From IMG/VR virus record IMGVR_UViG_3300036939_000049, positions 37,253 through 101,252 of that record: DNA of 64,000 nt. One strand, 5' to 3'. The DNA comes from a virus. This document shows positions 1 to 64,000 of this stretch, one piece after another (the first letter of the stretch is position 1; every line of letters starts with the position of its first letter). Made by a program: the position numbers and the translations under genes. Below the pieces are notes generated by a model. The model made no database searches. It was not told where the DNA came from and saw only the letters and a program-made list of their open reading frames with translations.

Positions 1-1
1 T

Positions 2-1237
2 GAAAGTATTCGGCAGCAACTTTTACAAGAATGGGAGCAAATCAGTCCCAATGTCACTTACAACCAAACCGCTGAATTGACCAAACTGTTAGCCGAACAG
101 TACAACATTCACCTAGAGAAGTTGGATAAAACTGAGCTAGCGGCACATCAAGATAATCCATTGGTTAAGCTCCGGCTTAAACTCAAGGCTTTGGATGTGA
201 AGCTCAACAACCTAAAAGCATTTGCTCGGTCGGCGGTGCGTGATGGGCGTGTGCACACAACCTACCGAACGCTTACGGGATTTGGTCGGTTTAGTAGTGG
301 CGAGTCTAAAAACTTTGACGATTTACCCAACTTACAGTCTATCTCCGCTAAAGACAGCCCGATGATTAGCGAGTACAAACTCCCTAATCCAAGGTCAACC
401 ATCAAACCTCCCCCAGGTTATGCGATGGGTGTTATTGACTTGGCGGGTGCTCATGGTCGGATTGCGGCTGACCAAGCAGAAGATGAAACCGCGATCGCAG
501 GAAATAATGACAAATCAATAGACAACCACAGCAAAGTTGCAGTTTACATTGCTAAATGTCAAGGATTGGATTGGACATGGGAGGACATTGCTCGGCTTCG
601 TGAGGAACCGTCTGACGAAGGGAAGAAAGCGGATGCGTTTCGATCCACAGCAAAAAATACCTATTATGGTTGGCTTAACGGCGCTGGTGCTGGACGCATT
701 CAAGACCAAATTACTGCTAATACTGGAAAAGAACCAAAGCTTGAAGACTGCGAAGCTGCTATTGAAGGGTGTAAGGTGCTTTACCCTAAAGTGTTGAAAC
801 ATCGTGCAGCACTTCACAAGCGTTTAGTGAAAACGGCTGTTGAGGTTGATGGGCGTAAAGTCGCTGTGAATAAAACCTCAGATGGGTTTAGGATTTTGCT
901 CCCATTAGTCGCCAATCGCAACAACCCAGATCGTCTAGAAGCACCCTACACACAATCTCTTGCAGCGATTTGGACGCGAATTGAAGCCACAGCCGTAAAA
1001 AGGGCTTTACCCAAAATCCAATATCTAATCAACCAATACCCTGAATGGGATTTGCAGATTATTGGGGTAGTTCACGATGAAGTGGATGTGTTGGTCAAAG
1101 AAGAATTTGCCCAGGTCGCGATTATGCAAGTTAATGACTTGATTGGGGATGAATTCAAAGCCCAGCTTAAGTACGTGATTGATGGGCGAAAAACCAATTG
1201 GAAAAAATTAATTGTTCCATCGTGGGCTGACAAGTAA
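2..1237 (+). CDS. DNA polymerase family A (Pol I-like), 5' end outside window
   Basis: The frame is open from the first codon of the window, so the gene begins upstream; internal TTG or ATG codons are not its start. Conserved parts of a family A polymerase palm and fingers are visible: a motif A region with MGVIDLAGAHGRIAADQ, a motif B helix with K-N-T-Y-Y-G around STAKNTYYGWLNGAG, and motif C with VVHDEVDVLV, where H-D-E holds a metal-binding aspartate. It should synthesise DNA in phage or plasmid replication. Whether a 3'-5' exonuclease domain precedes it cannot be seen. The large methyltransferase gene follows 61 bases downstream on the same strand. Family assignment is confident; the exact subfamily is not. 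Confidence 0.85.
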   Translation, partial: ESIRQQLLQEWEQISPNVTYNQTAELTKLLAEQYNIHLEKLDKTELAAHQDNPLVKLRLKLKALDVKLNNLKAFARSAVRDGRVHTTYRTLTGFGRFSSGESKNFDDLPNLQSISAKDSPMISEYKLPNPRSTIKPPPGYAMGVIDLAGAHGRIAADQAEDETAIAGNNDKSIDNHSKVAVYIAKCQGLDWTWEDIARLREEPSDEGKKADAFRSTAKNTYYGWLNGAGAGRIQDQITANTGKEPKLEDCEAAIEGCKVLYPKVLKHRAALHKRLVKTAVEVDGRKVAVNKTSDGFRILLPLVANRNNPDRLEAPYTQSLAAIWTRIEATAVKRALPKIQYLINQYPEWDLQIIGVVHDEVDVLVKEEFAQVAIMQVNDLIGDEFKAQLKYVIDGRKTNWKKLIVPSWADK

Positions 1238-1298
1238 TTTTTGTAGGTTAACTATCGCTGATGCGTTACATCACTATCACATCTGGGACAATTAAAAA

Positions 1299-4200
1299 AT
1301 GAAACCTCCTCACTTCGCCAAACGCCCAAAACCCCCGCTCCCGTCAGACGCCCCTACACTAGTCACTGCGTTTAGCTGCGGCGGGTTGTTTGATGTTGGT
1401 GCGTGGCATGCTGGGTTTCGACCTGTATTAGCCGTTGAGTTTTACCCAGCAAAAGGCAAGAAAGATGACAAAGTTAAACAGCGCCAGTCCGCCGCTGCGG
1501 CGGATAACTACGAGCGAAATTTAGGTAAGCACGTTGTCCGCAAAACCATTGAAGATGCTGTGCGCGATCGCGTCTTCGCCAATCACATTCAGCAACACGG
1601 AAGACCCAACGCCTTCCACTGTTCCCCCAGTTGCACCATGTTTAGTCAGGGGAATACCAAGGGTGTAGAAGATGAAGGGGATATTAGTGCCGCAATTGCA
1701 GTGACACATGCGATCGCACAGCTGAATTTTCCTGAAATTTTTACCCTGGAAAATGTCGATGCTTATCAAAAGTCAAAATCGTGGGCAATCATTCGCGACT
1801 TTCTCTACGCCAACGGGTACGGCGTATCGGGTGATGTGGTATTTGCTTCGGACTACGGAAATCTTGAGACGGGTGAGGGCGTGCCCCAAGACCGGAAGCG
1901 CTTTATTGTTCGCGCTGTAAAAAACCACTTTGCCCCACCGCTCCCGCCTAGACTTCCTCAGCGGATGGGATGGTTGAACGCGATCGTGGACTTAATTGAG
2001 GATCTACCTGAAGGTGAACTCGCACCGTGGCAACTTCAAAGACTACCAGCGTTGGTCAAGAGTGTACTTGTTGACGCAAAGAATATTCATCCCAACGACA
2101 AAATAACCACTAGAGAATTTGATCAGCCTGCATTTACCGTAACGAGTGACGATCGTTGTAGGATGCAAGCGTATTTGGTTCGCAACGATAACACCAAGCA
2201 GGAGTGGGGAAAAGGTTATCGAGAAGGGGAAGAACCATCGGCTACAGTTACTGCTACTTACGTCCCTTCGGCTGTGTTGCTGAACGGGCAGAACGCTTCT
2301 GGTAAAGAGGTTCCGCACAGACAAGAAGCTGAACCTGCATTCTCTATTACGACAGGAGCGAAGTGGGCATCGGCGTTATTAGTTGAGCGGGCCGGCGCAA
2401 GCGATGCGCGTATCACAGTTCGTACTGCCGAAGAACCAGCCTGGACTCTTCGCTCCTCCATCGGCACTGACCAAGATGGACGCAACCGCAATGAAGTGAT
2501 GAACGTGGTGATGGGGTATCGGGTCAAGCGATTGAATGCTCGTGCGATCGCGCGACTCCAATCTGTACCCGACTGGTATGAGCTGCCCGACCAAATGAAA
2601 GACGCCGGTCCACTACTGGGGAATGGGGTGCCATGCCTACTGGCAGAAGCGATTATGAAATCACTACTACGGTTCGTTCAGAAGTCTGAGAGTTCACTCT
2701 CACTTAAATCTCAGTTAACCCTTAATTCAAGTTGCGCTCGAACTGAACTCGACATTCAGTCCTCTGAAACAGCTCTGAACGGACTCTGCACGCCCAGTGA
2801 AAATTCAGTGTCAGTTAACTCTCAGTTCACTCCTAATTCAGATCGCGGACAAAGTGAGTTCACTCTATTAAAGGCATCGAACTCGACCAGTCCTCAAAAC
2901 GAAACACTGAACGGACTCCGAACGGTTACTGAAAATTTAGCGTCACTTCAAGAGCAATTCAATCCCAGTTCAATCCCAGTTCAGTCTCAGTTCAGTCTCA
3001 GTTTAACTCCGGTTAAATCACGGAAACCTTTTTTGAAGTGGGCGGGTAAAAAGACTTGGGCGATCGCACTTCTCGAAGAACTGTATGCTCCGCACCGACA
3101 TAAACGCTACCGCGATTTAACCTTAGGCTCAGGTGCAATCCCACTTGCACTTAAGCCCAATCGCGCTTACCTCTCGGATAAAAACCCGTTTCTTATCCAG
3201 TTGTGGGAGTGGGTTAAGTCTGACGGAAAGCTTACCCTTGACCTGCGGACGGATAAGGATTACTACTTAGAGTGTCGAGAGCGGTTTAATACTGGCGATC
3301 CGCAGCAAGCGGAGTTACTCTACTACCTCAACCACACCTGCTGGCGAGGGCTGTATCGCTCTAGCAAAGATAAGTTTTTCAATGTACCGTGGGGCGAGTA
3401 CAAAGAATTTCACGGGCAGACCGACCTTACCCATTACAAGCAAGTAATTGGAAACTGGGAGTTTGCAGTTGAATCCTGGGACGAAAGCTTGCGCCACGTC
3501 CAGGATGATGACTTTATCGTTTTTGACCCACCGTACCACTCAGTCAGCGGCAAAGGGTTTACTCAGTACTGTGGTTCATTCACAGAAGCCGACCAAGTAC
3601 TAGCCGCCCAAACTTTATCTGAGTTGGGCGTACCCGTTGTGGCATTCAACGCCGCTACTGACTTCATCCTCGATCTGTATCGAGGTCTAAACTTTGACGT
3701 TCAACTACATGAGGCTCCTCGCATGATTTCTTCTACAGGCGATCGCGCACCTGCGCTTGAAATGGTCGCGACCAAAAATACACAAGAGCAAAAGCTGGTC
3801 TATATTGAGAATTTCCTTGAGTCTAGACAAGCACAACCGGATGATTCCGAACTCATGTACACGAATCGTGTACATGAATCTGAAGCTACTGAGGGTGACT
3901 TAACCTACGATGAGCAACGCGATCGCGCTCACCTCGAACGGAAAGTTGAAGGGGCGTTCTATGAGGCCGGTAAAGCGCTGAAGGAGTTACGTGATCTCAG
4001 GTTGTACCGGACAACGCACAACGACTTTGAAAGTTACTGCTTAGATCGATTTGGCTTTGGTCGCCAGAATGCCCATAAACAAATCAAAGCCGCCGACGTT
4101 TTCGAGATTCTGTCTACGAATCATGTACAGATTTTGCCTTCTTGTGTTGATCAAGCTGCCCCGCTGGCACATGCTGACCTGACGGATGAGCAGCGGATTA

Positions 4201-4775
4201 AGCTGTGGGAAGACTTAACTCAAGATGGAAGACCCCCGAATGGGAAAAAAGTCAGGAATGCGGTGGCTGAGATTTGTGATCGGCAGGCTGCGCGAGGAGA
4301 GTACCATAATCCCTGGCAAGTAGGGGATTTGTGCCAGATTCATAAAAAAGGCGACGGGACTTTAGCCAAATACGACGGAATGTGGGGTATTGTCCGCGAA
4401 GTTAAAACCAGACAGTGTATTGTTAAAGTCTGGGATGGGGAGCTGCTGGTGAAAGCTGAAAATCTGGAACCTCTGGAACTAGGAGAAGAATTTGTTGCGG
4501 TGTGCGATCGCGTCCGATCGCTCATGTCCCGCCACATAGATGGGGACATCACCCTCAAACGTGGTCAGCTTAGATTCCTTGAGGCGCTGGGTGAGCAAGC
4601 TAAGTTTTTTGAGCCTGAAGATGTGGATATGCTTGCCTATATCGAGAACTTAACCGCTAACCACGATGCTTCTTTGAAACAGGCTACTCAGTTGCTGGTT
4701 GAGAACATTGAGGACTTGAGTGAAGTCGATGCGCGATCACTTTACGACGCCCTTCGCACTGTACACGAATTCTGA
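1299..4775 (+). CDS. Fused C5-cytosine and N6-adenine DNA methyltransferase with C-terminal extra domains
   Basis: A 1158-residue fusion. Residues 21-455 look like a C5-cytosine methyltransferase: SAM motif FSCGGLFDVGAW (25-36), SPSC with the candidate catalytic Cys112 where most relatives have PPCQ, ENVD (151-154), QDRKRF (197-202) and LGNGVPCLLAEA (439-450). Residues 463-572 are a Ser/Thr/Gln-rich linker with DNA-level direct repeats. Residues 575-835 look like a Dam/D12-class adenine methyltransferase with KPFLKWAGKK and catalytic FDPPY (741-745). Residues 870-1000 resemble a DNA-binding segment (ESYCLDRFGFGRQNAHK), and 1003-1058 an SH3-like barrel (VGDLCQIHK, GMWGIV). It probably modifies phage DNA at two kinds of base and so could block host restriction. 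Its specificity is unknown. A perfect copy of the 19-bp palindrome lies inside the coding region at the joint after the Dam domain. Confidence 0.88.
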   Translation: MKPPHFAKRPKPPLPSDAPTLVTAFSCGGLFDVGAWHAGFRPVLAVEFYPAKGKKDDKVKQRQSAAAADNYERNLGKHVVRKTIEDAVRDRVFANHIQQHGRPNAFHCSPSCTMFSQGNTKGVEDEGDISAAIAVTHAIAQLNFPEIFTLENVDAYQKSKSWAIIRDFLYANGYGVSGDVVFASDYGNLETGEGVPQDRKRFIVRAVKNHFAPPLPPRLPQRMGWLNAIVDLIEDLPEGELAPWQLQRLPALVKSVLVDAKNIHPNDKITTREFDQPAFTVTSDDRCRMQAYLVRNDNTKQEWGKGYREGEEPSATVTATYVPSAVLLNGQNASGKEVPHRQEAEPAFSITTGAKWASALLVERAGASDARITVRTAEEPAWTLRSSIGTDQDGRNRNEVMNVVMGYRVKRLNARAIARLQSVPDWYELPDQMKDAGPLLGNGVPCLLAEAIMKSLLRFVQKSESSLSLKSQLTLNSSCARTELDIQSSETALNGLCTPSENSVSVNSQFTPNSDRGQSEFTLLKASNSTSPQNETLNGLRTVTENLASLQEQFNPSSIPVQSQFSLSLTPVKSRKPFLKWAGKKTWAIALLEELYAPHRHKRYRDLTLGSGAIPLALKPNRAYLSDKNPFLIQLWEWVKSDGKLTLDLRTDKDYYLECRERFNTGDPQQAELLYYLNHTCWRGLYRSSKDKFFNVPWGEYKEFHGQTDLTHYKQVIGNWEFAVESWDESLRHVQDDDFIVFDPPYHSVSGKGFTQYCGSFTEADQVLAAQTLSELGVPVVAFNAATDFILDLYRGLNFDVQLHEAPRMISSTGDRAPALEMVATKNTQEQKLVYIENFLESRQAQPDDSELMYTNRVHESEATEGDLTYDEQRDRAHLERKVEGAFYEAGKALKELRDLRLYRTTHNDFESYCLDRFGFGRQNAHKQIKAADVFEILSTNHVQILPSCVDQAAPLAHADLTDEQRIKLWEDLTQDGRPPNGKKVRNAVAEICDRQAARGEYHNPWQVGDLCQIHKKGDGTLAKYDGMWGIVREVKTRQCIVKVWDGELLVKAENLEPLELGEEFVAVCDRVRSLMSRHIDGDITLKRGQLRFLEALGEQAKFFEPEDVDMLAYIENLTANHDASLKQATQLLVENIEDLSEVDARSLYDALRTVHEF
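3856..3874. repeat. 19-bp palindrome, perfect copy inside methyltransferase gene
   Basis: TGTACACGAATCGTGTACA, extended to 23 bp by flanking CA/TG. It encodes the residues YTNRVH in the linker after the Dam domain, so here the repeat is read through as protein. Confidence 0.9.
4111..4129. repeat. 19-bp palindrome, degenerate copy inside methyltransferase gene
   Basis: TGTCTACGAATCATGTACA differs from the perfect repeat at three positions. It is coding (STNHVQ) and marks a second interdomain position in the same gene. It could be a decayed copy or chance. Confidence 0.45.
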
Positions 4776-4778
4776 TAC
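4760..4778. repeat. Half copy of the 19-bp palindrome at methyltransferase stop
   Basis: The left arm TGTACACGAAT is intact and supplies the last codons (VHEF) before TGA. The right arm is lost. The terminator follows at once. Confidence 0.5.
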
Positions 4779-4814
4779 AAGAAACCCCCTCGATTTTGAG
4801 GGGTTTCTTTTTGG
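4779..4814 (+). terminator. Intrinsic terminator after methyltransferase gene
   Basis: AAGAAACCCCCTC and GAGGGGTTTCTT pair as a long GC-rich stem with a short loop, followed by a T run. It starts three bases after the stop codon. It can also act on the minus strand. Confidence 0.9.
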
Positions 4815-4850
4815 GTGCGCGATCGCGTTAGAACAGACGTGAACGAAAGC

Positions 4851-5603
4851 TTACTCTAGAGCCTTCTTGACTTTTTCTCCCGATTCAGAGCAAGCATTGC
4901 GACACGCTCTGAACCCTTGCAAATCATCAATTCGCATCTTCTTTCGTGCCAGCGCTTCAGCTAGGGTGATAGCGGCGTTTTCCACATCATCTAGAGAATC
5001 CCGAAGATTATCTTTAGCTGGAACTTTGCGCTCCAACTTAATTTCCTTGGCTTCGCCACCTAAGACGGGTTTATAAATTTCATTGGTACAGACCCCATAC
5101 TGCCAAGGCTTGTCAACACCTCGATTTTTTAACTCATCGGTTAAATAATTGCGTCCTTCAATCTCCCTTAGCCGAGTTTTAATCCACTCATCCGATTTGC
5201 CCTCTTTCTTCCACTTGGCGATCGCTCGTCCACGCGAACGAGTTATTCCTAGCTCTGGATTGGCGTCTTCTTCAATGCGCTCGGCTAGTGCGCCCAGTGC
5301 CCAAGAGTGAAACTTAGGACTCAGATATTCGGCGTAAGCAAGAGCTAGTTTTGGGATACCAAACGTCCCACCGCCTTTACCCTTGCGGGTTTCATAAATG
5401 TGGGATAGTCCCCCATTTTCATTTTTAAGGACGACTTGCAATTTTTCTGTGTCAGGTAGTCGTAGCCATTGAGCAGGGTTTCTGTTCTCTGGACAACCTT
5501 GTGCTCTCCACATATCGGTAAGACTAATCCATTTATCCGTCAACCGAATATTGATTGGACATTCGTTGTATTCCACTGCTCGAAATTTGGGTATAGTAGA
5601 CAT
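4851..5603 (-). CDS. KilA-N domain protein
   Basis: A 250-residue protein. Residues 15-110 match the KilA-N DNA-binding domain of phages and large DNA viruses: ISLTDMWRAQG, NPAQWLR, and ETRKGKGGGTFGIPKLALAYAEYLSPKFH (given here by its ends: ETRKGKGG to SPKFH). Residues 115-250 form a second region with a basic helix (RAIAKWKKEGKSDEWI) and a charged helical tail. KilA-N proteins act as antirepressors, regulators or, as in BstA, phage-defence proteins; nothing here decides between them. The start has an AGGAAT ribosome-binding site. The gene converges on the methyltransferase gene and shares its terminator region. Confidence 0.8.
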   Translation of the reverse strand: MSTIPKFRAVEYNECPINIRLTDKWISLTDMWRAQGCPENRNPAQWLRLPDTEKLQVVLKNENGGLSHIYETRKGKGGGTFGIPKLALAYAEYLSPKFHSWALGALAERIEEDANPELGITRSRGRAIAKWKKEGKSDEWIKTRLREIEGRNYLTDELKNRGVDKPWQYGVCTNEIYKPVLGGEAKEIKLERKVPAKDNLRDSLDDVENAAITLAEALARKKMRIDDLQGFRACRNACSESGEKVKKALE

Positions 5604-5701
5604 CGTGCATTCCTAGTTGATTAGGCGTGTACTCCCGATGGCTGGTGACACAGCGCGATCGGGGGCGGCTTTTTACGACGTCCGCCGCAGGTCAAGTGGG
5701 A

Positions 5702-5908
5702 TTACCAGTAGTTGGTATATCTCACAGGTCTGTCTGCATCGTCAGGGACAAACTTTTTCTCGGTTACATCGCGTTCTCCTTCTGGGGTTCCAGGCTTATA
5801 CCCTGCTAGAGAGCCATCCCAATTCTTGGCTTGATAAGCCTTAATCTTTGCCCAGTACTCTGTCCCGTATGACTTTTTGACAATTTTGAATGGTTTTGAT
5901 TGTGACAT
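5702..5908 (-). CDS. Small hypothetical protein, 68 aa
   Basis: The start is supported by TAGGAGTG seven bases upstream. The product is polar and basic at the N-terminus, with KPGTPEGERDVTEKKFVPDD in the second half. No family is recognised. It lies upstream of, and in the same direction as, the KilA-N gene. Confidence 0.6.
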   Translation of the reverse strand: MSQSKPFKIVKKSYGTEYWAKIKAYQAKNWDGSLAGYKPGTPEGERDVTEKKFVPDDADRPVRYTNYW

Positions 5909-6032
5909 GATTCACTCCTATCTGTGTTGCATTTGTGAGAGCGCGATCGCGCTATTAGATTTCTGACTTTCGTTGTCTTGGTCGTCGTTTTTGCCGATTT
6001 TTGCAGACCGCAAGACTTGATCATTAAAGAAA

Positions 6033-6242
6033 TTAAGGTTCTAACAAATCCGCAATCTCTTCAATGCCAAGGCCTGTTGCCTTACATAAATTTGCCATTT
6101 GCCTAGGGGTTAACTTTGGTATATGTATACCGCGCTCCCAGTTAGATATTGTCTGATCGGTTACTCCGATTGCATTTGCTAGTTCTCGTTGAGTCATATT
6201 TAGAGATTCTCTAAGCTTTGTCATGCGTTTTCCGGCTGTCAT
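6033..6242 (-). CDS. XRE-family (Cro/CI-like) transcriptional repressor
   Basis: A 69-residue protein that is almost entirely one XRE helix-turn-helix: MTQRELANAIGVTDQTISNW with ERG after the recognition helix. A longer frame to 6350 exists, but the ATG at 6242 is preferred because the extension runs through the operator repeats; ATG 6224 is an alternative. Upstream lies a 13-bp inverted repeat with a third half-site, consistent with autoregulation. It is divergent from the small genes at 6394 and 6583 and likely controls that promoter region, in the manner of a lysogeny or copy-control repressor. Confidence 0.82.
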   Translation of the reverse strand: MTAGKRMTKLRESLNMTQRELANAIGVTDQTISNWERGIHIPKLTPRQMANLCKATGLGIEEIADLLEP

Positions 6243-6247
6243 TCTTT

Positions 6248-6302
6248 GTTTCTTGTAAAACATTCTACTACAAGAAACTTGACCTTTTACAAGTTTCTTG
6301 TA
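6248..6302. promoter_or_regulatory. Operator cluster of the XRE repressor
   Basis: TACAAGAAACTTG (6269-6281) and its exact inverse CAAGTTTCTTGTA (6290-6302) are separated by 8 bases. A third half-site GTTTCTTGTA lies at 6248-6257. The cluster is immediately upstream of the XRE start, in the divergent promoter region. Confidence 0.75.
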
Positions 6303-6393
6303 ATACTTAGGTAAATCAAAAGCGATCGCGCCTGTCCTGACAAACTGCACGCGATCGCACTTCTAGCCCTTTCTTAAGAAGGGTTAACATATT

Positions 6394-6543
6394 ATGCCAG
6401 ATTCAGATCAAGATCGTTCTAAAGAAAGTCAAGAGGCTCCGGATGATCGCAACGCTGATCTTTTTGAAGCTCCTGGAACTGATGCGCCTGGTCAACAATC
6501 GCTATGGGAGGTAACGGAAACACCGCCGCCGCGTATCAAGTAA
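6394..6543 (+). CDS. Small acidic protein, 49 aa
   Basis: The ATG is preceded by AAGAAGGG. The product is rich in Asp, Glu, Pro and Gln (ends TETPPPRIK) and looks disordered. It is first in the plus-strand pair divergent from the XRE repressor. No family is recognised. Confidence 0.5.
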   Translation: MPDSDQDRSKESQEAPDDRNADLFEAPGTDAPGQQSLWEVTETPPPRIK

Positions 6544-6551
6544 AAACTTAT

Positions 6552-6570
6552 GAGGGCGTTCTACGCCCTC
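6552..6570 (+). promoter_or_regulatory. Hairpin between two small genes
   Basis: GAGGGCGT and ACGCCCTC pair perfectly over 8 bp around a 3-nt loop, between the stop of the 49-residue gene and the ribosome-binding site of the next. It lacks a T run, so it may stabilise or attenuate rather than terminate. Confidence 0.45.
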
Positions 6571-6582
6571 AAGGAAAGAAAA

Positions 6583-6951
6583 ATGCTAGTACATGTTGTT
6601 AATGATTGTCGTTTGTTTGTTGTCAAGTACAAGATTAAGGACACATTTGTCCTGACAACATTTTTCCCTACGTACACGCCTAACGGGAGTTCCATGTTTG
6701 AGACGTTCATGCTGCCTGCGAATGAGGTAATCCCATTTTGTTCTAGTCAACATGTACCAATTCAAACATCAGGTTATGACTTTCAAATAGGCGATCGCGT
6801 TCGATACATAGGGACTGTACGAGCTATCCTTTGTTCGCTTGAAGGGAAGTTTCTGACAATAGAAACTATCGGTTTGAAAGATATTGGGTGTGTTAGAGAT
6901 GATGAGACGCATTTACGGTTTTTTTGTCCAGCTGTCCTTGAACTGATTTAA
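6583..6951 (+). CDS. Hypothetical protein with SH3-like motif, 122 aa
   Basis: The start is set at ATG 6583 because AGGAAAG lies just upstream; the in-frame ATG at 6550 lies in the hairpin. Residues 65-85 contain FQIGDRVRYIGTVRAI, the opening of a small beta barrel of the SH3/KOW type. Cysteines are present but not spaced as a zinc ribbon. Function unknown. Confidence 0.6.
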   Translation: MLVHVVNDCRLFVVKYKIKDTFVLTTFFPTYTPNGSSMFETFMLPANEVIPFCSSQHVPIQTSGYDFQIGDRVRYIGTVRAILCSLEGKFLTIETIGLKDIGCVRDDETHLRFFCPAVLELI

Positions 6952-7003
6952 TTTTCTTGACAAGCACAAGTACGCGATCGCGTAGACCCTTAATATCGCG
7001 TCC

Positions 7004-7031
7004 AAAACCGCTCCCAGCAGGGCGGTTTTTT
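7004..7031. terminator. Bidirectional intrinsic terminator
   Basis: AAAACCGC and GCGGTTTT flank a 10-nt loop, with a T run on the plus strand and an A run giving Ts on the minus strand. It lies between the convergent gene ending at 6951 and the nuclease ending at 7036. Confidence 0.8.
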
Positions 7032-7035
7032 TGTC

Positions 7036-7497
7036 TCAGAACAAAAGCTGAGTTGCCATCCGCTTTTCTAGTAGGATGTCATTGAGGCACCGCCCATCAG
7101 GAAAGAAAATCTTCCCCAGATACCTGCCGTATTTTTCCTGCTTGGTTTTGCTCTTAACTCGAATAGTTTCTAGGGTCAGCACACTCCCGATCGCGCACAG
7201 CCCTTCTACAAACTTCGCGACTTCCTTCCCTTCCTCTGTATTTTTCTCTGGTGCGTTCAGCCCATACAGTCGGATTGATTCATTCTTCAGCCACAAGGGA
7301 GAACCCGTTAGGATTTGTGCGACAAACGTGTGGGGTACAAAAATAGAGAAGCCCAGGTCAACTAGTTCAGTATCGGGAAGAATTTCGTGCAACTGGCTGA
7401 ATGAAGCCAGGTTAATATCTATAGCGAGTGTGTCACCGTCTATGACCTTGACTATCGTGACCTGGTAGAGCCATTGTGCTTTTTGCAGCTTTCTCAT
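7036..7497 (-). CDS. Staphylococcal-nuclease-like (SNase) protein
   Basis: A 153-residue protein covering one SNase OB-fold domain: VIDGDTLAI with the metal-binding aspartate, IRLYGLNAPEKN with the catalytic arginine, EGKEVAKFVEGL, and KYGRYLGKIFF with the second catalytic arginine. An insert of about 35 residues lies between the first strand pair and RLYGLN. No signal peptide is evident, so it probably acts in the cytoplasm or is exported by another route. Such enzymes cut DNA or RNA in a Ca-dependent way; in a phage it may recycle host nucleic acid. It is separated from the upstream operon by its own terminator. Confidence 0.82.
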   Translation of the reverse strand: MRKLQKAQWLYQVTIVKVIDGDTLAIDINLASFSQLHEILPDTELVDLGFSIFVPHTFVAQILTGSPLWLKNESIRLYGLNAPEKNTEEGKEVAKFVEGLCAIGSVLTLETIRVKSKTKQEKYGRYLGKIFFPDGRCLNDILLEKRMATQLLF

Positions 7498-7505
7498 TTT
7501 CGCAA

Positions 7506-7530
7506 TTAAAAACCCCCGACATTTCGAGGG
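7506..7530 (-). terminator. Minus-strand intrinsic terminator
   Basis: On the minus strand CCCTCG and CGGGGG pair (one G-T) around a 6-nt loop and are followed by five Ts. It lies between the stop of the 7641-8471 gene and the SNase start. Confidence 0.6.
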
Positions 7531-7640
7531 CTTGACTGGTAAAAATAATCTAAGGTTAGCTACATTTTAGCATCCCTAACTAGCAGTTTTCCCGCGTTTC
7601 TTTGGGTGTGCTTGTTCTTCACCTTTAAATATTGCATCGA

Positions 7641-8471
7641 TTATTTATTTACAGGTGTTTTTTGCGCAAATTCAATCCAATTCAAGATCGCATCTTTAAG
7701 ATTCACCCCAGCAGCTACCAGCGTCTTTACCTTGTCCTGATAGCTATTCCGGCAATGTTCTTCTGTGTCGAAATGCGACTTTCCCCAGCCGACTGCCAAA
7801 GCTTGAGCCAACTCTTGACATAATTCAGGCGATAACTCCGCAGGTAAGTGCGCATTATGATCTTGGCACCAACTAACAATCTGATCTGCACTGTGTCCTG
7901 TCACTTGGCGGATTGCTTTAATTAAGGCATTGTGTTGTGGGTACAACGCTGGTTTGGGTGTCGATGGTTGTGCCTGCTGTTTTGGCTGGGGTTTAGCTTG
8001 AGGCTGCGGAACTTCTCCGCCGAGTCGAGCAAGTGCCTGATTCATCAATGCGCCCCAATCAGCATTTTCCCAGCTACCTGCGCGGATCGGCTCGAAAGTT
8101 TCTGGGTCGCGAGCGCTCACCAGCACGTTATTTTTCTCATCCCCAGCCTTTAGTTCCAACGTGATGGGTCGCTTCAGTTGGTTGTCAGAGAGTGCTGCGA
8201 TTGTTATCAACATTCCTTTAGTGAACGCTGTATCGACACCAGAGCGCAACACGTAACGCCTGTCCGCTATTATCTCAAAGTCTGCTTTCAGTTCGTTGCC
8301 AAAACTGGTTTCAGCTTCCTTAACCTCAAGGCGCTTGAGTGTCCCTGTAAGGGCAGATTCTTGGATGTAACGCTTGGTGCTGTCATCTAAGTAGTACCAG
8401 AGGGAATTCCCTTCATTCTTGATAAAAACGTACAGACGGGTGAGTGGGGCGTGGAATCCCAGCTTAATCAT
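7641..8471 (-). CDS. Hypothetical protein, 276 aa
   Basis: The N-terminal 150 residues are beta-rich with conserved-looking strands (LTRLYVFIKNE, ADFEIIADRRYVL, MLITIAALS) and could be an OB-like fold, though this is only an impression. A Pro/Gln/Lys linker (PQPQAKPQPKQQAQP) leads to a helical C-terminus (residues 190-276). The gene is third in a minus-strand operon after the 325-residue protein and the endonuclease-like protein, which suggests DNA metabolism. AAGGATT precedes the ATG. No family is recognised. Confidence 0.65.
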   Translation of the reverse strand: MIKLGFHAPLTRLYVFIKNEGNSLWYYLDDSTKRYIQESALTGTLKRLEVKEAETSFGNELKADFEIIADRRYVLRSGVDTAFTKGMLITIAALSDNQLKRPITLELKAGDEKNNVLVSARDPETFEPIRAGSWENADWGALMNQALARLGGEVPQPQAKPQPKQQAQPSTPKPALYPQHNALIKAIRQVTGHSADQIVSWCQDHNAHLPAELSPELCQELAQALAVGWGKSHFDTEEHCRNSYQDKVKTLVAAGVNLKDAILNWIEFAQKTPVNK

Positions 8472-8488
8472 TGTTAATTAATCCTTGG

Positions 8489-8881
8489 TTATTGGGGAAG
8501 GTTGAGGGTTAAACGTTGAATGTCGTTGGCGATGTCGGACAGGAATGTTTCTGTGAGCATCTTTTTGCTGAGTCGATGGTATTTAAATCCCAACTCCTTG
8601 GCCGCGATCGCTTTTTCTTCATCTTTATCAAATTTGATTCGATGTACTCCGCCATGAATATCGATCAAGACAGCCGGGGGTAAGAGTAATTGGGGTTTCT
8701 CCTCGTAGAAAACAATGTTGCGTCCATAGGCAAAATCAGCGCGATAACGCCGACCCGGAATAAATGGGGCTTGTGTCATTAGCGGAATATTCGGGTATAA
8801 CCGAGTCCACAAAACAGCAAAGTTTTGCTCTAGAACGCTAGAAGACATATTTTTCAAAGCTTTTAGGCTTATATCTTCCAT
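8489..8881 (-). CDS. PD-(D/E)XK-like endonuclease (DUF559/VSR-like)
   Basis: A 130-residue protein. The pattern RRYRADFAYG ... AVLIDIHGGVH ... DKDEEKAIAAKELGFKYHRLS matches the layout of short PD-(D/E)XK endonucleases of the DUF559 type (VDF, then ELDGGQH, then a helix ending in a hydrophobic strand). The usual ELDGG is IDIHGG here, so the metal ligands need checking. ATG 8881 is chosen over the TTG at 8890. It lies between two unknown genes of the same operon and may be a repair, recombination or nicking enzyme. Confidence 0.6.
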   Translation of the reverse strand: MEDISLKALKNMSSSVLEQNFAVLWTRLYPNIPLMTQAPFIPGRRYRADFAYGRNIVFYEEKPQLLLPPAVLIDIHGGVHRIKFDKDEEKAIAAKELGFKYHRLSKKMLTETFLSDIANDIQRLTLNLPQ

Positions 8882-8890
8882 CGTGCTCAA

Positions 8891-9868
8891 TTAAATTGTC
8901 CTTGACAAAATTTTCGATGTTGCGCGATCGCGTTGGTTGATTAATCTCAATGTGTCTTCTGCTACTAGTTTCTCGTCTGGTGCTTGAGCTGGCAAGGCAT
9001 CAGCGATAAGCGCGATTGCGCCTTTCGGGAACCTTGCTTTAACCTCTCCTTGGTATCCGACACGAGAAACAATCAGGTTTTGACCTTCTATCAGCACTCC
9101 GCCAAGATAAGCCCCATCTTTGGTTATTCGTAAACACCAAGTTTCATCATCCAGGAGTGCTGTGAATTCAAGCCCTCGCTTTGTGGCTTCAGCCTCCAGT
9201 TGATCTTTGAGACAGGGCTTGTCGGATGCTGAAATTCGCGAGTTGTTCCAGTCTGTTAAATAAGGGGAGATGTCCGCGATCGCGCAACTACTTGTTTTCG
9301 TACCGTTCCAGTTGTAACGGAGTTTAATGCTGCCGTCCTCAACCGGAATGACTTCTTTGATGGTTGCCCCTATTTTACCCCGCTGCTCCAAGGCGAAATT
9401 CAATGCTTTGACGATTTTACCAGTGGCGACAAAGCTACAGGTTTTCCATCCCGAATCCAGGGTGTAGACCAAATAAAATACCCCTTGCTTGGTTTTTCCC
9501 AACTTAATAACGCTTTTGATTTGGGTGTCGTTGACGAGGGACTCGTATCTGGGTTTACGGCTAGGCGGCTTCAGCTTGATGACTGCAATACCCGCTAACT
9601 GAGCCGCCCAACTGCGCTCTTGTTCAAGAGACTCTTCTAAAGTGTCGGAACGCTGTCCGCGCTGTGCTCGCTCTTTAATCTTGGCTTCTAGCGCCTCAAT
9701 TCTTTGCTCACACAACTTGAGTGCTGCATCTGGCGCTAGCTTGGTGCAGTTGATGACAGCTTTCTCGCCAAAGCGTCGAAAGTCTCCAGCTGTTGCTTCG
9801 TGCAAGCCTTCTACAAAACGGAATTTTGGCGGATAACGTACAGGGTTACTGGCAGGAAGTGCTAACAT
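8891..9868 (-). CDS. Hypothetical protein, 325 aa
   Basis: First gene of a three-gene minus-strand operon. Residues 40-95 are a charged helix or coiled coil (RIEALEAKIKERAQRGQ). Residues 110-200 and 230-300 are beta-rich, with KQGVFYLVYTLDSGWKTCS and DGAYLGGVLIEGQNLIV. No catalytic motif is recognised. The divergent promoter region upstream carries a 10-bp inverted repeat that may regulate it. Confidence 0.6.
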   Translation of the reverse strand: MLALPASNPVRYPPKFRFVEGLHEATAGDFRRFGEKAVINCTKLAPDAALKLCEQRIEALEAKIKERAQRGQRSDTLEESLEQERSWAAQLAGIAVIKLKPPSRKPRYESLVNDTQIKSVIKLGKTKQGVFYLVYTLDSGWKTCSFVATGKIVKALNFALEQRGKIGATIKEVIPVEDGSIKLRYNWNGTKTSSCAIADISPYLTDWNNSRISASDKPCLKDQLEAEATKRGLEFTALLDDETWCLRITKDGAYLGGVLIEGQNLIVSRVGYQGEVKARFPKGAIALIADALPAQAPDEKLVAEDTLRLINQRDRATSKILSRTI

Positions 9869-9956
9869 ACTTTGTATACTGACACTACAGCTACAGAAAG
9901 AGGGCGATCGCGTACTTGGTCACAGCAGCGCGATCGCTTTGTCTTTTCTTATTATT

Positions 9957-9984
9957 ACAAGTTGACTATCGACTGTCAACTTGT
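9957..9984. promoter_or_regulatory. Inverted-repeat operator in divergent promoter region
   Basis: ACAAGTTGAC and GTCAACTTGT are exact inverted 10-mers separated by 8 bases, between the divergent genes at 9868 and 10037. The rest of this 168-base gap holds two HIP1 sites and short TATCAG/AGTATT repeats. Confidence 0.6.
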
Positions 9985-10036
9985 TAGTATTCTGAATATC
10001 AGTATTTTGGTATATCAGTAAACGAGAGACAATACT

Positions 10037-10324
10037 TTGGTAGTTTTGCAAGAGGTTAGGTCTGTGCGGGTTTATCTCGACATCAGCGGGTATTGGCCAA
10101 AATATGGCGATGGAGAGCCGCGATCGGTTAACTCCGTTCACGAGGCGTTAAAGGGGACGCCCAACGAAATTGGACGGAATACCCTGCGTTTGGCACTAGA
10201 AGGGCGTTTAGACCGTGGACACTTCGCTCATGTGATTAAGTTGCAGCGTGTTGTGTCGTACTGGGTTGGGAGAAAGGTTTCGTTGGAAGAGTTGATGACA
10301 GTAGAAGAGGAGCGGCGCGTGTAA
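10037..10324 (+). CDS. Putative helix-turn-helix protein, about 95 aa
   Basis: The start is uncertain: TTG 10037 gives 95 residues, while a GTG near 10064 has AGGTTAGG close upstream. The segment SVHEALKGTPNEIGRNTLRLALEGR with VSYWVGRKVSLEELM has the helix pattern and the closing phrase of XRE-like domains (given here only by those landmarks). It is divergent from the 9868-7641 operon with an inverted repeat between, so it may repress that region. The stop codon is supplied by a copy of the 19-bp repeat. Confidence 0.5.
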   Translation: MVVLQEVRSVRVYLDISGYWPKYGDGEPRSVNSVHEALKGTPNEIGRNTLRLALEGRLDRGHFAHVIKLQRVVSYWVGRKVSLEELMTVEEERRV

Positions 10325-10338
10325 ACTATTCGTGTACA
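10320..10338 (+). repeat. 19-bp repeat, asymmetric copy at gene end
   Basis: TGTAAACTATTCGTGTACA. Its TAA is the stop codon of the putative HTH gene. A terminator follows after five bases. Confidence 0.85.
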
Positions 10339-10340
10339 TC

Positions 10341-10376
10341 AAAAACCTCTGGCTTGGAGCTAGAGGTTTGTTTTTG
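10341..10376 (+). terminator. Intrinsic terminator, copy 1
   Basis: AAAACCTCT and AGAGGTTT pair across a loop containing GGCTTGGAGCT, followed by TTTTT. With the preceding 19-bp repeat it forms a module that is repeated at 10534-10590. Confidence 0.85.
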
Positions 10377-10533
10377 GGTGGGCGCGATCGCGAATAATGT
10401 AATAATAAAGAAGATCGCGTTACGGAGTTTTTCTCCCTGAATGGCTTCCAGTTAGACAAAAGTTGAAGAATGAATGGGTGTCAATGCCCTGGAAAACTCA
10501 TTGGAATTTGGTCTAGGTAGCGCGATTACCGCG

Positions 10534-10552
10534 TGTAAACGTTTCGTGCACA
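10534..10552 (+). repeat. 19-bp repeat, asymmetric copy
   Basis: TGTAAACGTTTCGTGCACA, one base off the usual right arm. It is not attached to a gene end; it belongs to the duplicated repeat-terminator module. Confidence 0.8.
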
Positions 10553-10590
10553 AAAAACCCCTGGCTTGGAGCTAGGGGTTTGTTTTTGGG
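10553..10590 (+). terminator. Intrinsic terminator, copy 2
   Basis: AAACCCCT and AGGGGTTT pair with the same loop as copy 1 and end in a T run. The stem base changed on both sides relative to copy 1 (TCT/AGA to CCT/AGG), so pairing has been kept. Confidence 0.85.
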
Positions 10591-10622
10591 TGGGCGCGAT
10601 CGCGTTCAATAGATTTCGCTGA

Positions 10623-11390
10623 CTATACAGTCACCAGCAATTCCGGTCTTTCGACTACATCCGATTCTTGTTTTCCACGACTTAATACTAAGTCGCCCAC
10701 GCCCGTTCGTTCACATTGGAAGTGAACTAACATCCAGCCAGCCTTAGTACGAATCCGAGCAGCCTGCTCAAACCGGGTTTTACCCTGTGCATACAGCTGT
10801 CGTTTCTGCTCTAAATCTTCTGGATGCCAGTCTCCAGATGTGTCGCGCTGAATCGCGGCTTTCATGTCTTCCATAGACAAAGCATTGAAATTGAACAAAT
10901 CAACGCTTGCCTTGTTAATACCCCACTGGATAGTGCGAATAACACCACCGTTACTATTTAAGATGGGCTGAACCAAACCCATCGGCTCATCGGAATTTTG
11001 CATTCGGTCAATAACGGCATCCATTTGTAATTTCTGGTCTGGGGTGATAATTCCACCAAACCAGACAAAACGATCGGGCACTTGAATGCTTGATGCTAGA
11101 TTAGAAGTTGATTCCATTGTTTCTCTCCTTGGTATAGGTATTGGTTCTTCGGGAGCCATGCTGGCAAATACCCGGTAACCGTTTACTTTGCCAGGGCAGC
11201 AAATCTGAGCAACGTCCAGCCCTACCCGGCGTAAAAGTAGGGCTATCCGCTCAGAGACACCTGGTTTTTTGATAAGGGTCTGCACAGAAGATTTAGGTAA
11301 ACCCCTTAGCACTAGTTTATTTCCTTCAGCCTGCCAGCCTAACTGCAAAAGGCTTAAATCAAGTTTGTCTACAGCGTTGTCAAACCCCAT
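10623..11390 (-). CDS. PAS-domain protein, 255 aa
   Basis: Residues 105-245 look like a PAS sensory fold: a strand start at FVWFGGI, a helix with ASVDLFNFNALSMEDM, then DWHPEDLEQKRQL, RFEQAARIRTKAGWMLVHFQC, the typical closing strands. The N-terminal 90 residues are unassigned. There is no kinase or cyclase output domain. It overlaps the upstream RHH-like gene by 11 bases and is surely co-transcribed, so the pair may be a sensor and DNA-binding module. The ligand is unknown. Confidence 0.65.
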   Translation of the reverse strand: MGFDNAVDKLDLSLLQLGWQAEGNKLVLRGLPKSSVQTLIKKPGVSERIALLLRRVGLDVAQICCPGKVNGYRVFASMAPEEPIPIPRRETMESTSNLASSIQVPDRFVWFGGIITPDQKLQMDAVIDRMQNSDEPMGLVQPILNSNGGVIRTIQWGINKASVDLFNFNALSMEDMKAAIQRDTSGDWHPEDLEQKRQLYAQGKTRFEQAARIRTKAGWMLVHFQCERTGVGDLVLSRGKQESDVVERPELLVTV

Positions 11391-11913
11391 TCCTCTTTCT
11401 TCCTCTCTTGTGTTTTTGGACGAGCTTGACGATTTCTGTCAAGCTTTCCGCTTCAGTATCTTCAAGGTCTAAAGCCCCTGAAAGCTCTAGGGCATCATCT
11501 GAATCAGCTTTTGCTGTGATCAGCTTTTGAATAAACGCGATCGCGAGCTTGCCCGCATCTTCTATTTCATCTTCTTCATGCGGTAGATTTTCACGCTGCC
11601 GCATAGTGGACTCCGCCTGAGCCAAAATTTCGCGACCCAGCCGAATCAACTGAATTCCAGAAAACCGGGCGAATGATCGACGTACCTCGTCAATTGACAA
11701 CACGCGATCGCTTACGCTGCTTTTTTCGTCTAGCTTCAGTAGCCCACGTGCAAACCGCTCAATAACTTCGGCAAATGAAACCCCCAAGGAATCAGCGATT
11801 TCCTTGAAAAGTCGTTTGCCCGTAGCCGTCAGTTGAAGGTTAAGGCGTTCCGATTTCGGCTCATCCCATGCTTCACCCTGCCCCCGTCGAGATTTGATTC
11901 CTTTTTTTCCCAT
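11380..11913 (-). CDS. Putative ribbon-helix-helix protein, 177 aa
   Basis: Residues 20-60 (ERLNLQLTATGKRLFKEIA, then DSLGVSFAEVIERFARGLL) have the strand-helix-helix pattern of RHH DNA-binding proteins. The rest is acidic and helical and ends in a basic KRGRKRNGV tail. It is first in an operon with the PAS protein. Confidence 0.6.
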   Translation of the reverse strand: MGKKGIKSRRGQGEAWDEPKSERLNLQLTATGKRLFKEIADSLGVSFAEVIERFARGLLKLDEKSSVSDRVLSIDEVRRSFARFSGIQLIRLGREILAQAESTMRQRENLPHEEDEIEDAGKLAIAFIQKLITAKADSDDALELSGALDLEDTEAESLTEIVKLVQKHKRGRKRNGV

Positions 11914-12081
11914 TTTTTTATCCTAAGGCATTGCACGATACCTCCACCAGCAGAAGCCCCGATATATAGGTACTCTATCATTTATTTATTTATTTGTACG
12001 ATGCCCTTGACAAGGCTCTACAGAGCACCTAAAGTAAGTAACAGGTCGAGCAAAGACCTTTTGCACCTTGCAGGCTACACA
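11914..12081. other. Intergenic region with no gene seen
   Basis: This stretch contains the divergent side of the RHH promoter, short TTTATTTATT repeats and no convincing reading frame. It ends in a terminator. Confidence 0.4.
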
Positions 12082-12119
12082 AAACCGTGTAAGCCAGCAG
12101 GTTTACACGGTTTCTTTTT
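12082..12119 (+). terminator. Intrinsic terminator
   Basis: AAACCGTGTAA and TTTACACGGTTT pair over 11 bp around an 8-nt loop, followed by CTTTTTC. The gene it serves is not obvious, since no plus-strand gene precedes it closely. Confidence 0.75.
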
Positions 12120-12121
12120 CT

Positions 12122-12241
12122 ATGAAAGAACTATTTTGTCTCTCGGCTCTCGCGATCGCGCTCCTCCTTCTCATAGGAATAACCGCGCAATCGACTATCG
12201 AGCTATCCAATCCTTTACTCGAACGAAACGATGAATTTTAA
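12122..12241 (+). CDS. Possible small membrane peptide, 39 aa
   Basis: MKELFCLSALAIALLLLIG begins with one hydrophobic segment, part of it encoded by a HIP1 site. No ribosome-binding site is evident, because a terminator precedes it. It overlaps the next small frame by an ATGA-type junction. Low confidence. Confidence 0.25.
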   Translation: MKELFCLSALAIALLLLIGITAQSTIELSNPLLERNDEF

Positions 12242-12326
12242 GTCAATGTTTCACCTAACCCTAGAGCTAGGTGCTTGGTTAGTGACAATGCAAGTTTTGG
12301 TAAGTTTAATCCACGAACTAGGGTAG
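12231..12326 (+). CDS. Possible small hydrophobic peptide, 31 aa
   Basis: The start lies inside the previous small frame. The product is almost all hydrophobic (ELGAWLVTMQVLVSLIHELG). It overlaps the end of the minus-strand remnant at 12318. Could be chance. Confidence 0.2.
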   Translation: MNFKSMFHLTLELGAWLVTMQVLVSLIHELG

Positions 12327-12516
12327 TAGTTTTATCCAAAACTCACACCGTTTACCTGGATTAGCCGCTGCCGCTCTGGCAATCACTTGAACTAACTTTT
12401 CTAATTCCCAGCTTTCTTCATCAGGGCTTCTGAGAATCACCTCAGCTTCTGGTACTGAGAGGAAAGCGTTCACATGCACTGTTTCGCTGACCTTGTACAC
12501 GCCTTTTGTTTCGCTC
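12318..12516 (-). pseudogene. Gene remnant cut by the IscB transposon
   Basis: The minus-strand frame runs to 12599, but everything beyond about 12517 is transposon left end. The native part encodes about 66 residues with VSETVHVNAFLSVPEAEVIL and a tail KRCEFWIKLLP. Its 5' part has been replaced by the insertion and is not recognisable on the far side of the element. Family unknown. Confidence 0.5.
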
Positions 12517-12761
12517 GTCAATAACTCGCCGCTAAGTTCTAACGAACTATAGCGGGAGCTTGTGAAAACAGGCTCTAGTTGACCAGACTCAGTTCGCAAG
12601 AACTACGTTATTCAGTTCATGAAACCTACAAATACGTGCCAGTTTGTAGCTCTTTCGTACAACGTTAAACATCTGTAATGAGTTAAGGAAGTGCGTTGTG
12701 CTAAAAAAGGCTGGATAACATTGTCGAGGCAAACTTAACCAGTAATGAGAGTCTCAAAGTA
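12517..12761 (+). ncRNA. Omega-RNA (IscB guide RNA scaffold), element 1
   Basis: The region between the left end and the iscB ATG is non-coding on the plus strand and shares conserved blocks with the same region of element 2: CGCCGCTAA, AGCGGG, GTTGACCAG, GTACGTGCCAG, and GAGGCAAACTTAACCAGTAA just before iscB. IscB omega-RNAs lie in this position, with the guide drawn from sequence flanking the left end. The exact 5' end cannot be set. Confidence 0.7.
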
Positions 12762-14045
12762 ATGCGAGTTTTCGTTCTAGATAAAAACCTAATTCCTCTT
12801 GACCCTTGCCATCCAGCACGGGCGAGAGAACTACTACAAAAGGGGAGGGCTAAAGTATTCAAGCGATATCCATTCACTATTGTTCTACAAGATAGAACTG
12901 CGGAGGATTCGGTTACACATCCACATCGAGTCAAAATTGACCCAGGTAGCAAAGTTACAGGGTTTGCGGTTGTTCAAGAAGAAACAGGGCGAGTAACAAA
13001 TGCTTTAGAAGTTGCCCATCGGGGACAGCAAATCAAGGACTCCCTTGAGTCTCGACGCGCTTTAAGAAGAGGTCGGCGCAATCGAAAAACTCGATACCGC
13101 AAGCCTCGCTTCTTGAACAGAACTCGTAAAGCTGGATGGCTTCCACCTTCTCTTGAGAGTCGTATTACCAACATTGAGACTTGGGTAAAGAGACTCAGAA
13201 AACTTTGCCCAGTTACTGCAATTTCTCAGGAATTGGTAAGGTTTGATCTACAGAAAATAGAGAATCCAGAAATTAGTGGGGTTGAGTATCAAAGAGGCGA
13301 ACTGTTTGGCTTCGAGGTTAAGGAATATTTATTAGCTAAATGGAACAGGAAATGCGCCTATTGTGGAGTTGAGAACGTTCCTTTCGAGATTGAACATATC
13401 CTTGCCAAAAGCAAAGGGGGTTCAAACCGAGTTAGTAACCTCTGCCTAAGCTGTCATTCCTGCAACCAATCCAAGGGTAACAAGCCTGTTGAGGAATTCC
13501 TCAAGAAAAAGCCTGAAGTTCTCAAGAGGGTATTAGCTCAAGCCAAAGCACCCCTTAAAGATGCTGCTGCGGTTAACGCAACTCGTTGGGAACTGTATAG
13601 CCGCCTTCAATCTACGGGTTTACCTGTAGAGGTTGGGTCAGGCGGTCGAACAAAGTTTAACCGTAAAACCAGGGGGATTGAGAAACATCACTGGACAGAT
13701 GCCGCTTGTGTTGGAGCATCAACTCCAGAACAACTTCTGCTTAAGGGTGTCAAACCTCTGATTGTTAAAGCTAAAGGTCACGGAACTAGGCAACGCTGTC
13801 GCCCTGATAAGTTTGGTTTTCCAAAAGCGCATGCGCCCAGCGCTAAGTATTTTCAGGGCTTCCAAACCGGAGACATCGTTAAAGCCAACATCCCGTCTGG
13901 AAAATTTGCAGGTAATTATGTTGGCAGAGTTGCTATTCGATTTAGACCAAGTTTCGTCTTGCAACTGCCTACTCAAAAATTTGATGTACACCCAAAATAC
14001 TTGAAAACTATCCACAAAGCGGACGGCTATGAATATCAATTCTGA
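12762..14045 (+). CDS. iscB: IscB RNA-guided DNA endonuclease, copy 1
   Basis: A 427-residue protein, a normal IscB length. In order: an N-terminal PLMP-like domain (FVLDKNLIPLDPCHPARAR), RuvC-I with KIDPGSKVTGFAVV (Asp60), an arginine-rich bridge helix (RRGRRNRKTRYRKPRFLNR), RuvC-II with ISQELVRFD, an HNH domain with CAYC, IEHILAKSKGG and CHSCNQ, and RuvC-III with HHWTDAACVG. It is an ancestor-type relative of Cas9: it nicks both strands of DNA matched by the omega-RNA guide, next to a target-adjacent motif, and helps keep the transposon at its site. All catalytic residues appear intact. Confidence 0.93.
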   Translation: MRVFVLDKNLIPLDPCHPARARELLQKGRAKVFKRYPFTIVLQDRTAEDSVTHPHRVKIDPGSKVTGFAVVQEETGRVTNALEVAHRGQQIKDSLESRRALRRGRRNRKTRYRKPRFLNRTRKAGWLPPSLESRITNIETWVKRLRKLCPVTAISQELVRFDLQKIENPEISGVEYQRGELFGFEVKEYLLAKWNRKCAYCGVENVPFEIEHILAKSKGGSNRVSNLCLSCHSCNQSKGNKPVEEFLKKKPEVLKRVLAQAKAPLKDAAAVNATRWELYSRLQSTGLPVEVGSGGRTKFNRKTRGIEKHHWTDAACVGASTPEQLLLKGVKPLIVKAKGHGTRQRCRPDKFGFPKAHAPSAKYFQGFQTGDIVKANIPSGKFAGNYVGRVAIRFRPSFVLQLPTQKFDVHPKYLKTIHKADGYEYQF

Positions 14046-14294
14046 AAAGGATTCGCTTCGCTCAATTATTCTTGGCGGCAATTCCCCTCCCGCTAACCCT
14101 ATCGGGTATAACGGGAGTCCCCTTGCCGCATTTTAGATGGTATTTTGGGGAACTCTAAAAGGGACACGCGATCGCTAGTGGTCTAGCAGCACAAGTCAGC
14201 TGACTGGGTTCAATTCCTGACGATTGCAACTGAGAGCCAGCAGATTACGAGGCTTCTGGCTCCCAGGTAAACCTTAGTTAGGTTCTACATTATC

Positions 14295-14414
14295 ATGCCA
14301 CCAACCGACGACGAAATTCGACGGACTGAAGAAACTAAAAGAGTTTTAAAAGAGGCGGTCGATAAGCGGGAGGCTGAGCAAGCCGCTAAACAGCGGGGGG
14401 ATAAGCCAAAGTGA
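14295..14414 (+). CDS. Small charged protein, 39 aa
   Basis: Highly charged helix (RRTEETKRVLKEAVDKREAE), rich in Lys, Glu and Arg. Its stop overlaps the GTG start of the next small gene (GTGA), which points to translational coupling. No family is recognised. The 154 bases upstream hold a tRNA-like fragment and a hairpin. Confidence 0.4.
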   Translation: MPPTDDEIRRTEETKRVLKEAVDKREAEQAAKQRGDKPK

Positions 14415-14530
14415 AATATCTAATGTTCGCGATCGCGCTGACCACCTTGCTCTGTTTCAAAGCTTGTCCTGAGTCCCCCGACCGAGGCGACTGCCGAGAA
14501 AACTGCCCGAAACCAACTCAACCCAAGTAG
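14411..14530 (+). CDS. Small lipoprotein-like peptide, 39 aa
   Basis: A GTG start couples it to the gene before. The N-terminus KYLMFAIALTTLLCFKAC looks like a signal peptide with a possible lipobox cysteine, followed by a Cys-rich, Pro-rich tail. Size and pattern resemble small outer-membrane lipoproteins such as phage Rz1, but the cysteine content is unusual. Low confidence. Confidence 0.4.
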   Translation: MKYLMFAIALTTLLCFKACPESPDRGDCRENCPKPTQPK

Positions 14531-14588
14531 TTTCGCGCACCTGCTCATTCCTTTTAAGGTTGAGCGGGATGGGCGAATCAATAAAGCC

Positions 14589-14645
14589 CCCTAGCGGTAG
14601 AGTTTCTATCATCTCGACCGGGTGAGCCGCTAGGTTTCTTCTTCC
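14589..14645 (+). terminator. Possible terminator with a long loop
   Basis: CCTAGCGG and CCGCTAGG pair exactly across about 33 bases and are followed by a T-rich TTTCTTCTTCC. It separates the two small genes from the next cluster. Confidence 0.4.
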
Positions 14646-14670
14646 AATTAATTAAATAAGGTTAACAGCC

Positions 14671-14883
14671 ATGCCAATGACTAAATTGCAACGTGAACAG
14701 CATCGGTTAGTTTTGCTACGTCGTTATCGCCAGCAATTGATTAACCAGGGTATATGCGAAGACTTGGCGAATGCCGCATTCCGCATCTGGAAGCGCGGTG
14801 TTCAACGTCAAAGAGATACACTAATTCTCGATCGCATCGAAGAACTTCTGGCTATGCCCGTATCCCGTCGTTTAGCGGCTTAG
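14671..14883 (+). CDS. Small hypothetical protein, 70 aa
   Basis: A basic, helical protein (LRRYRQQLINQGICEDLANAA). The ATG lies 9 bases after TAAGG. It heads a run of five short genes before IscB element 2. No family is recognised. Confidence 0.55.
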   Translation: MPMTKLQREQHRLVLLRRYRQQLINQGICEDLANAAFRIWKRGVQRQRDTLILDRIEELLAMPVSRRLAA

Positions 14884-14888
14884 GTAAA

Positions 14889-15116
14889 ATGCAACAAAAC
14901 TGGAAAATAGGCGATCACGTCCGCTCCCAAACTAAACTACATCGGGTAACCGGTACAAAACCCAATGGTGTTGAGTTGACCTCAGAGGACGGATGTGTCA
15001 AAACTCATTCACAAGAGGTGTTTGAAAGCAATGGCTTCCACAAAGAAGAGATTAACTTTTGTCGAAGTTCGCAAACTAGCGAATCAGAAAGGGTTGTCGA
15101 TGGACAGACATCATAA
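14889..15116 (+). CDS. Small SH3-like hypothetical protein, 75 aa
   Basis: ATG 14889 is chosen because the longer frame overlaps the previous gene. It opens with QNWKIGDHVRSQTKLHRVTG, the first strands of a small barrel. Its 3' part overlaps the next gene in another frame. Confidence 0.5.
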   Translation: MQQNWKIGDHVRSQTKLHRVTGTKPNGVELTSEDGCVKTHSQEVFESNGFHKEEINFCRSSQTSESERVVDGQTS

Positions 15117-15240
15117 GCAAGGTTTCCGCATATGGGACAACACTTTCCATGCAGAGAAATACAACAGCAAAAATCTCTACCCAAATTTGCATGCTGCAAA
15201 AGAGTTCATCGAAAGTTACGAACCCAGTACATCTAGCTGA
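15031..15240 (+). CDS. Small hypothetical protein, 69 aa
   Basis: It starts at ATG 15031, inside the 3' end of the previous gene. Landmarks are KRLTFVEVRKLANQKG and HKQGFRIWDNTFHAEKYNS. Given the 86-base overlap, one of the two frames may be the dominant product. Confidence 0.5.
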   Translation: MASTKKRLTFVEVRKLANQKGLSMDRHHKQGFRIWDNTFHAEKYNSKNLYPNLHAAKEFIESYEPSTSS

Positions 15241-15529
15241 ACCTGCTGAGTACGTTTATTTGAGGCACTGGCAAAGCGGGGTCATTATTCGGTGTCGGTT
15301 AACACGCGATCGCGCAGACTTCCAAATCGAAAATTTCTTAGGTTCTCAAGTTCTCGACTACATCAACAGCTTTTGGGAACCAATATCGAGTAGTGCTGTT
15401 TTGTATGTAGGTAACCCACCAAATCTAAAGCTGCGTCATCAGCAGCGTGCATACTATCTCCAAAACTACCTCAATCGTCTACAGTTCCAAAGGATTGAGG
15501 AGTTACTAAAAGCATTAACAGTGAGGTAA
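15191..15529 (+). CDS. Hypothetical protein, 112 aa
   Basis: The ATG at 15191 is the last methionine before the conserved-looking part (AEPAEYVYLRHWQSGVIIRC); the true start may be a later non-ATG codon near 15218. The C-terminus is helical with RIEELLKALTVR. No family is recognised. Confidence 0.5.
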   Translation: MLQKSSSKVTNPVHLAEPAEYVYLRHWQSGVIIRCRLTRDRADFQIENFLGSQVLDYINSFWEPISSSAVLYVGNPPNLKLRHQQRAYYLQNYLNRLQFQRIEELLKALTVR

Positions 15530-15532
15530 ATC

Positions 15533-15709
15533 ATGCAGAGAATTGTTACGGTTGCCAAGTATCAGAAAGCTGCTGACAGCGATGTTAAACATCTCTTGAT
15601 AGCAGCCAACAAAGATTGGATTGAATGCGACAAGCTTACTCATTCGCTGGCTTGGAAAACCATCACATCTGGAGGTGTATTTTTTTCAAGTGAGCGCATT
15701 TCAAAGTAA
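15533..15709 (+). CDS. Small hypothetical protein, 58 aa
   Basis: The ATG is three bases after the previous stop, with GAGGTAAA overlapping that stop as ribosome-binding site. Product MQRIVTVAKYQKAADSDVKH onward; unknown family. IscB element 2 begins nine bases after the stop. Confidence 0.55.
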   Translation: MQRIVTVAKYQKAADSDVKHLLIAANKDWIECDKLTHSLAWKTITSGGVFFSSERISK

Positions 15710-15717
15710 GGCGGAGT

Positions 15718-15961
15718 GTCAACGACCCGCCGCTAACCGCTTAGGCGGTATAGCGGGGGCTTGAAAGAGTCCTACGTTGACCAGCTCACTTGGTAACAAG
15801 TAAACGTTAATTTGGTCATCTCACCTTGGGGTACGTGCCAGCTCCAAGCTCTGAGGTTCAACATTAAACAGCAAGGACGGGAAAACCAAGCAGTGTGTTG
15901 AACGTAAAAAGCCAAGTTAACTGAGCGAGGCAAACTTAACCAGTAATGAGAGGCAGCAGTA
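15718..15961 (+). ncRNA. Omega-RNA (IscB guide RNA scaffold), element 2
   Basis: It contains CCGCTAACCGC/GCGGTATAGCGG hairpin sequence at the 5' end, GTTGACCAG and GTACGTGCCAGC blocks, and the same closing block GAGGCAAACTTAACCAGTAA as element 1, directly before iscB. Internal stems differ between the two copies while the blocks stay fixed, as expected for a structured RNA. Confidence 0.72.
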
Positions 15962-17245
15962 ATGCGCGTTTTCGTTCTAGACAAAAACTTAAAGCCTCTT
16001 GACCCTTGCCATCCTGCACGGGCAAGAGAACTACTACAAAAAAGGAGGGCGAAAGTATTCAAGCGCTATCCATTCACCATTGTTTTGCAAGATAGAACCG
16101 TTGAGGATTCGGTTACACATCCTCACCGAATCAAAATTGACCCCGGTAGCAAAATCACGGGCTTTGCTGTTGTTCAAGAGAAGACAGGTCGCGTCACAAG
16201 CGCCATTGAAGTCTCGCACCGAGGGCTGCAAATCAAGGATGCTCTTGAGTCACGCAGGGCATTACGAAGGGGTCGGCGTAACCGTAAAACCCGTTACCGT
16301 AAACCTCGTTTCTTGAACAGAACTCGTAAACAGGGATGGCTTCCACCTTCTTTTGAAAGTCGAATAGCCAATATTGAGACTTGGGTGCGGAGGATCAGAA
16401 AACTCTGTCCAATTTCAGACATCTCTCAAGAACTGGTAAGGTTTGACCTTCAACAGATGGAAAATCCTGAAATATCAGGAGTTGAGTATCAAAGAGGGGA
16501 GTTATTCGGATTTGAAGTTAAGGAGTACTTACTTCAAAAATGGGGTAGAAAATGTGCCTACTGCGGCATTGAAAACGTTCCGTTCGAGATTGAACATATC
16601 CTCGCCAAAAGCAAAGGTGGCTCTAATAGAGTTAGCAATCTCTGTCTGAGTTGTCATTCATGCAACCAAGCCAAAGGCAACAAGCCTGTTGAGGAATTCC
16701 TCAAGAAAAAACCTGAAGTTCTCAAACAGATTTTAGCTCAAGCCAAAGCACCTCTCAAAGATGCTGCGGCTGTCAATGCGACCCGATGGGAACTGTACAG
16801 ACGACTGCAATCAACTGGGTTGCCTGTAGAAGTCGGGTCTGGCGGTCGGACAAAGTTCAATCGTAAAACCAGAGGGATTGAAAAAGCTCACTGGACTGAT
16901 GCAGCTTGTGTAGGTGCGTCTACTCCAGGGCGATTACTTCTTAATGGGGTAAAACCACTGAATGTCAAAGCCAAAGGGCATGGAAGAAGGCAGCGTTGCG
17001 GTACAGACAAATTTGGATTCCCAGTCCGTCATGCTCCAAGTCAGAAACTTTTCATGGGATTCCAGACAGGTGACTTGGTTAAAGCTGATGTTCTGGCTGG
17101 AAAGTATGCAGGGAGCTATACGGGTCGAATTGCAATCCGATTCAAACCAAGTTTCAAGTTAACAACTGGAGGAAAGAGTTTTGACGTGCATCCGAAATAT
17201 TTGAAGACCATCCATAAGGCTGATGGCTACGAATATGCATCCTAA
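15962..17245 (+). CDS. iscB: IscB RNA-guided DNA endonuclease, copy 2
   Basis: A 427-residue protein collinear with copy 1 and very similar to it, with differences spread along the length and more of them in the last 80 residues. It keeps the RuvC-I aspartate (KIDPGSKITGFAVV), the bridge helix, the RuvC-II glutamate (ISQELVRFD), HNH residues (IEHILAKSKGG, CHSCNQ) and RuvC-III (HWTDAACVG). Both copies look intact, so the two elements diverged rather than arising from a very recent duplication. The different flanks imply different guides. Confidence 0.93.
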   Translation: MRVFVLDKNLKPLDPCHPARARELLQKRRAKVFKRYPFTIVLQDRTVEDSVTHPHRIKIDPGSKITGFAVVQEKTGRVTSAIEVSHRGLQIKDALESRRALRRGRRNRKTRYRKPRFLNRTRKQGWLPPSFESRIANIETWVRRIRKLCPISDISQELVRFDLQQMENPEISGVEYQRGELFGFEVKEYLLQKWGRKCAYCGIENVPFEIEHILAKSKGGSNRVSNLCLSCHSCNQAKGNKPVEEFLKKKPEVLKQILAQAKAPLKDAAAVNATRWELYRRLQSTGLPVEVGSGGRTKFNRKTRGIEKAHWTDAACVGASTPGRLLLNGVKPLNVKAKGHGRRQRCGTDKFGFPVRHAPSQKLFMGFQTGDLVKADVLAGKYAGSYTGRIAIRFKPSFKLTTGGKSFDVHPKYLKTIHKADGYEYAS

Positions 17246-17403
17246 GAACAAGGATTCGCTATCGCTCAATTTATTTACTGGCGGCAATTCCCCAGACGCT
17301 AAGTTGTCGGCGGTACTCGCCTTACGGCTCGATATATCCGCCTCAACTATAGCATCCGCCCCCTTGCCGCATTCTAGGTGGTGTGTTTAGTTCAGATTAA
17401 AAA

Positions 17404-18507
17404 ATGGTAAAAAGAGGACCAAAGATAAACCTCCGCGAAGCTTGGGAGGATGACGAAGAAGAGGTTCTTCCTGAACCTGAACTGGAGCTTGATGAGGTCG
17501 AATCAGCTCCAGATATTGAAGAAGTCCAGCAAGTTGAAGAAGAGGAAATTGTAGATGAGCGCGATCGCGCCAACCCAGAACCGGACGAACCTCAACAAGA
17601 GCCTGAGCAACCAAAGGCTGAGGAAGTCAAAAAAAAAGATGAGCTGCTTGTCCGTCACATAATCCCAATCGACCCGGAACTGGCGGAGCGAATGTGGGGG
17701 CGACCGTTAACCCCAGAGCAGCGTCAGCAACTTGAAGAAGACTGGGCGTTAGGCTTCCGACAATTAACGGATGAAGAGAGACGCTTCTGCGGTATCTCAA
17801 ACAACCCGGAAACTTATTCTCGGATGGAGGCTCTTTCAAAGAATTACTTGAAGGTATCTTTCCAGCAAGGTAAAGACGACTTAATTGTCTTAGAGTTAGC
17901 CAGCAAACAATACGGCTGGCCGGAGGGCTACCTCCGTGATGAGAACGGACGATTTACCGATCGCTGTGTTTTTGAACTCATGCAGCTTCGGCGTCGCGTT
18001 CGAGAATGGATACTTCCTGAAGAACCTGATGGGAGCATAGCTCTCGAAAAATATAAGCGAGGAGACTTAGCCGCCAAGCGCGGGATTCGGATAAAAAACC
18101 CACGTTACAGCCAACGGTTTGATTATCTAGATGCCCTGTTTGAACGGGCTAAACGCTGGAGGGCATGGAAAGAGGAACGCGATCGCGCAGTCCCTGTTGT
18201 TGTTGATGTTGGCGAAGCCGTGTTTGGGGAATTAGTTCTAACTCCTCAGACTAGAAGTCAACACGAAGCTCAACGCAGTGTCGCCCTTCAAAAGCTGGAA
18301 GAAGCAGAGCACTTACTGTGTTCTGTCCCGGAGCAGTTGAAAGACTCCATCTGGGAAACAGTCCGCCCATTATGGGCAAACGTTGGACTTGAATTGCGAG
18401 CCAACGGTATCGCATATGCGACTCAAATAATGCAAACAGGAGAAATCAATGAAAGCACTGAATCCGATCAGCCAAATGAACAACACCCAGACAGAGAATC
18501 CTATTGA
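17404..18507 (+). CDS. Hypothetical protein with acidic N-terminus, 367 aa
   Basis: Residues 10-80 are strongly acidic and Pro-rich (EDDEEEVLPEPELELDE) and likely disordered. Residues 85-330 are globular and charged, with PLTPEQRQQLEEDWALGF and KRGDLAAKRGIRIKNPRYS. It overlaps the start of the actin-like gene by 59 bases. The position next to an actin-like ATPase makes an adaptor or segregation partner possible, but no DNA-binding motif is plain. Confidence 0.6.
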   Translation: MVKRGPKINLREAWEDDEEEVLPEPELELDEVESAPDIEEVQQVEEEEIVDERDRANPEPDEPQQEPEQPKAEEVKKKDELLVRHIIPIDPELAERMWGRPLTPEQRQQLEEDWALGFRQLTDEERRFCGISNNPETYSRMEALSKNYLKVSFQQGKDDLIVLELASKQYGWPEGYLRDENGRFTDRCVFELMQLRRRVREWILPEEPDGSIALEKYKRGDLAAKRGIRIKNPRYSQRFDYLDALFERAKRWRAWKEERDRAVPVVVDVGEAVFGELVLTPQTRSQHEAQRSVALQKLEEAEHLLCSVPEQLKDSIWETVRPLWANVGLELRANGIAYATQIMQTGEINESTESDQPNEQHPDRESY

Positions 18508-19651
18508 GATACTGGGGCGTCCAAACGACCAGACTTGGATTTTCCCAGAGCCTATTAATTTGCCAGAAATCCCTGTTTTGATGTTGGATACAGGAAAATC
18601 TCCTGACAACGGCAACAAAATTGCAATGTTTCGTGATTCACGAACGCTTAATATCAAAAAGGTTCCTTGCAACCTAAACAAGAAACCAGGGCATATTGTT
18701 CAGTCAGACCCCTCCGATTTCTTTGCAGAACAATACAGCGATCCGGATGCATCCTTCTTGGAATTTGAGATGGATGGAGTTGTTTACACAGCTGGTAACC
18801 TTGCCGCTGACGAAAATGCTGGTGTAGGACTAGGTTTGGATAAGTTCGTTGACATAAAACCGCGTGTCACCTCGGCATTGGCTTTGTTTGGCATCACTGG
18901 ACCATTCGCGTTGTGTTTGACAGCAACCTACGAAAATCTGGAGCACTTTCAATATCAGTCTCGCCAGATGGAGAACGCCCTGTTGGGTGGGTTTAATTGG
19001 ACGACAATTTCTGGTTCTTTTTCTGCTCAAATCTTCAAGCAAGATACTGGGGATGACAATCCCGCAAAGAAAGGGTTGTTTACTATTCCTGAAAGTTCTG
19101 AATCCTGGCAGTTCCCTAAGCTTTTTGCTCAGGACAAAAAGCTTTCACTAGAAGGTAAACCTAACGTAACGGTTGAGCTTGGTTTTCAGACAACGAACTA
19201 TATGTTTCGTAAAGCAGGCGCGACGGCACCAGCGCCTGCTTTGTCTGGAGCCGATAAAGAACTGGGCGGAAATCTTTTTTACGCTGATATTGCTCAGCGA
19301 ATTGGTGCTAATAACCCCCAATCTCCGGAATTAATTAACGCTATTAATCGAGGTGACGCTAGTATTTACTTGCCAGAGCTGGGACAAAAGATAGCATTGC
19401 TCTCTGTAGTTAATGCGGCAAAGCCTAGCTTTGAAACTCGCTACATTGATAGCATTCTCAAAAATATGAGGAGCGAGTACAGAATCGTAACGCTATCTGG
19501 TGGAATGGTTTACTTGTTCGGACCCGCAATCAAGCAAGCTTTAGAGCAAAAAGGGTTTGAGGTGCGATTAATTCCGCAGTTTCCTGAATTAGCTCAAATC
19601 GTGTCCATGAGCGTCATGGCTGTTAATCGCTTCTATCGGATGTTTAACTAG
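18449..19651 (+). CDS. Actin-like plasmid segregation ATPase (ParM/StbA-like)
   Basis: A 400-residue protein. LMLDTGKSPDNGNKIAMF near residue 45 fits the phosphate-1 loop of actin-like ATPases. The C-terminal VTLSGGMVYLFGPAIKQAL followed by PQFPELAQIVSMSVMAV fits the adenosine-binding loop and final helix seen in ParM-type proteins. Such proteins form filaments that push plasmid or phage DNA apart. AGGAG seven bases upstream of ATG 18449 supports this start inside the upstream gene. The ParR-like adaptor and centromere are not identified. Remote assignment. Confidence 0.65.
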   Translation: MKALNPISQMNNTQTENPIEILGRPNDQTWIFPEPINLPEIPVLMLDTGKSPDNGNKIAMFRDSRTLNIKKVPCNLNKKPGHIVQSDPSDFFAEQYSDPDASFLEFEMDGVVYTAGNLAADENAGVGLGLDKFVDIKPRVTSALALFGITGPFALCLTATYENLEHFQYQSRQMENALLGGFNWTTISGSFSAQIFKQDTGDDNPAKKGLFTIPESSESWQFPKLFAQDKKLSLEGKPNVTVELGFQTTNYMFRKAGATAPAPALSGADKELGGNLFYADIAQRIGANNPQSPELINAINRGDASIYLPELGQKIALLSVVNAAKPSFETRYIDSILKNMRSEYRIVTLSGGMVYLFGPAIKQALEQKGFEVRLIPQFPELAQIVSMSVMAVNRFYRMFN

Positions 19652-19756
19652 TAGGCTTTGCGCTTCCCGCCCTCTGCAAAGTAGGCGGGACGAGCCAAGC
19701 TCAAGCATAAATCAATGATTAAACACCTTCTATCGTTTTTCAGGAGGCTATTTCTT

Positions 19757-20329
19757 ATGCCACGCAAACCTGCTTCTGGGGGTTCACCCAGGAATAGAAA
19801 AAAATCAACTCCATCACCAGAGATATCGACAGAGTATCAATTCGATACGCTAACAGAAAGTGAAAAAGCTTTGCAACGTGCGGGTTGGAAACCAACCTTG
19901 CTTGATGATTTTGCCGAATTTCGCCGCATCCATAACATTACACCAGAGATTATTGCTCAAAAACGCGCTGAGGGTTTCGAGATTGCCGATATTGTTAGCT
20001 TAGAAGCGACCTCAATTCATGGCGATGTTTTAGAGACAAGTCGTTTACGAGGTAGCTTTCATTCTTTGGCGGTGTCAGAAGACCAACTGGGCTTGGTTAA
20101 AGAGTTGGAAGCCGCACGTCGCGAGAATGCCCGATTGAAAGGTGATGCAATTGTGTTGCCTGTCTCCAAAAGCCAAATTGTTGATTTGTTTTGCTGGTGT
20201 AAAGACAACATGGCATGGCTCATTGTTGGAATGTTAGGTGTTTCCCTGATTTGGGTAGTATTCTTCAAGTCTGCACCTACCCCACATCAAGCGCCTACGC
20301 CAACGGTAACTCAAAAAACGCAACGCTAA
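19757..20329 (+). CDS. Hypothetical protein with C-terminal membrane anchor, 190 aa
   Basis: ATG 19757 is chosen because AGGAGG lies nine bases upstream; an earlier ATG at 19715 has no such site. Residues 110-140 are a coiled coil (VKELEAARRENARLKGD) and residues 153-173 a transmembrane helix (MAWLIVGMLGVSLIWVVFF), followed by a short Pro/Thr-rich tail. It may be a tail-anchored inner-membrane protein. Function unknown. Confidence 0.6.
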   Translation: MPRKPASGGSPRNRKKSTPSPEISTEYQFDTLTESEKALQRAGWKPTLLDDFAEFRRIHNITPEIIAQKRAEGFEIADIVSLEATSIHGDVLETSRLRGSFHSLAVSEDQLGLVKELEAARRENARLKGDAIVLPVSKSQIVDLFCWCKDNMAWLIVGMLGVSLIWVVFFKSAPTPHQAPTPTVTQKTQR

Positions 20330-20381
20330 ACATCAGGGTGCGTCCGCTAGAACTCATCTACCAATCTAAGGACGCACTATC

Positions 20382-20879
20382 GTGTCTAATTTTTTTGCTT
20401 CATTTTTCAAATCATCCAGCAAAGATTCAACGCCACAAACACCAAATGCTGAAATAGAATTTCTAAATTTTGCAGGTCGTAACCTCGCAGGCTATAACTT
20501 TTCGGCAGCTGGATTAAAAGACGCTAACTTTTCAGATGCGGATTTAACAGAAGCTGACTTAAGTTTAGCGATTCTTGCTTGGGGTAACTTTACGCGATCA
20601 CGCATGACCCACACAAACTTAAGAGGTGCCAATTTAATTGGTGCAAAGCTGATTAGTTCTGATTTAACCAAAGCTAATTTAGTTGGGACAAACTTGATTG
20701 GTGCAGACTTAACCGGAGCTAATCTTGTTGGCGCAAATCTTTCAGGAGCCACGCTTCAAGCTGCTGACCTTACAGGCGCGAATCTAACAGGTGCAAATTT
20801 AAGTGGCGCTAATTTGCTAGATGCCATTATTACAGGGACTAATTTCCACGGAGCAATTTTAACGAACGCTAATTACTGA
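20382..20879 (+). CDS. Pentapeptide-repeat protein, 165 aa
   Basis: It starts at GTG 20382, with AAGGA upstream. From about residue 30 to the end it consists of pentapeptide repeats of the A(D/N)LXX type (for example GANLIGAKLISSDLTKANLV), giving a right-handed quadrilateral beta helix. Pentapeptide proteins are common in cyanobacteria; some mimic DNA and protect gyrase, most have no known role. It is co-directional with the cell-wall gene five bases downstream. Confidence 0.85.
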   Translation: MSNFFASFFKSSSKDSTPQTPNAEIEFLNFAGRNLAGYNFSAAGLKDANFSDADLTEADLSLAILAWGNFTRSRMTHTNLRGANLIGAKLISSDLTKANLVGTNLIGADLTGANLVGANLSGATLQAADLTGANLTGANLSGANLLDAIITGTNFHGAILTNANY

Positions 20880-20884
20880 GAAAA

Positions 20885-22609
20885 ATGGTTGGAACATTAC
20901 GCAAGCCTTCTGCTATTCGATCTACCACTACATCTTTACCTGTAGCTTTACCTAAATCTCAATATTGCCTTGCGAGTGAACTTCTTGTAGAACAATCCAA
21001 ACTTCTGGCAAACCGTGTCACTGGACTTAAAGAGCAGGCGTTGCTCGATAGCCAGTGCCAAGAGCTTGCGAGACAAATTGAGGAGCGGGCGCTTCACCTG
21101 ATTCGTAGGTACGAGTCGGGTGAAATTGACCTTAAAGTCTTCGAGAAGCATAAGCGCGAGATACTGGGAGCCGCCGCTGCCATTGGCTTGAGTTTGTTGA
21201 TTTTGAGCAATTTCAATCCAGTCTCAAAAAAAGGGAATACCGAGGTGAAGTCATCCGCAGTCTCAGTTCAGCCTCAAGTTCAAACTTTGTTCTCTGCGCC
21301 AGCTAAGCCTGACACTTTTAAGTCTGTAGACAAATTGAATAGCCCAATCAAATCACTTGCTGAACTAAAAGCGTTGTTCGCCGATCCGAAAGCACCGGGC
21401 GCGATCGCGATAGGTGCTGCCGAAGGTAATTACGACAGTAAAGGTAATCGTCTGAGGAATTGGTATGGGCACTCTGACCCTGGGGATAATCGGTACAACA
21501 AAGGTTTTTGTTCTATTGCCCCTGGTAGAGGTGACCATTTTAGTGGGGGAACACCGGAAGAGGCGGATGCGGCTTGTATCCGGATGCTGCAAGGGAAATT
21601 GGAGAAAGTATTTGCTGACTTCGAGAGAGCTGGCGCAGAGTTAACCTTAGAGCGGGCCATTAATTCTCTTGACCTTTACAACCAAGCTTCTCCTGATGTC
21701 TCAAAGAGGTTCCCAAAGCGTCTTGTTGAATTTGAAAGGAAGTCAAGTGGAGTTGACTTGATTGCCGATGCTCGGACTGCGGCATTCTACAAAGGCAATC
21801 GCAACACCGCTACTGGTTTGCTGAGTATCTGTCGTAGGGAGAATCGCCCGGTTTCGGACTGGAACTGCGTGCGGGGTGACCAGATGCGGCGTGCTGTGGC
21901 AATCCGCAAAACCCTTAACGAACTACCTGCTATTGCGCCAAGCTTGCCCGTTCAAGCTGAATCTAAGAGCAGCATTTTTCGCCCGATTGTCAATTTTTTC
22001 AACAAGACCGCTGGGCAGCAATACTCTGCTGAAGCCATTATTCAATTAATGGAGAAGCGCGGATACAAAGTCACTCGCAATCCACAAGAAGTCAACATTG
22101 TTCACGTTCGCAATGGAATTGAGGCACGCGATCGCTTTGAAGATGATCGCTTGGTTATTCAGTTCGACGCTTCAGGAAAGCCCCAGATCATCGGGCAGTG
22201 GAAAGAAACAACCAAACCAGGTCTAGGTGTGGTACGAACAACCCAACGACGGGATGGCGCCATTACTGTTTCAGAAGGGCAGTGGGAGTATAAAGTTGGA
22301 ACGCACTACGGACAAACGGGCCTGTTTGCCCACGAAGCATTAATTCAGGTATCCCCTAGTAGAGGAAGACGTGACACCAATCGCGATGGTACGCCTGATA
22401 AGCCTGTTTTCGGGCATTACTGGACGAATATCCACGGACCTTGGACAGATGAAGGGGACAGGGTACACAAGAAAAGTGCAGGTTGTTTCGTAACCAGAAC
22501 CAAGAAAGCGCATCAGCAGTTTATGGAAATTGTTAAGCGCGATCGCAGGTATCAACGAAACTCCGAACATGTGTTTTTAGCAACTGTAATCAACGCAGAG
22601 GATTTATAG
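20885..22609 (+). CDS. Membrane-anchored cell-wall protein, L,D-transpeptidase-like C-terminus
   Basis: A 574-residue protein. Residues 93-112 are a transmembrane segment (AAAAIGLSLLILSNF). Residues 170-330 are a conserved-looking region (IAIGAAEGNYDSKGNRLR, then GFCSIAPGRGDHF) that may bind or cut peptidoglycan. The C-terminal part has NIHGPW, then HKKSAGCFV, which resembles the H-x-G ... S-x-G-C catalytic pattern of YkuD-type L,D-transpeptidases or carboxypeptidases. It may be a phage lysis or entry enzyme, or a host-envelope modifier. The family call is tentative. Confidence 0.5.
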   Translation: MVGTLRKPSAIRSTTTSLPVALPKSQYCLASELLVEQSKLLANRVTGLKEQALLDSQCQELARQIEERALHLIRRYESGEIDLKVFEKHKREILGAAAAIGLSLLILSNFNPVSKKGNTEVKSSAVSVQPQVQTLFSAPAKPDTFKSVDKLNSPIKSLAELKALFADPKAPGAIAIGAAEGNYDSKGNRLRNWYGHSDPGDNRYNKGFCSIAPGRGDHFSGGTPEEADAACIRMLQGKLEKVFADFERAGAELTLERAINSLDLYNQASPDVSKRFPKRLVEFERKSSGVDLIADARTAAFYKGNRNTATGLLSICRRENRPVSDWNCVRGDQMRRAVAIRKTLNELPAIAPSLPVQAESKSSIFRPIVNFFNKTAGQQYSAEAIIQLMEKRGYKVTRNPQEVNIVHVRNGIEARDRFEDDRLVIQFDASGKPQIIGQWKETTKPGLGVVRTTQRRDGAITVSEGQWEYKVGTHYGQTGLFAHEALIQVSPSRGRRDTNRDGTPDKPVFGHYWTNIHGPWTDEGDRVHKKSAGCFVTRTKKAHQQFMEIVKRDRRYQRNSEHVFLATVINAEDL

Positions 22610-22610
22610 T

Positions 22611-22937
22611 ATGTTACCAGATGAACACTGGCTTAATGTACCAATCGACGACTACCAATACTACGATTGGAAGCTACAGTGTAAACTCGACCCTAAGGGG
22701 ATTTACTTTCGTTACCAAGCACCTGGAATGACTGACTGGTGGGACGGGTTCATTTCTGGGGGTACGCTTGATTATGTCCGCTATTATTTTTCAGCTTGGG
22801 CGGACATGCGCGTGCGATCGCTTCCGTTAAGTCCTAAAAAACAAGCAAAAACTCGGTTGGTAAAAGTAAAAGTAAAACCAGTGCCGTCAACAATTCCAGA
22901 AACTTCTAAATCAAAGAAAAAACAGAGTGTAAAATAA
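22611..22937 (+). CDS. Hypothetical protein, 108 aa
   Basis: Starts two bases after the stop of the cell-wall gene, so it is probably translationally coupled. Aromatic N-terminal half (DDYQYYDWKLQ, GMTDWWDGF) and a very basic tail (KVKVKPVPS, KSKKKQSVK). Family unknown. Confidence 0.6.
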   Translation: MLPDEHWLNVPIDDYQYYDWKLQCKLDPKGIYFRYQAPGMTDWWDGFISGGTLDYVRYYFSAWADMRVRSLPLSPKKQAKTRLVKVKVKPVPSTIPETSKSKKKQSVK

Positions 22938-22971
22938 GAAGGTTAGTAGAACGAGATGCACCCTGTAACCG

Positions 22972-23004
22972 AAAAAGCGACGTCGCATACAACGTCGCTT
23001 TTTT
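22972..23004. terminator. Bidirectional terminator between convergent operons
   Basis: AAAAAGCGACGT and ACGTCGCTTTTTT pair around a short loop and give T runs on both strands. It separates the plus-strand block ending at 22937 from the minus-strand virion operon ending at 23019. Confidence 0.88.
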
Positions 23005-23018
23005 ATGGCTAGAAAAAA

Positions 23019-23399
23019 TCAGGTAACGGTAGTAGCACCCGCGCCGCCACCTCGAACACTAAACCAATCCCCAACCGCTGTTGTATTAATTGAAATAAAA
23101 ATATTTCGACTGACGGAGTTAATGAATACTAAATCAATAAATAGAGGAACGAGGGTTGGTGCCGTCTCGCGAACGACAACGTTGTTGTGACAGATCCATT
23201 TTCTAGTGCCTCCTAACACAGGAGTAATCACAATCGGTTCATAATCTGGAAGGGTGCTATCCAAGAGTGTGTAGCTACAAGGCGGTAACCCTGCTCCAGG
23301 ACTTTTAACAACCAGTGTTGTCCCTGTAAATACGTTGGTTAGATCTATCGCTCTTAGCCTGAATAAATTGTCTAAAACGATTGGGTTACTTGCTGGCAT
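23019..23399 (-). CDS. Tail-fibre-associated hypothetical protein, 126 aa
   Basis: It is related to the next gene upstream: both start MP(A/D), have a short N-terminal strand set, then a segment with APTLVPLFI ... FIN, and end in a W-(F/V)-(S/R) closing strand. The C-terminus is GGGAGATTV. Probably a fibre tip or head-decoration domain. It is last in the virion operon. Confidence 0.55.
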   Translation of the reverse strand: MPASNPIVLDNLFRLRAIDLTNVFTGTTLVVKSPGAGLPPCSYTLLDSTLPDYEPIVITPVLGGTRKWICHNNVVVRETAPTLVPLFIDLVFINSVSRNIFISINTTAVGDWFSVRGGGAGATTVT

Positions 23400-23400
23400 C

Positions 23401-23757
23401 TTAAATCCTCACCCAGTTTGCACTACTAGTAGTTCCTGTTGATTCGTACACTTGGACAGGGGTTGTAGCGGTGTTAATCCAACGCTGACCAATAAATAGC
23501 GGTGCTGTAGCTGGTGCAGCTGCTGCTGTGAATACTTTAGCCGTATCAGCAATCCAGCAATCAGCTGTTAAAGATGTTGGTATCACGACAACGGGTAAAC
23601 TTTCCGTTTGAGTTACAGCTTTGAATAGGGTATACCAACTGGGCAGTAAATTGGTTCCAGGACTTCCCACAACCCGGCGTGCGCCATTGGGCAAATTGGC
23701 TGTGGGTATTGCTTTTAATGCCGCTACATTAGCGACGTAATAAACAGCATCAGGCAT
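23401..23757 (-). CDS. Tail-fibre-associated hypothetical protein, 118 aa
   Basis: The closing segment TAPLFIGQRWINTATTPVQV with TGTTSSANWVRI is the kind of repeat unit found in phage tail fibres and spikes. It is a paralogue of the downstream gene, one base away. Confidence 0.6.
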   Translation of the reverse strand: MPDAVYYVANVAALKAIPTANLPNGARRVVGSPGTNLLPSWYTLFKAVTQTESLPVVVIPTSLTADCWIADTAKVFTAAAAPATAPLFIGQRWINTATTPVQVYESTGTTSSANWVRI

Positions 23758-23763
23758 TGAACT

Positions 23764-24135
23764 TTAAATTTGAATTACACTCAGATCGATTTGCGCGATC
23801 GCGCTCAATGGCGTAATCTCTCCAGGGTTGTCCCAGTCTGAGTTTAGATCCCAGTCTGGAAGGGAGTGCCAATCAATTGTATTTACTTCCATTACTTTAG
23901 CGCTAAAGCCTTCTCCAGCGCGTAAAACAACTTTCCCTGGTAATCGCCACGTAGTGTTTGCAGCTAATCTCACGGTGTACTCTACCGAGGTTTCGCCGGC
24001 AGAACGCACAAGATAGAGATTACACGCTTTGCTGCTAATGGCTAACAAGCTAAATATTATCTCGCCATTTTGGGTAGCCGTATAAATATTAGATCTAGTT
24101 CCTGATAATTGAGATACGCCACGATCAATTTTCAA
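23764..24135 (-). CDS. Hypothetical virion protein, 123 aa
   Basis: Beta-rich (GEIIFSLLAIS, YTVRLAANTTWRLPG) with a Trp/Asp-rich patch (DWHSLPDWDLNSDWD). It lies between fibre-like genes and is probably structural. Family unknown. Confidence 0.5.
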   Translation of the reverse strand: MKIDRGVSQLSGTRSNIYTATQNGEIIFSLLAISSKACNLYLVRSAGETSVEYTVRLAANTTWRLPGKVVLRAGEGFSAKVMEVNTIDWHSLPDWDLNSDWDNPGEITPLSAIAQIDLSVIQI

Positions 24136-24149
24136 GAGTCACCTCAATC

Positions 24150-26066
24150 TTAATCTGATAATGCCAATATTAGCCCAATTGCATCGCCGATCGTCGGAAC
24201 ATCCAATTGAGCAGGCGTTACTTGATGGGGGTTGTTGGTATCTATGAGGTGACTAAATAAATCCACAAAGCTCCCAGGTACTTCAACCATGCAGCCCTCT
24301 GCCGGATTGTGAGAAATGCGTGACACTTGAGTTCCATCCAGGTAGTACGCGATCGCGATTTCGTATGTACCCGCTATCAGGCTTCCCCCAGATGCGCCTT
24401 GTAGCGTAATGGTGGGAGGGCTAAACAATCCGTGGTCACTACTTGGAGGGGCAGGAAGCGTGGTAATCTCCGTCAATCCGCTTAACGTGCCAATTTGCGG
24501 ATTTGCAATTGCAGGAACTCGCACTTCGTAAATTCTCCCGCCAAATCGAACGAAAACCGCTAAGACGGGTAAATTAAAACTACCTTTAGTATTTCCCCCA
24601 ATTACCGGGTAATCATTCCGGATTGCGTTTGGATAAGTGCAAGTGATGGAAATAGCTTGATTGACTGTTATTGCCACACTCTTCCATTCCCCGGCTTGGG
24701 AGTATCCCACAGCACAATCTACAATCGCTCGGATAGCTTCTGTACTAGGCACACTACCACCACGTAAAAATATTCCTCCGTTCCCATCAATGGTTACTTT
24801 TTGTCCTGTCCTGTTAGGTGCAATCCCATAAACACGATGTCTTGCTTTTGCAGGAAAGCTAAATCGCTCTACCAAGGCACTACCTTCCAAGACGTCTACG
24901 CCGCCCCCATCGTTCGGCAACACACGCAGTAAGTCGCCATTGAAAAATACCAAACTTTTGCCACCAACAAGCTCCCATAAGTCTCCAGCAAAATTCCCAG
25001 CCTGTGCAAAGGGAAACAAGATGATAGACAGCCGAGTCCCTTCCAATATTTCTCGCTGTACCTGTTCTGAGCTAAATTGTAGGTATACTTCTACAAAGTA
25101 TGCCCATCCCGTAGGTAAGTCTGTCCGTAAAGTTAGCAATCCCCTTACGCCGTACTCCCAAGTTCGAGTTCCGCCCAATTCGTTAATTGTGGTGCCATTA
25201 CTATCGACTGTCACCAATGCCCCATTAGCTAGATTGACCATCCCTCTTGGGCGCACAATTAACAAGCGGTCATAAACCTGGCTTCTGATAACCCCTTCTT
25301 GCCTTACCTCTATCCCAAATGTCGTTCCCGCCGACACTGCCATAGAACTGTTGTTGCGCCAATAAAGCTTTAATGGAAAGCTGCGCGACCCATCCATTGG
25401 GTATTTTGGTGGTGCTAGTACCGCATCAAGCGGGACGGTTGTCACGTCTTGAGCACAACCACTGTCTCCGTAAGGGTCGGTAACTGCACTTAATAAAGGA
25501 TTTCCTGCCATCCTCACCCATTTCTCCGTTGGGCGACTTGGAGGTGTAATTACTTGCGTTCCATCTACTGCCCTATACTCCCCTGGATCATAGTAATAAA
25601 AAGCCCCTTTACTACTAATTAAGCGCACCATTCCTTGTAGTAAGTCAGCGCCTATCGGTAACTGTGTGGCGGTATCGACTGCGGGTGCAAGTGTGATGTG
25701 TGCCGCTCTGTTTAAAACGATTGGGGTAAGTACGCGATCGCTAATTCCAATTACCCGCCTATTTTCATCAGTAGCGTATTCATACGTCTTCCATCCACAC
25801 AAAATCATGCCGTCATGACATAACCAGTACCAATGAAAATCAGTTGCGTCTGTTTTATTGCTTATAGGTAGTGTAATTTGAATTGCTTGAGACGCTGTGT
25901 AATTTACGGTTACTTCATTACTGGCAATCGTAAACCCTGCCCTGTTTTGTCCATGCAAGGTTAATGTGAGAGAGCCTGCGGTGCTAAACTGTCCGCCATT
26001 GAGTAACGCGATCACGGAGCTATCAAATGCAAGTTTTGTTAATCCGTAAGCGAATTCACAAGGCAT
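24150..26066 (-). CDS. Large tail-fibre or baseplate protein, 638 aa
   Basis: Beta-rich throughout. Near the C-terminus HLIDTNNPHQVTPAQLDV matches the NPHQVT phrase typical of phage tail-fibre and collar proteins. It is spaced six bases from the next upstream gene. Likely a host-binding fibre or a baseplate component of the virion. Confidence 0.68.
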   Translation of the reverse strand: MPCEFAYGLTKLAFDSSVIALLNGGQFSTAGSLTLTLHGQNRAGFTIASNEVTVNYTASQAIQITLPISNKTDATDFHWYWLCHDGMILCGWKTYEYATDENRRVIGISDRVLTPIVLNRAAHITLAPAVDTATQLPIGADLLQGMVRLISSKGAFYYYDPGEYRAVDGTQVITPPSRPTEKWVRMAGNPLLSAVTDPYGDSGCAQDVTTVPLDAVLAPPKYPMDGSRSFPLKLYWRNNSSMAVSAGTTFGIEVRQEGVIRSQVYDRLLIVRPRGMVNLANGALVTVDSNGTTINELGGTRTWEYGVRGLLTLRTDLPTGWAYFVEVYLQFSSEQVQREILEGTRLSIILFPFAQAGNFAGDLWELVGGKSLVFFNGDLLRVLPNDGGGVDVLEGSALVERFSFPAKARHRVYGIAPNRTGQKVTIDGNGGIFLRGGSVPSTEAIRAIVDCAVGYSQAGEWKSVAITVNQAISITCTYPNAIRNDYPVIGGNTKGSFNLPVLAVFVRFGGRIYEVRVPAIANPQIGTLSGLTEITTLPAPPSSDHGLFSPPTITLQGASGGSLIAGTYEIAIAYYLDGTQVSRISHNPAEGCMVEVPGSFVDLFSHLIDTNNPHQVTPAQLDVPTIGDAIGLILALSD

Positions 26067-26071
26067 TAAAA

Positions 26072-27526
26072 TTATGCTCCATTCTTTTTTGTATAATAAC
26101 TTGCTACAAGCACTTTAGCGTTTGGTAATAAACCTAAAACTGTAACTTTTTTATCTTCTTTTACTACAAGACCATTATTTAGTATTTTAGCTACCCAAAC
26201 TAAGACATCTTTGGTTGTTTTTTCTGGGTTCGTTTTGTCATATATATTGAATTCCCGATAATCTCTAAATCTTTTCTTTACCCATAGACCTGAGCCATAA
26301 GCGCCTTCCATAATATCACTTTCAATAACGTCTTTATCGATAGAAGGTGCTACCAGATAAAAATTGTTTTTGACAAGAGTTGCACCAAACCTAGGATTTA
26401 TTGAGCTTATACTAGTGTTTGTATCTTCATAAGCGTAGCTTGCTAATGTATTAACTATGGTTGAGTTATCAGCACTCATTTGACTAACAATCACTTTATT
26501 GGTGACAACTCTACTAGGTGCAGTCCTAGAGCTACCATCAGAACTTTCATACCTTGTAGATGTGTTTTGTTCAAGATGTACAATTGAGTTATTACATCCA
26601 ATAATAAGAGAGTTTATATTAGTTTCTTCTTTTTGACTAAAAATATCTAAATACCCTCTAGTCCTAGGTGTTTCACTACTTATGTCTATCAGTTTATAAT
26701 CAATCGTAAAACCGTCGTTTCCTATAAAAATAGGTTTTATTTTTTCCTCTGAATCATTCCTAGCGATTCCATTAATAACACCTGCTGAGCTTCCAGCACT
26801 AGTATCGACAACCTTTGAATAAAAAGAGTAATTACCACGTTTTATTATTGTTTTTTTGTAAAAACTATAACTTGTATTTTGTAATTTATAATCAATAGTT
26901 ATGGTTGTTCTTCTTATGGAGTAGTCTGCACTATTATAGTCGTTTTGCTCAACAGTTTGGTTGTATGTTCCTTGGCATTGCAGCAATACGTTATTGCTTG
27001 AATAAGAAGCTGTTTGTGTTGTTATTTCACCTAATCTCCCAAACGTTGAATAGGTTTCTGTAATTGCACCGCGAACAGCTTTTCCTTCTAAATAAGCTGC
27101 CCAGTTACCTGTTCCTAGCCAAGTATACTGGGTTGAAGCTAAATCGGTGTTAGTGTGAGTATACACATTAGAATCATTCCCAAATATATTAGTGATTCTG
27201 CTTTCATTATTAAAAAAACCTACTACCCAATCATTTAGTTTTAGCCCTAAATTTGAAAGGTATGTGCGAGAACGTGTTGGTTCAGTTCTTAAGCCTGAGT
27301 AAATCTTGAGTGGGGTAGCGCGATCGCCTCCGATGTAAAGACTCCATGTCGCGCCTTCTCTAACAGTGAATAGAACCTTGATTGAATATTCTTCGTCAGA
27401 CTTAGGACGCGATCGCGTTTTCTTGAATCCAGTGGAGCGAACAACACGCTGCGGCGGCGCGTCAATGGCAATTTCTTTTCGCAGCGTGTCGGCAATTTGT
27501 TTGATTAATTCGTCTTTATCTGCCAC
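26072..27526 (-). CDS. Hypothetical virion protein, AT-rich gene, 484 aa
   Basis: N-terminal helix KDELIKQIADTLRKEI, a Lys/Arg-rich linker, then a long beta-rich, Asn/Ser/Thr-rich body. The DNA of the body (about 26100-27200) is visibly more AT-rich and has fewer HIP1 sites than its neighbours, which suggests separate acquisition, as is common for receptor-binding genes. A short upstream gene repeats its N-terminal helix. Confidence 0.6.
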   Translation of the reverse strand: MADKDELIKQIADTLRKEIAIDAPPQRVVRSTGFKKTRSRPKSDEEYSIKVLFTVREGATWSLYIGGDRATPLKIYSGLRTEPTRSRTYLSNLGLKLNDWVVGFFNNESRITNIFGNDSNVYTHTNTDLASTQYTWLGTGNWAAYLEGKAVRGAITETYSTFGRLGEITTQTASYSSNNVLLQCQGTYNQTVEQNDYNSADYSIRRTTITIDYKLQNTSYSFYKKTIIKRGNYSFYSKVVDTSAGSSAGVINGIARNDSEEKIKPIFIGNDGFTIDYKLIDISSETPRTRGYLDIFSQKEETNINSLIIGCNNSIVHLEQNTSTRYESSDGSSRTAPSRVVTNKVIVSQMSADNSTIVNTLASYAYEDTNTSISSINPRFGATLVKNNFYLVAPSIDKDVIESDIMEGAYGSGLWVKKRFRDYREFNIYDKTNPEKTTKDVLVWVAKILNNGLVVKEDKKVTVLGLLPNAKVLVASYYTKKNGA

Positions 27527-27647
27527 TGCTACTTCTCACTACATTGACGCTTTGTGTTCGTAATTGCTTCTTGACCTGTGTAAGTAAGTCAGAGTCTCTT
27601 TTTTTTAAAAGATTTGCAATTTCTCTGATTAAATCCTCTTTTGTCAT
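27516..27647 (-). CDS. Small protein similar to the N-terminus of the next virion gene, 43 aa
   Basis: KEDLIREIANLLKKRD parallels KDELIKQIADTLRKE of the 484-residue protein downstream. It overlaps genes on both sides by a few bases. It may be a truncated paralogue or a small assembly helix. Confidence 0.5.
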   Translation of the reverse strand: MTKEDLIREIANLLKKRDSDLLTQVKKQLRTQSVNVVRSSSGR

Positions 27648-30379
27648 ACGTTGAAGTTCTTTCTACTTGGTAAATTTGGATCTAAAATTTCACCCATAGG
27701 ATACCTATCCGGAATAAACAAGCGCTGCAAAGTTTGACCCTTGGGTTTACGCTCTTGTGCAGGGACGGCGGCTTTCTGTGTGGTATATCGCATGGGTGCA
27801 GCACGTTCTATCCCTAAATTAATACTACAGTTTCTCCCCAGTAAAATAGGTACGCCATTTTTAGAATCAATCAACACTTCTCGCGAAATGCTCAGAAGCC
27901 GCCTGTGTCGCACGGTATTATTCGCTGTATACGTAACGCGATCACCGGCACGCATGGTCATATTAAACTCAATGCTGAAGCTATCTTTCGTACCCCCAGT
28001 GATATTTTGAATAGTCAGGTCTGTCTGCGCCGCTGTCAATGCCTGATTTAAAGTCGTGGCGAAAGGATAGCTTAGACTCCCTCCTTCTACCTTGGCGTCT
28101 GGATTAATCCCACTACTGACGTAGTGCTCTATTTTGTTGGTTGCCGTCGCTCCGCTTTTGTTACTACTACCATTTGCGCCTTCTGGTTCTACTTTATCCC
28201 AGAGCGTTCGCCTTAAATGTGTTGGCGGTCGCCCGTAATTTTTCTCCCCTGTGCTCATCGCAAATGAATTAGCAAACTGGGCATCGCCCGACGAGTAATT
28301 CCTTTGGGTCACAATGTAGCTGTCTTGTTCGTCAAGTCGAGGTTGACCCGGTTGAAGCGTAGGGAGTGGAATATTGAAATTGTCTGTCTTCGTATTTACT
28401 GAAGGGGAGACTGTTACCCACTCCTCGTGATAGCTATCCTGTCCTGTAGTTAACGGCTGGCGTGGATCATCTGGTGGATCGTTTTCTGGATCAAGTCTAG
28501 CTGTGAAGGAACTTTCCCTTGTAATTTTCCGAACCACGAAAAATTCTTCTACCCAGCTAGGATCTTCTACTTGGGCATACTGGGATGTACCGTTAGGGAG
28601 ACATACTTTATAGGTTTCCACAGGACGCGGTGGCATGTCGTTGTAATAGTCACGCTTGGCTTCTAAGTAATATCGTTCTGCGCCAACCATCGGGTGCCAT
28701 CCAAAACGATGACATTGCAGGATTTCCCCCTCAATTTCATCTTGTGGGTCAAGTTTGACGGTTTCTAAGGACGTACTCTCTGACTTGTAGCGGCTGAGCA
28801 TCGACCCCACTAAATCCCAACCCAAATAGTATCCCGTATCTCGCGAAACACTAAATGAGCCGTCTATGTCCCAATAGTGCTTCTTTTTCCACTTCATGGT
28901 TAACTGCCAGCACCCAGAAGAAGCTCCTGTATTGTCAGTCTCCGCGTCACTTCCCGTGGCACCCACCAATATCCCACCATTGGTAAACATGTCTTCCCCG
29001 TAAAACACATAGCCGTACCTGAGAAAGCTACTCTCAACAGGTTGATCATCTTCGGTGATTTCAATTTCCTGTTCTTTGGTTGTACCTCCGCTATCAAACA
29101 CCAAGGAAATGTCTTTAAGCGGGCCTGTACCGGCAGGCGCAATACTGGGGTCATCAGCAGGTTTTGGGATTACTTTTCTTACAGGGACGTGCGCTTTCCA
29201 TCGCGGCTGCTGATATTCAGAATTAGCAGAGGTATCTTCCTTGTCTACATCTTCTGGGGATTCACTAAACTTCCCTTCTAGCTTCCGTTTGGGGTCGTAG
29301 CTAGTTACCCAAGGATAGATAGCAGTTGACTCAGAAAAAGGAATTGAAGGGGTAGCATCTGTAGGGTATGGATACGGAAGACTTTCTACTGGAGTTAAGT
29401 CCGGATGGGCGAACGTCTCTCCTATATTTAATACGCGGCGCTTTCTTCCGACCACAGACGTGGAAATTTCAGATTTTATTTGGGACATCTCTAGGTAATG
29501 TCCTCCTACCCCTGCAAGATTACGGACTTCTACTGCTCCCGGATGCGAATAATCTAAAAATCCCCCGAACATCCGTACCTGCTGCTGAGCCAAATTCATG
29601 AAGTTTCCTGACTCATTCCCTTCAGCCGCAATTGGAACTTGCATGTAGGGACCAATAAACCCATCACCGACTCGTGACGCCAATTCTTGAACACTGGTGT
29701 AGGCAGATGTCGCTTTTTTCTGCCCACCCCCTGGTAACTTCCCGGCACAATAAGGGTCAAGCTCTAAAGCAGGGCTTTGCGTTTGTATTGTTAGGCTACT
29801 CCCCCCTTTAAGAAGAATATCAAAATCGTAATTCTCGTGTCTTCCTCCCAACCCTACTTGTACGGCTATCTCGTGAATCCCGCCACTACTTTCAGTAAAG
29901 CTTAAGGAAGATACTCGAAACCCAATGCCAAACGCTGTAAACTCAGCTCCTTCACAAAGCAGCGTAATTACAGCATCCCGCATTCCCACCCAAGTCACGA
30001 AGTTAAAGCTACCCGATGGATGTCCCTCGAAGCTATCCGTCCAGCTAAAACTGCCCTGCATCGGAATCTGAGAAAAAATAGCTGGGTACGGCGGTGGAAG
30101 ATAAGAAAAATCTGTTTCTACGGTTTCTGCACCGCTACCTATGATTAATTCCCCAGCCACTACACCAGGCGCTACGGCGATACTAATCTCCCCTGTAGGT
30201 AACACTGCAAACTCCCCCGATTGAGGTGTAGGATTGGGAGTCTGAATGTAGGTGGCTCCAGCAATAGTGACTTGTTGCGGTACTACCCCTAAATCTACCG
30301 TGACTGTATTGTTGACGGGAGTAGGCAAGGACGCGATCGCGCTGTCTTGGAAGTCACCGATTAAGGTAAGCTGGGGCAT
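27644..30379 (-). CDS. Large tail protein (tip/baseplate-like), 911 aa
   Basis: Beta-rich structural protein with no recognised enzyme motif; segments such as MQGSFSWTDSFEGHPSGSF and a long acidic, Pro-rich middle fit a tail tip or hub. It overlaps the following small gene by four bases (ATGA-type). A copy of the 19-bp repeat lies five bases upstream of its ATG. The 220 bases between it and the next upstream gene hold a second copy and no gene. Confidence 0.6.
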   Translation of the reverse strand: MPQLTLIGDFQDSAIASLPTPVNNTVTVDLGVVPQQVTIAGATYIQTPNPTPQSGEFAVLPTGEISIAVAPGVVAGELIIGSGAETVETDFSYLPPPYPAIFSQIPMQGSFSWTDSFEGHPSGSFNFVTWVGMRDAVITLLCEGAEFTAFGIGFRVSSLSFTESSGGIHEIAVQVGLGGRHENYDFDILLKGGSSLTIQTQSPALELDPYCAGKLPGGGQKKATSAYTSVQELASRVGDGFIGPYMQVPIAAEGNESGNFMNLAQQQVRMFGGFLDYSHPGAVEVRNLAGVGGHYLEMSQIKSEISTSVVGRKRRVLNIGETFAHPDLTPVESLPYPYPTDATPSIPFSESTAIYPWVTSYDPKRKLEGKFSESPEDVDKEDTSANSEYQQPRWKAHVPVRKVIPKPADDPSIAPAGTGPLKDISLVFDSGGTTKEQEIEITEDDQPVESSFLRYGYVFYGEDMFTNGGILVGATGSDAETDNTGASSGCWQLTMKWKKKHYWDIDGSFSVSRDTGYYLGWDLVGSMLSRYKSESTSLETVKLDPQDEIEGEILQCHRFGWHPMVGAERYYLEAKRDYYNDMPPRPVETYKVCLPNGTSQYAQVEDPSWVEEFFVVRKITRESSFTARLDPENDPPDDPRQPLTTGQDSYHEEWVTVSPSVNTKTDNFNIPLPTLQPGQPRLDEQDSYIVTQRNYSSGDAQFANSFAMSTGEKNYGRPPTHLRRTLWDKVEPEGANGSSNKSGATATNKIEHYVSSGINPDAKVEGGSLSYPFATTLNQALTAAQTDLTIQNITGGTKDSFSIEFNMTMRAGDRVTYTANNTVRHRRLLSISREVLIDSKNGVPILLGRNCSINLGIERAAPMRYTTQKAAVPAQERKPKGQTLQRLFIPDRYPMGEILDPNLPSRKNFNV

Positions 30380-30383
30380 GGAA

Positions 30384-30402
30384 TGTACACGAAAAGTTTA
30401 CA
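30384..30402 (-). repeat. 19-bp repeat, asymmetric copy upstream of tail gene
   Basis: On the minus strand TGTAAACTTTTCGTGTACA, placed between any promoter and the ATG at 30379. Unusual in being at a gene start. Confidence 0.85.
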
Positions 30403-30593
30403 CGACTTGGCGCGATCTCGTAGTAATATAATAAGTGATCGCACCCCACCTCCAATTTTTCCGGACGACGATCTCTACCCGATTTTTGCTGATTAATCAG
30501 CAAAAATTGAAAGTCAATCTCCGCCAGGAATCCAGCATTTTCAAAAGCTGCTTTCTTATTATTTTTTCGACTATAACCAAACCGCAACCACGA

Positions 30594-30612
30594 TGTAAAC
30601 TATTCGTGTACA
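30594..30612 (+). repeat. 19-bp repeat, asymmetric copy at gene end
   Basis: TGTAAACTATTCGTGTACA on the plus strand. Read on the minus strand it supplies the last codons (VHE) and the TAG stop of the 107-residue gene. Confidence 0.88.
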
Positions 30613-30923
30613 AAAACTGCAAGCTTTAAAGTTTTCTGTTCAGTATCCCAGTAAAACTCTCCTGGCTGCGGTTCCCCTAAACTTCGAGTGTACCTGCGAC
30701 CCATGTACTCGATCGCGTCCAGCCTTTTTATCCTCAACCCTTTCACACTCACTTCAATTACGTGTGTTGTAGGGGTAGGGATAGGGAGTGATATGGATTT
30801 ATTACCTTCAAGACCGATTACGGCAATCAGTGCCCCGTAACACTCTTTCCCCGTCCCTAGTTCAAAATGCGCTGAGCTTAGGGCGTTGTTTGTTTCGTTG
30901 TTGGAACCTTCGAGTGTGAACAC
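30600..30923 (-). CDS. Hypothetical virion-operon protein, 107 aa
   Basis: Overlaps the end of the MuF gene by 62 bases in another frame. Beta-rich (LPIPTPTTHVIEVSVKGLRI). The position, just after the MuF gene and before the tail genes, fits a small head-tail joining or decoration protein, but that is inference. Confidence 0.5.
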   Translation of the reverse strand: MFTLEGSNNETNNALSSAHFELGTGKECYGALIAVIGLEGNKSISLPIPTPTTHVIEVSVKGLRIKRLDAIEYMGRRYTRSLGEPQPGEFYWDTEQKTLKLAVFVHE

Positions 30924-33900
30924 GTTTGAATGCCGCCAGCGTCTGTTTTCTCTTAAATCCTACAACTTCCATTTCACTTTCTACCTGCAATCGGCGTGCT
31001 CGAATCAATTCCAGCGCTGTCGCTATTTCAATGTAATTTATTGGAGTTTGACTAGTAGCTTTCCCGTCTTCCACCTGTGCTACATACTCACGCCAATTCA
31101 GCGTAGCAAGCTGTTCATCAATAAGCATTCCTAGTGTGTCGCGCACCCAAGGCAATTCTTCAAATTCATTGGTTAAGTCTTGTGCAATTATACGTCGGCG
31201 CACTCGCTGCAAGCTCTTTTGAACCCCAGGCTGACCTGTGTAGCCTTTGAAACCAGGCTCTAATTCATAATTAGGTGCACTCTCATCAAACAAGTCTACG
31301 ACTCGGTAATCTATTCGAGCTTGTAAAAGGTCTGGGACTAACACAATTTTCATCCCTACATCCTTCCGCATTTTTTTGTTAAACTGCTCTAGGCTTTTCA
31401 GGATAGTCTTTGGCACCTGACGCCCTTTAATTTTTTCGGGATTATTCGGATTACCCCATAATTGCTGTTTCTTGGTAGCCAATTCCTGCTCTTTTGTCAG
31501 TAGCCTTACCCGTCTCCTATAAGCATCCAATGCGCCCGTTGTGGCGGCATCTCGCAATGTCTTCTGTTCTGATTCGTTCAACCCATTGATAAACGCCTGT
31601 TCTCCTGCGGTAGGGGTGCGCTCTCCTTTGTAAACTTTTTCAATCCCTTTGGAGTCGGCTGTACTGAGTGGTGCTAGTTTTGCCCAGATGGGAGTTAATT
31701 CATCGCGTCGTCTTGCGATTAGCCGCCCCACCTCTTGTTTGACTCCATTCAATTGAGTACGAATCGCATCCGCACTTAGTTGCTGCCCTCGATACTCAAA
31801 CAGCGTGGGTTGCTGACTGTCTCTAATTAATAGCGCTCTCACTCGCTGTAGTTCAATAATCCTGGCGTCATATTCCTCAACTTGAGATGCAGCCCCCACT
31901 CGTAACTGTTGGATAGTTGCCCATGTAGGAGTCTTTAATAGTTCAACGTAAGCCACTGGGTCAAGCCGTCGCAGCTGTTCCATATCCGCCGCAACAGCAT
32001 TTGCTAATTCTTGAATTTCTACTGAGGTCTGGTTTCGAGTATTCAACAAGTCCTGAAGTGACGCATCTACACTAGCCAAGCGCGATCGCGTCACCACTTC
32101 CGGTAATGGAGGGCTTCCCGCTCCGCCTGGATTAATTACCAATTCAATACGCTGCACGTAGCTATAAGGGAATCCGGAACCCAATGTTCCATTGCTAGTA
32201 ATTAGAGCAGCTGCTCTGTTAATTGCCGTCCTTCGTTGCTTCAGTGCGTCATCCAGTAATCGACCTTGAATTTCTTCTTGTGGGAGCGTCGGGGCTGGTG
32301 GAGGGGTTAACCCCGGTTCGTTTGGAGCCGCAGGTAAGGCGGCAACATCGCGTAGTGCTTGAGTTTGTTTTATAGAACCCATAACATTTGCCATCCCTGT
32401 AAGTGGGTCTGACAATCTTCTTAATGCTGCCAGTTGTTCATCAATTCCTTGGACGCTCAAGTTGATTATATTCTGGGCATGCTCTAATCCCTGCCGTCGC
32501 TCTCGCTCGTATAGCGTCTCTCCTTGCGGAGCTTGCATTGGGGTAACAGTATTGGTGTACTGCTCTACCGTAGAATCTAAATAGCTGCGCGATTTTTGTA
32601 GCCTTTTTTGTAAAGCCGATACATTTCGATCCAATCCCAGATTTGCGCCTTTAATGCGATCGCGCACAGCCTTAGCCTCTACAAATTCTTCCTGCTGCTG
32701 GGGGGCGAGTTCATCAAATGTGAGTGGAAGATTGTCAAGCCTTGCCTGTAATCCTTGAAATCTTTCTTGGGTTTGACTCAGGTAATCGACTAATTCTGGT
32801 CGTTTTAAATTTCGTGCGTTCTGTAAAACGTCATCGACAGCTTGAATCTGTCCGTCGATACTGGTAATGACGGCATTAGCATTAACTTCTCCTACGGACG
32901 TCTTTAAATTATTAAGGCGACCTACTAGCTGCTGAACTTCGGCATAATACCCTCCTAATTCTTGCGGAGTTAATTTTTGCAATGTTGCTACTTGAGTATC
33001 TAAGCTCTGCATTAATTGATTGCGGTCACCACGTAATGTCGTGTTTAATGCTTCGTCAATAACAATGCGTGATCGCGTTCGTAATGCCAGCAATTCTTCT
33101 TTACGCTTTTCTAATTCCCCTCGCACAATATCGGGAAGTGTTAAGCCATCACTAATAATCTTTAGCCCTTGCCGAATACTGCTTCTAGAAAATTGGATTG
33201 TATTTTTAATTTCTTGAGTTAGTTGTCCGTTCTGTTTAAATAATGGGTCGGCTAACGGGTCATCAACGTCTTGTAGTCTAGATTCAATGTTAGTGATACT
33301 TAACTCAACTGAATTTGCCAATTGATTTAAAGCCGCAGCATTAACTTCAGTCCCAATTGCGGTGTTTGTAGCTTTTTCAATTGAACGCTGAGCTGAATTA
33401 AAAAGCTGAGTTTTATATTTACCCAGTTTTAACCCGCCCCCTAAAATTCCTTGTTTAGGCATTCGGGCGTCGTTAACTGTCTTGGTAATATTTCTTTGAT
33501 AATCAGTAACCTGACCCAAAACCTCTGAATATTCATTGAAAGCATTATCTCGCCGTCGGCGTTGGTTATCTTCTGCGCTGGGTACAGCTATCACGCGATT
33601 ACTGGGGGTCGTGGATTGCACCCTATTAGGAATTCCCAGGATGTTGGGTGGCATCGTCGGCTGTTGAGCTGGTGATAACGACGTCTGATTTGGAGGTAAT
33701 GCGGGGGGTATTGTTCCTGAAGGTAGCTGAGGCTGAACAATTCCGGCGGCAGGAGCTTGTGCGGACGGAATTGCACTTCCTATCCCTACCCCCTGAGGTT
33801 GCACCCCACCCACAGGTTGAGTGGGAGGAACAGGCATAAGGTAAATTCGTCCTGCCAATTGTTCTCGAATTCGATTTTTCGTTTCTTCTGTAAACTGAAG

Positions 33901-36624
33901 CCGACCTTCACGTTCTATTCTTTGGCTTACACGCTTAATCAAATCCTCAACGGCGTCTACCCCTGGTTGCCCAAACTGCCCTTTGTCTCGAAATTCTTGA
34001 ACAACCACGCTTGCCAACTTCGGACCAATATCCAACGTCGCGGCAATTAACTCAGTCCCTTCTTTATCCCCTACTTGCAGTAGCAGGTTATTCAAGTTCT
34101 GGGTGTAATTACGCGCCAGCATATTCCGAACGGTAATTTTCCCCACTCCTGGAATAGCTGCCAATTCTTCTAGATTAGTGATTGGCGTACCTAAGCCAGA
34201 CATGCGCCGCAAAGACGTGTAAATTGTCTGCGCGATCGCGCTACGCCGACTTAAGCTCATCCCCGCAGGCAGCAATCTGGCAATCTCATCTACTGTCGCC
34301 GTATTCAAATTCACCCCACCAACCATCAACTCTCCTGGCAGACCATCTACCCTAGCAGGTGGCAATCCCAACACATTCTGTACTCGCTGTTCAATAGCGC
34401 TCTGCACACCTTGGGCTTGCCGCTCTACAGCGGCCAAATCTGGAATGCTGCTATACAGAGACCTTAACTGTCCCATAATTCCAGCTTGAGACTGTGCCAC
34501 TTGAGCGCTAAACGTTCCGGGCGTTCCATACACCTGCTGATACAAGACATCTACGACGTGGGCATAATCTCGCTGGCGCTGTAATAGCTTGATCACAGCC
34601 AAGTACCGTTCGCGATCACTCATCGCTTCATACCGCGTCCCAACCTGCTTACTCAATGCCTCGCGAATATTAATGCCTGTTAAATTCAGTCTTTGCAAAT
34701 AATCTCGATAATCTCGCCCCGTCAATCGATTTGCTAGTTCCTGAGCTTTCCTACTAGGTGTAGCCGCAGGTCTAGGTTCTGGCAGACGTTTCCCTCGTCC
34801 CTGCTCTTGAACTATTTCCCCCCTAGCCCGCAAAATCATTCGAGCTAAATCCTGTAAAGTTAAATCACGCAAATTTCCAGCCTGCCTCAATCCTGGGAAC
34901 TGACTCAAAAAATCAGGCTCCAAGAAAAACTGAGGAACCAACGCCTGTTCTGGAGGGATTATGCGATCGCGCTCGTACTGCTTCCTTAATTCCTCCAAGT
35001 TTTCAGCCTCAGCAATTGTTAACCCATAGATAGTCTGTAGCGAGGTTTTGTTGACTATTCTTAAGTCCAATCTTGATGGTAGCTTGGCAAGTGTTTGCAG
35101 CTGTTCAGGCTCGGTCAGAATTTCCGCCGGAACTATCGGACGCGATTGCACTTCCTCGACTTGCCTCGCCCGTTCTAAATCCGTATTTACCTGCTGCAAC
35201 ATTTGCTCTCCCAACCCACTAGGTTGAGTAGGGGTAATACCCTGAACCTGCATCCCCGGCTGTCCCCCTTGTTGCTGCATCCGTTGAGCTTGTCCGCGCA
35301 TAATCATGTACAGCACCCCCAATGATAGTGCTGTACCTCCGGTCACCATCAGTGCCCGCGCCAGTCTCCTCGCCTGCTCCTGCTTTTGCCTCTCCTCTTC
35401 TTGCTGCCTCTGCAACTGCTGCCGCTGAATATCTTCTACTCCCCGCCTGGTCGCTTGAGCTGCACTCGTGATCGCGACTGTCACTCCCAACACATTCTTC
35501 AGTGAGTTCCATGCCCCCTTAAGTGGCTCAATCTGCCTATTCTCCAAACTACGACCAGGGTCAGCCGCCATATCTGCATCTTTCTTCCGACGTTCTACTA
35601 ATGCCACCCAGAAACAGCGATCTGACGGATGGCAGGGTATTACAAGTTGTGTAGGGTCAATACGTTGTTTAAAAGCAAACTGATGTTGTGCTAACAAAGT
35701 ATCTAGCTCAATCACAATTCCGTTACGAGTCCGACATCTCCTACACACTCGCAAATCTTCTAGGGTCTGCCACCTTACCCGTTTAACCCCAGCTTGGATA
35801 TAAACCTGCAATCGGCTTAAGCTATATGCGGCACCTACCTCTGTTTCCGCTACAGCCTTCGCCCGACTCCGAAACGTCTGCGTATTGGGTACTCTCAACG
35901 AAGTCCTGACTAATTTCTCCCCGATCGCGACATCTGGATCTTTAATCTCCTCCAAACTCTGACGTCCCAGTGCCAGATTAATTTGTTGCAGAAGCTTGGC
36001 GCGATCGCGTTTCGGTATTCCCGCCGCACCGTGCTGGGACACCGCATTCATCACCGAAGCTTGGATGCGATCTCGTGTCTTGTCGTTTACGTCATTTGCC
36101 AAATACAACACCCGCTGCTCTACCGCACCTTGTAAGTCAGTATTTCGTAATGGGTAACCGTAATTTGGTGGGTAGGCTGTGTAAAACGGTTCTTGTGGGT
36201 AATCGGGTAACGGGTAATCCGCAAACTCAGCTCGACTAAAGTTACGCTCGTTAGCCGCTTCTTGAGTCGCAATATTCAACCCTTTCACCGCATGGAAACA
36301 TCCCACGTCCCAAGTATCATTCCATAGACCCTGTAACAACCCTTGGAAATTCCCGTTTAGTTGCCAAGGGGTTTTTTCAATGAGTGCGCGATCGCCCTTC
36401 TCTAATGCAGGCTCTACTTTCTTCCACCACTGATCCGTACTGGTATATCCTACGGTGGTTAGTAATCCCGTGTACCGCGACTCCCGACTATCTAGCGCCT
36501 CAGCAATCTCTTCTTTAGGTAAAATAGGCTCATCATCTGGATACGGAATTGGTTCTTCGTCCTGGAACTGAGCAAGGACAGGGGAAAAAGTAGAGTCAAA
36601 CATGGAAGATAACAAACCAAGCAC
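30862..36624 (-). CDS. Giant MuF-like head protein with helix-hairpin-helix and coiled-coil regions, 1920 aa
   Basis: Residues 165-345 match the Mu F / SPP1 gp7 head-morphogenesis domain: AVAETEVGAAYSLSRL, VRWQTLEDLRVCRRC, and IPCHPSDRCFWVAL with paired cysteines. Residues 423-443 are a hydrophobic, possibly membrane, segment (ALMVTGGTALSLGVLYMIM). Residues 771-838 hold ComEA-like helix-hairpin-helix motifs (VNLNTATVDEIARL and AAIPGVGKITVRNML). The rest is mostly helical coiled coil and a Pro-rich linker (residues 930-1015). Mu F acts at the head-portal vertex; here the extensions suggest a protein carried in the head and perhaps ejected with DNA. Typical F proteins are several times shorter. 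Confidence 0.75.
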   Translation of the reverse strand: MLGLLSSMFDSTFSPVLAQFQDEEPIPYPDDEPILPKEEIAEALDSRESRYTGLLTTVGYTSTDQWWKKVEPALEKGDRALIEKTPWQLNGNFQGLLQGLWNDTWDVGCFHAVKGLNIATQEAANERNFSRAEFADYPLPDYPQEPFYTAYPPNYGYPLRNTDLQGAVEQRVLYLANDVNDKTRDRIQASVMNAVSQHGAAGIPKRDRAKLLQQINLALGRQSLEEIKDPDVAIGEKLVRTSLRVPNTQTFRSRAKAVAETEVGAAYSLSRLQVYIQAGVKRVRWQTLEDLRVCRRCRTRNGIVIELDTLLAQHQFAFKQRIDPTQLVIPCHPSDRCFWVALVERRKKDADMAADPGRSLENRQIEPLKGAWNSLKNVLGVTVAITSAAQATRRGVEDIQRQQLQRQQEEERQKQEQARRLARALMVTGGTALSLGVLYMIMRGQAQRMQQQGGQPGMQVQGITPTQPSGLGEQMLQQVNTDLERARQVEEVQSRPIVPAEILTEPEQLQTLAKLPSRLDLRIVNKTSLQTIYGLTIAEAENLEELRKQYERDRIIPPEQALVPQFFLEPDFLSQFPGLRQAGNLRDLTLQDLARMILRARGEIVQEQGRGKRLPEPRPAATPSRKAQELANRLTGRDYRDYLQRLNLTGINIREALSKQVGTRYEAMSDRERYLAVIKLLQRQRDYAHVVDVLYQQVYGTPGTFSAQVAQSQAGIMGQLRSLYSSIPDLAAVERQAQGVQSAIEQRVQNVLGLPPARVDGLPGELMVGGVNLNTATVDEIARLLPAGMSLSRRSAIAQTIYTSLRRMSGLGTPITNLEELAAIPGVGKITVRNMLARNYTQNLNNLLLQVGDKEGTELIAATLDIGPKLASVVVQEFRDKGQFGQPGVDAVEDLIKRVSQRIEREGRLQFTEETKNRIREQLAGRIYLMPVPPTQPVGGVQPQGVGIGSAIPSAQAPAAGIVQPQLPSGTIPPALPPNQTSLSPAQQPTMPPNILGIPNRVQSTTPSNRVIAVPSAEDNQRRRRDNAFNEYSEVLGQVTDYQRNITKTVNDARMPKQGILGGGLKLGKYKTQLFNSAQRSIEKATNTAIGTEVNAAALNQLANSVELSITNIESRLQDVDDPLADPLFKQNGQLTQEIKNTIQFSRSSIRQGLKIISDGLTLPDIVRGELEKRKEELLALRTRSRIVIDEALNTTLRGDRNQLMQSLDTQVATLQKLTPQELGGYYAEVQQLVGRLNNLKTSVGEVNANAVITSIDGQIQAVDDVLQNARNLKRPELVDYLSQTQERFQGLQARLDNLPLTFDELAPQQQEEFVEAKAVRDRIKGANLGLDRNVSALQKRLQKSRSYLDSTVEQYTNTVTPMQAPQGETLYERERRQGLEHAQNIINLSVQGIDEQLAALRRLSDPLTGMANVMGSIKQTQALRDVAALPAAPNEPGLTPPPAPTLPQEEIQGRLLDDALKQRRTAINRAAALITSNGTLGSGFPYSYVQRIELVINPGGAGSPPLPEVVTRSRLASVDASLQDLLNTRNQTSVEIQELANAVAADMEQLRRLDPVAYVELLKTPTWATIQQLRVGAASQVEEYDARIIELQRVRALLIRDSQQPTLFEYRGQQLSADAIRTQLNGVKQEVGRLIARRRDELTPIWAKLAPLSTADSKGIEKVYKGERTPTAGEQAFINGLNESEQKTLRDAATTGALDAYRRRVRLLTKEQELATKKQQLWGNPNNPEKIKGRQVPKTILKSLEQFNKKMRKDVGMKIVLVPDLLQARIDYRVVDLFDESAPNYELEPGFKGYTGQPGVQKSLQRVRRRIIAQDLTNEFEELPWVRDTLGMLIDEQLATLNWREYVAQVEDGKATSQTPINYIEIATALELIRARRLQVESEMEVVGFKRKQTLAAFKRVHTRRFQQRNKQRPKLSAF

Positions 36625-36823
36625 TTATAACCCAGATCTTTATGTTATCGAAGGGTACACCGATGGTTCTAGGTATCATAAAAACGTTGGTGCGATTCAA
36701 TGGTACTTCACAGTCATAGTGTCTTTCCCTTTGCGGTTTTTACCATTATTTAAGCACTATAAATACGTTTATCAACGCAATAAAGTGTTGATTTTTCGTA
36801 GCAAACAAGAAGTTAATTTTTAA
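36602..36823 (+). CDS. Small membrane protein, 73 aa
   Basis: Overlaps the start of the divergent MuF gene by 23 bases. A central hydrophobic stretch (WYFTVIVSFPLRFLPLF) could span the membrane. No strong ribosome-binding site. Unknown. Confidence 0.4.
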   Translation: MEDNKPSTYNPDLYVIEGYTDGSRYHKNVGAIQWYFTVIVSFPLRFLPLFKHYKYVYQRNKVLIFRSKQEVNF

Positions 36824-36834
36824 ATTATTGAAGC

Positions 36835-37491
36835 ATGGCTAATCCTCTGTCCGACAAGCAAAAAGCTACCAATTGGGAAACGCTGAAACATATTGAAATG
36901 GTTATGCAGCTGCTTGCTGTGATGCAGCATGAAATCTCCAAACGGATGTTTAGTCATGATCGCTCAAAACTTGAGTCTCCAGAACTGGAGATGTTTGAGC
37001 AATTTACAGACAGGCTTGCAGGATTGACGTATGGAAGCGACGAATACAAGCAATGTCTAGACGAAATGAAGCGATCTGCACTTCAGCATCACTATGAGAA
37101 TAATCGGCACCACCCTGAATTTTTTGCAGGGTGTCAAAAAGATGTGGACGCGATCACACAATGCAAAAGCGTGCTGACAGGATTAAAACAAATACAAGTT
37201 TCCTACCCTGAAGATGAATATGTTTTCGGTTATGCTAGTGACATCATTGAGGCTCATAAGCAGACCCTAGAAAGTAATGTCAATGGCATGAACCTTATTG
37301 ATATTTTGGAAATGATCTGCGATTGGGAAGCAGCGACTCTTAGGCATGATGATGGGGATATCTATCGTAGCTTAGAAATTAATAAGACACGATTCGGGCT
37401 TTCACCCCAGTTGGTTTCTATAATTCTCAATACTGTTCCGTTGCTCAATAGCATTTACAGTGCTAAAACCCAGAAGTACCTCAATCAATGA
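36835..37491 (+). CDS. DUF5662 family protein, 218 aa
   Basis: It shows the spaced His/Asp pattern of the phage-associated DUF5662 family: MFSHDRSKLESPE, ALQHHYENNRHHPEFF, NLIDILEMICDWEAATLRHDDGD. The histidines and aspartates suggest a metal-binding, HD-like helical enzyme of unknown substrate. It overlaps the next gene by four bases. Confidence 0.75.
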   Translation: MANPLSDKQKATNWETLKHIEMVMQLLAVMQHEISKRMFSHDRSKLESPELEMFEQFTDRLAGLTYGSDEYKQCLDEMKRSALQHHYENNRHHPEFFAGCQKDVDAITQCKSVLTGLKQIQVSYPEDEYVFGYASDIIEAHKQTLESNVNGMNLIDILEMICDWEAATLRHDDGDIYRSLEINKTRFGLSPQLVSIILNTVPLLNSIYSAKTQKYLNQ

Positions 37492-37796
37492 GCAAAGTTG
37501 AACCAATTGCGGCAGGTAATCAAATTGTCGCATACGCATTTTACTGCCCTGGCTGCAAAAACAATCATGCGCCGTACATCAAGCCTTATCAAGCGCCTAA
37601 TGGTTCCTCTTGGCAATTTAACGGAGACTTAGAAAGTCCAACATTCAATCCATCAATCTTGACTAAGGTTGAACGTTCCGACAAAACTAAAACCATGATT
37701 TGTCATCTGTTTGTCAAAGATGGGTGGATTCAGTATTTGTCAGACTGCACTCATGAATTAGCAGGGCAAACCATAGAAATGTTAGACGTTGATTAG
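37488..37796 (+). CDS. DUF6527-like metal-binding protein, 102 aa
   Basis: FYCPGCKNNHAPYIKP, WQFNGDLESPTFNPSIL and MICHLFVKDGWIQYLSDC with a later His match the small DUF6527 family, which probably binds zinc through its cysteines and histidines. Some members sit next to ubiquitin-like systems; none is visible here. Coupled to the DUF5662 gene by ATGA. Confidence 0.7.
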   Translation: MSKVEPIAAGNQIVAYAFYCPGCKNNHAPYIKPYQAPNGSSWQFNGDLESPTFNPSILTKVERSDKTKTMICHLFVKDGWIQYLSDCTHELAGQTIEMLDVD

Positions 37797-37810
37797 AGAA
37801 ATGCGATCGC

Positions 37811-37990
37811 ATGAATGAAAATGACAAAGAGAGCGAAGAGGATATTAGGCGTCGAGTAATTGGTTACTGTTTGGTCTGCGGCAGTGATGAGCTTTTGGTG
37901 TTAGAAGGTCTAGTTAAATGCCTTGCATGCAACCAGACCTACACTGTTGAATATTTTTTGGTTCATCTAAAAAATAAATGGAGGGCGTGA
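37811..37990 (+). CDS. Small zinc-ribbon protein, 59 aa
   Basis: YCLVCGSDE and VKCLACNQTY form two CxxC knuckles. Acidic N-terminus, and the start codon sits directly after a HIP1 site. Probably a small nucleic-acid or protein-binding ribbon. Confidence 0.6.
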   Translation: MNENDKESEEDIRRRVIGYCLVCGSDELLVLEGLVKCLACNQTYTVEYFLVHLKNKWRA

Positions 37991-38018
37991 TCGCGTATGG
38001 CTAAAAGTGACATCTCCT

Positions 38019-38045
38019 ACACCAACCTGAGTACAGGTATGGTGT
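38019..38045 (+). repeat. Hairpin repeat, copy 1
   Basis: Nested stem ACACCA/TGGTGT and ACCTG/CAGGT with loop AGTA. Direct repeat of 38475-38507, with paired base changes. Confidence 0.6.
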
Positions 38046-38315
38046 CGGCTTCCAAGACAATCCGGCTATCGCTTAGGAGACTCTTGGCTTTATTAACGAC
38101 ACGGGATGCCCCACCGCGCCGGAACAATACAAAAGATATGTTCTGTCCTTTGTACTGCTGGAATTTTACCCGTCCACAGATACGACTATGGATAGCCTGT
38201 TACTGGACGGAACCCCATATTCCAGGTTGTCAAGGTTCAATGCACAGGAAGCGGTTAGCTTGTTTGATTAACCTGTACCATAAAATACTAGCATATCGAT
38301 ATGGTTTTTGCTAGC

Positions 38316-38462
38316 ATGAGTCAGCTTAATATCAGACTGTCCGACCGAGAAAAACAGCATTTAGCAAAGTATTGCGAACATACAGAACGCAGTCAAAACG
38401 ATGTGGTTAGGGAACTCATCCGTCGTTTGTCAATCTCAGGGGTGTTGAACCCCCTCGATTAA
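38316..38462 (+). CDS. Small ribbon-helix-helix (CopG-like) protein, 48 aa
   Basis: QLNIRLSDREKQHLAKYCE, then RSQNDVVRELIRRL, is a standard RHH strand-helix-helix. Upstream, ACCATA and TATGGT are inverted around the likely promoter (38277-38305) and may be its operator. Possible roles are copy control, antitoxin or transposon regulator; no partner gene is visible. Confidence 0.6.
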   Translation: MSQLNIRLSDREKQHLAKYCEHTERSQNDVVRELIRRLSISGVLNPLD

Positions 38463-38474
38463 CCGCCTATCCAT

Positions 38475-38507
38475 CCCACGCCAACCTGAGTACAGGTATG
38501 GCGTGGG
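38475..38507 (+). repeat. Hairpin repeat, copy 2
   Basis: CCCACGCCA/TGGCGTGGG outer stem with the same inner ACCTG/CAGGT stem and AGTA loop as copy 1. The outer A-T pair of copy 1 is a G-C pair here. Confidence 0.6.
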
Positions 38508-38660
38508 GCTTCCGGCGAAGAAAGCTAAAACAGGTGGAAGAATTCACTCTAGTGACTACCAGATAGGAAACGTCACAGGAATTAAGCTAGAGGACTGGAC
38601 GGGATCAGCAAATCAGACTCCCCCAGCAAGTAAAGAAGACTGCATAACGGCTGCTTATTG

Positions 38661-38984
38661 ATGCTGAATTTTAAAAAGATTGTACGCGATCACGAAACTA
38701 TACAGCAAAGCGCCGATACAAGACTCAAACTATATCTTCGACTCATTGATGAAAGGGATAAGCGCGATCGCATGACTGATTTCAAAAAGCTCAGAGCCTA
38801 CCTTAATCGTATTGCCGAAGTTGCTGAAGAAGATAGTAACTCGGTTATTAGCCTAGGAATTATCCCTGCGGTGCGAGAAGCAATTCAAGAGTTAGATAGA
38901 CTTGAGCAGGAGCGCGATCGCGAAGCGAGAAGATCGAAACGCAGATCGCGCCATGTACACGATTCGTGTACAAACCCAGACTAA
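38661..38984 (+). CDS. Hypothetical coiled-coil protein, 107 aa
   Basis: Charged helices (RLKLYLRLIDERDKRDRM; REAIQELDRLEQERDREARR). Several Arg-Asp pairs are encoded by HIP1 sites. The last residues (HVHDSCTNPD) are read through a 19-bp palindrome, so the native C-terminus may once have ended earlier. A terminator follows. Confidence 0.55.
   Translation: MLNFKKIVRDHETIQQSADTRLKLYLRLIDERDKRDRMTDFKKLRAYLNRIAEVAEEDSNSVISLGIIPAVREAIQELDRLEQERDREARRSKRRSRHVHDSCTNPD
38954..38972. repeat. 19-bp palindrome, perfect copy at gene end
   Basis: TGTACACGATTCGTGTACA inside the last codons of the coiled-coil gene, preceded by a HIP1-rich hairpin and followed by a terminator. Confidence 0.92.
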
Positions 38985-38987
38985 AAC

Positions 38988-39016
38988 AAAAGCCACCTAC
39001 TTCGAGGGTGGCTTTC
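38988..39016 (+). terminator. Intrinsic terminator
   Basis: AAAGCCACC and GGTGGCTTT pair around an 8-nt loop. The T run is short (CTTTCT). Confidence 0.65.
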
Positions 39017-39182
39017 TGGGGTAGTTGACCAATTCTGAAATTTGTTCGCGGTTCATCTGTAAACTTTTTGTGTACAAAGCTTGAGCCAAGCCAAGTCGAG
39101 CTGCTTGTTGCTGTAGATTATGCGTGATCGCTCCAGCCGATAGCAAAGAACCAAAACCCAAAAGCATGACAGTAGCCGTCAT
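38997..39182 (-). CDS. Possible small membrane protein, 61 aa
   Basis: The N-terminus MTATVMLLGFGSLLSAGA is a possible signal or membrane segment. The coding region contains a 19-bp repeat and overlaps the terminator. No good ribosome-binding site. Low confidence. Confidence 0.3.
   Translation of the reverse strand: MTATVMLLGFGSLLSAGAITHNLQQQAARLGLAQALYTKSLQMNREQISELVNYPRKPPSK
39058..39076 (+). repeat. 19-bp repeat, asymmetric copy
   Basis: TGTAAACTTTTTGTGTACA, one base off in the right arm, 41 bases after the terminator. Confidence 0.7.
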
Positions 39183-39428
39183 ACCATATTTTGATGTACC
39201 CTAAGTAGCGAGAATCTGAATCCAACCATATCAACCCATCAAGCTTGTATTTTGTCAGTTTTTTGAACATAGTTTTATCAGACCAAGTCTGAAACGATCG
39301 CGCTCATCTTTCCTTGAGCATTTTTCTGGTTATCGTCATAGAGAAGCGACGTATCTGCTTTACTGTGTCGAGAAAGTTTCTGCACCCGTCGCACATCCCC
39401 ATTAGTTGCATCTAGTGCCGCTTTCAGA
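39183..39428. other. Intergenic region with no gene seen
   Basis: It lies between the small minus-strand frame and the end of the integrase gene. It holds one HIP1-like site and no convincing frame, hairpin terminator or 19-bp repeat. Confidence 0.4.
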
Positions 39429-40007
39429 TTAACTCTTTTTCCTGAAACTTAATGTTGCTACAGCATTTTCTTTCTCTTTGTCAGCAACTTCTAAATACCT
39501 TTGAAGAACAGCTAAACTTCTATGCCCACTGATCGAACGAATAACGTTCAGTGGTATTCCTTGATGATGCATCATTGTTAATGCCGTTCTCCTAAAGCTG
39601 TGAGTGCTGGCCCCTTCAATTCCCCAGCACTGAAATATCTCCCTAAGTATTTTGTCCGCTGAATCAGAACGGATATGTCCTAACCCATGCCGTCCTGGAA
39701 ATAAATACTCTTTGTCTGTGTTGTATTCTAGTAGTAGTTCATGTAGTTCTTTACAAACTGGAACAACTCGTGTACTTAATTTTCCTTTAGTAGTACCGCG
39801 TCGAAAAGTAATGTGGGTCTTTGGCTTTCCACTGTGTCCATAAACATCAGCCTTGTGTAACGCACATGCCTCTGCTATACGACAGCCTGTGTAGAGACAA
39901 ATTCCGAACAAAGCCCGATCTCTTTCATTTAAAAACCCCCGCTCAAATAACAGAGTGATTTCTTCCGAGCTAAGTATCCGTGCTTGACCATTCCGCGCTA
40001 CTTTCAT
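39429..40007 (-). CDS. Tyrosine recombinase (phage integrase family), catalytic domain only
   Basis: A 192-residue protein. Catalytic residues are in order: Arg in YTGCRIAEACAL, His-x-x-Arg in HSFRRTALTMMHH, His in SGHRSLAVLQ and Tyr in LQRYLEVADKE. ATG 40007 has AGAGG upstream and is preferred to 40100, which would start inside an inverted repeat. The N-terminal core-binding domain of usual integrases is missing, as in some short cyanobacterial recombinases. It may integrate, resolve or invert DNA; no attachment site is identified. Confidence 0.85.
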   Translation of the reverse strand: MKVARNGQARILSSEEITLLFERGFLNERDRALFGICLYTGCRIAEACALHKADVYGHSGKPKTHITFRRGTTKGKLSTRVVPVCKELHELLLEYNTDKEYLFPGRHGLGHIRSDSADKILREIFQCWGIEGASTHSFRRTALTMMHHQGIPLNVIRSISGHRSLAVLQRYLEVADKEKENAVATLSFRKKS

Positions 40008-40016
40008 GCCTCTTAT

Positions 40017-40050
40017 CCTACACCATAAAATCTCCATTTTATGGTGTAGG
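40017..40050. promoter_or_regulatory. Perfect 15-bp inverted repeat upstream of integrase
   Basis: CCTACACCATAAAAT and ATTTTATGGTGTAGG with a CTCC spacer, 10 bases upstream of the integrase ATG. It could be an operator, a recombination site core or an mRNA hairpin. It shares ACCATAAAAT with the region upstream of the RHH gene at 38316. Confidence 0.6.
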
Positions 40051-40175
40051 GGGTTGAAATGGCGACTTTGCGTAGTATGATAAGTGGGTGCAACAAGCAT
40101 TTAAGCGATCGCACTCCTGACCGTGGAAAGTACGGAGGCGATCGCTTGTCCAAACCCCAACGAAGGATTATAGAC

Positions 40176-40895
40176 ATGAGAGATCGTACTACTGAGAACG
40201 ACAAGCTTAAGCATGGTTCGACAAAAGTTTACGTTGGTGCGGTATTTGGAAAATTGACCGTAATTAAATATGCGTTCAATACAGACAAGCAAAAATACTG
40301 GGAGTGCCTGTGTGAATGCGGGACGGTTAAAAATTTCCGGCAATCTCAATTAATTGCAAAAATGGCGCAAAGTTGTGGCTGTAGTCATTACAGGCGAGGA
40401 GGCAAGGCGGCTCGAAATACGGAGTACAGCAGGACGTATAGTTCTTGGGATGCAATGCATAAGCGTTGTGACGATCCAAAGCATATAGCATTCCATCGCT
40501 ATGGTGGCGCTGGTATTACAATCTGTGCGCGATGGCATCGCAGCAACCCAACTGGATTTGACAACTTTTTGGAGGATATGGGATTACGTCCTGAAAACAC
40601 CTCTTTAGATCGGATAGATGGGACACTGGGTTATTCTTCGGATAATTGCCGATGGACAACGCGAAGCCAACAACAGAGAAATACATCAACGAACAGATTC
40701 GTTACTTGGCAAGGAGAGACCAAAACGTTAGTAGAGTGGAGTGAAGATTCTCGACTCAAGGAAAAAAATATTACGTATCAGACGCTTAACCAAAGATTAC
40801 TACTGGGAACATGGACGATAGAAGAAATGATGACAACACCAAACCTTGGGCGACGTCGCCGCCCAAGCCTGAAAACTCAAAACTGCTGTAATTAG
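40176..40895 (+). CDS. Homing-endonuclease-like zinc protein, 239 aa
   Basis: It starts at ATG 40176 with AAGGA upstream. Residues 20-70 are a zinc-ribbon-like segment found in phage homing endonucleases (VGAVFGKLTVIKY, WECLCECGTVKNFRQS, QSCGCSH). Residues 85-175 carry SRTYSSWDAMHKRCDD, then LDRIDGTLGYSSDNCRWTT, the usual HNH/AP2-type homing endonuclease phrase, and the tail has repeats with TWQGETKTLVEWSE. Such genes spread by cutting uninterrupted alleles; its presence beside the integrase suggests an inserted selfish gene. Confidence 0.72.
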   Translation: MRDRTTENDKLKHGSTKVYVGAVFGKLTVIKYAFNTDKQKYWECLCECGTVKNFRQSQLIAKMAQSCGCSHYRRGGKAARNTEYSRTYSSWDAMHKRCDDPKHIAFHRYGGAGITICARWHRSNPTGFDNFLEDMGLRPENTSLDRIDGTLGYSSDNCRWTTRSQQQRNTSTNRFVTWQGETKTLVEWSEDSRLKEKNITYQTLNQRLLLGTWTIEEMMTTPNLGRRRRPSLKTQNCCN

Positions 40896-40976
40896 ATTTG
40901 TATTTAGCGCTTATTCAGTGATTCATGAATAAGCGCTTCAACTCTTGATAATGGCTCTTTTCGTGAGTTCAACTCA

Positions 40977-40995
40977 TGTACACGAATCGTGTACA
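40977..40995. repeat. 19-bp palindrome, perfect copy
   Basis: TGTACACGAATCGTGTACA, 81 bases after the homing-endonuclease-like gene and directly before a terminator. Confidence 0.93.
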
Positions 40996-40998
40996 AAG

Positions 40999-41029
40999 AA
41001 AAGCAGAGCGTAATCACGCTCTGCTTTTT
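40999..41029 (+). terminator. Intrinsic terminator
   Basis: AAAGCAGAGCG and CGCTCTGCTTT pair over 11 bp around a 6-nt loop, followed by Ts. It abuts the 19-bp palindrome. Confidence 0.9.
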
Positions 41030-41120
41030 GCTACCCAAGTTTTTTTAGGCATGACTCGATGCTGACCAAGGGATAACATAGTTGCAGAGTGTCTACTGTC
41101 GTAAATGCTGGCACGATCGC

Positions 41121-41537
41121 ATGAAATGGACTACTTTAATAAAGAAAATTAATCCTATAGAGGATTTACGGAAACATCTTCAAGGGAACATAACTACACC
41201 TAGTCGTGATTCTATTGAGTTACCCACATGGGTAAAAACATTATTAGAGGCGCGATCGCGTATGCCTGAATTAAAAAGAATCACCTTTGCAAATGGCGAT
41301 CACTTTCTTTCGTTGAGTGCGACTGGGTTTAAAGTGAGAGCAATAAAAGATTTGCCGAGCGCTGACTGGAAGACTTCCGCTATTCATGGTTCTCGCCATC
41401 TCCTCAAAAATGAGGAGATGGTAGTTGACGAGATTTTTATCAATATCTACGGGTTGTACTTACAAGGATCTAATCCACGAGGTCAGCTTGTTAGCCTACG
41501 ACCTGATGACTTACACCTTTTTTCTGAGACTCTTTAA
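41121..41537 (+). CDS. Hypothetical protein, 138 aa
   Basis: ATG 41121, directly after a HIP1-like site, is chosen over the TTG at 41082. Landmarks are SIELPTWVKTLLEARSRMPE and KNEEMVVDEIFINIYGLYL. Family unknown. Confidence 0.5.
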   Translation: MKWTTLIKKINPIEDLRKHLQGNITTPSRDSIELPTWVKTLLEARSRMPELKRITFANGDHFLSLSATGFKVRAIKDLPSADWKTSAIHGSRHLLKNEEMVVDEIFINIYGLYLQGSNPRGQLVSLRPDDLHLFSETL

Positions 41538-41546
41538 AAGTTAGCG

Positions 41547-41565
41547 TGCAAACGATTCGTGTACA
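41547..41565 (+). repeat. 19-bp repeat, asymmetric copy
   Basis: TGCAAACGATTCGTGTACA, ten bases after the stop of the 138-residue gene. Confidence 0.8.
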
Positions 41566-41608
41566 CCACTAGTGAGAAAAATAATTTGTCGATTGTGACC
41601 TTCAAAGC

Positions 41609-41632
41609 TTGCTTTACCCTTTGGTAAAGCAA
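41609..41632. repeat. 24-bp inverted repeat near resolvase gene
   Basis: TTGCTTTACC and GGTAAAGCAA, exact 10-mers with a CTTT centre, in the convergent gap before the telomere resolvase. There is no T run, so it is not a normal terminator. Confidence 0.5.
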
Positions 41633-41700
41633 CTTCATATAAGGATGAAATGCGATCGCGAAGTGCCTCTGCAAAGCGCAGTTTGCGCTTCCAGATTCCA

Positions 41701-41719
41701 TGTACACGATTCGTGTACA
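41701..41719. repeat. 19-bp palindrome, perfect copy
   Basis: TGTACACGATTCGTGTACA, preceded by a HIP1-linked hairpin-like block (41650-41690), in the convergent gap between 41537 and 41774. Confidence 0.92.
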
Positions 41720-41773
41720 ACTAAAAACCCCTTCAAGACGACAGAGGTTTGATTGCGAGATTTGTGGGGCGCG

Positions 41774-42754
41774 TTACGCTTTAAGTTGCCTTTTGACTAC
41801 TTCAATGTCCGCAATGTTGTAGCTCATATAGCTCATGAATGTGACATCCTGTGCGCCACGCTGGTTAATATGCTCAAGCCAGTCCGTGTATTTGATATGC
41901 TTCTCTGTCTTGACCTTCTCTTCTTCTGGCAGCAATGCCCATTGACACTCAGCGTATATAGCCCGCAGTCCCTTGTAATTAATTCCGGGGTACTTACACA
42001 TTACCCTGCTCAATCCCATTGCATATGCCTTGTTTACCGCATTCCTGTCAGCTTGCTGTAGTTCCGGTTTTAGCCTCCTTCCTTGCTCATTCAAATAATC
42101 AATAGCCGCCTTAAGAATGGCAGCTCGAAACAAAGTAGGGATTGTGTAGTCAGTTGTGTCCTCCATGATTCTAGTTTTGGCTCGTCCAGAAAAATACAGT
42201 TGATAGTCACCAGCTACCTTGAATTTTCCGAGAGAATGCACCTCAGCCATTCTTCGACCTGTTCCAAGGGCAGCAGCGACCGATACTTTAGTCCAGTGGG
42301 GATTTAGTCCACTTGTTAATTGATCTAATGTCTTGTGGCAGTCAGCAATCAACTGACCAATTTCAACGGATGTCTTTTCCCGATTCCTGCTTTTTACCTG
42401 CTGCTTGTAAGTCTTAGTCAGTTCTACAGAGTCCTCTCGCTGGAAACTCAAGAGTTGGTTGTAGAAGTACTCAGTCAGAATTTCCATTGTTTCCTTGAGC
42501 AACGGAATTTCCTCATCCCCCATTACGAGCAATGCTTTCTTGATGTCCACCCTGCGAGTCTTCACAGTTGAGAATGCGTATTCTTGCATCTCAGACCGCG
42601 CGATCGCAGCAACTACCCCATTAATCTCTTCTTTCATGGCTTGGAAATCGCTACCTTTAGTTGCAATTTCCTTCAATCGTTTGTATGTCTTAGTTGCAAC
42701 CTCGGCTACCGGAATCTGATAATTCTCATTTTCAATGAATTCCTTGAGTTCCAT
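41774..42754 (-). CDS. Telomere resolvase (protelomerase) candidate, 326 aa
   Basis: The C-terminal half matches the telomere-resolvase catalytic core: AALGTGRRMAEVHSLGKFKV with the first arginine, LYFSGRAKTR with the lysine, TIPTLFRAAILKAA, then YKGLRAIYAECQW with the second arginine, HIKYTDWLEHI with a candidate histidine, and tyrosines in TFMSYMSYNI for the nucleophile. GRRM-E, FSG-AK and the RAIYA box are the phrases that separate TelN/TelK/ResT proteins from ordinary integrases. These enzymes cut a palindromic site and reseal it as hairpin ends, making linear replicons like phage N15. At 326 residues it is shorter than TelN and nearer the small resolvases. Which tyrosine is catalytic is not certain. 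Confidence 0.78.
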   Translation of the reverse strand: MELKEFIENENYQIPVAEVATKTYKRLKEIATKGSDFQAMKEEINGVVAAIARSEMQEYAFSTVKTRRVDIKKALLVMGDEEIPLLKETMEILTEYFYNQLLSFQREDSVELTKTYKQQVKSRNREKTSVEIGQLIADCHKTLDQLTSGLNPHWTKVSVAAALGTGRRMAEVHSLGKFKVAGDYQLYFSGRAKTRIMEDTTDYTIPTLFRAAILKAAIDYLNEQGRRLKPELQQADRNAVNKAYAMGLSRVMCKYPGINYKGLRAIYAECQWALLPEEEKVKTEKHIKYTDWLEHINQRGAQDVTFMSYMSYNIADIEVVKRQLKA

Positions 42755-42790
42755 TTGGGCTTGCTCTTTTTTTTTTGAATTCAGTGTTAT

Positions 42791-42988
42791 TCAAATTTTA
42801 CACTCACAATTATTGCAGCTACTCTCGTCTTTAACCTTACCCATGACTAACTTCCAGCACCCCATAGATCCGTTTAGCGCTTCTGGATACTGGCACCAAC
42901 TTGGCTGTTGATACCACCGCATGGCAGCTTTACCAGGAATTCTCCCGGCTAGCTCATAAGGCTGTTCGTGGAAATAAGGCTTGGTCAT
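42791..42988 (-). CDS. Small Cys-rich protein, 65 aa
   Basis: ATG 42988 is chosen because the longer frame runs through a 19-bp palindrome. The landmarks AGRIPGKAAMRWYQQPSWC and a tail SSCNNCECK suggest metal binding. It lies between the histidine kinase and the resolvase on the same strand. Confidence 0.5.
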   Translation of the reverse strand: MTKPYFHEQPYELAGRIPGKAAMRWYQQPSWCQYPEALNGSMGCWKLVMGKVKDESSCNNCECKI

Positions 42989-43000
42989 AGCGCGATCACA

Positions 43001-43019
43001 TGTACACGAATCGTGTACA
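43001..43019. repeat. 19-bp palindrome, perfect copy
   Basis: TGTACACGAATCGTGTACA, 23 bp with its CA/TG flanks, between the kinase stop (43027) and the small Cys-rich gene start (42988). Confidence 0.93.
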
Positions 43020-43026
43020 TGAAAAA

Positions 43027-44349
43027 TCAAGCTTCTAGGTGGGGAAGTATCACCTGAATCTCGGTTCCCAGGTTTTCTTGAGATTCTACAATAATTTGAC
43101 CGTCGAGCAGGTCTACAGTTTTTTTCACGATTGCAAGTCCTAGACCAGTACCGGCAACAGCCCCAACATTACTCCCTCTTTCAAACACACCATACAAATC
43201 CATCGAAGACGGGATTCCTATTCCAGAATCCCTGACGATGAAACAAATTGTATTCGATTCTGCAACGACAAGCACAAGCACGGTTCCAGTACTGTACTTG
43301 AGCGCATTGCCGATTAAATTGCTAAAGATTTTGTATAGTAGACCCTCATCGCAGTATATCTCTGCGACTTGGATATTCAATAAGACGCGAGAGCTTTCAG
43401 GGAAAGACTCAATCAGCGCTTCAAACCAAGGACGCAGTTGGATAGTTACAGGATTAAGTTGAACACGTTCTGAGTCCAGCCGAAACACCAACAGTACATC
43501 ATCGGTCATGCGTGTGAGTCGCTCTACTCCTTTTTTGATTTGATTGATATGTCGATGAAACTTGTCGCTAGCTGGTGGATCTTTTTCCAATAACAAGGCG
43601 GCGGTTAAGATAGCGGTCAGTGGCGTGCGATATTCATGAGAAATAGTCTGAATGATTGCCGACTTTGCCTCGCTCACTTCCTCTTGTTTTTTTAAGGCCT
43701 CTTCTTTCGCCAGTCGCAACCCCTCTTCTAATTCCAACGATCGCTCAGCCCTGTCAAAAGCGAATTTCATTGCTTTTGCATTCTGATAGGTAAGCCACAG
43801 CAGTAGTAGCAACGAGGATATCGCAATAATTGTCAGGACTAAATCCCTTCGCTCTCGACGCCGCCGTTCATTAATTAAGCGATCGCGTTCCCCCTCCAGC
43901 TCTGTTTTTAATTCACCCAGAATCCCCCGCAGTTTATCCATGTGCTGCTTGCCTTGCCTTAATAATGCTGGTGATGGATTCTGGATTATTTTATTGGACA
44001 GTATCAAAAACTGATTCACTTGATTATCAAGTTCTGGGAATTGACCCTGGGTGTCTAATTCTTCCAACAGTCCCGGAAGTTGCCGCTGACCTTCCCAGTA
44101 AGGATCGAGAAATCTGGAATCTTTAGTGCCTGCAAATCCCCGTGTTCCAGTTTCTAGGTTGAGTAGTTGCGTGAGTAATTCATCAACGCTATCGGCTTTT
44201 TGCCGCACAGATGTTAGTTGTTCACTGGCGACTTTCTCTTGGTTCAACCGATAGTAAAACAAAGTACTGGAAGGTAAAGATAAAGCCCCGACGACCGCAA
44301 GCGCAAATACTGTACGCCTGTATAACTGACTAAATACTACAAGCGGCAT
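43027..44349 (-). CDS. CHASE3-type sensor histidine kinase, about 440 aa
   Basis: Two membrane segments (TVFALAVVGALSLPSSTLFYY near the N-terminus, written here by its ends TVFALAVV and LPSSTLF, and LVLTIIAISSLLLLLWL) bracket a CHASE3-like sensor domain with LLNLETGTRGFAGT. Then come a helical linker, a HisKA box with phosphorylated His (TISHEYRTPLTAIL), and an HATPase domain with N-box NLIGNALKYS, DSGIGIP, and GTGLGLAIVKK. It should autophosphorylate in response to an unknown signal. No response regulator is in the window. The start is uncertain: a longer frame to 44478 passes through a palindrome. Confidence 0.88.
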   Translation of the reverse strand: MPLVVFSQLYRRTVFALAVVGALSLPSSTLFYYRLNQEKVASEQLTSVRQKADSVDELLTQLLNLETGTRGFAGTKDSRFLDPYWEGQRQLPGLLEELDTQGQFPELDNQVNQFLILSNKIIQNPSPALLRQGKQHMDKLRGILGELKTELEGERDRLINERRRRERRDLVLTIIAISSLLLLLWLTYQNAKAMKFAFDRAERSLELEEGLRLAKEEALKKQEEVSEAKSAIIQTISHEYRTPLTAILTAALLLEKDPPASDKFHRHINQIKKGVERLTRMTDDVLLVFRLDSERVQLNPVTIQLRPWFEALIESFPESSRVLLNIQVAEIYCDEGLLYKIFSNLIGNALKYSTGTVLVLVVAESNTICFIVRDSGIGIPSSMDLYGVFERGSNVGAVAGTGLGLAIVKKTVDLLDGQIIVESQENLGTEIQVILPHLEA

Positions 44350-44429
44350 ACGATGAAGGGTTGCTGCTCCGAATTCTTCTATGATAAACGACTCGCTTTT
44401 AAACGTGGTGTAGGCGGATAGTTTATTGA

Positions 44430-44453
44430 GCACTTTCGTGTACATGAAAGTGC
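44430..44453. repeat. 24-bp even-centred palindrome with TGTACA core
   Basis: GCACTTTCGTGT and ACATGAAAGTGC pair at 11 of 12 positions with no spacer. It contains the TTCGTGTACA half-site of the 19-bp repeat. It lies upstream of the kinase. Confidence 0.6.
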
Positions 44454-44526
44454 AAGTGTGACGTGAACGTTTAAGCACTCCCGATTACTTTCAACGAAAT
44501 TGTGTAATAATTTTATAAATGCAAAG

Positions 44527-44554
44527 CCGCCAAGTTTTTGGAGAACTTGGCGGT
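44527..44554. promoter_or_regulatory. Strong hairpin upstream of kinase
   Basis: CCGCCAAGTT and AACTTGGCGG pair over 10 bp around an 8-nt loop. No T run on the plus strand and a weak one on the minus strand. It may be a leader hairpin of the kinase mRNA. The rest of the 44454-44704 gap holds AT-rich sequence, a degenerate 19-bp repeat near 44612 and the promoter of the HNH gene. Confidence 0.5.
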
Positions 44555-44704
44555 TGTAAACCATGAAAAGAGTATATGTATAGTATACTCGAATTTTTTT
44601 AAGCTAGTAAACTACAAACGATTACGTACATGTGTTTCGTCTAACCCTATCCACGCGATCGCTTGTGGTTTAAACCAATACCATCAATACACAAAGGAAA
44701 CAAA

Positions 44705-45235
44705 ATGAATTCGTTGCAAATACAACAAGAATTAAAGATTCGACAAAACCTCCGCGCTATGCCGTATCAGCGCTTCCTTATCACTTCTTTTTGGAGATCC
44801 GTCAGAGAGATTGCACTAGAAAGAGCTAAACACAGGTGTCAGTTATGCAATAGTGCATCTGAGTTGCAGGTGCATCACAGAACCTACAAAAACAGAGGAT
44901 GGGAAGATCAACACTTAGACGATTTAACAGTTTTATGCGCTAATTGCCATAAGAAACATCATGATATTGTAGCTAATCCCAAGTTAGCCGACAAAGAGGC
45001 TCAAGATCAAAAAGGATGGCGGGAGCCGCATTTTAGTAGCGGGGATGTTACCATGTGCCGTCCAATGACTTCAAATGAGTTAAGACTTTTTAGGGTATAT
45101 CGAGCACATCAAGGTTTAGGCGCTCCAGAACCTTATGAATTAACCCCAGCTTTTCACGCTTATTGGGATTCATTAGAACAACGACAAGCAAAACAGGGCA
45201 TCAAATCCTGGGAGGAGCTTGAATACGGACTGTGA
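44705..45235 (+). CDS. HNH endonuclease, 176 aa
   Basis: It starts at ATG 44705 after AAAGGAAA. The HNH core is CQLCNSASELQVHHRTY ... LDDLTVLCANCHKKHH, with two CxxC zinc knuckles and the catalytic HH. Phage HNH proteins near terminase genes often assist packaging; here the terminase large subunit converges from 45500. The C-terminal 80 residues are unassigned. Confidence 0.85.
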   Translation: MNSLQIQQELKIRQNLRAMPYQRFLITSFWRSVREIALERAKHRCQLCNSASELQVHHRTYKNRGWEDQHLDDLTVLCANCHKKHHDIVANPKLADKEAQDQKGWREPHFSSGDVTMCRPMTSNELRLFRVYRAHQGLGAPEPYELTPAFHAYWDSLEQRQAKQGIKSWEELEYGL

Positions 45236-45289
45236 AGCGAACTCTATTTCGCTGACGTTATTCACTGGATGCGCGATCGCGCTCCCAAA

Positions 45290-45308
45290 TGTACACGAAT
45301 AGTTTACA
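45290..45308 (-). repeat. 19-bp repeat, asymmetric copy
   Basis: TGTACACGAATAGTTTACA on the plus strand, preceded by a HIP1 site and followed by a terminator, after the HNH gene. Confidence 0.88.
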
Positions 45309-45312
45309 CATC

Positions 45313-45346
45313 AAAAACCCCCGTCTCATGACAGGGGTTTATTTTC
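45313..45346 (+). terminator. Intrinsic terminator after HNH gene
   Basis: AAAAACCCC and GGGGTTTATTTT flank a CGTCTCATGACA-type loop. It works on both strands because of the 5' A run. Confidence 0.75.
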
Positions 45347-45350
45347 CAAA

Positions 45351-45413
45351 CCTAAGCCCACCTAACCATACCTGACCTCACCATCCTGACCGCACCACAC
45401 CCAACCACACCCT
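45351..45413 (+). repeat. C-rich, G-poor tract with about 5-base periodicity
   Basis: A run of units such as CCTAA, CCATA, CCTGA, CCTCA and CCACA with only four G bases in about 60 nt. It follows the HNH terminator. It is not a coding region. Confidence 0.6.
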
Positions 45414-45475
45414 AAAAATCAACAACCCGTTACATGTACTTGTTTTGATCGAGTTTTTTTGATGAACAATTTCCA

Positions 45476-45494
45476 TGTACACGATTCGTGTACA
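45476..45494. repeat. 19-bp palindrome, perfect copy
   Basis: TGTACACGATTCGTGTACA, six bases beyond the stop codon of the terminase large subunit (minus strand). Confidence 0.93.
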
Positions 45495-45499
45495 TCAAC

Positions 45500-47101
45500 T
45501 CAAAAATACCCTCGAATATCCCTAGCTGAACTTCGTCTATCCTCAGACGTTCGTTCTTGCCGACGTCGTGCAGCTCCAAAGAAATCTCTCACGTTCTCAT
45601 CTTTGGTATCTTGCTTTAAGACTTTGCCAGCTTTCTTACGCGCCGCATAATTTGCCAACACCAACGCGATCGCGGCATCACCGTGACGCTTCCCACCATC
45701 TTTACCTTTATATCGACTTCGCTCTGGAACTTTGGGTACACCATTATGTTCTTCAATAGCGGCATGATCGGTTTTTATGTCTTCGTCATATGGCATCCGC
45801 AGACGCTCATCTTCCAACGCTTTTTTGTAATCTGGCATGGCTTCCAAATACCAAGGCTGTGTCGGCATCACTTTCTCAATGCGACTCGCGCCATACTTCG
45901 TTTCAGCAAACTCTGCCAAAGCCGTCCCATTCCCCCTAGCGTCACTAGCCCCACCACAGAAATTAGGGAGGTGGTCGATTACGCCGTACAGTATTTGCTC
46001 TTGCCGTTTGATTGGTACATTCCGCAGTTCTATAAGCAAGGGACAGTAGAGTCTTACCTTCCCTTCAATAGTCACACCACTCCAATCATCTTCGAGTAGT
46101 AACGCGATCGCGCTGATATCTCCCGTGCGTCCAAAGTCCATACCGTAATAAGACTTCTGGTGACGAGGTAAGGCGTTAATTAATGGGTAAATTTTGTCTT
46201 TGAGCCATTCCTGAATTTCTGTTAACTGTACGGGTTGAGACTTGATATTAAATTCATCAGGTAATGCTAGTCGCACCACCGAGTAGCGCCTATCCATTCG
46301 TGCTTCTACCAGTAATGGTGGAATGTAAGCTCCGCCACCTGCTTTTGGATTACAGAACAACTCCTCATCAGCGTCATCCCCATACTGATCGATCATGTCC
46401 TGCCGCCATTTCTCTTGCCCTTTAACAGACCAGTCTTTCCCAGTCATTAAACAAATACGCCTATACAACCCAGCCGCGATCGCGTCATCAAACGTGACTT
46501 TATGCAATGAGTACGGACGCTTCCCAGCCTTAACTTCTTCAATGAGCTGGTTAAACGCATTAGTTACACCGTCATGTGTTGAAATAATGTGTACCGAGCC
46601 GCCCCACATTAAGAGCGCGATCGCGGCTTTAAGTAACTCTAGTGGGTTTGGGTGGAAGGCAAATTCATCTAAGATGACTCGTCCTTTTTTCCCTCGCAAG
46701 TTAGTAGGGCGTGAAGTTAACCCAGTTACTCGATACCCTGATGCCATCTTGATGCGGTAAGCCAGAATATCGCGTTCTGATTGAATTACCTCTTCTGGAA
46801 ATACTACACCTTCCGATACCAGCTCCTGCTTACTAACAGCTGTCACCTCAGTTGCCACTTCTTGATACTGCTTTACCCAGAAAGTGCAATCCTGCATAAA
46901 CTCCAACGCACCTTCTTCGTTCGCGCCAATGTACCAAGTGTCTTTTCCATTTCGTCCCGATGTTGCTGCCATCAACACTGAGTCTGCCGCCTCAGCCCAT
47001 GTAATCCCAATCTGGCGGCTTTTTTCAATAATCTTGACGTCGCTTTTGTCTAATATCCATTGTTGCTGGTATGAAAGCAATACCGCTTTAGTCTCTGTCA
47101 T
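45500..47101 (-). CDS. terL: Phage terminase large subunit (Mu gp28-like)
   Basis: A 533-residue protein. The ATPase part has a Walker A-like EKSRQIGITW, a Walker B GRVILDEFAFH and a coupling motif IISTHDG. The RNase H-fold nuclease has YYGMDFGRTGDISA, SDARGNGTALAE and HGDAAIALVLA with metal-binding aspartates. It packages DNA into the head, and the Mu-type sequence agrees with the MuF protein at 30862. The C-terminal 45 residues are basic. The start at 47101 is divergent from the small gene at 47137. Confidence 0.9.
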   Translation of the reverse strand: MTETKAVLLSYQQQWILDKSDVKIIEKSRQIGITWAEAADSVLMAATSGRNGKDTWYIGANEEGALEFMQDCTFWVKQYQEVATEVTAVSKQELVSEGVVFPEEVIQSERDILAYRIKMASGYRVTGLTSRPTNLRGKKGRVILDEFAFHPNPLELLKAAIALLMWGGSVHIISTHDGVTNAFNQLIEEVKAGKRPYSLHKVTFDDAIAAGLYRRICLMTGKDWSVKGQEKWRQDMIDQYGDDADEELFCNPKAGGGAYIPPLLVEARMDRRYSVVRLALPDEFNIKSQPVQLTEIQEWLKDKIYPLINALPRHQKSYYGMDFGRTGDISAIALLLEDDWSGVTIEGKVRLYCPLLIELRNVPIKRQEQILYGVIDHLPNFCGGASDARGNGTALAEFAETKYGASRIEKVMPTQPWYLEAMPDYKKALEDERLRMPYDEDIKTDHAAIEEHNGVPKVPERSRYKGKDGGKRHGDAAIALVLANYAARKKAGKVLKQDTKDENVRDFFGAARRRQERTSEDRRSSARDIRGYF

Positions 47102-47136
47102 ATATAATAGATACAGTGTATTGAGTTAGATAATGG

Positions 47137-47415
47137 ATGAACACGAAAGGGAAAGCAGCATTGAAGCGGCTGCGAGAATTTCTCAATGATAAGCCAGAGA
47201 CACAAGTAATAGGTGTGGGGACGGTAGCTAAGATTTTAGGAGTAACACGCGATCGCGCTCACAAATTCATCCGGTCTAATCCATCACGTCTTAAAGCTGA
47301 GTTAGGACTTGGCTTAAATCCCAGTTACGAAATTAAAGTGGAGGACTTGCGGGAGTTTATTGTGAACGACTACGCGATCGCGGTTCCGGGTAGACCAAAG
47401 CGAGAGGTGTCATGA
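47137..47415 (+). CDS. Small HTH (excisionase/MerR-like) protein, 92 aa
   Basis: GVGTVAKILGVTRDRAHKFI is a winged-helix type DNA-binding helix pair. It is divergent from terL, and overlaps the next gene by four bases. It may regulate the terL promoter or act in excision. An ATG four bases earlier is out of frame. Confidence 0.6.
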   Translation: MNTKGKAALKRLREFLNDKPETQVIGVGTVAKILGVTRDRAHKFIRSNPSRLKAELGLGLNPSYEIKVEDLREFIVNDYAIAVPGRPKREVS

Positions 47416-47651
47416 GTATGAATTTAACTTCCGAGCAAGAAAACTTTTTTCGCTACAAGCAACAGATTCGCTCTGAAACTTTGGGTAAGGTTGAAAATGC
47501 GCTGAAGCGCGGGGATATTACCCAAGAGGAATTTCATCAATACAGAGAGCGTGAGTTACAGCATTATGTTGCTTCCGTGGGTCGTTACGCTCGACACCAC
47601 AATATTTCTCTACCGATTACTCCGCCCCAATTGCCGCTTGACTTAAGCTAA
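47412..47651 (+). CDS. Small hypothetical protein, 79 aa
   Basis: Helical and charged (FRYKQQIRSETLGKVENALK), with a Pro-rich end. Coupled to the HTH gene by an ATGA-type overlap. Confidence 0.55.
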   Translation: MSMNLTSEQENFFRYKQQIRSETLGKVENALKRGDITQEEFHQYRERELQHYVASVGRYARHHNISLPITPPQLPLDLS

Positions 47652-47666
47652 GAAGAAGTTCTCTTG

Positions 47667-47936
47667 ATGGCTTCTATCAATCCCCAGCTCTATCCTTGGG
47701 TTGTGAAATGGGAACAGAAGGAGATTACTTGGGAGCAAGCCGCCTATGGTATTATCTGTTCACTGATGTTTGAAGTTAATGCTTGGCGTGATCGATACAA
47801 AGAACTCATCGAGAAGCATCCAATGGGGCTTTGGCTCCAGCCCAATGACTACACCGTCATTATCAAGAAGGATGAGTTCGATAAGTCGATGGGTGTCAAG
47901 TCCAATCAGTCTACAGCGGAGAGCGATCGCGAATGA
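47667..47936 (+). CDS. Small hypothetical protein, 89 aa
   Basis: ATG 47667 with AAGAAG upstream. Landmarks PWVVKWEQKEITWEQAAYG and HPMGLWLQPNDYTVII. It overlaps the next gene by four bases. Confidence 0.55.
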   Translation: MASINPQLYPWVVKWEQKEITWEQAAYGIICSLMFEVNAWRDRYKELIEKHPMGLWLQPNDYTVIIKKDEFDKSMGVKSNQSTAESDRE

Positions 47937-48247
47937 CTATTAGATTTTTCGTTACACCAGCCAAGCTTTTGGATTTAACTGACCAAGGATCTGCTTATTC
48001 CCCAGTTGTTGATGCGGTTGTTTGTAAAGCATTTTATTTAGCTGTACAGGCTGTTGCTTCAAAGTTTGACCTTGACTACATGACGGCAAGAGCAAAGCTT
48101 GTTGAGCTGTACAAATACCAGCAAGTATTTAGTTTTTATGGTATTTGCTCTCATGCGCTGGAAGGTTCTGGGTACGTTTCAGAGGAGTTAACTAAATTCG
48201 CTTTACGCCAACGCGATTACACCCTCAACTCAAATGTACATGAATAG
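47933..48247 (+). CDS. Hypothetical protein, 104 aa
   Basis: Last of four coupled small genes. Landmarks IRFFVTPAKLLDLTDQG and DYMTARAKLVELYKYQQVF. Its final codons NVHE and stop come from a 19-bp repeat. Confidence 0.55.
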   Translation: MTIRFFVTPAKLLDLTDQGSAYSPVVDAVVCKAFYLAVQAVASKFDLDYMTARAKLVELYKYQQVFSFYGICSHALEGSGYVSEELTKFALRQRDYTLNSNVHE

Positions 48248-48253
48248 TTTACA
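48235..48253 (-). repeat. 19-bp repeat, asymmetric copy at convergent gene ends
   Basis: TGTACATGAATAGTTTACA. It gives the TAG stop of the plus-strand gene and lies four bases from the stop of the terminase small subunit candidate. Confidence 0.8.
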
Positions 48254-48256
48254 TTG

Positions 48257-48820
48257 CTAATTAGCTTCTTCTGCAACTACTACTTCTACCCCCACAGGAG
48301 CTTCAACTGTAACAGGTTGAGGCTCCTCTTCTTTTGCTTCTACTATTCCTAGGATTCGCTTCCTGATTGAATCTGCCATTTCTTCTGATAACCCCCTAGG
48401 TGTGGTTATTCGCTCAGTCCCCTGCGCGATTGTCTGCTTCTCAGTGATACCAGCTAGCTTGATTACGCGATCGCACGCCGCTAATCTATCCACATCACGC
48501 TTGCCGTTTTTCATAATGTCGATAATTACATCAACAGCTTTAACAGCGGCTGTCTTTAGCTTTTCATCCACTTCCGTCAGGATGACTTGCGTTCGCGTGG
48601 CTTGATACTGCTGGGTTACTTTGACACGAGTTTCTTCCCTCGCATCTTTCTCATACGCGATCGCATCACTGATTTTTCCGCGTTTTAACCAAGCCCTTCC
48701 TGTGTTTCTTGCTATACCTGCTATTCTTGCCGCTTCTGAGATACTTTCTCCTCTAGCAATTGAGCTAACAAAAGCTTCCTCTTGGTCTGTTAACCCTATA
48801 TGGGCATTATGCTTAGCCAC
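48257..48820 (-). CDS. terS: Terminase small subunit candidate, about 187 aa
   Basis: LTDQEEAFVSSIARGESISE, then AARIAGIARNTGRAWLKRG, is the HTH opening of many terminase small subunits; a helical middle (VKAVDVIIDIMKNGKRDVDR) and an acidic Pro/Val tail follow. It should bind pac DNA and hand it to the large subunit at 45500. GTG 48820 is chosen because the extension to TTG 48925 is encoded by HIP1-rich sequence and has no clear ribosome-binding site; both remain possible. Confidence 0.7.
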   Translation of the reverse strand: MAKHNAHIGLTDQEEAFVSSIARGESISEAARIAGIARNTGRAWLKRGKISDAIAYEKDAREETRVKVTQQYQATRTQVILTEVDEKLKTAAVKAVDVIIDIMKNGKRDVDRLAACDRVIKLAGITEKQTIAQGTERITTPRGLSEEMADSIRKRILGIVEAKEEEPQPVTVEAPVGVEVVVAEEAN

Positions 48821-48925
48821 AATCTTACTCGTTGGTGTTTGCGCGATGCTCAACTGACATGGATAGTTCTGCGCGATCGCCTGAGCAGCTCCGCTCAACG
48901 CCCTGCGCGATCCTTTCAATATCAA

Positions 48926-49480
48926 GCTTCTATACGTTATTTGTATCCTAAAATCTTACCGCGCCTCTCACCCCTTGGTTCCCGATCGCGCAGCATACTG
49001 AGATTACTTTTGTATAAAATATTTTTTAGAAATCAGTACAAATACCGATTACACTGTAGACAGTTGAATGTGATAGTAGATGAAGTAACGCGAAAGGAGG
49101 AGACAACAGACGGCAATCATATATAGAAGCGCGATCGCGTAACTCCTTTGTGATCGGCAGCAGACAAACGCAATTACAGCACAGGTTCCGAGCATAGCTA
49201 CCTGTAGGTATAAGTCAAGGATTGCGGTAGGGAGTAAGAACCTTGAAAAGTTAATAGACTGCTAGGACGCCTCTATTAGAGGTTTGACACTAGATTACTC
49301 ACCTGTATGGGTGTAGCGCTGGTTAGTCCCTAGTTAGTCCCTGTAGGCATCTGGTGCTAGACACTTGTAAGTCCTACTATCTATTACGCGATCGCATAGT
49401 GCTCTAAGCGTTGTGCAAGTCAGCGCGATCGCATACCGGATCTGCATTATCCGGCTAATCACACAACACGAGGTAATGTA
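48926..49480. other. 555-base region with no gene seen
   Basis: It lies between terS and the divergent gene at 49481. It contains several HIP1 sites, tandem GTTAGTCCCTA units near 49320-49345, a CCTCTATTAGAGG hairpin near 49271 and a GGAGGAG not followed by a start codon. It may hold promoters, a small RNA or an origin; nothing decisive is visible. Confidence 0.35.
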
Positions 49481-50008
49481 ATGGAAACTGCAACACTTAA
49501 CGGTAATGGTAAGGTTTCTGAAACTGTTACAGATTCTAATTCAATCGTCACAGAATCTAAAACCCAGACAGGCAAAGCAACTAAGAAGAAAGCCGCTAAA
49601 ACCACAAAAGCGGTGGACATTAGTATAGAGCAATTGGAAGGTAAGCGCGATCGCGTCTTATATAAAGAACAGATTGCTCTGAAAAATCCCACGGCCTTAG
49701 CTGAAATTGTCGGCAATTACTACGATGATGAGGCTCATGATATTCGGTACTGGGAAGGGAAAGTTACCGTCTATCTAGTACGAGAGGGCAAGGAGACAGC
49801 AATAGAGGTGGGAACCCTCACTAAGCATGGCTTCGAGATGATTATTCGGGATGTAAAGCTACTTCCCATAGTTGAGCAAATCAAGAAAAAATGGGCATAC
49901 ACAGAGCAAGTCGCCAAGGCTACTAAGAAAGCAACGAAGCGTAAGCTAGAAACCTCTGAGGGTGAAGGTGCGTTAATGGCGCTATTCAACGCTAAGAAGA
50001 AGGGTTAA
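49481..50008 (+). CDS. Hypothetical protein, 175 aa
   Basis: A Thr/Lys-rich, probably disordered N-terminus (TGKATKKKAAKTTKAVD) precedes a globular middle (YYDDEAHDIRYWEGKVTVYL) and a basic helical tail. GAGGTAATG precedes the start. Possibly a DNA-associated protein. Family unknown. Confidence 0.6.
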   Translation: METATLNGNGKVSETVTDSNSIVTESKTQTGKATKKKAAKTTKAVDISIEQLEGKRDRVLYKEQIALKNPTALAEIVGNYYDDEAHDIRYWEGKVTVYLVREGKETAIEVGTLTKHGFEMIIRDVKLLPIVEQIKKKWAYTEQVAKATKKATKRKLETSEGEGALMALFNAKKKG

Positions 50009-50013
50009 GCGTC

Positions 50014-50448
50014 ATGTACAAAACATCTCTTTCGCAAGGCATTGGCAAGCGTGGTAACGGTTCTAGTCAAGTGGCTAACTTTGATGGCAATGAGTTAAGC
50101 GCGATCGCGTCGCACAATCGGACTAGCCGCCGCTACCACATCGAAGTTAAACACGGGATTGTGCTAGTTGTCCTAGCTCAACAATCCCCTGGTAGCCCTA
50201 CCCATGAGGTTGTTGTAGGGGAGGTAGATAGTCATGGACAGTTTGGATTGAAAAATGCCCATATTCTGGCTATAGCCAAGGCTGTCCAATGCGATCCAGA
50301 CAGGTTAATTACTTATATACGCAAGATAGCAGCGGCTAATCCTGCTGTAGAGGGAATATCGTCACGCGATCGATATGGGCATGAGGTAGGCAATCGCAGG
50401 AAAAAGGCTAAGCGCGATCGCATATCCAAGGGTATCCGTATCTGTTAG
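50014..50448 (+). CDS. Hypothetical protein, 144 aa
   Basis: Five bases after the previous gene. Beta-rich middle (RRYHIEVKHGIVLVVLAQQS) and basic tail (NRRKKAKRDRISKG). Followed by two terminators in tandem. Confidence 0.55.
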   Translation: MYKTSLSQGIGKRGNGSSQVANFDGNELSAIASHNRTSRRYHIEVKHGIVLVVLAQQSPGSPTHEVVVGEVDSHGQFGLKNAHILAIAKAVQCDPDRLITYIRKIAAANPAVEGISSRDRYGHEVGNRRKKAKRDRISKGIRIC

Positions 50449-50462
50449 ATTTTCTTGAGCAA

Positions 50463-50541
50463 ACACCCACTCCTTAACTGGGGTGGGTGTTTTGTGCTGT
50501 CTATCCTCACCCCTATCCAAACCAGGGTAGGGGTGTTTTTT
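50463..50541 (+). terminator. Two tandem intrinsic terminators
   Basis: The first has ACACCCAC/GTGGGTGT then TTTT (50463-50494). The second has CACCCCTA/TAGGGGTG then TTTTTT (50509-50541). They close the 49481-50448 operon firmly. Confidence 0.85.
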
Positions 50542-50562
50542 CGTGCCTTGAAATAGGTGGGA

Positions 50563-50600
50563 TACAGATCTGGGTTGTTTCCCGACTGACCAGATCTGTA
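50563..50600. promoter_or_regulatory. 11-bp inverted repeat upstream of small gene
   Basis: TACAGATCTGG and CCAGATCTGTA are exact inverse copies separated by 16 bases, 26 bases upstream of the ATG at 50627. Operator or leader hairpin. Confidence 0.5.
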
Positions 50601-50626
50601 CCTAACCCATTTATCAGGAGTAAGTT

Positions 50627-50773
50627 ATGCTTTTTCAAATTCTACTCTCAGACGGTCGCAAAATCTGGAAAGCTGGCAGCGATACTGACGAGATTTGGAA
50701 TATTGTTGAGTACTGGTTTGATGAGGAGCTATGTGATCGCGTAACCACTATCCTTTCTATTGAGCCAGTATAA
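50627..50773 (+). CDS. Small hypothetical protein, 48 aa
   Basis: Strong AGGAGT upstream of ATG. Product MLFQILLSDGRKIWKAGSD onward, acidic, ending TILSIEPV. Family unknown. Confidence 0.55.
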   Translation: MLFQILLSDGRKIWKAGSDTDEIWNIVEYWFDEELCDRVTTILSIEPV

Positions 50774-50940
50774 TTCCGTGTTTTTAGGTGCCTCACGAGA
50801 GAATGCGGGTTTCAGGCTATGCAGATGCATGGCTTGATATTTTCCCGTGTTTTCTGATACCTGAACGAGTTTACGTTCTTTCAGCCCTCGATTTACGCGA
50901 TCGGGGGTGTGTTTTTGACCCCTTACGGAATACCACCAGC

Positions 50941-51351
50941 ATGAAAACTATCTATCAGCAACTTAAAGAGATCGTGTCCAACAATTCTCATTTGCTTACC
51001 GCCTACCAGACAGATCTGACTGTTCATGACTTATCAGCGTTGCGACAATCTCGATCTGGTGAGGTATATGTGTGGGGTTTGCGCGAACATGGCACTCAAA
51101 TGACCCCAGTACCAAACGCTTGTAAATGGGCGAACAGTTTTCCTAAGCTAGCGGACAAAGAGAAAGCATGGGAATGGAATCAAGGTTGGATTGCGTCTAT
51201 AGCAAAGAACCACCCAGAAACTCTATGGTTTAAGCTGACCTTGACTGGAAAGAACCAAGGCATCGTTGAGCCAATTTCATCAAATGACGCGATCGCGCTC
51301 TTGAAGTGGAAGTCTGATATTAGCAGTGTGTTCGCACACAAACAAAAATAG
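50941..51351 (+). CDS. Hypothetical protein, 136 aa
   Basis: ATG 50941 is chosen over 50788, since the earlier part reads like leader sequence with repeated ACGAGA/ACGAGT and GTGTTTT phrases. Landmarks are YQQLKEIVSNNSHLLTAYQ, EVYVWGLREHGTQM and NPSDAIALLKWK-like SSNDAIALLKWK. Family unknown. Confidence 0.5.
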   Translation: MKTIYQQLKEIVSNNSHLLTAYQTDLTVHDLSALRQSRSGEVYVWGLREHGTQMTPVPNACKWANSFPKLADKEKAWEWNQGWIASIAKNHPETLWFKLTLTGKNQGIVEPISSNDAIALLKWKSDISSVFAHKQK

Positions 51352-51718
51352 ACCAGCTTCCGTAATGGTTGTTGGCTTCTTGTGCTTAGCTTAGGTAGTC
51401 TTAACAGGTCTTATGTGATCGCGAAGCGCTGCTACGAAGCGCAGATCGCGCTCCTAAATCTCACGTACACGAATCGTGTACATCATCGAGCATCAGCCAC
51501 ATTAGCATAGAGCGCTCTCAGTTGTTGTAGTGCCCTTACTCGACTTCTGGGAGACTTGCTCATGTGCCTACCGTTGACACTCACTATGTAGAACCGACTA
51601 CGCTTTCCTTTCCTAACTCGATGCAAATGGTACGGCATAGCAAGACACGGGATTTATTATAATTCTAACCTGTTTGATGTTGACGCATGTTCAAACTGGA
51701 CTGTATTGTTTATGTATC
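51352..51718. other. Intergenic region with repeat copies
   Basis: No gene is seen. It contains a HIP1-linked block (51418-51453) similar to those at 41650 and 52145, then a 19-bp repeat at 51464, then about 230 bases without clear features. Confidence 0.4.
51464..51482. repeat. 19-bp palindrome, one mismatch
   Basis: CGTACACGAATCGTGTACA, only the first base differing from the perfect form. Confidence 0.88.
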
Positions 51719-51970
51719 ATGTTCAGTAGTTACTTACTGGAGGGCGTTACGAAGAAAAAGTATAAAGGCAGAGGCGGCAAGCGACCAGGGGCGGGAGGAA
51801 AGCCGACATGGAAGCTTGGAAAGACGAAATCGGTCAGACTGCCGGAAGCGATCGCGCCACAAATCATTGAATTTTCACGAGCGATTGATGCTGGTGCGTT
51901 GAATGAGCAGGACGCGATCGCGCTCATCGAAAAAGCGATGATTTTTATCCAAGCAGAAACAGACTTCTAA
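51719..51970 (+). CDS. Small basic protein with GGKRPGAGGK motif, 83 aa
   Basis: ATG 51719 is chosen from three in-frame starts. KYKGRGGKRPGAGGKPTWK resembles the Arg/Gly/Pro-rich N-terminus of small plasmid DNA-binding proteins, followed by KTKSVRLPEAIAPQIIEFSR, an RHH-like strand and helix. Likely a small regulator. Confidence 0.5.
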   Translation: MFSSYLLEGVTKKKYKGRGGKRPGAGGKPTWKLGKTKSVRLPEAIAPQIIEFSRAIDAGALNEQDAIALIEKAMIFIQAETDF

Positions 51971-51994
51971 ACACGGGGTAAAGCAAATGACGAC

Positions 51995-52057
51995 GTCAAC
52001 GACCCGCCGCTAACCCTGTCGGGTATAACGGGAGTCCCCTTGCCGCATTTAAGATGG
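51995..52057 (+). mobile_element. Solo IscB-element ends (63-bp MITE)
   Basis: The sequence opens like the left end of IscB element 2 (GTCAACGACCCGCCGCTAAC) and closes like the right end of element 1 (GGGTATAACGGGAGTCC, then TTGCCGCATTTAAGATGG). The two ends are joined through a CCGCTAACCC/GGGTATAACGGG hairpin with no internal genes. It is a minimal non-autonomous derivative. Confidence 0.65.
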
Positions 52058-52190
52058 AGAAAAGGTGCCAGTCTCTTGTCGTCGTCAATATGGCATGGGC
52101 ATGGGGAGCGAATGGAATGCCAAGTTGATGGCGTAACCCAATCACGAAGTGCCGCTGCAAAGCGCGATCGCGCCCTAACTTTTCCGCCGC

Positions 52191-52209
52191 TGTAAACTTT
52201 TCGTGTACA
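52191..52209 (+). repeat. 19-bp repeat, asymmetric copy
   Basis: TGTAAACTTTTCGTGTACA, preceded by the HIP1-linked block (52145-52173), 79 bases upstream of the DGQHR gene. Confidence 0.88.
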
Positions 52210-52287
52210 TCTTCCTTCCCTCAGTTAGCGTCCGACCCGCTACTGGGGGTTTTACTTTACCCTGTTCAAACTAAAGCTTTTTCAATC

Positions 52288-53367
52288 ATGGCAACAACCA
52301 AGAAAACAACAATCGCAAAAGCTAAAGATCCATACGTTCACGAGTTTCCCGCCATGCGTGGTGTTATGGCTGGGCGTGAGTTTTACTCCTGCATTGTCCC
52401 TATTCGAGTCCTCACTAAAATCTTTCTGTTCGATGAAGAAGAAGTTCCGGTTGAACTTCGGGTGCAGCGCACGTTAAACCCAAAGCGTGCTGATGACATC
52501 CGTGACTATGTAATCGATAACCCTAAAGATTACGTTCTACCTTCTCTCACGGCATCCGTTGACGGAGAGCTTGAATTTGTCCCAATCTCTGATGAGGGGG
52601 ACTTGAGAAAATTGGGCGTACTGCGTGTCGCGATCGCGTCCAGATTTATTCTCAACGATGGTCAGCACAGAAAGGCTGGACTGACCAAGGCCCTGCAAGA
52701 AAACCCACAGCTAGCCTATGAGTCGGTCAATGTTCTGTTCTTTCTAGATATCGGGTTGAAGCGATGCCAGCAAATCTTTTCCGATATCAATCGGAACATG
52801 AAAATCCCGGATGCGGCAATCAACATTACCTTCGATCATCGTGACGCGATCGCGGTAATGACTCGTGAAGTTATCAAAGAAATACCGTTCCTACGCCAGT
52901 TTGTTCAACAAGCGGGAGGAACCATTAAGGCTAAGAGTAACAAGCTTTTGGTAGTAACTTGGGTGTACAAGGCTAATCAACGAATCAGTGCGGTGCTGGC
53001 ATCAGGTCAGCAGGAGTTTTGCTTGAAATTCTGGGAAGCGCTGATTGCTAATACACCCAAGTGGCAAGAGGTGCTAAATCAGGAGATATCGGCAGAGGTT
53101 CTGCGACGTGATTACATTTGTTGTACCGCGATCGCGATTGAAGCTTTCTCTCATCTAGGTGTAGCACTAGCTCAAAATCCAACCTATATCGAACATCCAG
53201 AAAAGATGCTAGATAAATTAGCATCCCTTGCGACCGTTGATTGGTGGAAGCAAGAAAAAACTTGGTTGGGTATGGTTGTAGATACCAATGGACGAATGCT
53301 GACCAAGAAAGAGAACATCCAGCTACTTATTCAGCATCTATCACAAGTTACAGGAATACGCGCATGA
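52288..53367 (+). CDS. DGQHR-domain protein (DndB-like)
   Basis: A 359-residue protein. FILNDGQHRKAGL is the signature of the DGQHR/DndB family; LRVQRTLNPKRADDIRDYV upstream and QQIFSDINRNMKIPDAAIN downstream fit the same fold. DndB regulates DNA phosphorothioation operons in bacteria, while relatives on plasmids and phages have unknown roles. Here the other family-linked gene is the DndC/PAPS-reductase-like protein at 55037, but DndD and DndE are not seen. It overlaps the next gene by four bases and starts an operon. Confidence 0.78.
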   Translation: MATTKKTTIAKAKDPYVHEFPAMRGVMAGREFYSCIVPIRVLTKIFLFDEEEVPVELRVQRTLNPKRADDIRDYVIDNPKDYVLPSLTASVDGELEFVPISDEGDLRKLGVLRVAIASRFILNDGQHRKAGLTKALQENPQLAYESVNVLFFLDIGLKRCQQIFSDINRNMKIPDAAINITFDHRDAIAVMTREVIKEIPFLRQFVQQAGGTIKAKSNKLLVVTWVYKANQRISAVLASGQQEFCLKFWEALIANTPKWQEVLNQEISAEVLRRDYICCTAIAIEAFSHLGVALAQNPTYIEHPEKMLDKLASLATVDWWKQEKTWLGMVVDTNGRMLTKKENIQLLIQHLSQVTGIRA

Positions 53368-53675
53368 GCAACGATTGGCAAAATTTCAAGTTCAAGCCAA
53401 ATGAAACGCCGCCAAAAGTAATTGAGGGGGCTGACCCGTTCAATGATCAGATAGAAGCGGCTTCTTATCTTCTATCTACACCACCAGCAACAGAAGAACC
53501 TCCAAAGAGAAAACCGATGCGTGACCTAAAGCGAGGCGACAAGGTAAAGCTTCCTACTGGTGAAATCTTTGAGATGACCAGTGTTGAGGTGATGCGAGGA
53601 ACATTCTTCGCTTTCAATGTAATAGATGAGAGTGACCGACGAATGCTTAAAGCAAAAGACGTTGAAGCCCTTTGA
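53364..53675 (+). CDS. Hypothetical protein with SH3-like end, 103 aa
   Basis: The ATG overlaps the stop of the DGQHR gene (ATGA). The N-terminal 50 residues are probably disordered. LKRGDKVKLPTGEIFEMTSV begins a small barrel. Co-translated with the DndB-like protein and perhaps its partner. Confidence 0.58.
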   Translation: MSNDWQNFKFKPNETPPKVIEGADPFNDQIEAASYLLSTPPATEEPPKRKPMRDLKRGDKVKLPTGEIFEMTSVEVMRGTFFAFNVIDESDRRMLKAKDVEAL

Positions 53676-53699
53676 TAGTTTCTGGTTCACACAAGAGAC

Positions 53700-54068
53700 A
53701 TGACAAGAAAAAATAACTACCGCGAAACCATTCTTCACTTAAAGGCTCAACGCGATCGCGCAATTGAGCATCTCAAAAAGTTAGACCCTACCAAGAATTG
53801 GGCATCTATTCTCGAAGCAGAAGGGTACGATTCGTTAACTCCTGAATACAGGGAAACACACATACAGCAAGCGCAGGTCAAGGCAAGAGCAAACCTCAAG
53901 CCCAACGTAGGGAGACGCCCGCCTAAGAAAATTTTAGTCGGTGGTCAAGAGAAAACCTACAAAGAGCTAGCGCAGGAGCGTGGTGTGACGATTGCAACCG
54001 TTCGCAATCAAATCTGGAAACAACAGAAAACCCAAGCACCCGTTGATGCCGATACGCAAGACGGTTAA
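53700..54068 (+). CDS. Hypothetical protein with C-terminal HTH, 122 aa
   Basis: The C-terminus YKELAQERGVTIATVRNQIW is a helix-turn-helix. The N-terminal 60 residues are helical and charged. Likely a DNA-binding protein of the DndB-like operon. Confidence 0.55.
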   Translation: MTRKNNYRETILHLKAQRDRAIEHLKKLDPTKNWASILEAEGYDSLTPEYRETHIQQAQVKARANLKPNVGRRPPKKILVGGQEKTYKELAQERGVTIATVRNQIWKQQKTQAPVDADTQDG

Positions 54069-54087
54069 ACGTTAATCCGTAGAAGAT

Positions 54088-54124
54088 GCGATCACGTGAG
54101 ACGTTCCAGTGACTACGTGATCGC
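54088..54124. repeat. Inverted pair of HIP1 variants
   Basis: GCGATCACGT and ACGTGATCGC are exact inverse 10-mers separated by 17 bases, between the HTH gene and the next start. No T run follows. Confidence 0.45.
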
Positions 54125-54157
54125 TTGTCAACCCAACAATAGGTTAACTCTAAAATT

Positions 54158-54520
54158 ATGCAATTTTACTGTGTCAATGATCACGGTTTTCGGCGTGTTA
54201 TTGGATTTAATGATGTCGAGCGTTGTGTCGTTTCGTTCTATCCTCATTCCCCCCATTTTGATTGGGATTACGCGCAGGCTACAAAAGAAGAGTCACAAAA
54301 ATATCTTAAAGACTATGGAGTACCTTGTAGCCTTAATATCCCGTGTATTGCAGGTTATCTAGAATGGAAGCAGGCTGTAGAAGACGAGATGACATTCTTA
54401 GAACTGATGCGAGAGCCAGAAGACGAGTCTTCACAAATACAGGTATCAGAACTGGTGATGCAAATCTTTTTTTTAAGTGGTTTATCCGTTCAAGAGGTTT
54501 CAAGAAGTTTATGGGAATAA
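54158..54520 (+). CDS. Hypothetical protein, 120 aa
   Basis: Landmarks MQFYCVNDHGFRRVIGFND, YPHSPHFDWDYAQATKEES and an acidic C-terminus. Family unknown. Confidence 0.5.
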   Translation: MQFYCVNDHGFRRVIGFNDVERCVVSFYPHSPHFDWDYAQATKEESQKYLKDYGVPCSLNIPCIAGYLEWKQAVEDEMTFLELMREPEDESSQIQVSELVMQIFFLSGLSVQEVSRSLWE

Positions 54521-54561
54521 CTCAACAAATAACACTACGAAAAACCTCGCTATTCACCTAA

Positions 54562-54580
54562 CTCATGCGAATAGTTTACA
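54562..54580 (-). repeat. Half copy of the 19-bp repeat
   Basis: Only CGAATAGTTTACA of the asymmetric form is kept. It directly precedes a terminator, as the full copies do. Confidence 0.5.
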
Positions 54581-54581
54581 T

Positions 54582-54620
54582 CGCGATCACGTTGTCGTAG
54601 AAAACCCGTGATCGCGTTTT
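54582..54620 (+). terminator. Terminator built from HIP1 variants
   Basis: CGCGATCACG and CGTGATCGCG pair over 10 bp around a 15-nt loop and are followed by TTTT. The arms are one-base variants of the HIP1 context. Confidence 0.65.
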
Positions 54621-54650
54621 GTTGACCCTAGATGGCGCAACTAATTTATA

Positions 54651-55031
54651 ATGACACAACAAAAAACACGCAAAATCGAAGATTTCTCTTGGTCGTACAA
54701 GGGATCTGAGTGTCATGCTCAAATAGAAAGCGACGATCCTTTTGTCTGGGCGCAACAACGATGTCGCCAAAACCCAATTTATTGGCAGATAGATTTTCCC
54801 AATTCTTACTTTGTCGAGAAACAACCATTTCAGCAAAGCCTAGATGAATGCATACTCAAGCTTGAAATGCTTATTGAGGCAAGCGGTATCGATCCATTGA
54901 TAAAAAAGCGCCTACCTAAGGAGTTGTTTGATGGGTATCAATTTCAATGTAGCCAAGCTGAGCTAAGAGAAATTCTTGACAAGTTGATACCCGTTCCAGG
55001 TCAACTCTCTTTATTCTCTTCATGGGATTAA
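54651..55031 (+). CDS. Hypothetical protein, 126 aa
   Basis: Landmarks IEDFSWSYKGSECHAQIES and LSLFSSWD at the C-terminus. It abuts the PAPS-reductase-like gene, and could be its partner. Family unknown. Confidence 0.5.
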   Translation: MTQQKTRKIEDFSWSYKGSECHAQIESDDPFVWAQQRCRQNPIYWQIDFPNSYFVEKQPFQQSLDECILKLEMLIEASGIDPLIKKRLPKELFDGYQFQCSQAELREILDKLIPVPGQLSLFSSWD

Positions 55032-55036
55032 AATTC

Positions 55037-56014
55037 ATGACATTATTTGATCTCGCCGAATACGATCAGCGAACGATCGCGTGCGACAAACACCTCAAAG
55101 AAATTAGTAGTGTTGCTGACGCAGTCGTTGTGAGCGTCTCGTCTGGCAAAACCTCAACCTATCTTGCTCTCAATAAAGATCCAGAAGACAAGCGCCCATA
55201 CTACTATCAGTTTGCCGTTGTCCTGACGAGTGATTTGAATGCGCGCCCAAAAGACAAAGGTTTGCTCAGGGAATGTCAGAAACGCATCCCTTGGTTTGAA
55301 GCTTCTCATGAAGTAGATGATTCGCTCAAGGTCATCTTGCAGCTTGAGCAAGAGCTAGGGCAGGAGGTTCGCTGGGTCGCATCACCAATGACTTTTGAGG
55401 AACTAATAGTAGCGAAAGGACAATTGCCTAACCGATCAAGACGTCTCTGCACTCAATACCTAAAATATGAGCCTCAGTTTTGGGATACTTACCTCAATCT
55501 AGGCGAAGGGTTAGCTGTCCAGAACAACAGCTTTATTCCCAACCCGTTGTCGATAGAAGTCCAGATTGGGTACAGGTGGGATGAGCGGCAACGAGTGTAT
55601 CGTGCTTTGGGTCTTGAAGCTAATAGTAGCGATTGCGATGCATTTGAGTTCGCCTATTGCTGCGACTTAGATGGGCAGTTTACCGGAAAACACCGATGGA
55701 GAAAAGTAGATTGGCGGATACGGACTTTCCCTCTGTACAGTCGCCGCATTACGACCGAAAATGTGTGGAAATATTGGGAGTACAGAGGATGGAACTACAA
55801 ATTTCCAAAAATTTCCAACTGTGTACTCTGTTTTCATAAGACAAAAGAAGAATTACAGTGTCAATCGGCTCTTTACCCTGAACGAGTGCCTAACTGGATG
55901 GCGCAAGAGGCTAAAACAGGGCATACGTTCAATAAGACCGCTAGTCTTCAAGAAATCATCTTTGAGGGCGCATCAGCAGAATCTGATTCTATGCCTTGCT
56001 CTTGTACAGATTAG
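55037..56014 (+). CDS. DndC/PAPS-reductase-like ATP pyrophosphatase
   Basis: A 325-residue protein. VVVSVSSGKTSTYLAL replaces the usual SGGKDS PP-loop, and RSRRLCTQYLKYEP matches the RxCT-xxxK phrase of phosphoadenosine phosphosulfate reductase-like proteins. CVLCFHKTKEEL and the C-terminal CSC may hold a metal or FeS cluster. These enzymes adenylate or reduce small molecules; the DndC branch puts sulfur into DNA. ATG 55037 is preferred (GGGA eight bases before) to 55022, which overlaps the previous gene. Substrate unknown. Confidence 0.75.
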   Translation: MTLFDLAEYDQRTIACDKHLKEISSVADAVVVSVSSGKTSTYLALNKDPEDKRPYYYQFAVVLTSDLNARPKDKGLLRECQKRIPWFEASHEVDDSLKVILQLEQELGQEVRWVASPMTFEELIVAKGQLPNRSRRLCTQYLKYEPQFWDTYLNLGEGLAVQNNSFIPNPLSIEVQIGYRWDERQRVYRALGLEANSSDCDAFEFAYCCDLDGQFTGKHRWRKVDWRIRTFPLYSRRITTENVWKYWEYRGWNYKFPKISNCVLCFHKTKEELQCQSALYPERVPNWMAQEAKTGHTFNKTASLQEIIFEGASAESDSMPCSCTD

Positions 56015-56025
56015 CTTGACTACAA

Positions 56026-56044
56026 TGTACACGAAAAGTTTACA
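56026..56044 (-). repeat. 19-bp repeat, asymmetric copy
   Basis: TGTACACGAAAAGTTTACA, 12 bases after the PAPS-reductase-like stop and 28 bases before the methyltransferase start. Confidence 0.88.
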
Positions 56045-56071
56045 CCGTGATCGCGTTCCATATCTTGACTA

Positions 56072-56872
56072 ATGACCAATCGCCAATTAGTAGAGGATGC
56101 GATCGCGTCCATCCAATCCCTTAAATCTGACTATCCTGACCCCAGTACCTTGATTAAATTTCCTGGAGCTGGGGTTCTCAAAGAAGCTGGAGTTCTTACC
56201 AACGATAAACCTGCATGGGTTGTTGCTGCAAGAACAGCACTGCGGCAGCTCCTGAGTGTTGAGGAGTGGGAGGAACTGGTAAATGTGGGAATGCTAAATC
56301 AGCACTTTACCAGTCATGCGATCGCGCAGGAAATGTGGAACTTCGCATTTGAGTTCACGGGTTATCGCCAGCTCAAGGTACTAGACCCTGGGTGTGGGAC
56401 TGCGGGCTTTTATCATACTTGTCCGCACCCGCATCTCATCACCTACACCGGTGTTGAGATAACCAAGGTTTGCTCGGATATTGCCAAGTGTTCTACTGAG
56501 TCTAATGCTGCTATCTGGCAGCGGGACTTTATGAAGTGGGAGTATCCAGTGCAGTTTGACCTCGTGATCGGAAATGTACCATTTGTAAATGGGTGTAAGA
56601 AGGTGTTGCTAGGTGATCTACGAGTTAACTTAGGCTTGCACGCTCAGTTTTTTGTTAAAGCTCTAGGACATTTAGCTCCTGGTGGGCTACTGATGTTCCT
56701 CACTTCCACTAATACGCTTGATTCAGTTGGGGAAGATTATGTGAGGTTTCGAGAGTGGGTACGCGATCGCGCTAAGTTTCTTGGTGCTATCCGCTTACCC
56801 TGCGATGGTTCCACTCATGTGGGTGGGACTGAAGTAACGACAGATTTAGTGATTTTGCAAAAACAGCCTTGA
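56072..56872 (+). CDS. DarB-like N6-adenine methyltransferase domain, stand-alone
   Basis: A 266-residue protein. KVLDPGCGTAGFY is the SAM motif, TGVEIT the acidic loop, and DLVIGNVPFVNG the catalytic NPPF variant. GGLLMFLTSTNTLDS, FLGAIRLP and GGTEVTTDLVIL follow the sequence of the methyltransferase domain in very large methylase-helicase proteins of the DarB/strawberry-notch type. In those proteins this domain is followed by a long chain with a helicase; here it ends, and later pieces appear as separate frames at 57326 and 63008. It may methylate phage DNA or act as an antirestriction factor. Confidence 0.72.
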   Translation: MTNRQLVEDAIASIQSLKSDYPDPSTLIKFPGAGVLKEAGVLTNDKPAWVVAARTALRQLLSVEEWEELVNVGMLNQHFTSHAIAQEMWNFAFEFTGYRQLKVLDPGCGTAGFYHTCPHPHLITYTGVEITKVCSDIAKCSTESNAAIWQRDFMKWEYPVQFDLVIGNVPFVNGCKKVLLGDLRVNLGLHAQFFVKALGHLAPGGLLMFLTSTNTLDSVGEDYVRFREWVRDRAKFLGAIRLPCDGSTHVGGTEVTTDLVILQKQP

Positions 56873-56961
56873 CACTTACCCCTTTAGGAGTAGATGACAA
56901 CCTGTACGGCTACGGGGATGAAAATCGCTACATTTAGATTCAAAATACAGGGAATAAAAAA

Positions 56962-57309
56962 ATGGGTTGGGATGGATTTCAGGATGCTGTTGGTGGATAT
57001 GTAGAGGAAGTGACGATAAGGCGATTGCTAGTAAATGGGCATGAAGTCATTGTTCGGAATATTGCCCATCGACAAGAGCAAGGGTTGTTGAGTAGTTGTA
57101 CTGCCTTTTATCAGGGCACAACATATAGTGGTGAATGGTTAGTATCGATGCCGGATGATGAGCTGTCTGCTGAGCTTATCAGACGGAATAAAGAGAAGAA
57201 CGAAAGACAGCAGCTAACAAACGAGTTAGATTCTCTCGTCTATCACAAGGGTGTTGTCACAAAGGTGATGAAGCAAAGAATAGCTGAACTTAGGGCTATT
57301 CTGTATTAA
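56962..57309 (+). CDS. Hypothetical protein, 115 aa
   Basis: Beta-rich first half (EVTIRRLLVNGHEVIVRNIA) and helical second half with TNELDSLVYHKGVVTKVMKQ. It sits between two pieces of the DarB-like protein. Family unknown. Confidence 0.52.
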   Translation: MGWDGFQDAVGGYVEEVTIRRLLVNGHEVIVRNIAHRQEQGLLSSCTAFYQGTTYSGEWLVSMPDDELSAELIRRNKEKNERQQLTNELDSLVYHKGVVTKVMKQRIAELRAILY

Positions 57310-57325
57310 CAACAAAAATCTCACA

Positions 57326-58681
57326 ATGTGGATCAAGGCTGAAATAATCTCAGTCCCAGCCCATAAAAGCCAGACAACTGAAGTCAGCGTTAACGAGTGG
57401 TTCATCCAGAATCACTCGTTTTTGTTAGGCACCCCCGTAGCAAGTCAGTTACGGGGGACTGCTGGTGGCTGGGTACAAACTTGTGCAGTGGAAGCGCGAT
57501 CGGGACAAGACACGATCGCGCTACTGCGTGACAGACTTTCTCAAATTCTGGTTAGGGCGAGGGGAGATGATGCAACATCCCCCTCGTGCAATGACCCAAA
57601 CAAAGCAACATCAACACAAGGATATTTTAACATCATGGCTACTATCATTCCGGCTGACCGTTTCGAGTCCAACTCAGTTTACGCTTTCATCCTGCGAGAG
57701 AATCCCAAGGCGTCAGGGATTGAGATTCAGTTTCCCTTAGACTGCACTGAAATTGAGTGGCGGGAGAACACACGCTGGACTAATACTGAGCGGAGCAACA
57801 TACGCGATCGCATAAGCCAATCAACTTCTGGCTTTATCTCAGTGATTGAGAAAGAAGGGTTTCAGCAGGCGAATACTAACCCGTTTTTGTGGTGCGTAAA
57901 GGTGCTTGACTCTGGGATGTTTACTCAGAAAATGTCCAAGGCCAGAAGCTGGGTAAACAAGTGTTCACGGTTAGGTGCCTATGAAATTGAGGCGAGTATC
58001 CCAGTTGAGCAAACTAAATCTCGCCGCCGTAAACCCGCAACACCCGCAAGTCAACCGCAAGTTGAGCTTAGACCTAACTCAACCTTAACTCAACCTTCGG
58101 GTAATAAATTAGCTGATGCGATCGCGTCAGTTCTTTTGCCTCAGATTGTGGAAGCTGTCGGGGCGTCCCAGCAGACTAAGGAATTAGAGCGAGAGCTTGA
58201 TCGCTTAAGGATGCAGGTAGAAGACTTACAAGAAGTACGGGCGAAGTATGAAGTAGAGAACATGCGGCTTCATAATGAACGCGATGCGGCGTTGGCTCGC
58301 ATTGAGGAGATGGAGAGTGCTGCACAAGAACTGGGAAGTGAGGTGGAGAAATTTCGTGAGCTGGCAATTGAGCTAGAGCGCGATCGCGACGCACTCAAGT
58401 TAACTTTAGCTGAAGTCGGGTTAGATCCGGATTCAGATCTAACTCAACCTGAACCCACAGTTAACTGGGATGAATCTCCTACACCCGAACTTGTTTCATG
58501 GGATGACGATGACACGCAGCCAGACACCACGAATTCCACTCAAGCTGTGGACTGGGATGAAGACTTGGGGGAGTCGCAGTTAGGTTCAGAATCAAAGGAC
58601 GAACCCGACGACACCGGCGAAAAAGAGGAATCCGACCCTGAAGGATTTGACCCAGAGCTTTTAGAAAGCTTGGGGGAGTAG
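57326..58681 (+). CDS. DarB-like segment fused to coiled-coil protein, 451 aa
   Basis: Residues 1-75 (VSVNEWFIQNHSFLLGTP and DTIALLRDRLSQI) match the piece that follows the methyltransferase in DarB-like proteins (VN-x-x-F ... LG). Residues 104-250 begin with a methionine at 57635 preceded by AAGG and may be the real start of a separate gene. Residues 285-355 are a coiled coil (ELERELDRLRMQVEDLQEV), and the last 90 residues are very acidic (SWDDDDTQPD). Both readings are in one frame without a stop. Function of the coiled-coil part is unknown. Confidence 0.6.
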   Translation: MWIKAEIISVPAHKSQTTEVSVNEWFIQNHSFLLGTPVASQLRGTAGGWVQTCAVEARSGQDTIALLRDRLSQILVRARGDDATSPSCNDPNKATSTQGYFNIMATIIPADRFESNSVYAFILRENPKASGIEIQFPLDCTEIEWRENTRWTNTERSNIRDRISQSTSGFISVIEKEGFQQANTNPFLWCVKVLDSGMFTQKMSKARSWVNKCSRLGAYEIEASIPVEQTKSRRRKPATPASQPQVELRPNSTLTQPSGNKLADAIASVLLPQIVEAVGASQQTKELERELDRLRMQVEDLQEVRAKYEVENMRLHNERDAALARIEEMESAAQELGSEVEKFRELAIELERDRDALKLTLAEVGLDPDSDLTQPEPTVNWDESPTPELVSWDDDDTQPDTTNSTQAVDWDEDLGESQLGSESKDEPDDTGEKEESDPEGFDPELLESLGE

Positions 58682-59460
58682 TGGGGGTAAGCGACCTCAC
58701 ACCGATACTGAACCTGTTCGCCACGGCAGCAAGCAAAAAGAAGGGCGGTAAATTTCCCAAAATTCACTTTGCCGAGTGGGTACTCTATCAGTCCACTAAA
58801 GGGTGGTATCCAGGTTCAGTCTATGTGTCAGCTCCTGGTTTCGATTCCGGTTGGTATGCTCGGATCGAAACCGATGGGTCGCTTACCCTCAATGAAAAAA
58901 CACTTCGACCTGCTGGGTTAGAAGAAGAGTTACGGAAGTTTGCGGCTGACCCTGTAGGTTATGCCGCAAGTTACGGGCGTGAGTCTAGTAACTGCTGCTT
59001 CTGCGGAATCACCATTACTAGTGACGACTCACTAGCTGTTGGGTACGGCCCAATTTGTGCTGATAAGTGGGGGTTACCTTGGGGTATTCAACCACTGCCA
59101 GTACAGGATGAAAAGTTAGAGGCAGAGTTGGCTCAATTCATCAGTTCAGATACAATCTATCGCCACGGCATTTCTAAAATGCTGTACACAGAAGGTGTTC
59201 AGCATCTGGCAGAAAAGGCTGAGTGCTACTGGTTGCTGGATGCGATCGCGTCGTGGCAATTCAAAACCAAAGTTAGCCGCGAATTGTTCCAAGTCTGGAC
59301 ACTTACGGTGAACCAGAAGAAAGAAGCCCTCTTAACCTGTGTTCGGGATACTGGTGCTAAACCCTTAGCAACTCAGCGCATTGAGTACACAGATTTTCCG
59401 TTACCGGAAATCAAGCTATACCTGTGCGATGGGACGTTGATGCTTCCGAGTGAGTACTGA
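58681..59460 (+). CDS. DUF6876-like protein with zinc knuckle, 259 aa
   Basis: GTG start, overlapping the previous stop by one base. Residues 100-135 hold CCFCGITITSDDSLAVGYG and ICADKW, a DUF6011-like Zn site. The C-terminal half (KAECYWLLDAIASWQF, LFQVWTLTVN, YTDFPLPEIKLYLCDG) matches the DUF6876 pattern common on plasmids and phages. Function unknown. Confidence 0.68.
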   Translation: MGVSDLTPILNLFATAASKKKGGKFPKIHFAEWVLYQSTKGWYPGSVYVSAPGFDSGWYARIETDGSLTLNEKTLRPAGLEEELRKFAADPVGYAASYGRESSNCCFCGITITSDDSLAVGYGPICADKWGLPWGIQPLPVQDEKLEAELAQFISSDTIYRHGISKMLYTEGVQHLAEKAECYWLLDAIASWQFKTKVSRELFQVWTLTVNQKKEALLTCVRDTGAKPLATQRIEYTDFPLPEIKLYLCDGTLMLPSEY

Positions 59461-59587
59461 CGCTATTACTCAATGCGTTTTGGGTAGAGATTCAAGCGCG
59501 ATCGCGCCCCACTCTTCAAAACGCGCATATTACCTTGACAATATATTTTACAATTGATACATTCAAGGTAGTTGAGTATTAGGGTTA

Positions 59588-59803
59588 ATGCAAAGAGGGC
59601 AACCGAAGCGTGGCAAACAAATTGCCAAAAATTTAGGTGTGTCTGTAGCTGGGGAAGTTAACAACGGTCTTCAGGAATTAGCTCAAAAATTGGGTTGGTC
59701 TAAGTCATACCTAACTGAGCAAATTTTGAGGAACTACCTCGAACTTCCTTCAGATTACACATGGACAGATTTGGAATTAGCAAAATTAGGATTGCTGGAA
59801 TGA
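59588..59803 (+). CDS. Small ribbon-helix-helix protein, 71 aa
   Basis: NLGVSVAGEVNNGLQELAQ, then LGWSKSYLTEQILRNYL, fits a CopG-type RHH regulator. Its stop overlaps the ATG of the next gene. The 127 bases upstream include one HIP1 site and a likely promoter. Confidence 0.65.
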   Translation: MQRGQPKRGKQIAKNLGVSVAGEVNNGLQELAQKLGWSKSYLTEQILRNYLELPSDYTWTDLELAKLGLLE

Positions 59804-60024
59804 ACAGAGAAGAGTGGATTAAATCTTTAAAGGTTGACGACAAGGTTATCTATATCCATTCAGAAGAAGTTTGGGATGCAAGAATTGGTGTCATCAAAAG
59901 CATTTCTAATACCAAGCTATGCATTCAGTTTTTCAAAGACCAAAGGAAAGGTGCCATGCTCGATAAAAACACTGGTGCTAGGGCTGATTGGGCGGGTTGG
60001 ATTCAACCATACAAAGAGTTTTAG
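59800..60024 (+). CDS. Small SH3/Tudor-like protein, 74 aa
   Basis: ATGA-coupled to the RHH gene. SLKVDDKVIYIHSEEVWDAR and GVIKSISNTKLCIQFF look like a small five-stranded barrel. Family unknown. Confidence 0.55.
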   Translation: MNREEWIKSLKVDDKVIYIHSEEVWDARIGVIKSISNTKLCIQFFKDQRKGAMLDKNTGARADWAGWIQPYKEF

Positions 60025-60096
60025 TGCTGTTTTGCTTTTTTGACGCGATCGCGGCTTATCAAAAAGCTGTCAATCACATCAAGCAAAACTTTAGCA

Positions 60097-60115
60097 TGTA
60101 CACGATTCGTGTACA
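60097..60115. repeat. 19-bp palindrome, perfect copy
   Basis: TGTACACGATTCGTGTACA, 23 bp with CA/TG flanks, nine bases upstream of the pseudoknot element. Confidence 0.93.
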
Positions 60116-60123
60116 TGACCCAA

Positions 60124-60166
60124 GCCCGTAGCACCGCCCCTAGGCTACGGGCATTACTGGGCGGAC
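60124..60166 (+). promoter_or_regulatory. H-type pseudoknot leader element, copy 1
   Basis: Stem 1 GCCCGTAGC (60124-60132) pairs with GCTACGGGC (60144-60152). The loop base run CCGCCC (60134-60139) pairs with GGGCGG (60159-60164) downstream. Identical over 43 nt to copy 2 at 61646. It ends 22 bases before the ATG of the next gene. Confidence 0.7.
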
Positions 60167-60188
60167 GAAAAAAAGTTTGAGGTAAGCA

Positions 60189-60650
60189 ATGCTGTACATT
60201 ATTGATGAGATCGAAACACAACCTTTTGACAAGCCCGTACAAAAATACCCGCGTCTGTATTTTCACGAGAAAAACGAAGGTGTGTATGGGCAATTAGTTA
60301 ATCGTCGCTATCGTCCGCACACGGAATATCGTAAACTCCTGCCTCAAGTATTTGAACGGTTAGGAATAACAGAAGAAATCCAAGGTAATGCTAAATGGAG
60401 TCAGTACGCAGGGTGTTCTTGTCCATGTAGTCCAGGATTTATTCTTAAAGTGAAGTACGACCAAGATATTTGGGTAACCGTAGTGATGGATGAAGAAGAG
60501 GCACTAAAACTAATGACTGTACCATCGGAGGAACAAAACGTAAGCAATCACGCGATCAGGGAATCCACTGAAGAAGCTGGAGAACAAGACGCGATCGCAC
60601 GCTACCTTAATCCAGAGCAATTAAAAAAAACGTGGGTTATCTACCCTTGA
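60189..60650 (+). CDS. Hypothetical protein with CxCxC motif, 153 aa
   Basis: GAGGTAAGCA precedes the ATG. The core NAKWSQYAGCSCPCSPGFIL has three close cysteines and could bind metal. Preceded by the pseudoknot element, which may control its translation. Family unknown, though the CSCPCSPGF phrase seems to recur in phage proteins. Confidence 0.58.
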   Translation: MLYIIDEIETQPFDKPVQKYPRLYFHEKNEGVYGQLVNRRYRPHTEYRKLLPQVFERLGITEEIQGNAKWSQYAGCSCPCSPGFILKVKYDQDIWVTVVMDEEEALKLMTVPSEEQNVSNHAIRESTEEAGEQDAIARYLNPEQLKKTWVIYP

Positions 60651-60774
60651 TGATTGGTCAAAAGCGTTTAGTCTCCCTGCATCCGACAATACTTGAACTA
60701 ATACCTATCGCGTAACCTACTGCCAATCTTTTGTCGCATTCCTGACAGTTTCTGCAATTTATTTTGCAGTAAAA

Positions 60775-60862
60775 TAGAGGGGTAATTCCCAGCGCGGGAC
60801 GGAGGATGTTCTCACCATCCTCTTCCGCTTATCAACTGGGACTATCTGAGTGAACAGACAGC
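60775..60862 (+). promoter_or_regulatory. Leader with hairpin upstream of KilA-like gene
   Basis: CGGAGGATG and CATCCTCTTCCG pair with a one-base bulge around TTCTCAC. Upstream, CTGCAATTTATTTTGCAG is an inverted repeat that overlaps a likely promoter at 60750-60770. Confidence 0.45.
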
Positions 60863-61636
60863 ATGAATAATGATACAGTACGTGCGGCACGAGCAACCAT
60901 AAAGCTCGGCGGTATCCCACTTGACGTTTTTCAGTTGCCTAATGGCGAATATCGACTAAGCCAGTCGCAGGTGTTGGAGACGATAGATGCCCCAAATAAC
61001 TGGATTACAAGATTGCCGCATTCAGAGGGTACTGAAAGAGTAAAATACTTACAGGGTAAAGGTTTCACTGGTTTACAGCAAAAGATTGAATTTAAGGAAG
61101 AAGGCGCGAGAGGAACCAAGTCCGCCAAAACCCTAAGCATTCCAGACGCGGTATTGGTTTGGCGGTGGTTCGACAAGCAAGGTAACAACAAAGCTGAGGC
61201 AATAATCGACGCCTGTGCTATTGAGTCCATTGAACGGCGTGCTGACAGCGCATTCGGTGTTCAACGGGATGAAGCTGATTACCAAGCCAAGATGAAAGCA
61301 CGGATAGATGGTAAGGTCGTGCGTCAATCGCTAACTGATGCTATCAAAGATTACATCTTGCGACATCCCGAACTGTCGAGTAATGACAAGAAATGGCTTT
61401 ATAAAAACTGCTCAGACAAAACCAACAAAATCATACTTGGCAAAATTGCCAAGAAAGCCGCAGAGGAACTGGGCTGTGAACATGCACAGTTACGGGATTA
61501 CTTGCAAGCCGAACAGCTAATTCGGATTAGCTATCTGGAGGATGTAACCGTGAAGCTTATCCACCTTCAAGACATTCACCCTCTACAAGCTGTTATCCAA
61601 GCCGCTAATCGGTTATTACTCGACTTTGAAGAGTAA
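60863..61636 (+). CDS. KilA/Bro-like phage regulator candidate, 257 aa
   Basis: Residues 15-110 (DVFQLPNGEYRLSQSQVLE, ITRLPHSEGTERVKYLQ, ALSIPDAVLVWRWFDKQG-like SIPDAVLVWRWFDKQG) resemble an N-terminal KilA-N/Bro-N type domain. Residues 150-257 are helical with DAIKDYILRHPELSSNDKKW and a DNA-binding-like end. It is similar in layout to the KilA-N gene at 4851 but not a close copy. Possible antirepressor. Confidence 0.5.
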   Translation: MNNDTVRAARATIKLGGIPLDVFQLPNGEYRLSQSQVLETIDAPNNWITRLPHSEGTERVKYLQGKGFTGLQQKIEFKEEGARGTKSAKTLSIPDAVLVWRWFDKQGNNKAEAIIDACAIESIERRADSAFGVQRDEADYQAKMKARIDGKVVRQSLTDAIKDYILRHPELSSNDKKWLYKNCSDKTNKIILGKIAKKAAEELGCEHAQLRDYLQAEQLIRISYLEDVTVKLIHLQDIHPLQAVIQAANRLLLDFEE

Positions 61637-61645
61637 TATCAACAT

Positions 61646-61688
61646 GCCCGTAGCACCGCCCCTAGGCTACGGGCATTACTGGGCGGAC
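61646..61688 (+). promoter_or_regulatory. H-type pseudoknot leader element, copy 2
   Basis: Same 43 nt as copy 1: stem 1 at 61646-61654 with 61666-61674, stem 2 CCGCCC at 61656-61661 with GGGCGG at 61681-61686. It ends 25 bases before ATG 61714, which has no other clear ribosome-binding site. Confidence 0.7.
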
Positions 61689-61713
61689 AAACCAAAACAA
61701 CACAACAAACACA

Positions 61714-61950
61714 ATGCCTTACCTAACTCAACACGAAGTCAAGCTATTGGAGCTTTTACAAACTGGTTGTTCGGCATATTCAGTTAATCCCCAAGATGCA
61801 CTACCTTTGAGGTCACTTCAACAGAAAAAGTTAATTCTTATCTGGGACTCATCCCATTGGGACGAAGTAGGTTTTGACGTAACCTATCAAACCTATGGCT
61901 GTTACCCGAATTATGTAGAAGACGGAGAACAGTATCGAATTATCGATTAG
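61714..61950 (+). CDS. Small hypothetical protein, 78 aa
   Basis: Landmarks LTQHEVKLLELLQTGCSAY and YQTYGCYPNYVEDGEQYRI. The leader is A/C-rich without an SD, so the pseudoknot may set its translation. Family unknown. Confidence 0.5.
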   Translation: MPYLTQHEVKLLELLQTGCSAYSVNPQDALPLRSLQQKKLILIWDSSHWDEVGFDVTYQTYGCYPNYVEDGEQYRIID

Positions 61951-62013
61951 GTAATAAGCCCAGCGCGATCTGCACCTCGCGATCGCGTCTACGACCGGAA
62001 ATAACAAACCAAA

Positions 62014-62053
62014 AGCATCTCGTCAAGAGGAAAGAAACTATTGTCGAGATGCT
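62014..62053 (+). promoter_or_regulatory. Leader hairpin
   Basis: AGCATCTCG and CGAGATGCT pair exactly across 22 nt that include AGAGGA. It lies 74 bases upstream of the next ATG, in a 176-base gap with three HIP1-like sites. Confidence 0.45.
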
Positions 62054-62126
62054 GGACAGATTGTTTTAGAAGGGTTTACGCGATCACACGGTACTACACA
62101 AAAACACATCACAAGGTAATCAAATC

Positions 62127-62540
62127 ATGCAACCCAATTCATGCGATGCCGTAAAAGGCGGAGAATCGCCCATCATTCAAGCTGTAGTACTAGGAATCGC
62201 CTCCCAGTGTGAACATCCAGAGCACAGGCAATTCGCATTAGACATGGCGGCAGCAGGTATTGCTACAGCAATAGGAAGTCATCGATTGTACTGGCACGGA
62301 CCTGCGGCGCATGGTGAAGACGTTTCTGAAATCATGTCTCAAACGCGAGTACGATGCATTTGGGATGAGTCCGGCAAAGGTGTTGTTGTGTATCCGCGTG
62401 TGTATACACCAAACAGCCTAATGTTGATGCTAGAAAATCTAGAGTCTGTAGAAATTGGGATTGGATTGTACTGGCATCAAGGACAACCTCTGCACGCGAT
62501 CGCAAAGAATGCCTTAGAGCAAATCAAAGAAATTCTGTAA
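62127..62540 (+). CDS. Hypothetical protein, 137 aa
   Basis: Helical N-terminal half (IIQAVVLGIASQCEHPEHRQ) and GIATAIGSHRLYWHGPAAHG. CAAGGTAATC precedes the ATG. Its TAA stop lies inside a 19-bp repeat, which is followed by a terminator. Confidence 0.55.
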   Translation: MQPNSCDAVKGGESPIIQAVVLGIASQCEHPEHRQFALDMAAAGIATAIGSHRLYWHGPAAHGEDVSEIMSQTRVRCIWDESGKGVVVYPRVYTPNSLMLMLENLESVEIGIGLYWHQGQPLHAIAKNALEQIKEIL

Positions 62541-62554
62541 ACGTTTCGTGTACA
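62536..62554 (+). repeat. 19-bp repeat, asymmetric copy at gene end
   Basis: TGTAAACGTTTCGTGTACA, contributing the stop codon of the 137-residue gene. Confidence 0.9.
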
Positions 62555-62567
62555 AAAACAACCACTA

Positions 62568-62596
62568 CAGCCCCTGCAAATGCGGGGGCTTTTATT
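62568..62596 (+). terminator. Intrinsic terminator
   Basis: AGCCCCTGC and GCGGGGGCT pair around AAAT and are followed by TTTATTT. The next gene's ATG follows two bases later. Confidence 0.75.
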
Positions 62597-62597
62597 T

Positions 62598-63026
62598 ATG
62601 ACCTGGAGAAACTTCACCGTCTACATTTACCCGGATTTTATTCGTATTGTCTTCACCCAAGACCCGCGTGCTGCTGATGAACAAGGCAAGAAAATCATCA
62701 CCATGCTAGAAAAAGCGGAGTTTAAGGAAGAGACACGACCAAACTACTCTCCACAGCTTAGTTGGATGCGCGATCGCACAGACTTCTGGGTCGAGCAATG
62801 CACCAAGCTCGCTCAAAAGTTCGGAGCTAATGTACTACCAGCTAAGGAGGCTCCGAACATTACGCCTGAAGCTCCGAACATTACAGACCCTATAGATAAG
62901 GTATCTAGCCCCATAGACAAAGATGTGCTAGGGCAGATGCAAGAGCAGATGGCTGCTATGCAAGCTGAAATTCTCAGACTTAGAGAGGAGGTGGAGGAAC
63001 TAAAAAAGCTCGACGCGATCGCCTGA
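62598..63026 (+). CDS. Coiled-coil protein, 0-frame product of frameshift pair, 142 aa
   Basis: ATG 62598 is chosen; the in-frame ATG at 62580 lies inside the terminator loop. N-terminal MTWRNFTVYIYPDFIRIVFT is beta-rich; residues 105-138 are a coiled coil (QEQMAAMQAEILRLREEVEE). At LKK near the end the message has A AAA AAG with an upstream SD and a downstream stem. Slippage by -1 would extend the chain into the DarB-like frame, giving a fusion of about 407 residues. Confidence 0.6.
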   Translation: MTWRNFTVYIYPDFIRIVFTQDPRAADEQGKKIITMLEKAEFKEETRPNYSPQLSWMRDRTDFWVEQCTKLAQKFGANVLPAKEAPNITPEAPNITDPIDKVSSPIDKDVLGQMQEQMAAMQAEILRLREEVEELKKLDAIA

Positions 63027-63048
63027 AAAAACAACATGCGCGATCGCG
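62986..63048 (+). promoter_or_regulatory. Programmed -1 frameshift signal (dnaX-type)
   Basis: AGGAGGT (62986-62992) lies nine bases before the heptamer A AAA AAG (63002-63008), in phase with the 0 frame (CTA AAA AAG). Five bases later CGCGATCGC (63014-63022) can pair with GCGATCGCG (63040-63048). These are the three parts known from E. coli dnaX. Confidence 0.6.
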
Positions 63049-63820
63049 AAAGCCACTCAAGCAAAACTTTGACCCAACATTCATCCTCGAAGACGGTTCA
63101 CCTAAGTATCTCATCTTGCAAGATGGGGATTTGAGCTACCTAGAACGGTTCAGGGGTGGATGTTGGGCAATCCATGAAGGTCAGCTAGGTATCTGCCTTA
63201 AGTCATTCCCTAGCACCTACCTCGACGTTAAGGGTACGTATCTGACAGGGGGAGACGCTTGTGTCTACTTCAGCGGTAATACCTTCATGCCCATCCAGAT
63301 GTCTGGGTTTTGTCGAGAAGTGATTGAAGGGCTACTGGGGATTGCTGAGGCGAGTGAGGAGCTGTCTCGTCGGGAGGCAGTGAGTTCGTCGGATGCGTAC
63401 TGTCAGGACATGCGGATTGTCCTTAATCAGCGCTATGACGAATTTGTTAGTCAGTTCGGTCTACTTCATAACTACAAGAAGTGGATTCATGGGGTTAAGG
63501 CAATCTGGGCTGATTATCGTTTACTGAGCTATGCCTTCCCTCTGGAGACTCCGCAGGGACAAAAGGCGACCATCTTCTTTCAGAGAGTAAACTACCCGCC
63601 CAGCATCCCTACTGGGCAGTTGTTCTTTCAAGAGGACGAGGGAGATCGCGTTGAAGCTGCCTACTACTGGACGCTCAAGCACTTCGACCGTGTTGACCTT
63701 GACCAAATCAGCGAGAAGTCTGCTATTCCACCCCAAGAGTGTGAGGGCATTCTGCGCTATCGCAGGTTGGTTGCACGATGGGTACTGGAGCAACAGGAAG
63801 AAGAATTAGAAAAAGTTTAA
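63008..63820 (+). CDS. DarB-like C-terminal segment, likely reached by -1 frameshift
   Basis: The frame is open from 62984 but has no ATG or GTG before coding-like sequence begins; the first standard start is TTG 63116, which would remove a plausible stretch (FDPTFILEDGSPKYLIL). LNQRYDEFVSQFGLLHNYKK, RLLSYAFPLE, ATIFFQRVNYPP and FDRVDLDQISEKS follow the section that precedes the helicase in DarB-like proteins (YD-x-FV, IF-x-ER-like, RVDLD-x-I). A terminator follows, so the helicase itself is not attached. Confidence 0.6.
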   Translation, partial: ARRDRLKKQHARSRKPLKQNFDPTFILEDGSPKYLILQDGDLSYLERFRGGCWAIHEGQLGICLKSFPSTYLDVKGTYLTGGDACVYFSGNTFMPIQMSGFCREVIEGLLGIAEASEELSRREAVSSSDAYCQDMRIVLNQRYDEFVSQFGLLHNYKKWIHGVKAIWADYRLLSYAFPLETPQGQKATIFFQRVNYPPSIPTGQLFFQEDEGDRVEAAYYWTLKHFDRVDLDQISEKSAIPPQECEGILRYRRLVARWVLEQQEEELEKV

Positions 63821-63822
63821 TC

Positions 63823-63860
63823 AAACCCCCGCTTGGCTGCATTCCATCTGGGGGTTTTTA
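63823..63860 (+). terminator. Intrinsic terminator
   Basis: AAACCCCC and GGGGGTTT pair across an approximately 20-nt loop, followed by a T run. Confidence 0.8.
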
Positions 63861-63872
63861 CTCACATCACGA

Positions 63873-64000
63873 GTTGACATTCTCCCCGACCTGAAGGTGC
63901 GGGGATTCCAGAAATCACTTTCTGGGGTTCCTCTTTCCGTGAGTCGGCTTACTTGAAGGAGTTTTCTCACTCAAGCAGAGGTCGTTCTCTCCAGAGGCGT
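63873..64000 (-). mobile_element. Right end of a TnpB-type (IS200/IS605, IS1341-like) element, cut by window edge
   Basis: GAGTTGACATTCTCCCCGAC, then CTGAAGGTGCGGGGATTCC, is the typical hairpin end of TnpB elements. On the minus strand it gives the omega-RNA 3' region (CTCTGGAGAGAACGACCTCT upstream of it). The tnpB gene should lie on the minus strand just beyond 64000. Confidence 0.65.

Follow-up and report, generated by a model that had tools for sequence, protein, structure and literature searches.

A putative telomere resolvase on a tailed cyanophage fragment and its relatives on fold-back-ended plasmid contigs of filamentous cyanobacteria

Introduction

Work on hairpin telomeres is well advanced in Borrelia, Agrobacterium and a small number of proteobacterial phages. 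The telomere phages N15, PY54, phiKO2 and VP882, and those of PMC12042878, are tailed phages with a resolvase and a partition gene, and they are known from Enterobacteriaceae as well as from genera such as Pseudomonas, Vibrio and Halomonas (PMC12042878). For cyanobacteria, hairpin-ended linear chromosomes are named in passing only (PMC3558466). Our literature search, whose coverage was incomplete, found nothing that joined protelomerase with Nostoc or telomere phages with cyanobacteria.

We analyzed a 64,000-bp stretch of DNA (the window), which spans positions 37253 to 101252 of a 101,252-bp IMG/VR contig (the record); coordinates without a prefix refer to the window. An initial annotation had proposed that this phage encodes a telomere resolvase of the TelN/TelK/ResT kind and has an N15-like life cycle. 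The gene in question, telR, encodes a protein that shares its catalytic domain, fold and catalytic residues with TelN/TelK, the VP882 protelomerase, TelA and ResT, and, as in the temperate phages N15 and VP882, it is accompanied by a partition gene. At 326 aa it is shorter than TelN (631 aa) and the VP882 protelomerase (538 aa), lacks the C-terminal domain and falls in a cyanobacterial group. The phage also differs from N15-like phages in its cyanobacterial host, Mu-like packaging genes, size of at least 101 kb and type of partition protein (ParM/CorM-like here, ParAB in N15), and in that no resolvase target site (tos) or hairpin end was seen. Whereas the 56-bp site of N15 lies 220 bp, and the 24-bp palindrome of VP882 187 bp, upstream of the resolvase start, no such site adjoins telR.

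Results and Discussion

Identity of the telR product

The telR reading frame is intact and begins with ATG (Table 1). Its product matches PF16684 (ResT-TelK_cat) with 68.3 bits (E 8.3e-19), against a curated cut-off of 27 bits, and the translation contains the phrases GTGRRMAEV, YFSGRAKTR and LRAIYAE. A search with the single sequence found TelK weakly. A profile built from 21 relatives retrieved TelK (1e-19), TelA (6e-15) and ResT (6e-10) from the PDB, and no match to Xer, Cre or Int appeared at any E value of 10 or less. The AlphaFold model has a mean pLDDT of 72; most of the catalytic domain scores 80-97, the C-terminal His/Tyr loop is lower, and the N-terminal half is of low confidence (50-60). 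In a fold search, the best matches of the model were TelA, TelK and ResT (E 5e-9 to 9e-5).

Table 1. Features of the window and partner genes at related loci
Feature	Position	Strand	Evidence or remark
ParM/CorM-like actin-type partition protein	18449..19651	+	PDB CorM E 4.4e-7; phrog_691 partition protein E 2e-6
26-bp perfect zero-spacer palindrome, weak tos candidate	30482..30507	.	
Small tyrosine recombinase, cyanobacterial-plasmid type, 190 aa	39429..40007	-	PF00589 E 1.5e-20
Perfect inverted repeat, 15 bp, 4-bp spacer	40017..40050	.	just upstream of recombinase start
21-bp palindromic repeat ATGTACACGAWTCGTGTACAT, candidate operator	41700..41720	.	downstream of telR
Telomere resolvase telR (predicted), 326 aa	41774..42754	-	PF16684, PDB profile, fold search, Symploca relative
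Conserved small phage gene	42791..43030	-	directly upstream of telR; 77% identical to gene of relative phage G391
21-bp palindromic repeat, same family as record-wide copies	43000..43020	.	upstream of telR
Terminase large subunit, related to Mu-like phages	45500..47101	-	PF03237 E 2e-10
Terminase small subunit	48257..48925	-	phrog_4102 E 5e-6
Partner gene	L004:3874-4833		
Partner gene	L005:15889-16884		
Partner gene	L006:20755-21720		
Partner gene	L033:7167-8072		
Partner gene	L144:2622-3518		
Partner gene	L177:5281-6177		

Telomere resolvases belong to the same superfamily as XerC/D and lambda-type integrases, and lambda Int and XerA did appear as weak matches in the fold search (only at E ≥ 0.025). 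However, the PF16684 score is well above the cut-off, the meaningful PDB profile matches are to TelK, TelA and ResT only, and PF00589 (Phage_integrase) does not match the telR product, whereas it does match that of the neighboring frame at 39429-40100. That an ordinary integrase was misread as a resolvase is therefore hardly conceivable. The predicted telR product is almost certainly a telomere resolvase; both the profile search and the structure prediction bear out the initial annotation, which had set it apart from ordinary integrases, and the profile search did not group it with XerC/D-type enzymes.

In the tree, the window protein pairs with a protein from Symploca (support 100/99). The pair falls in a cyanobacterial group of 20 rows, separate from N15 and VP882, with deeper forks partly unsettled. 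The N-terminus of the protein agrees with that of a clade of cyanobacterial resolvases of about 345 aa.

Catalytic residues and selection

We checked the telR product for the telomere resolvase signature R-K-(K/H/Y)-R-H-Y. Aligned to the Symploca relative (58% identical), it has the complete set: R167/R168, K193, K261, R264, H295 and Y309. The position of His295 was set by alignment to LGHLDKEGRLDATFMSY of the Symploca L144 protein. Because this relative has EWLGHLDKEGRLDATFMSYMVY where the window protein has DWLEHINQRGAQDVTFMSYMSY, we take His295 and Tyr309 to be the catalytic pair. In multiple alignments with distant relatives the catalytic histidine had appeared to be lost (Gly300/Ala301), a reading ruled out by the closer Symploca relative, which points to His295. 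The enzyme is thus predicted to be catalytically complete. In TelA, the hairpin-refolding residues are Tyr201 and Arg205, in the N-terminal domain.

Identity between telR and the 58%-identical relative is 66, 77 and 42% at codon positions 1, 2 and 3, with a dN of 0.33 and saturated dS. Since third positions are far more diverged than first and second positions, the gene has been under purifying selection.

The phage record

The record encodes the large and small terminase subunits, a Mu-like portal, a major head protein and an endolysin, as well as a MuF-like protein of 1920 aa, DnaB, DNA polymerase A and ribonucleotide reductase. The large terminase shows 41-46% identity to its counterparts in Mu-like phages and others. 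The initial annotation had placed terminase, tail genes and an actin-like ATPase in the window; the terminase and the ATPase are there, but clear tail-gene matches lie in the left part of the record, outside the window. Comparison with a relative phage shows that at least the tail/tape-measure region is absent from the 101-kb record, which is an incomplete phage genome, a fragment. Its last ~130 bp, at the right end, resemble what we take to be the beginning of an IS200/605-type element, and this may be why the contig breaks off there. HIP1 octamers (GCGATCGC) occur 131 times, against about 1 expected, and this excess supports a cyanobacterial host.

Viral contigs searched with the single telR protein gave no match, and a search with the resolvase alignment gave one 4.4-kb contig. 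The search for terminase relatives gave one relative of 48.5 kb, without a resolvase; none were found for the 1920-aa MuF protein, and those of DnaB were too distant for use in comparison. In a relative phage fragment whose terminase is 67% identical, an XerC/D-type integrase is present in place of a resolvase.

The 21-bp palindrome ATGTACACGAWTCGTGTACAT occurs in nine copies in the record at up to 2 mismatches and in 19 at up to 4, many of them intergenic; copies in the window include those at 3855, 38953, 40976, 41700, 43000, 45475, 51463 and 60096. These palindromes are probably operators of a phage repressor.

The record is a metagenomic contig and its pair of telR and recombinase genes is plasmid-like, as might be expected if telR from a co-occurring plasmid had been joined to a phage contig during assembly. 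However, the gene directly upstream of telR is 77% identical in relative phage G391, which ties telR to the phage backbone, and the record-wide 21-bp repeats lie on both sides of telR. We therefore regard a chimera as very improbable.

Plasmid traits

The actin-like ATPase of the initial annotation was confirmed as a ParM/CorM-like partition protein (Table 1). The second plasmid trait is the small tyrosine recombinase. Its listed reading frame extends to 40100, and a start at MKVARNG is likelier. At E 1e-20 it has homologs in 118 plasmid records, whereas the phage collection yielded none at E 1e-10. Recombinase copies that are 50-56% identical adjoin 16 telR loci, and on Symploca contigs L144 and L176 the recombinase adjoins telR, the same pair as in the phage. 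An inverted repeat of the CTGTAG..CTACAG type was also seen by eye upstream of plasmid homologs of the recombinase; the copy in the window (Table 1) is possibly a recombination site or an operator.

Cyanobacterial relatives with fold-back contig ends

Short resolvases of ~345 aa occur at 42 loci in many filamentous cyanobacteria, and also on plasmids, where they are annotated as 'protelomerase family protein', and the resolvase family is carried by 15 of 386 sampled cyanobacterial genomes. Proteins of pANACY.06, pNsp_f and a Nostoc UHCC 0870 plasmid belong to the same length class and group as telR, at 25-32% identity, and several plasmids of this type carry the same small recombinase as the phage.

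Several resolvase contigs terminate in a perfect fold-back palindrome, and the center (TTCCTTGYTCTC WW GAGARCAAGGAA) is common to them. Among 218 genomes of one cyanobacterial family, a search with TTCCTTGYTCTCWWGAGARCAAGGAA found 14 sites, which are spread over 9 genomes, and its reversed control found 0. At all 14 sites the length of the perfect fold-back arm equals the distance to the contig end. An arm that always reaches the contig end is the expected outcome when reads continue around a hairpin, which supports hairpin-ended plasmids. Five contigs of 18-90 kb have the palindrome at both ends and match by size the loci L023, L029, L036, L038 and L041/L042, all of which carry a resolvase. 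Tolypothrix FACHB-123 contig98 (20,847 bp) and Anabaena UHCC 0204 scaffold62 are examples of such two-ended plasmids. Fold-back ends were observed on the cyanobacterial plasmid contigs of L019, L023, L028, L029, L032, L036, L038, L041/L042 and L177. Plasmid pNsp_f was deposited as a linear molecule; it has the half-site of this palindrome at one end and shares TAGTCCTTGCTATCA at the other.

The closest relatives of the window protein are the resolvases of Symploca contigs L144, L176 and L177, which are 58% identical over 320 aa and share its catalytic motifs and neighboring recombinase. They differ in having ~80 extra N-terminal residues and a partner gene, and one of their contigs is hairpin-ended. 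Contig L177, which carries the start of its telR and the divergent partner gene, begins with a 124-bp fold-back palindrome centered on the junction of GTTATACTCTCT and AGAGAGTATAAC, a center unlike that of the other fold-back contigs. No terminase homolog was found in the Symploca genome, so the Symploca element is apparently a plasmid and not a phage. By our reading, a hexamer, either CAAGGA or TATAAC, recurs in each of the two telomere types at equal offsets of +6 and +19 from the center.

These independent assemblies strongly support the occurrence, in filamentous cyanobacteria, of linear plasmids that are hairpin-ended and encode related resolvases. By sequence, the telR enzyme belongs to a cyanobacterial clade predicted to form the hairpin ends of such plasmids. 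The initial annotation had called this lifestyle hardly described in cyanobacteria; this holds for phages; as to plasmids, related resolvases are common on fold-back-ended cyanobacterial contigs.

Two further loci allow more than one reading. Plasmid pANACY.06, deposited as circular, holds one non-palindromic telomere half-site (L004:560-760), and could be either a circularized derivative or a mis-joined linear plasmid. A 4.68-Mb cyanobacterial contig contains a perfect palindrome with 3079-bp arms (L120; G032:C1:2110111-2116269) whose sole contents are two identical 876-aa resolvase-like genes in inverted orientation; it is either an integrated hairpin mini-element or an assembly artefact.

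Split architecture of the short resolvases

At the short-resolvase loci examined, telR is adjoined by a gene of ~300-330 aa (Table 1), the C-terminal part of which resembles that of long (600-700 aa) cyanobacterial resolvases. The short resolvase and its partner are predicted to be a split enzyme. Nearly all resolvases of ~345 aa (short clade, L016-L058) have Asp in place of the catalytic His (LGDxDE, with LGD for LGH), including those on hairpin-ended plasmids. The short plasmid resolvases, with this Asp and an adjoining partner of ~320 aa, thus differ from the window protein, which has His295 and for which the phage record yielded no partner gene.

The missing partner and the absent Symploca-type N-terminal extension would suit a plasmid gene that has decayed or was captured recently and has no function in the phage, and resolvase remnants with stop codons occur in other genomes. 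In telR, however, the frame is open, the catalytic set is present and the codon positions show the pattern of selection described above; moreover, the N-terminus matches the ~345-aa clade and the 21-bp repeats flank the gene. We consider a functionless gene improbable.

Search for a telomere in the record

Palindrome scans that recovered both controls, telRL of N15 and the 24-bp palindrome of VP882, found no zero-spacer palindrome of the tos kind within several kb of telR. The 101-kb record contains no CTCT/AGAG telomere. The long palindrome or fold-back that the initial annotation had suggested seeking at the ends was found at neither end of the record, which is a fragment; the sequence at its right end is repeat-like. 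As the tail/tape-measure region is missing, the absence of a telomere is weak evidence. The left contig end (ATAACG..TATAA) was considered as a telomere and ruled out by scoring, at rank 8952 of 67472.

The palindrome at 30482-30507 is a weak tos candidate. It is the only 13-bp half-palindrome in the 101-kb record, a length reached by 0 of 150 simulated sequences, and so is unlikely to have arisen by chance. It lies 11 kb from telR, is without the CTCT/AGAG center of the relatives, and was not found elsewhere when looked for.

Proposed life cycle

The telR product would most likely act during lysogeny, with the prophage as a partitioned extrachromosomal element. Replication of the prophage would make head-to-head joined copies; a resolvase dimer would then bind the palindromic telomere junction, cut both strands with Tyr309 and reseal each end as a hairpin. 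From the family, catalytic residues and selection of telR, the phage backbone with its plasmid genes, and the fold-back ends of relatives, including one with the window-type enzyme, we infer that the phage itself has such telomeres and a linear prophage. The N15-like life cycle of the initial annotation is thus plausible with respect to the phage genes and partition gene, but neither a tos by telR nor fold-back ends were found.

Alternatively, the phage-plasmid prophage may be circular or integrated. The small recombinase, of a type carried by many cyanobacterial plasmids, would then resolve dimers or integrate, and telR, having arrived with a plasmid module, would serve another purpose, acting on replication junctions, in ssDNA annealing or on hairpin plasmids of the host. 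This reading agrees with the presence of that tyrosine recombinase, the absence of a telomere, fold-back end and partner gene from the record, and the integrase in place of a resolvase in the relative phage fragment, all of which count against our proposal; single-strand annealing by telomere resolvases is also described in the part of the literature that we consulted (PMC7861564). Against it, telR is intact, catalytically complete as predicted and under purifying selection, its closest relative is on a hairpin-ended contig, and a telomere missing from an incomplete record means little. On this evidence a circular or integrated prophage seems rather unlikely, although worth keeping in mind.

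We think that telR probably functions in making the hairpin ends of the phage's own prophage. The fuller proposal, that a tailed cyanophage with Mu-like packaging genes persists as a hairpin-ended linear plasmid and has exchanged its resolvase with hairpin plasmids in which the enzyme is split into a short resolvase and a DNA-binding partner, appears to us evenly balanced between right and wrong. A cyanophage with a resolvase, together with many plasmid contigs that show telomeres of conserved sequence, allows a direct test of the telomere question in cyanobacteria and suggests that genes pass between phages and linear plasmids. Material for mechanistic work is offered by the compact resolvases, among them a large clade in which the canonical catalytic histidine is missing. 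In our view the most valuable outcome is the evidence for hairpin-ended linear plasmids of filamentous cyanobacteria. That these are a widespread and hitherto undescribed class, taken jointly with the reading of a cyanobacterial telomere phage, is a proposition we would neither favor nor disfavor.

Other genes in the window

Between telR and the terminase gene lies a sensor histidine kinase with a CHASE3 domain (43027-44478), which is unusual for a phage. A DndB homolog (52288-53367; E 3e-94) and a PAPS-reductase-like protein (55022-56014) are possibly linked to DNA phosphorothioate modification. Two nearly alike RRXRR-HNH genes, which we take to be IscB-like, are located at 12762-14045 and 15962-17245.
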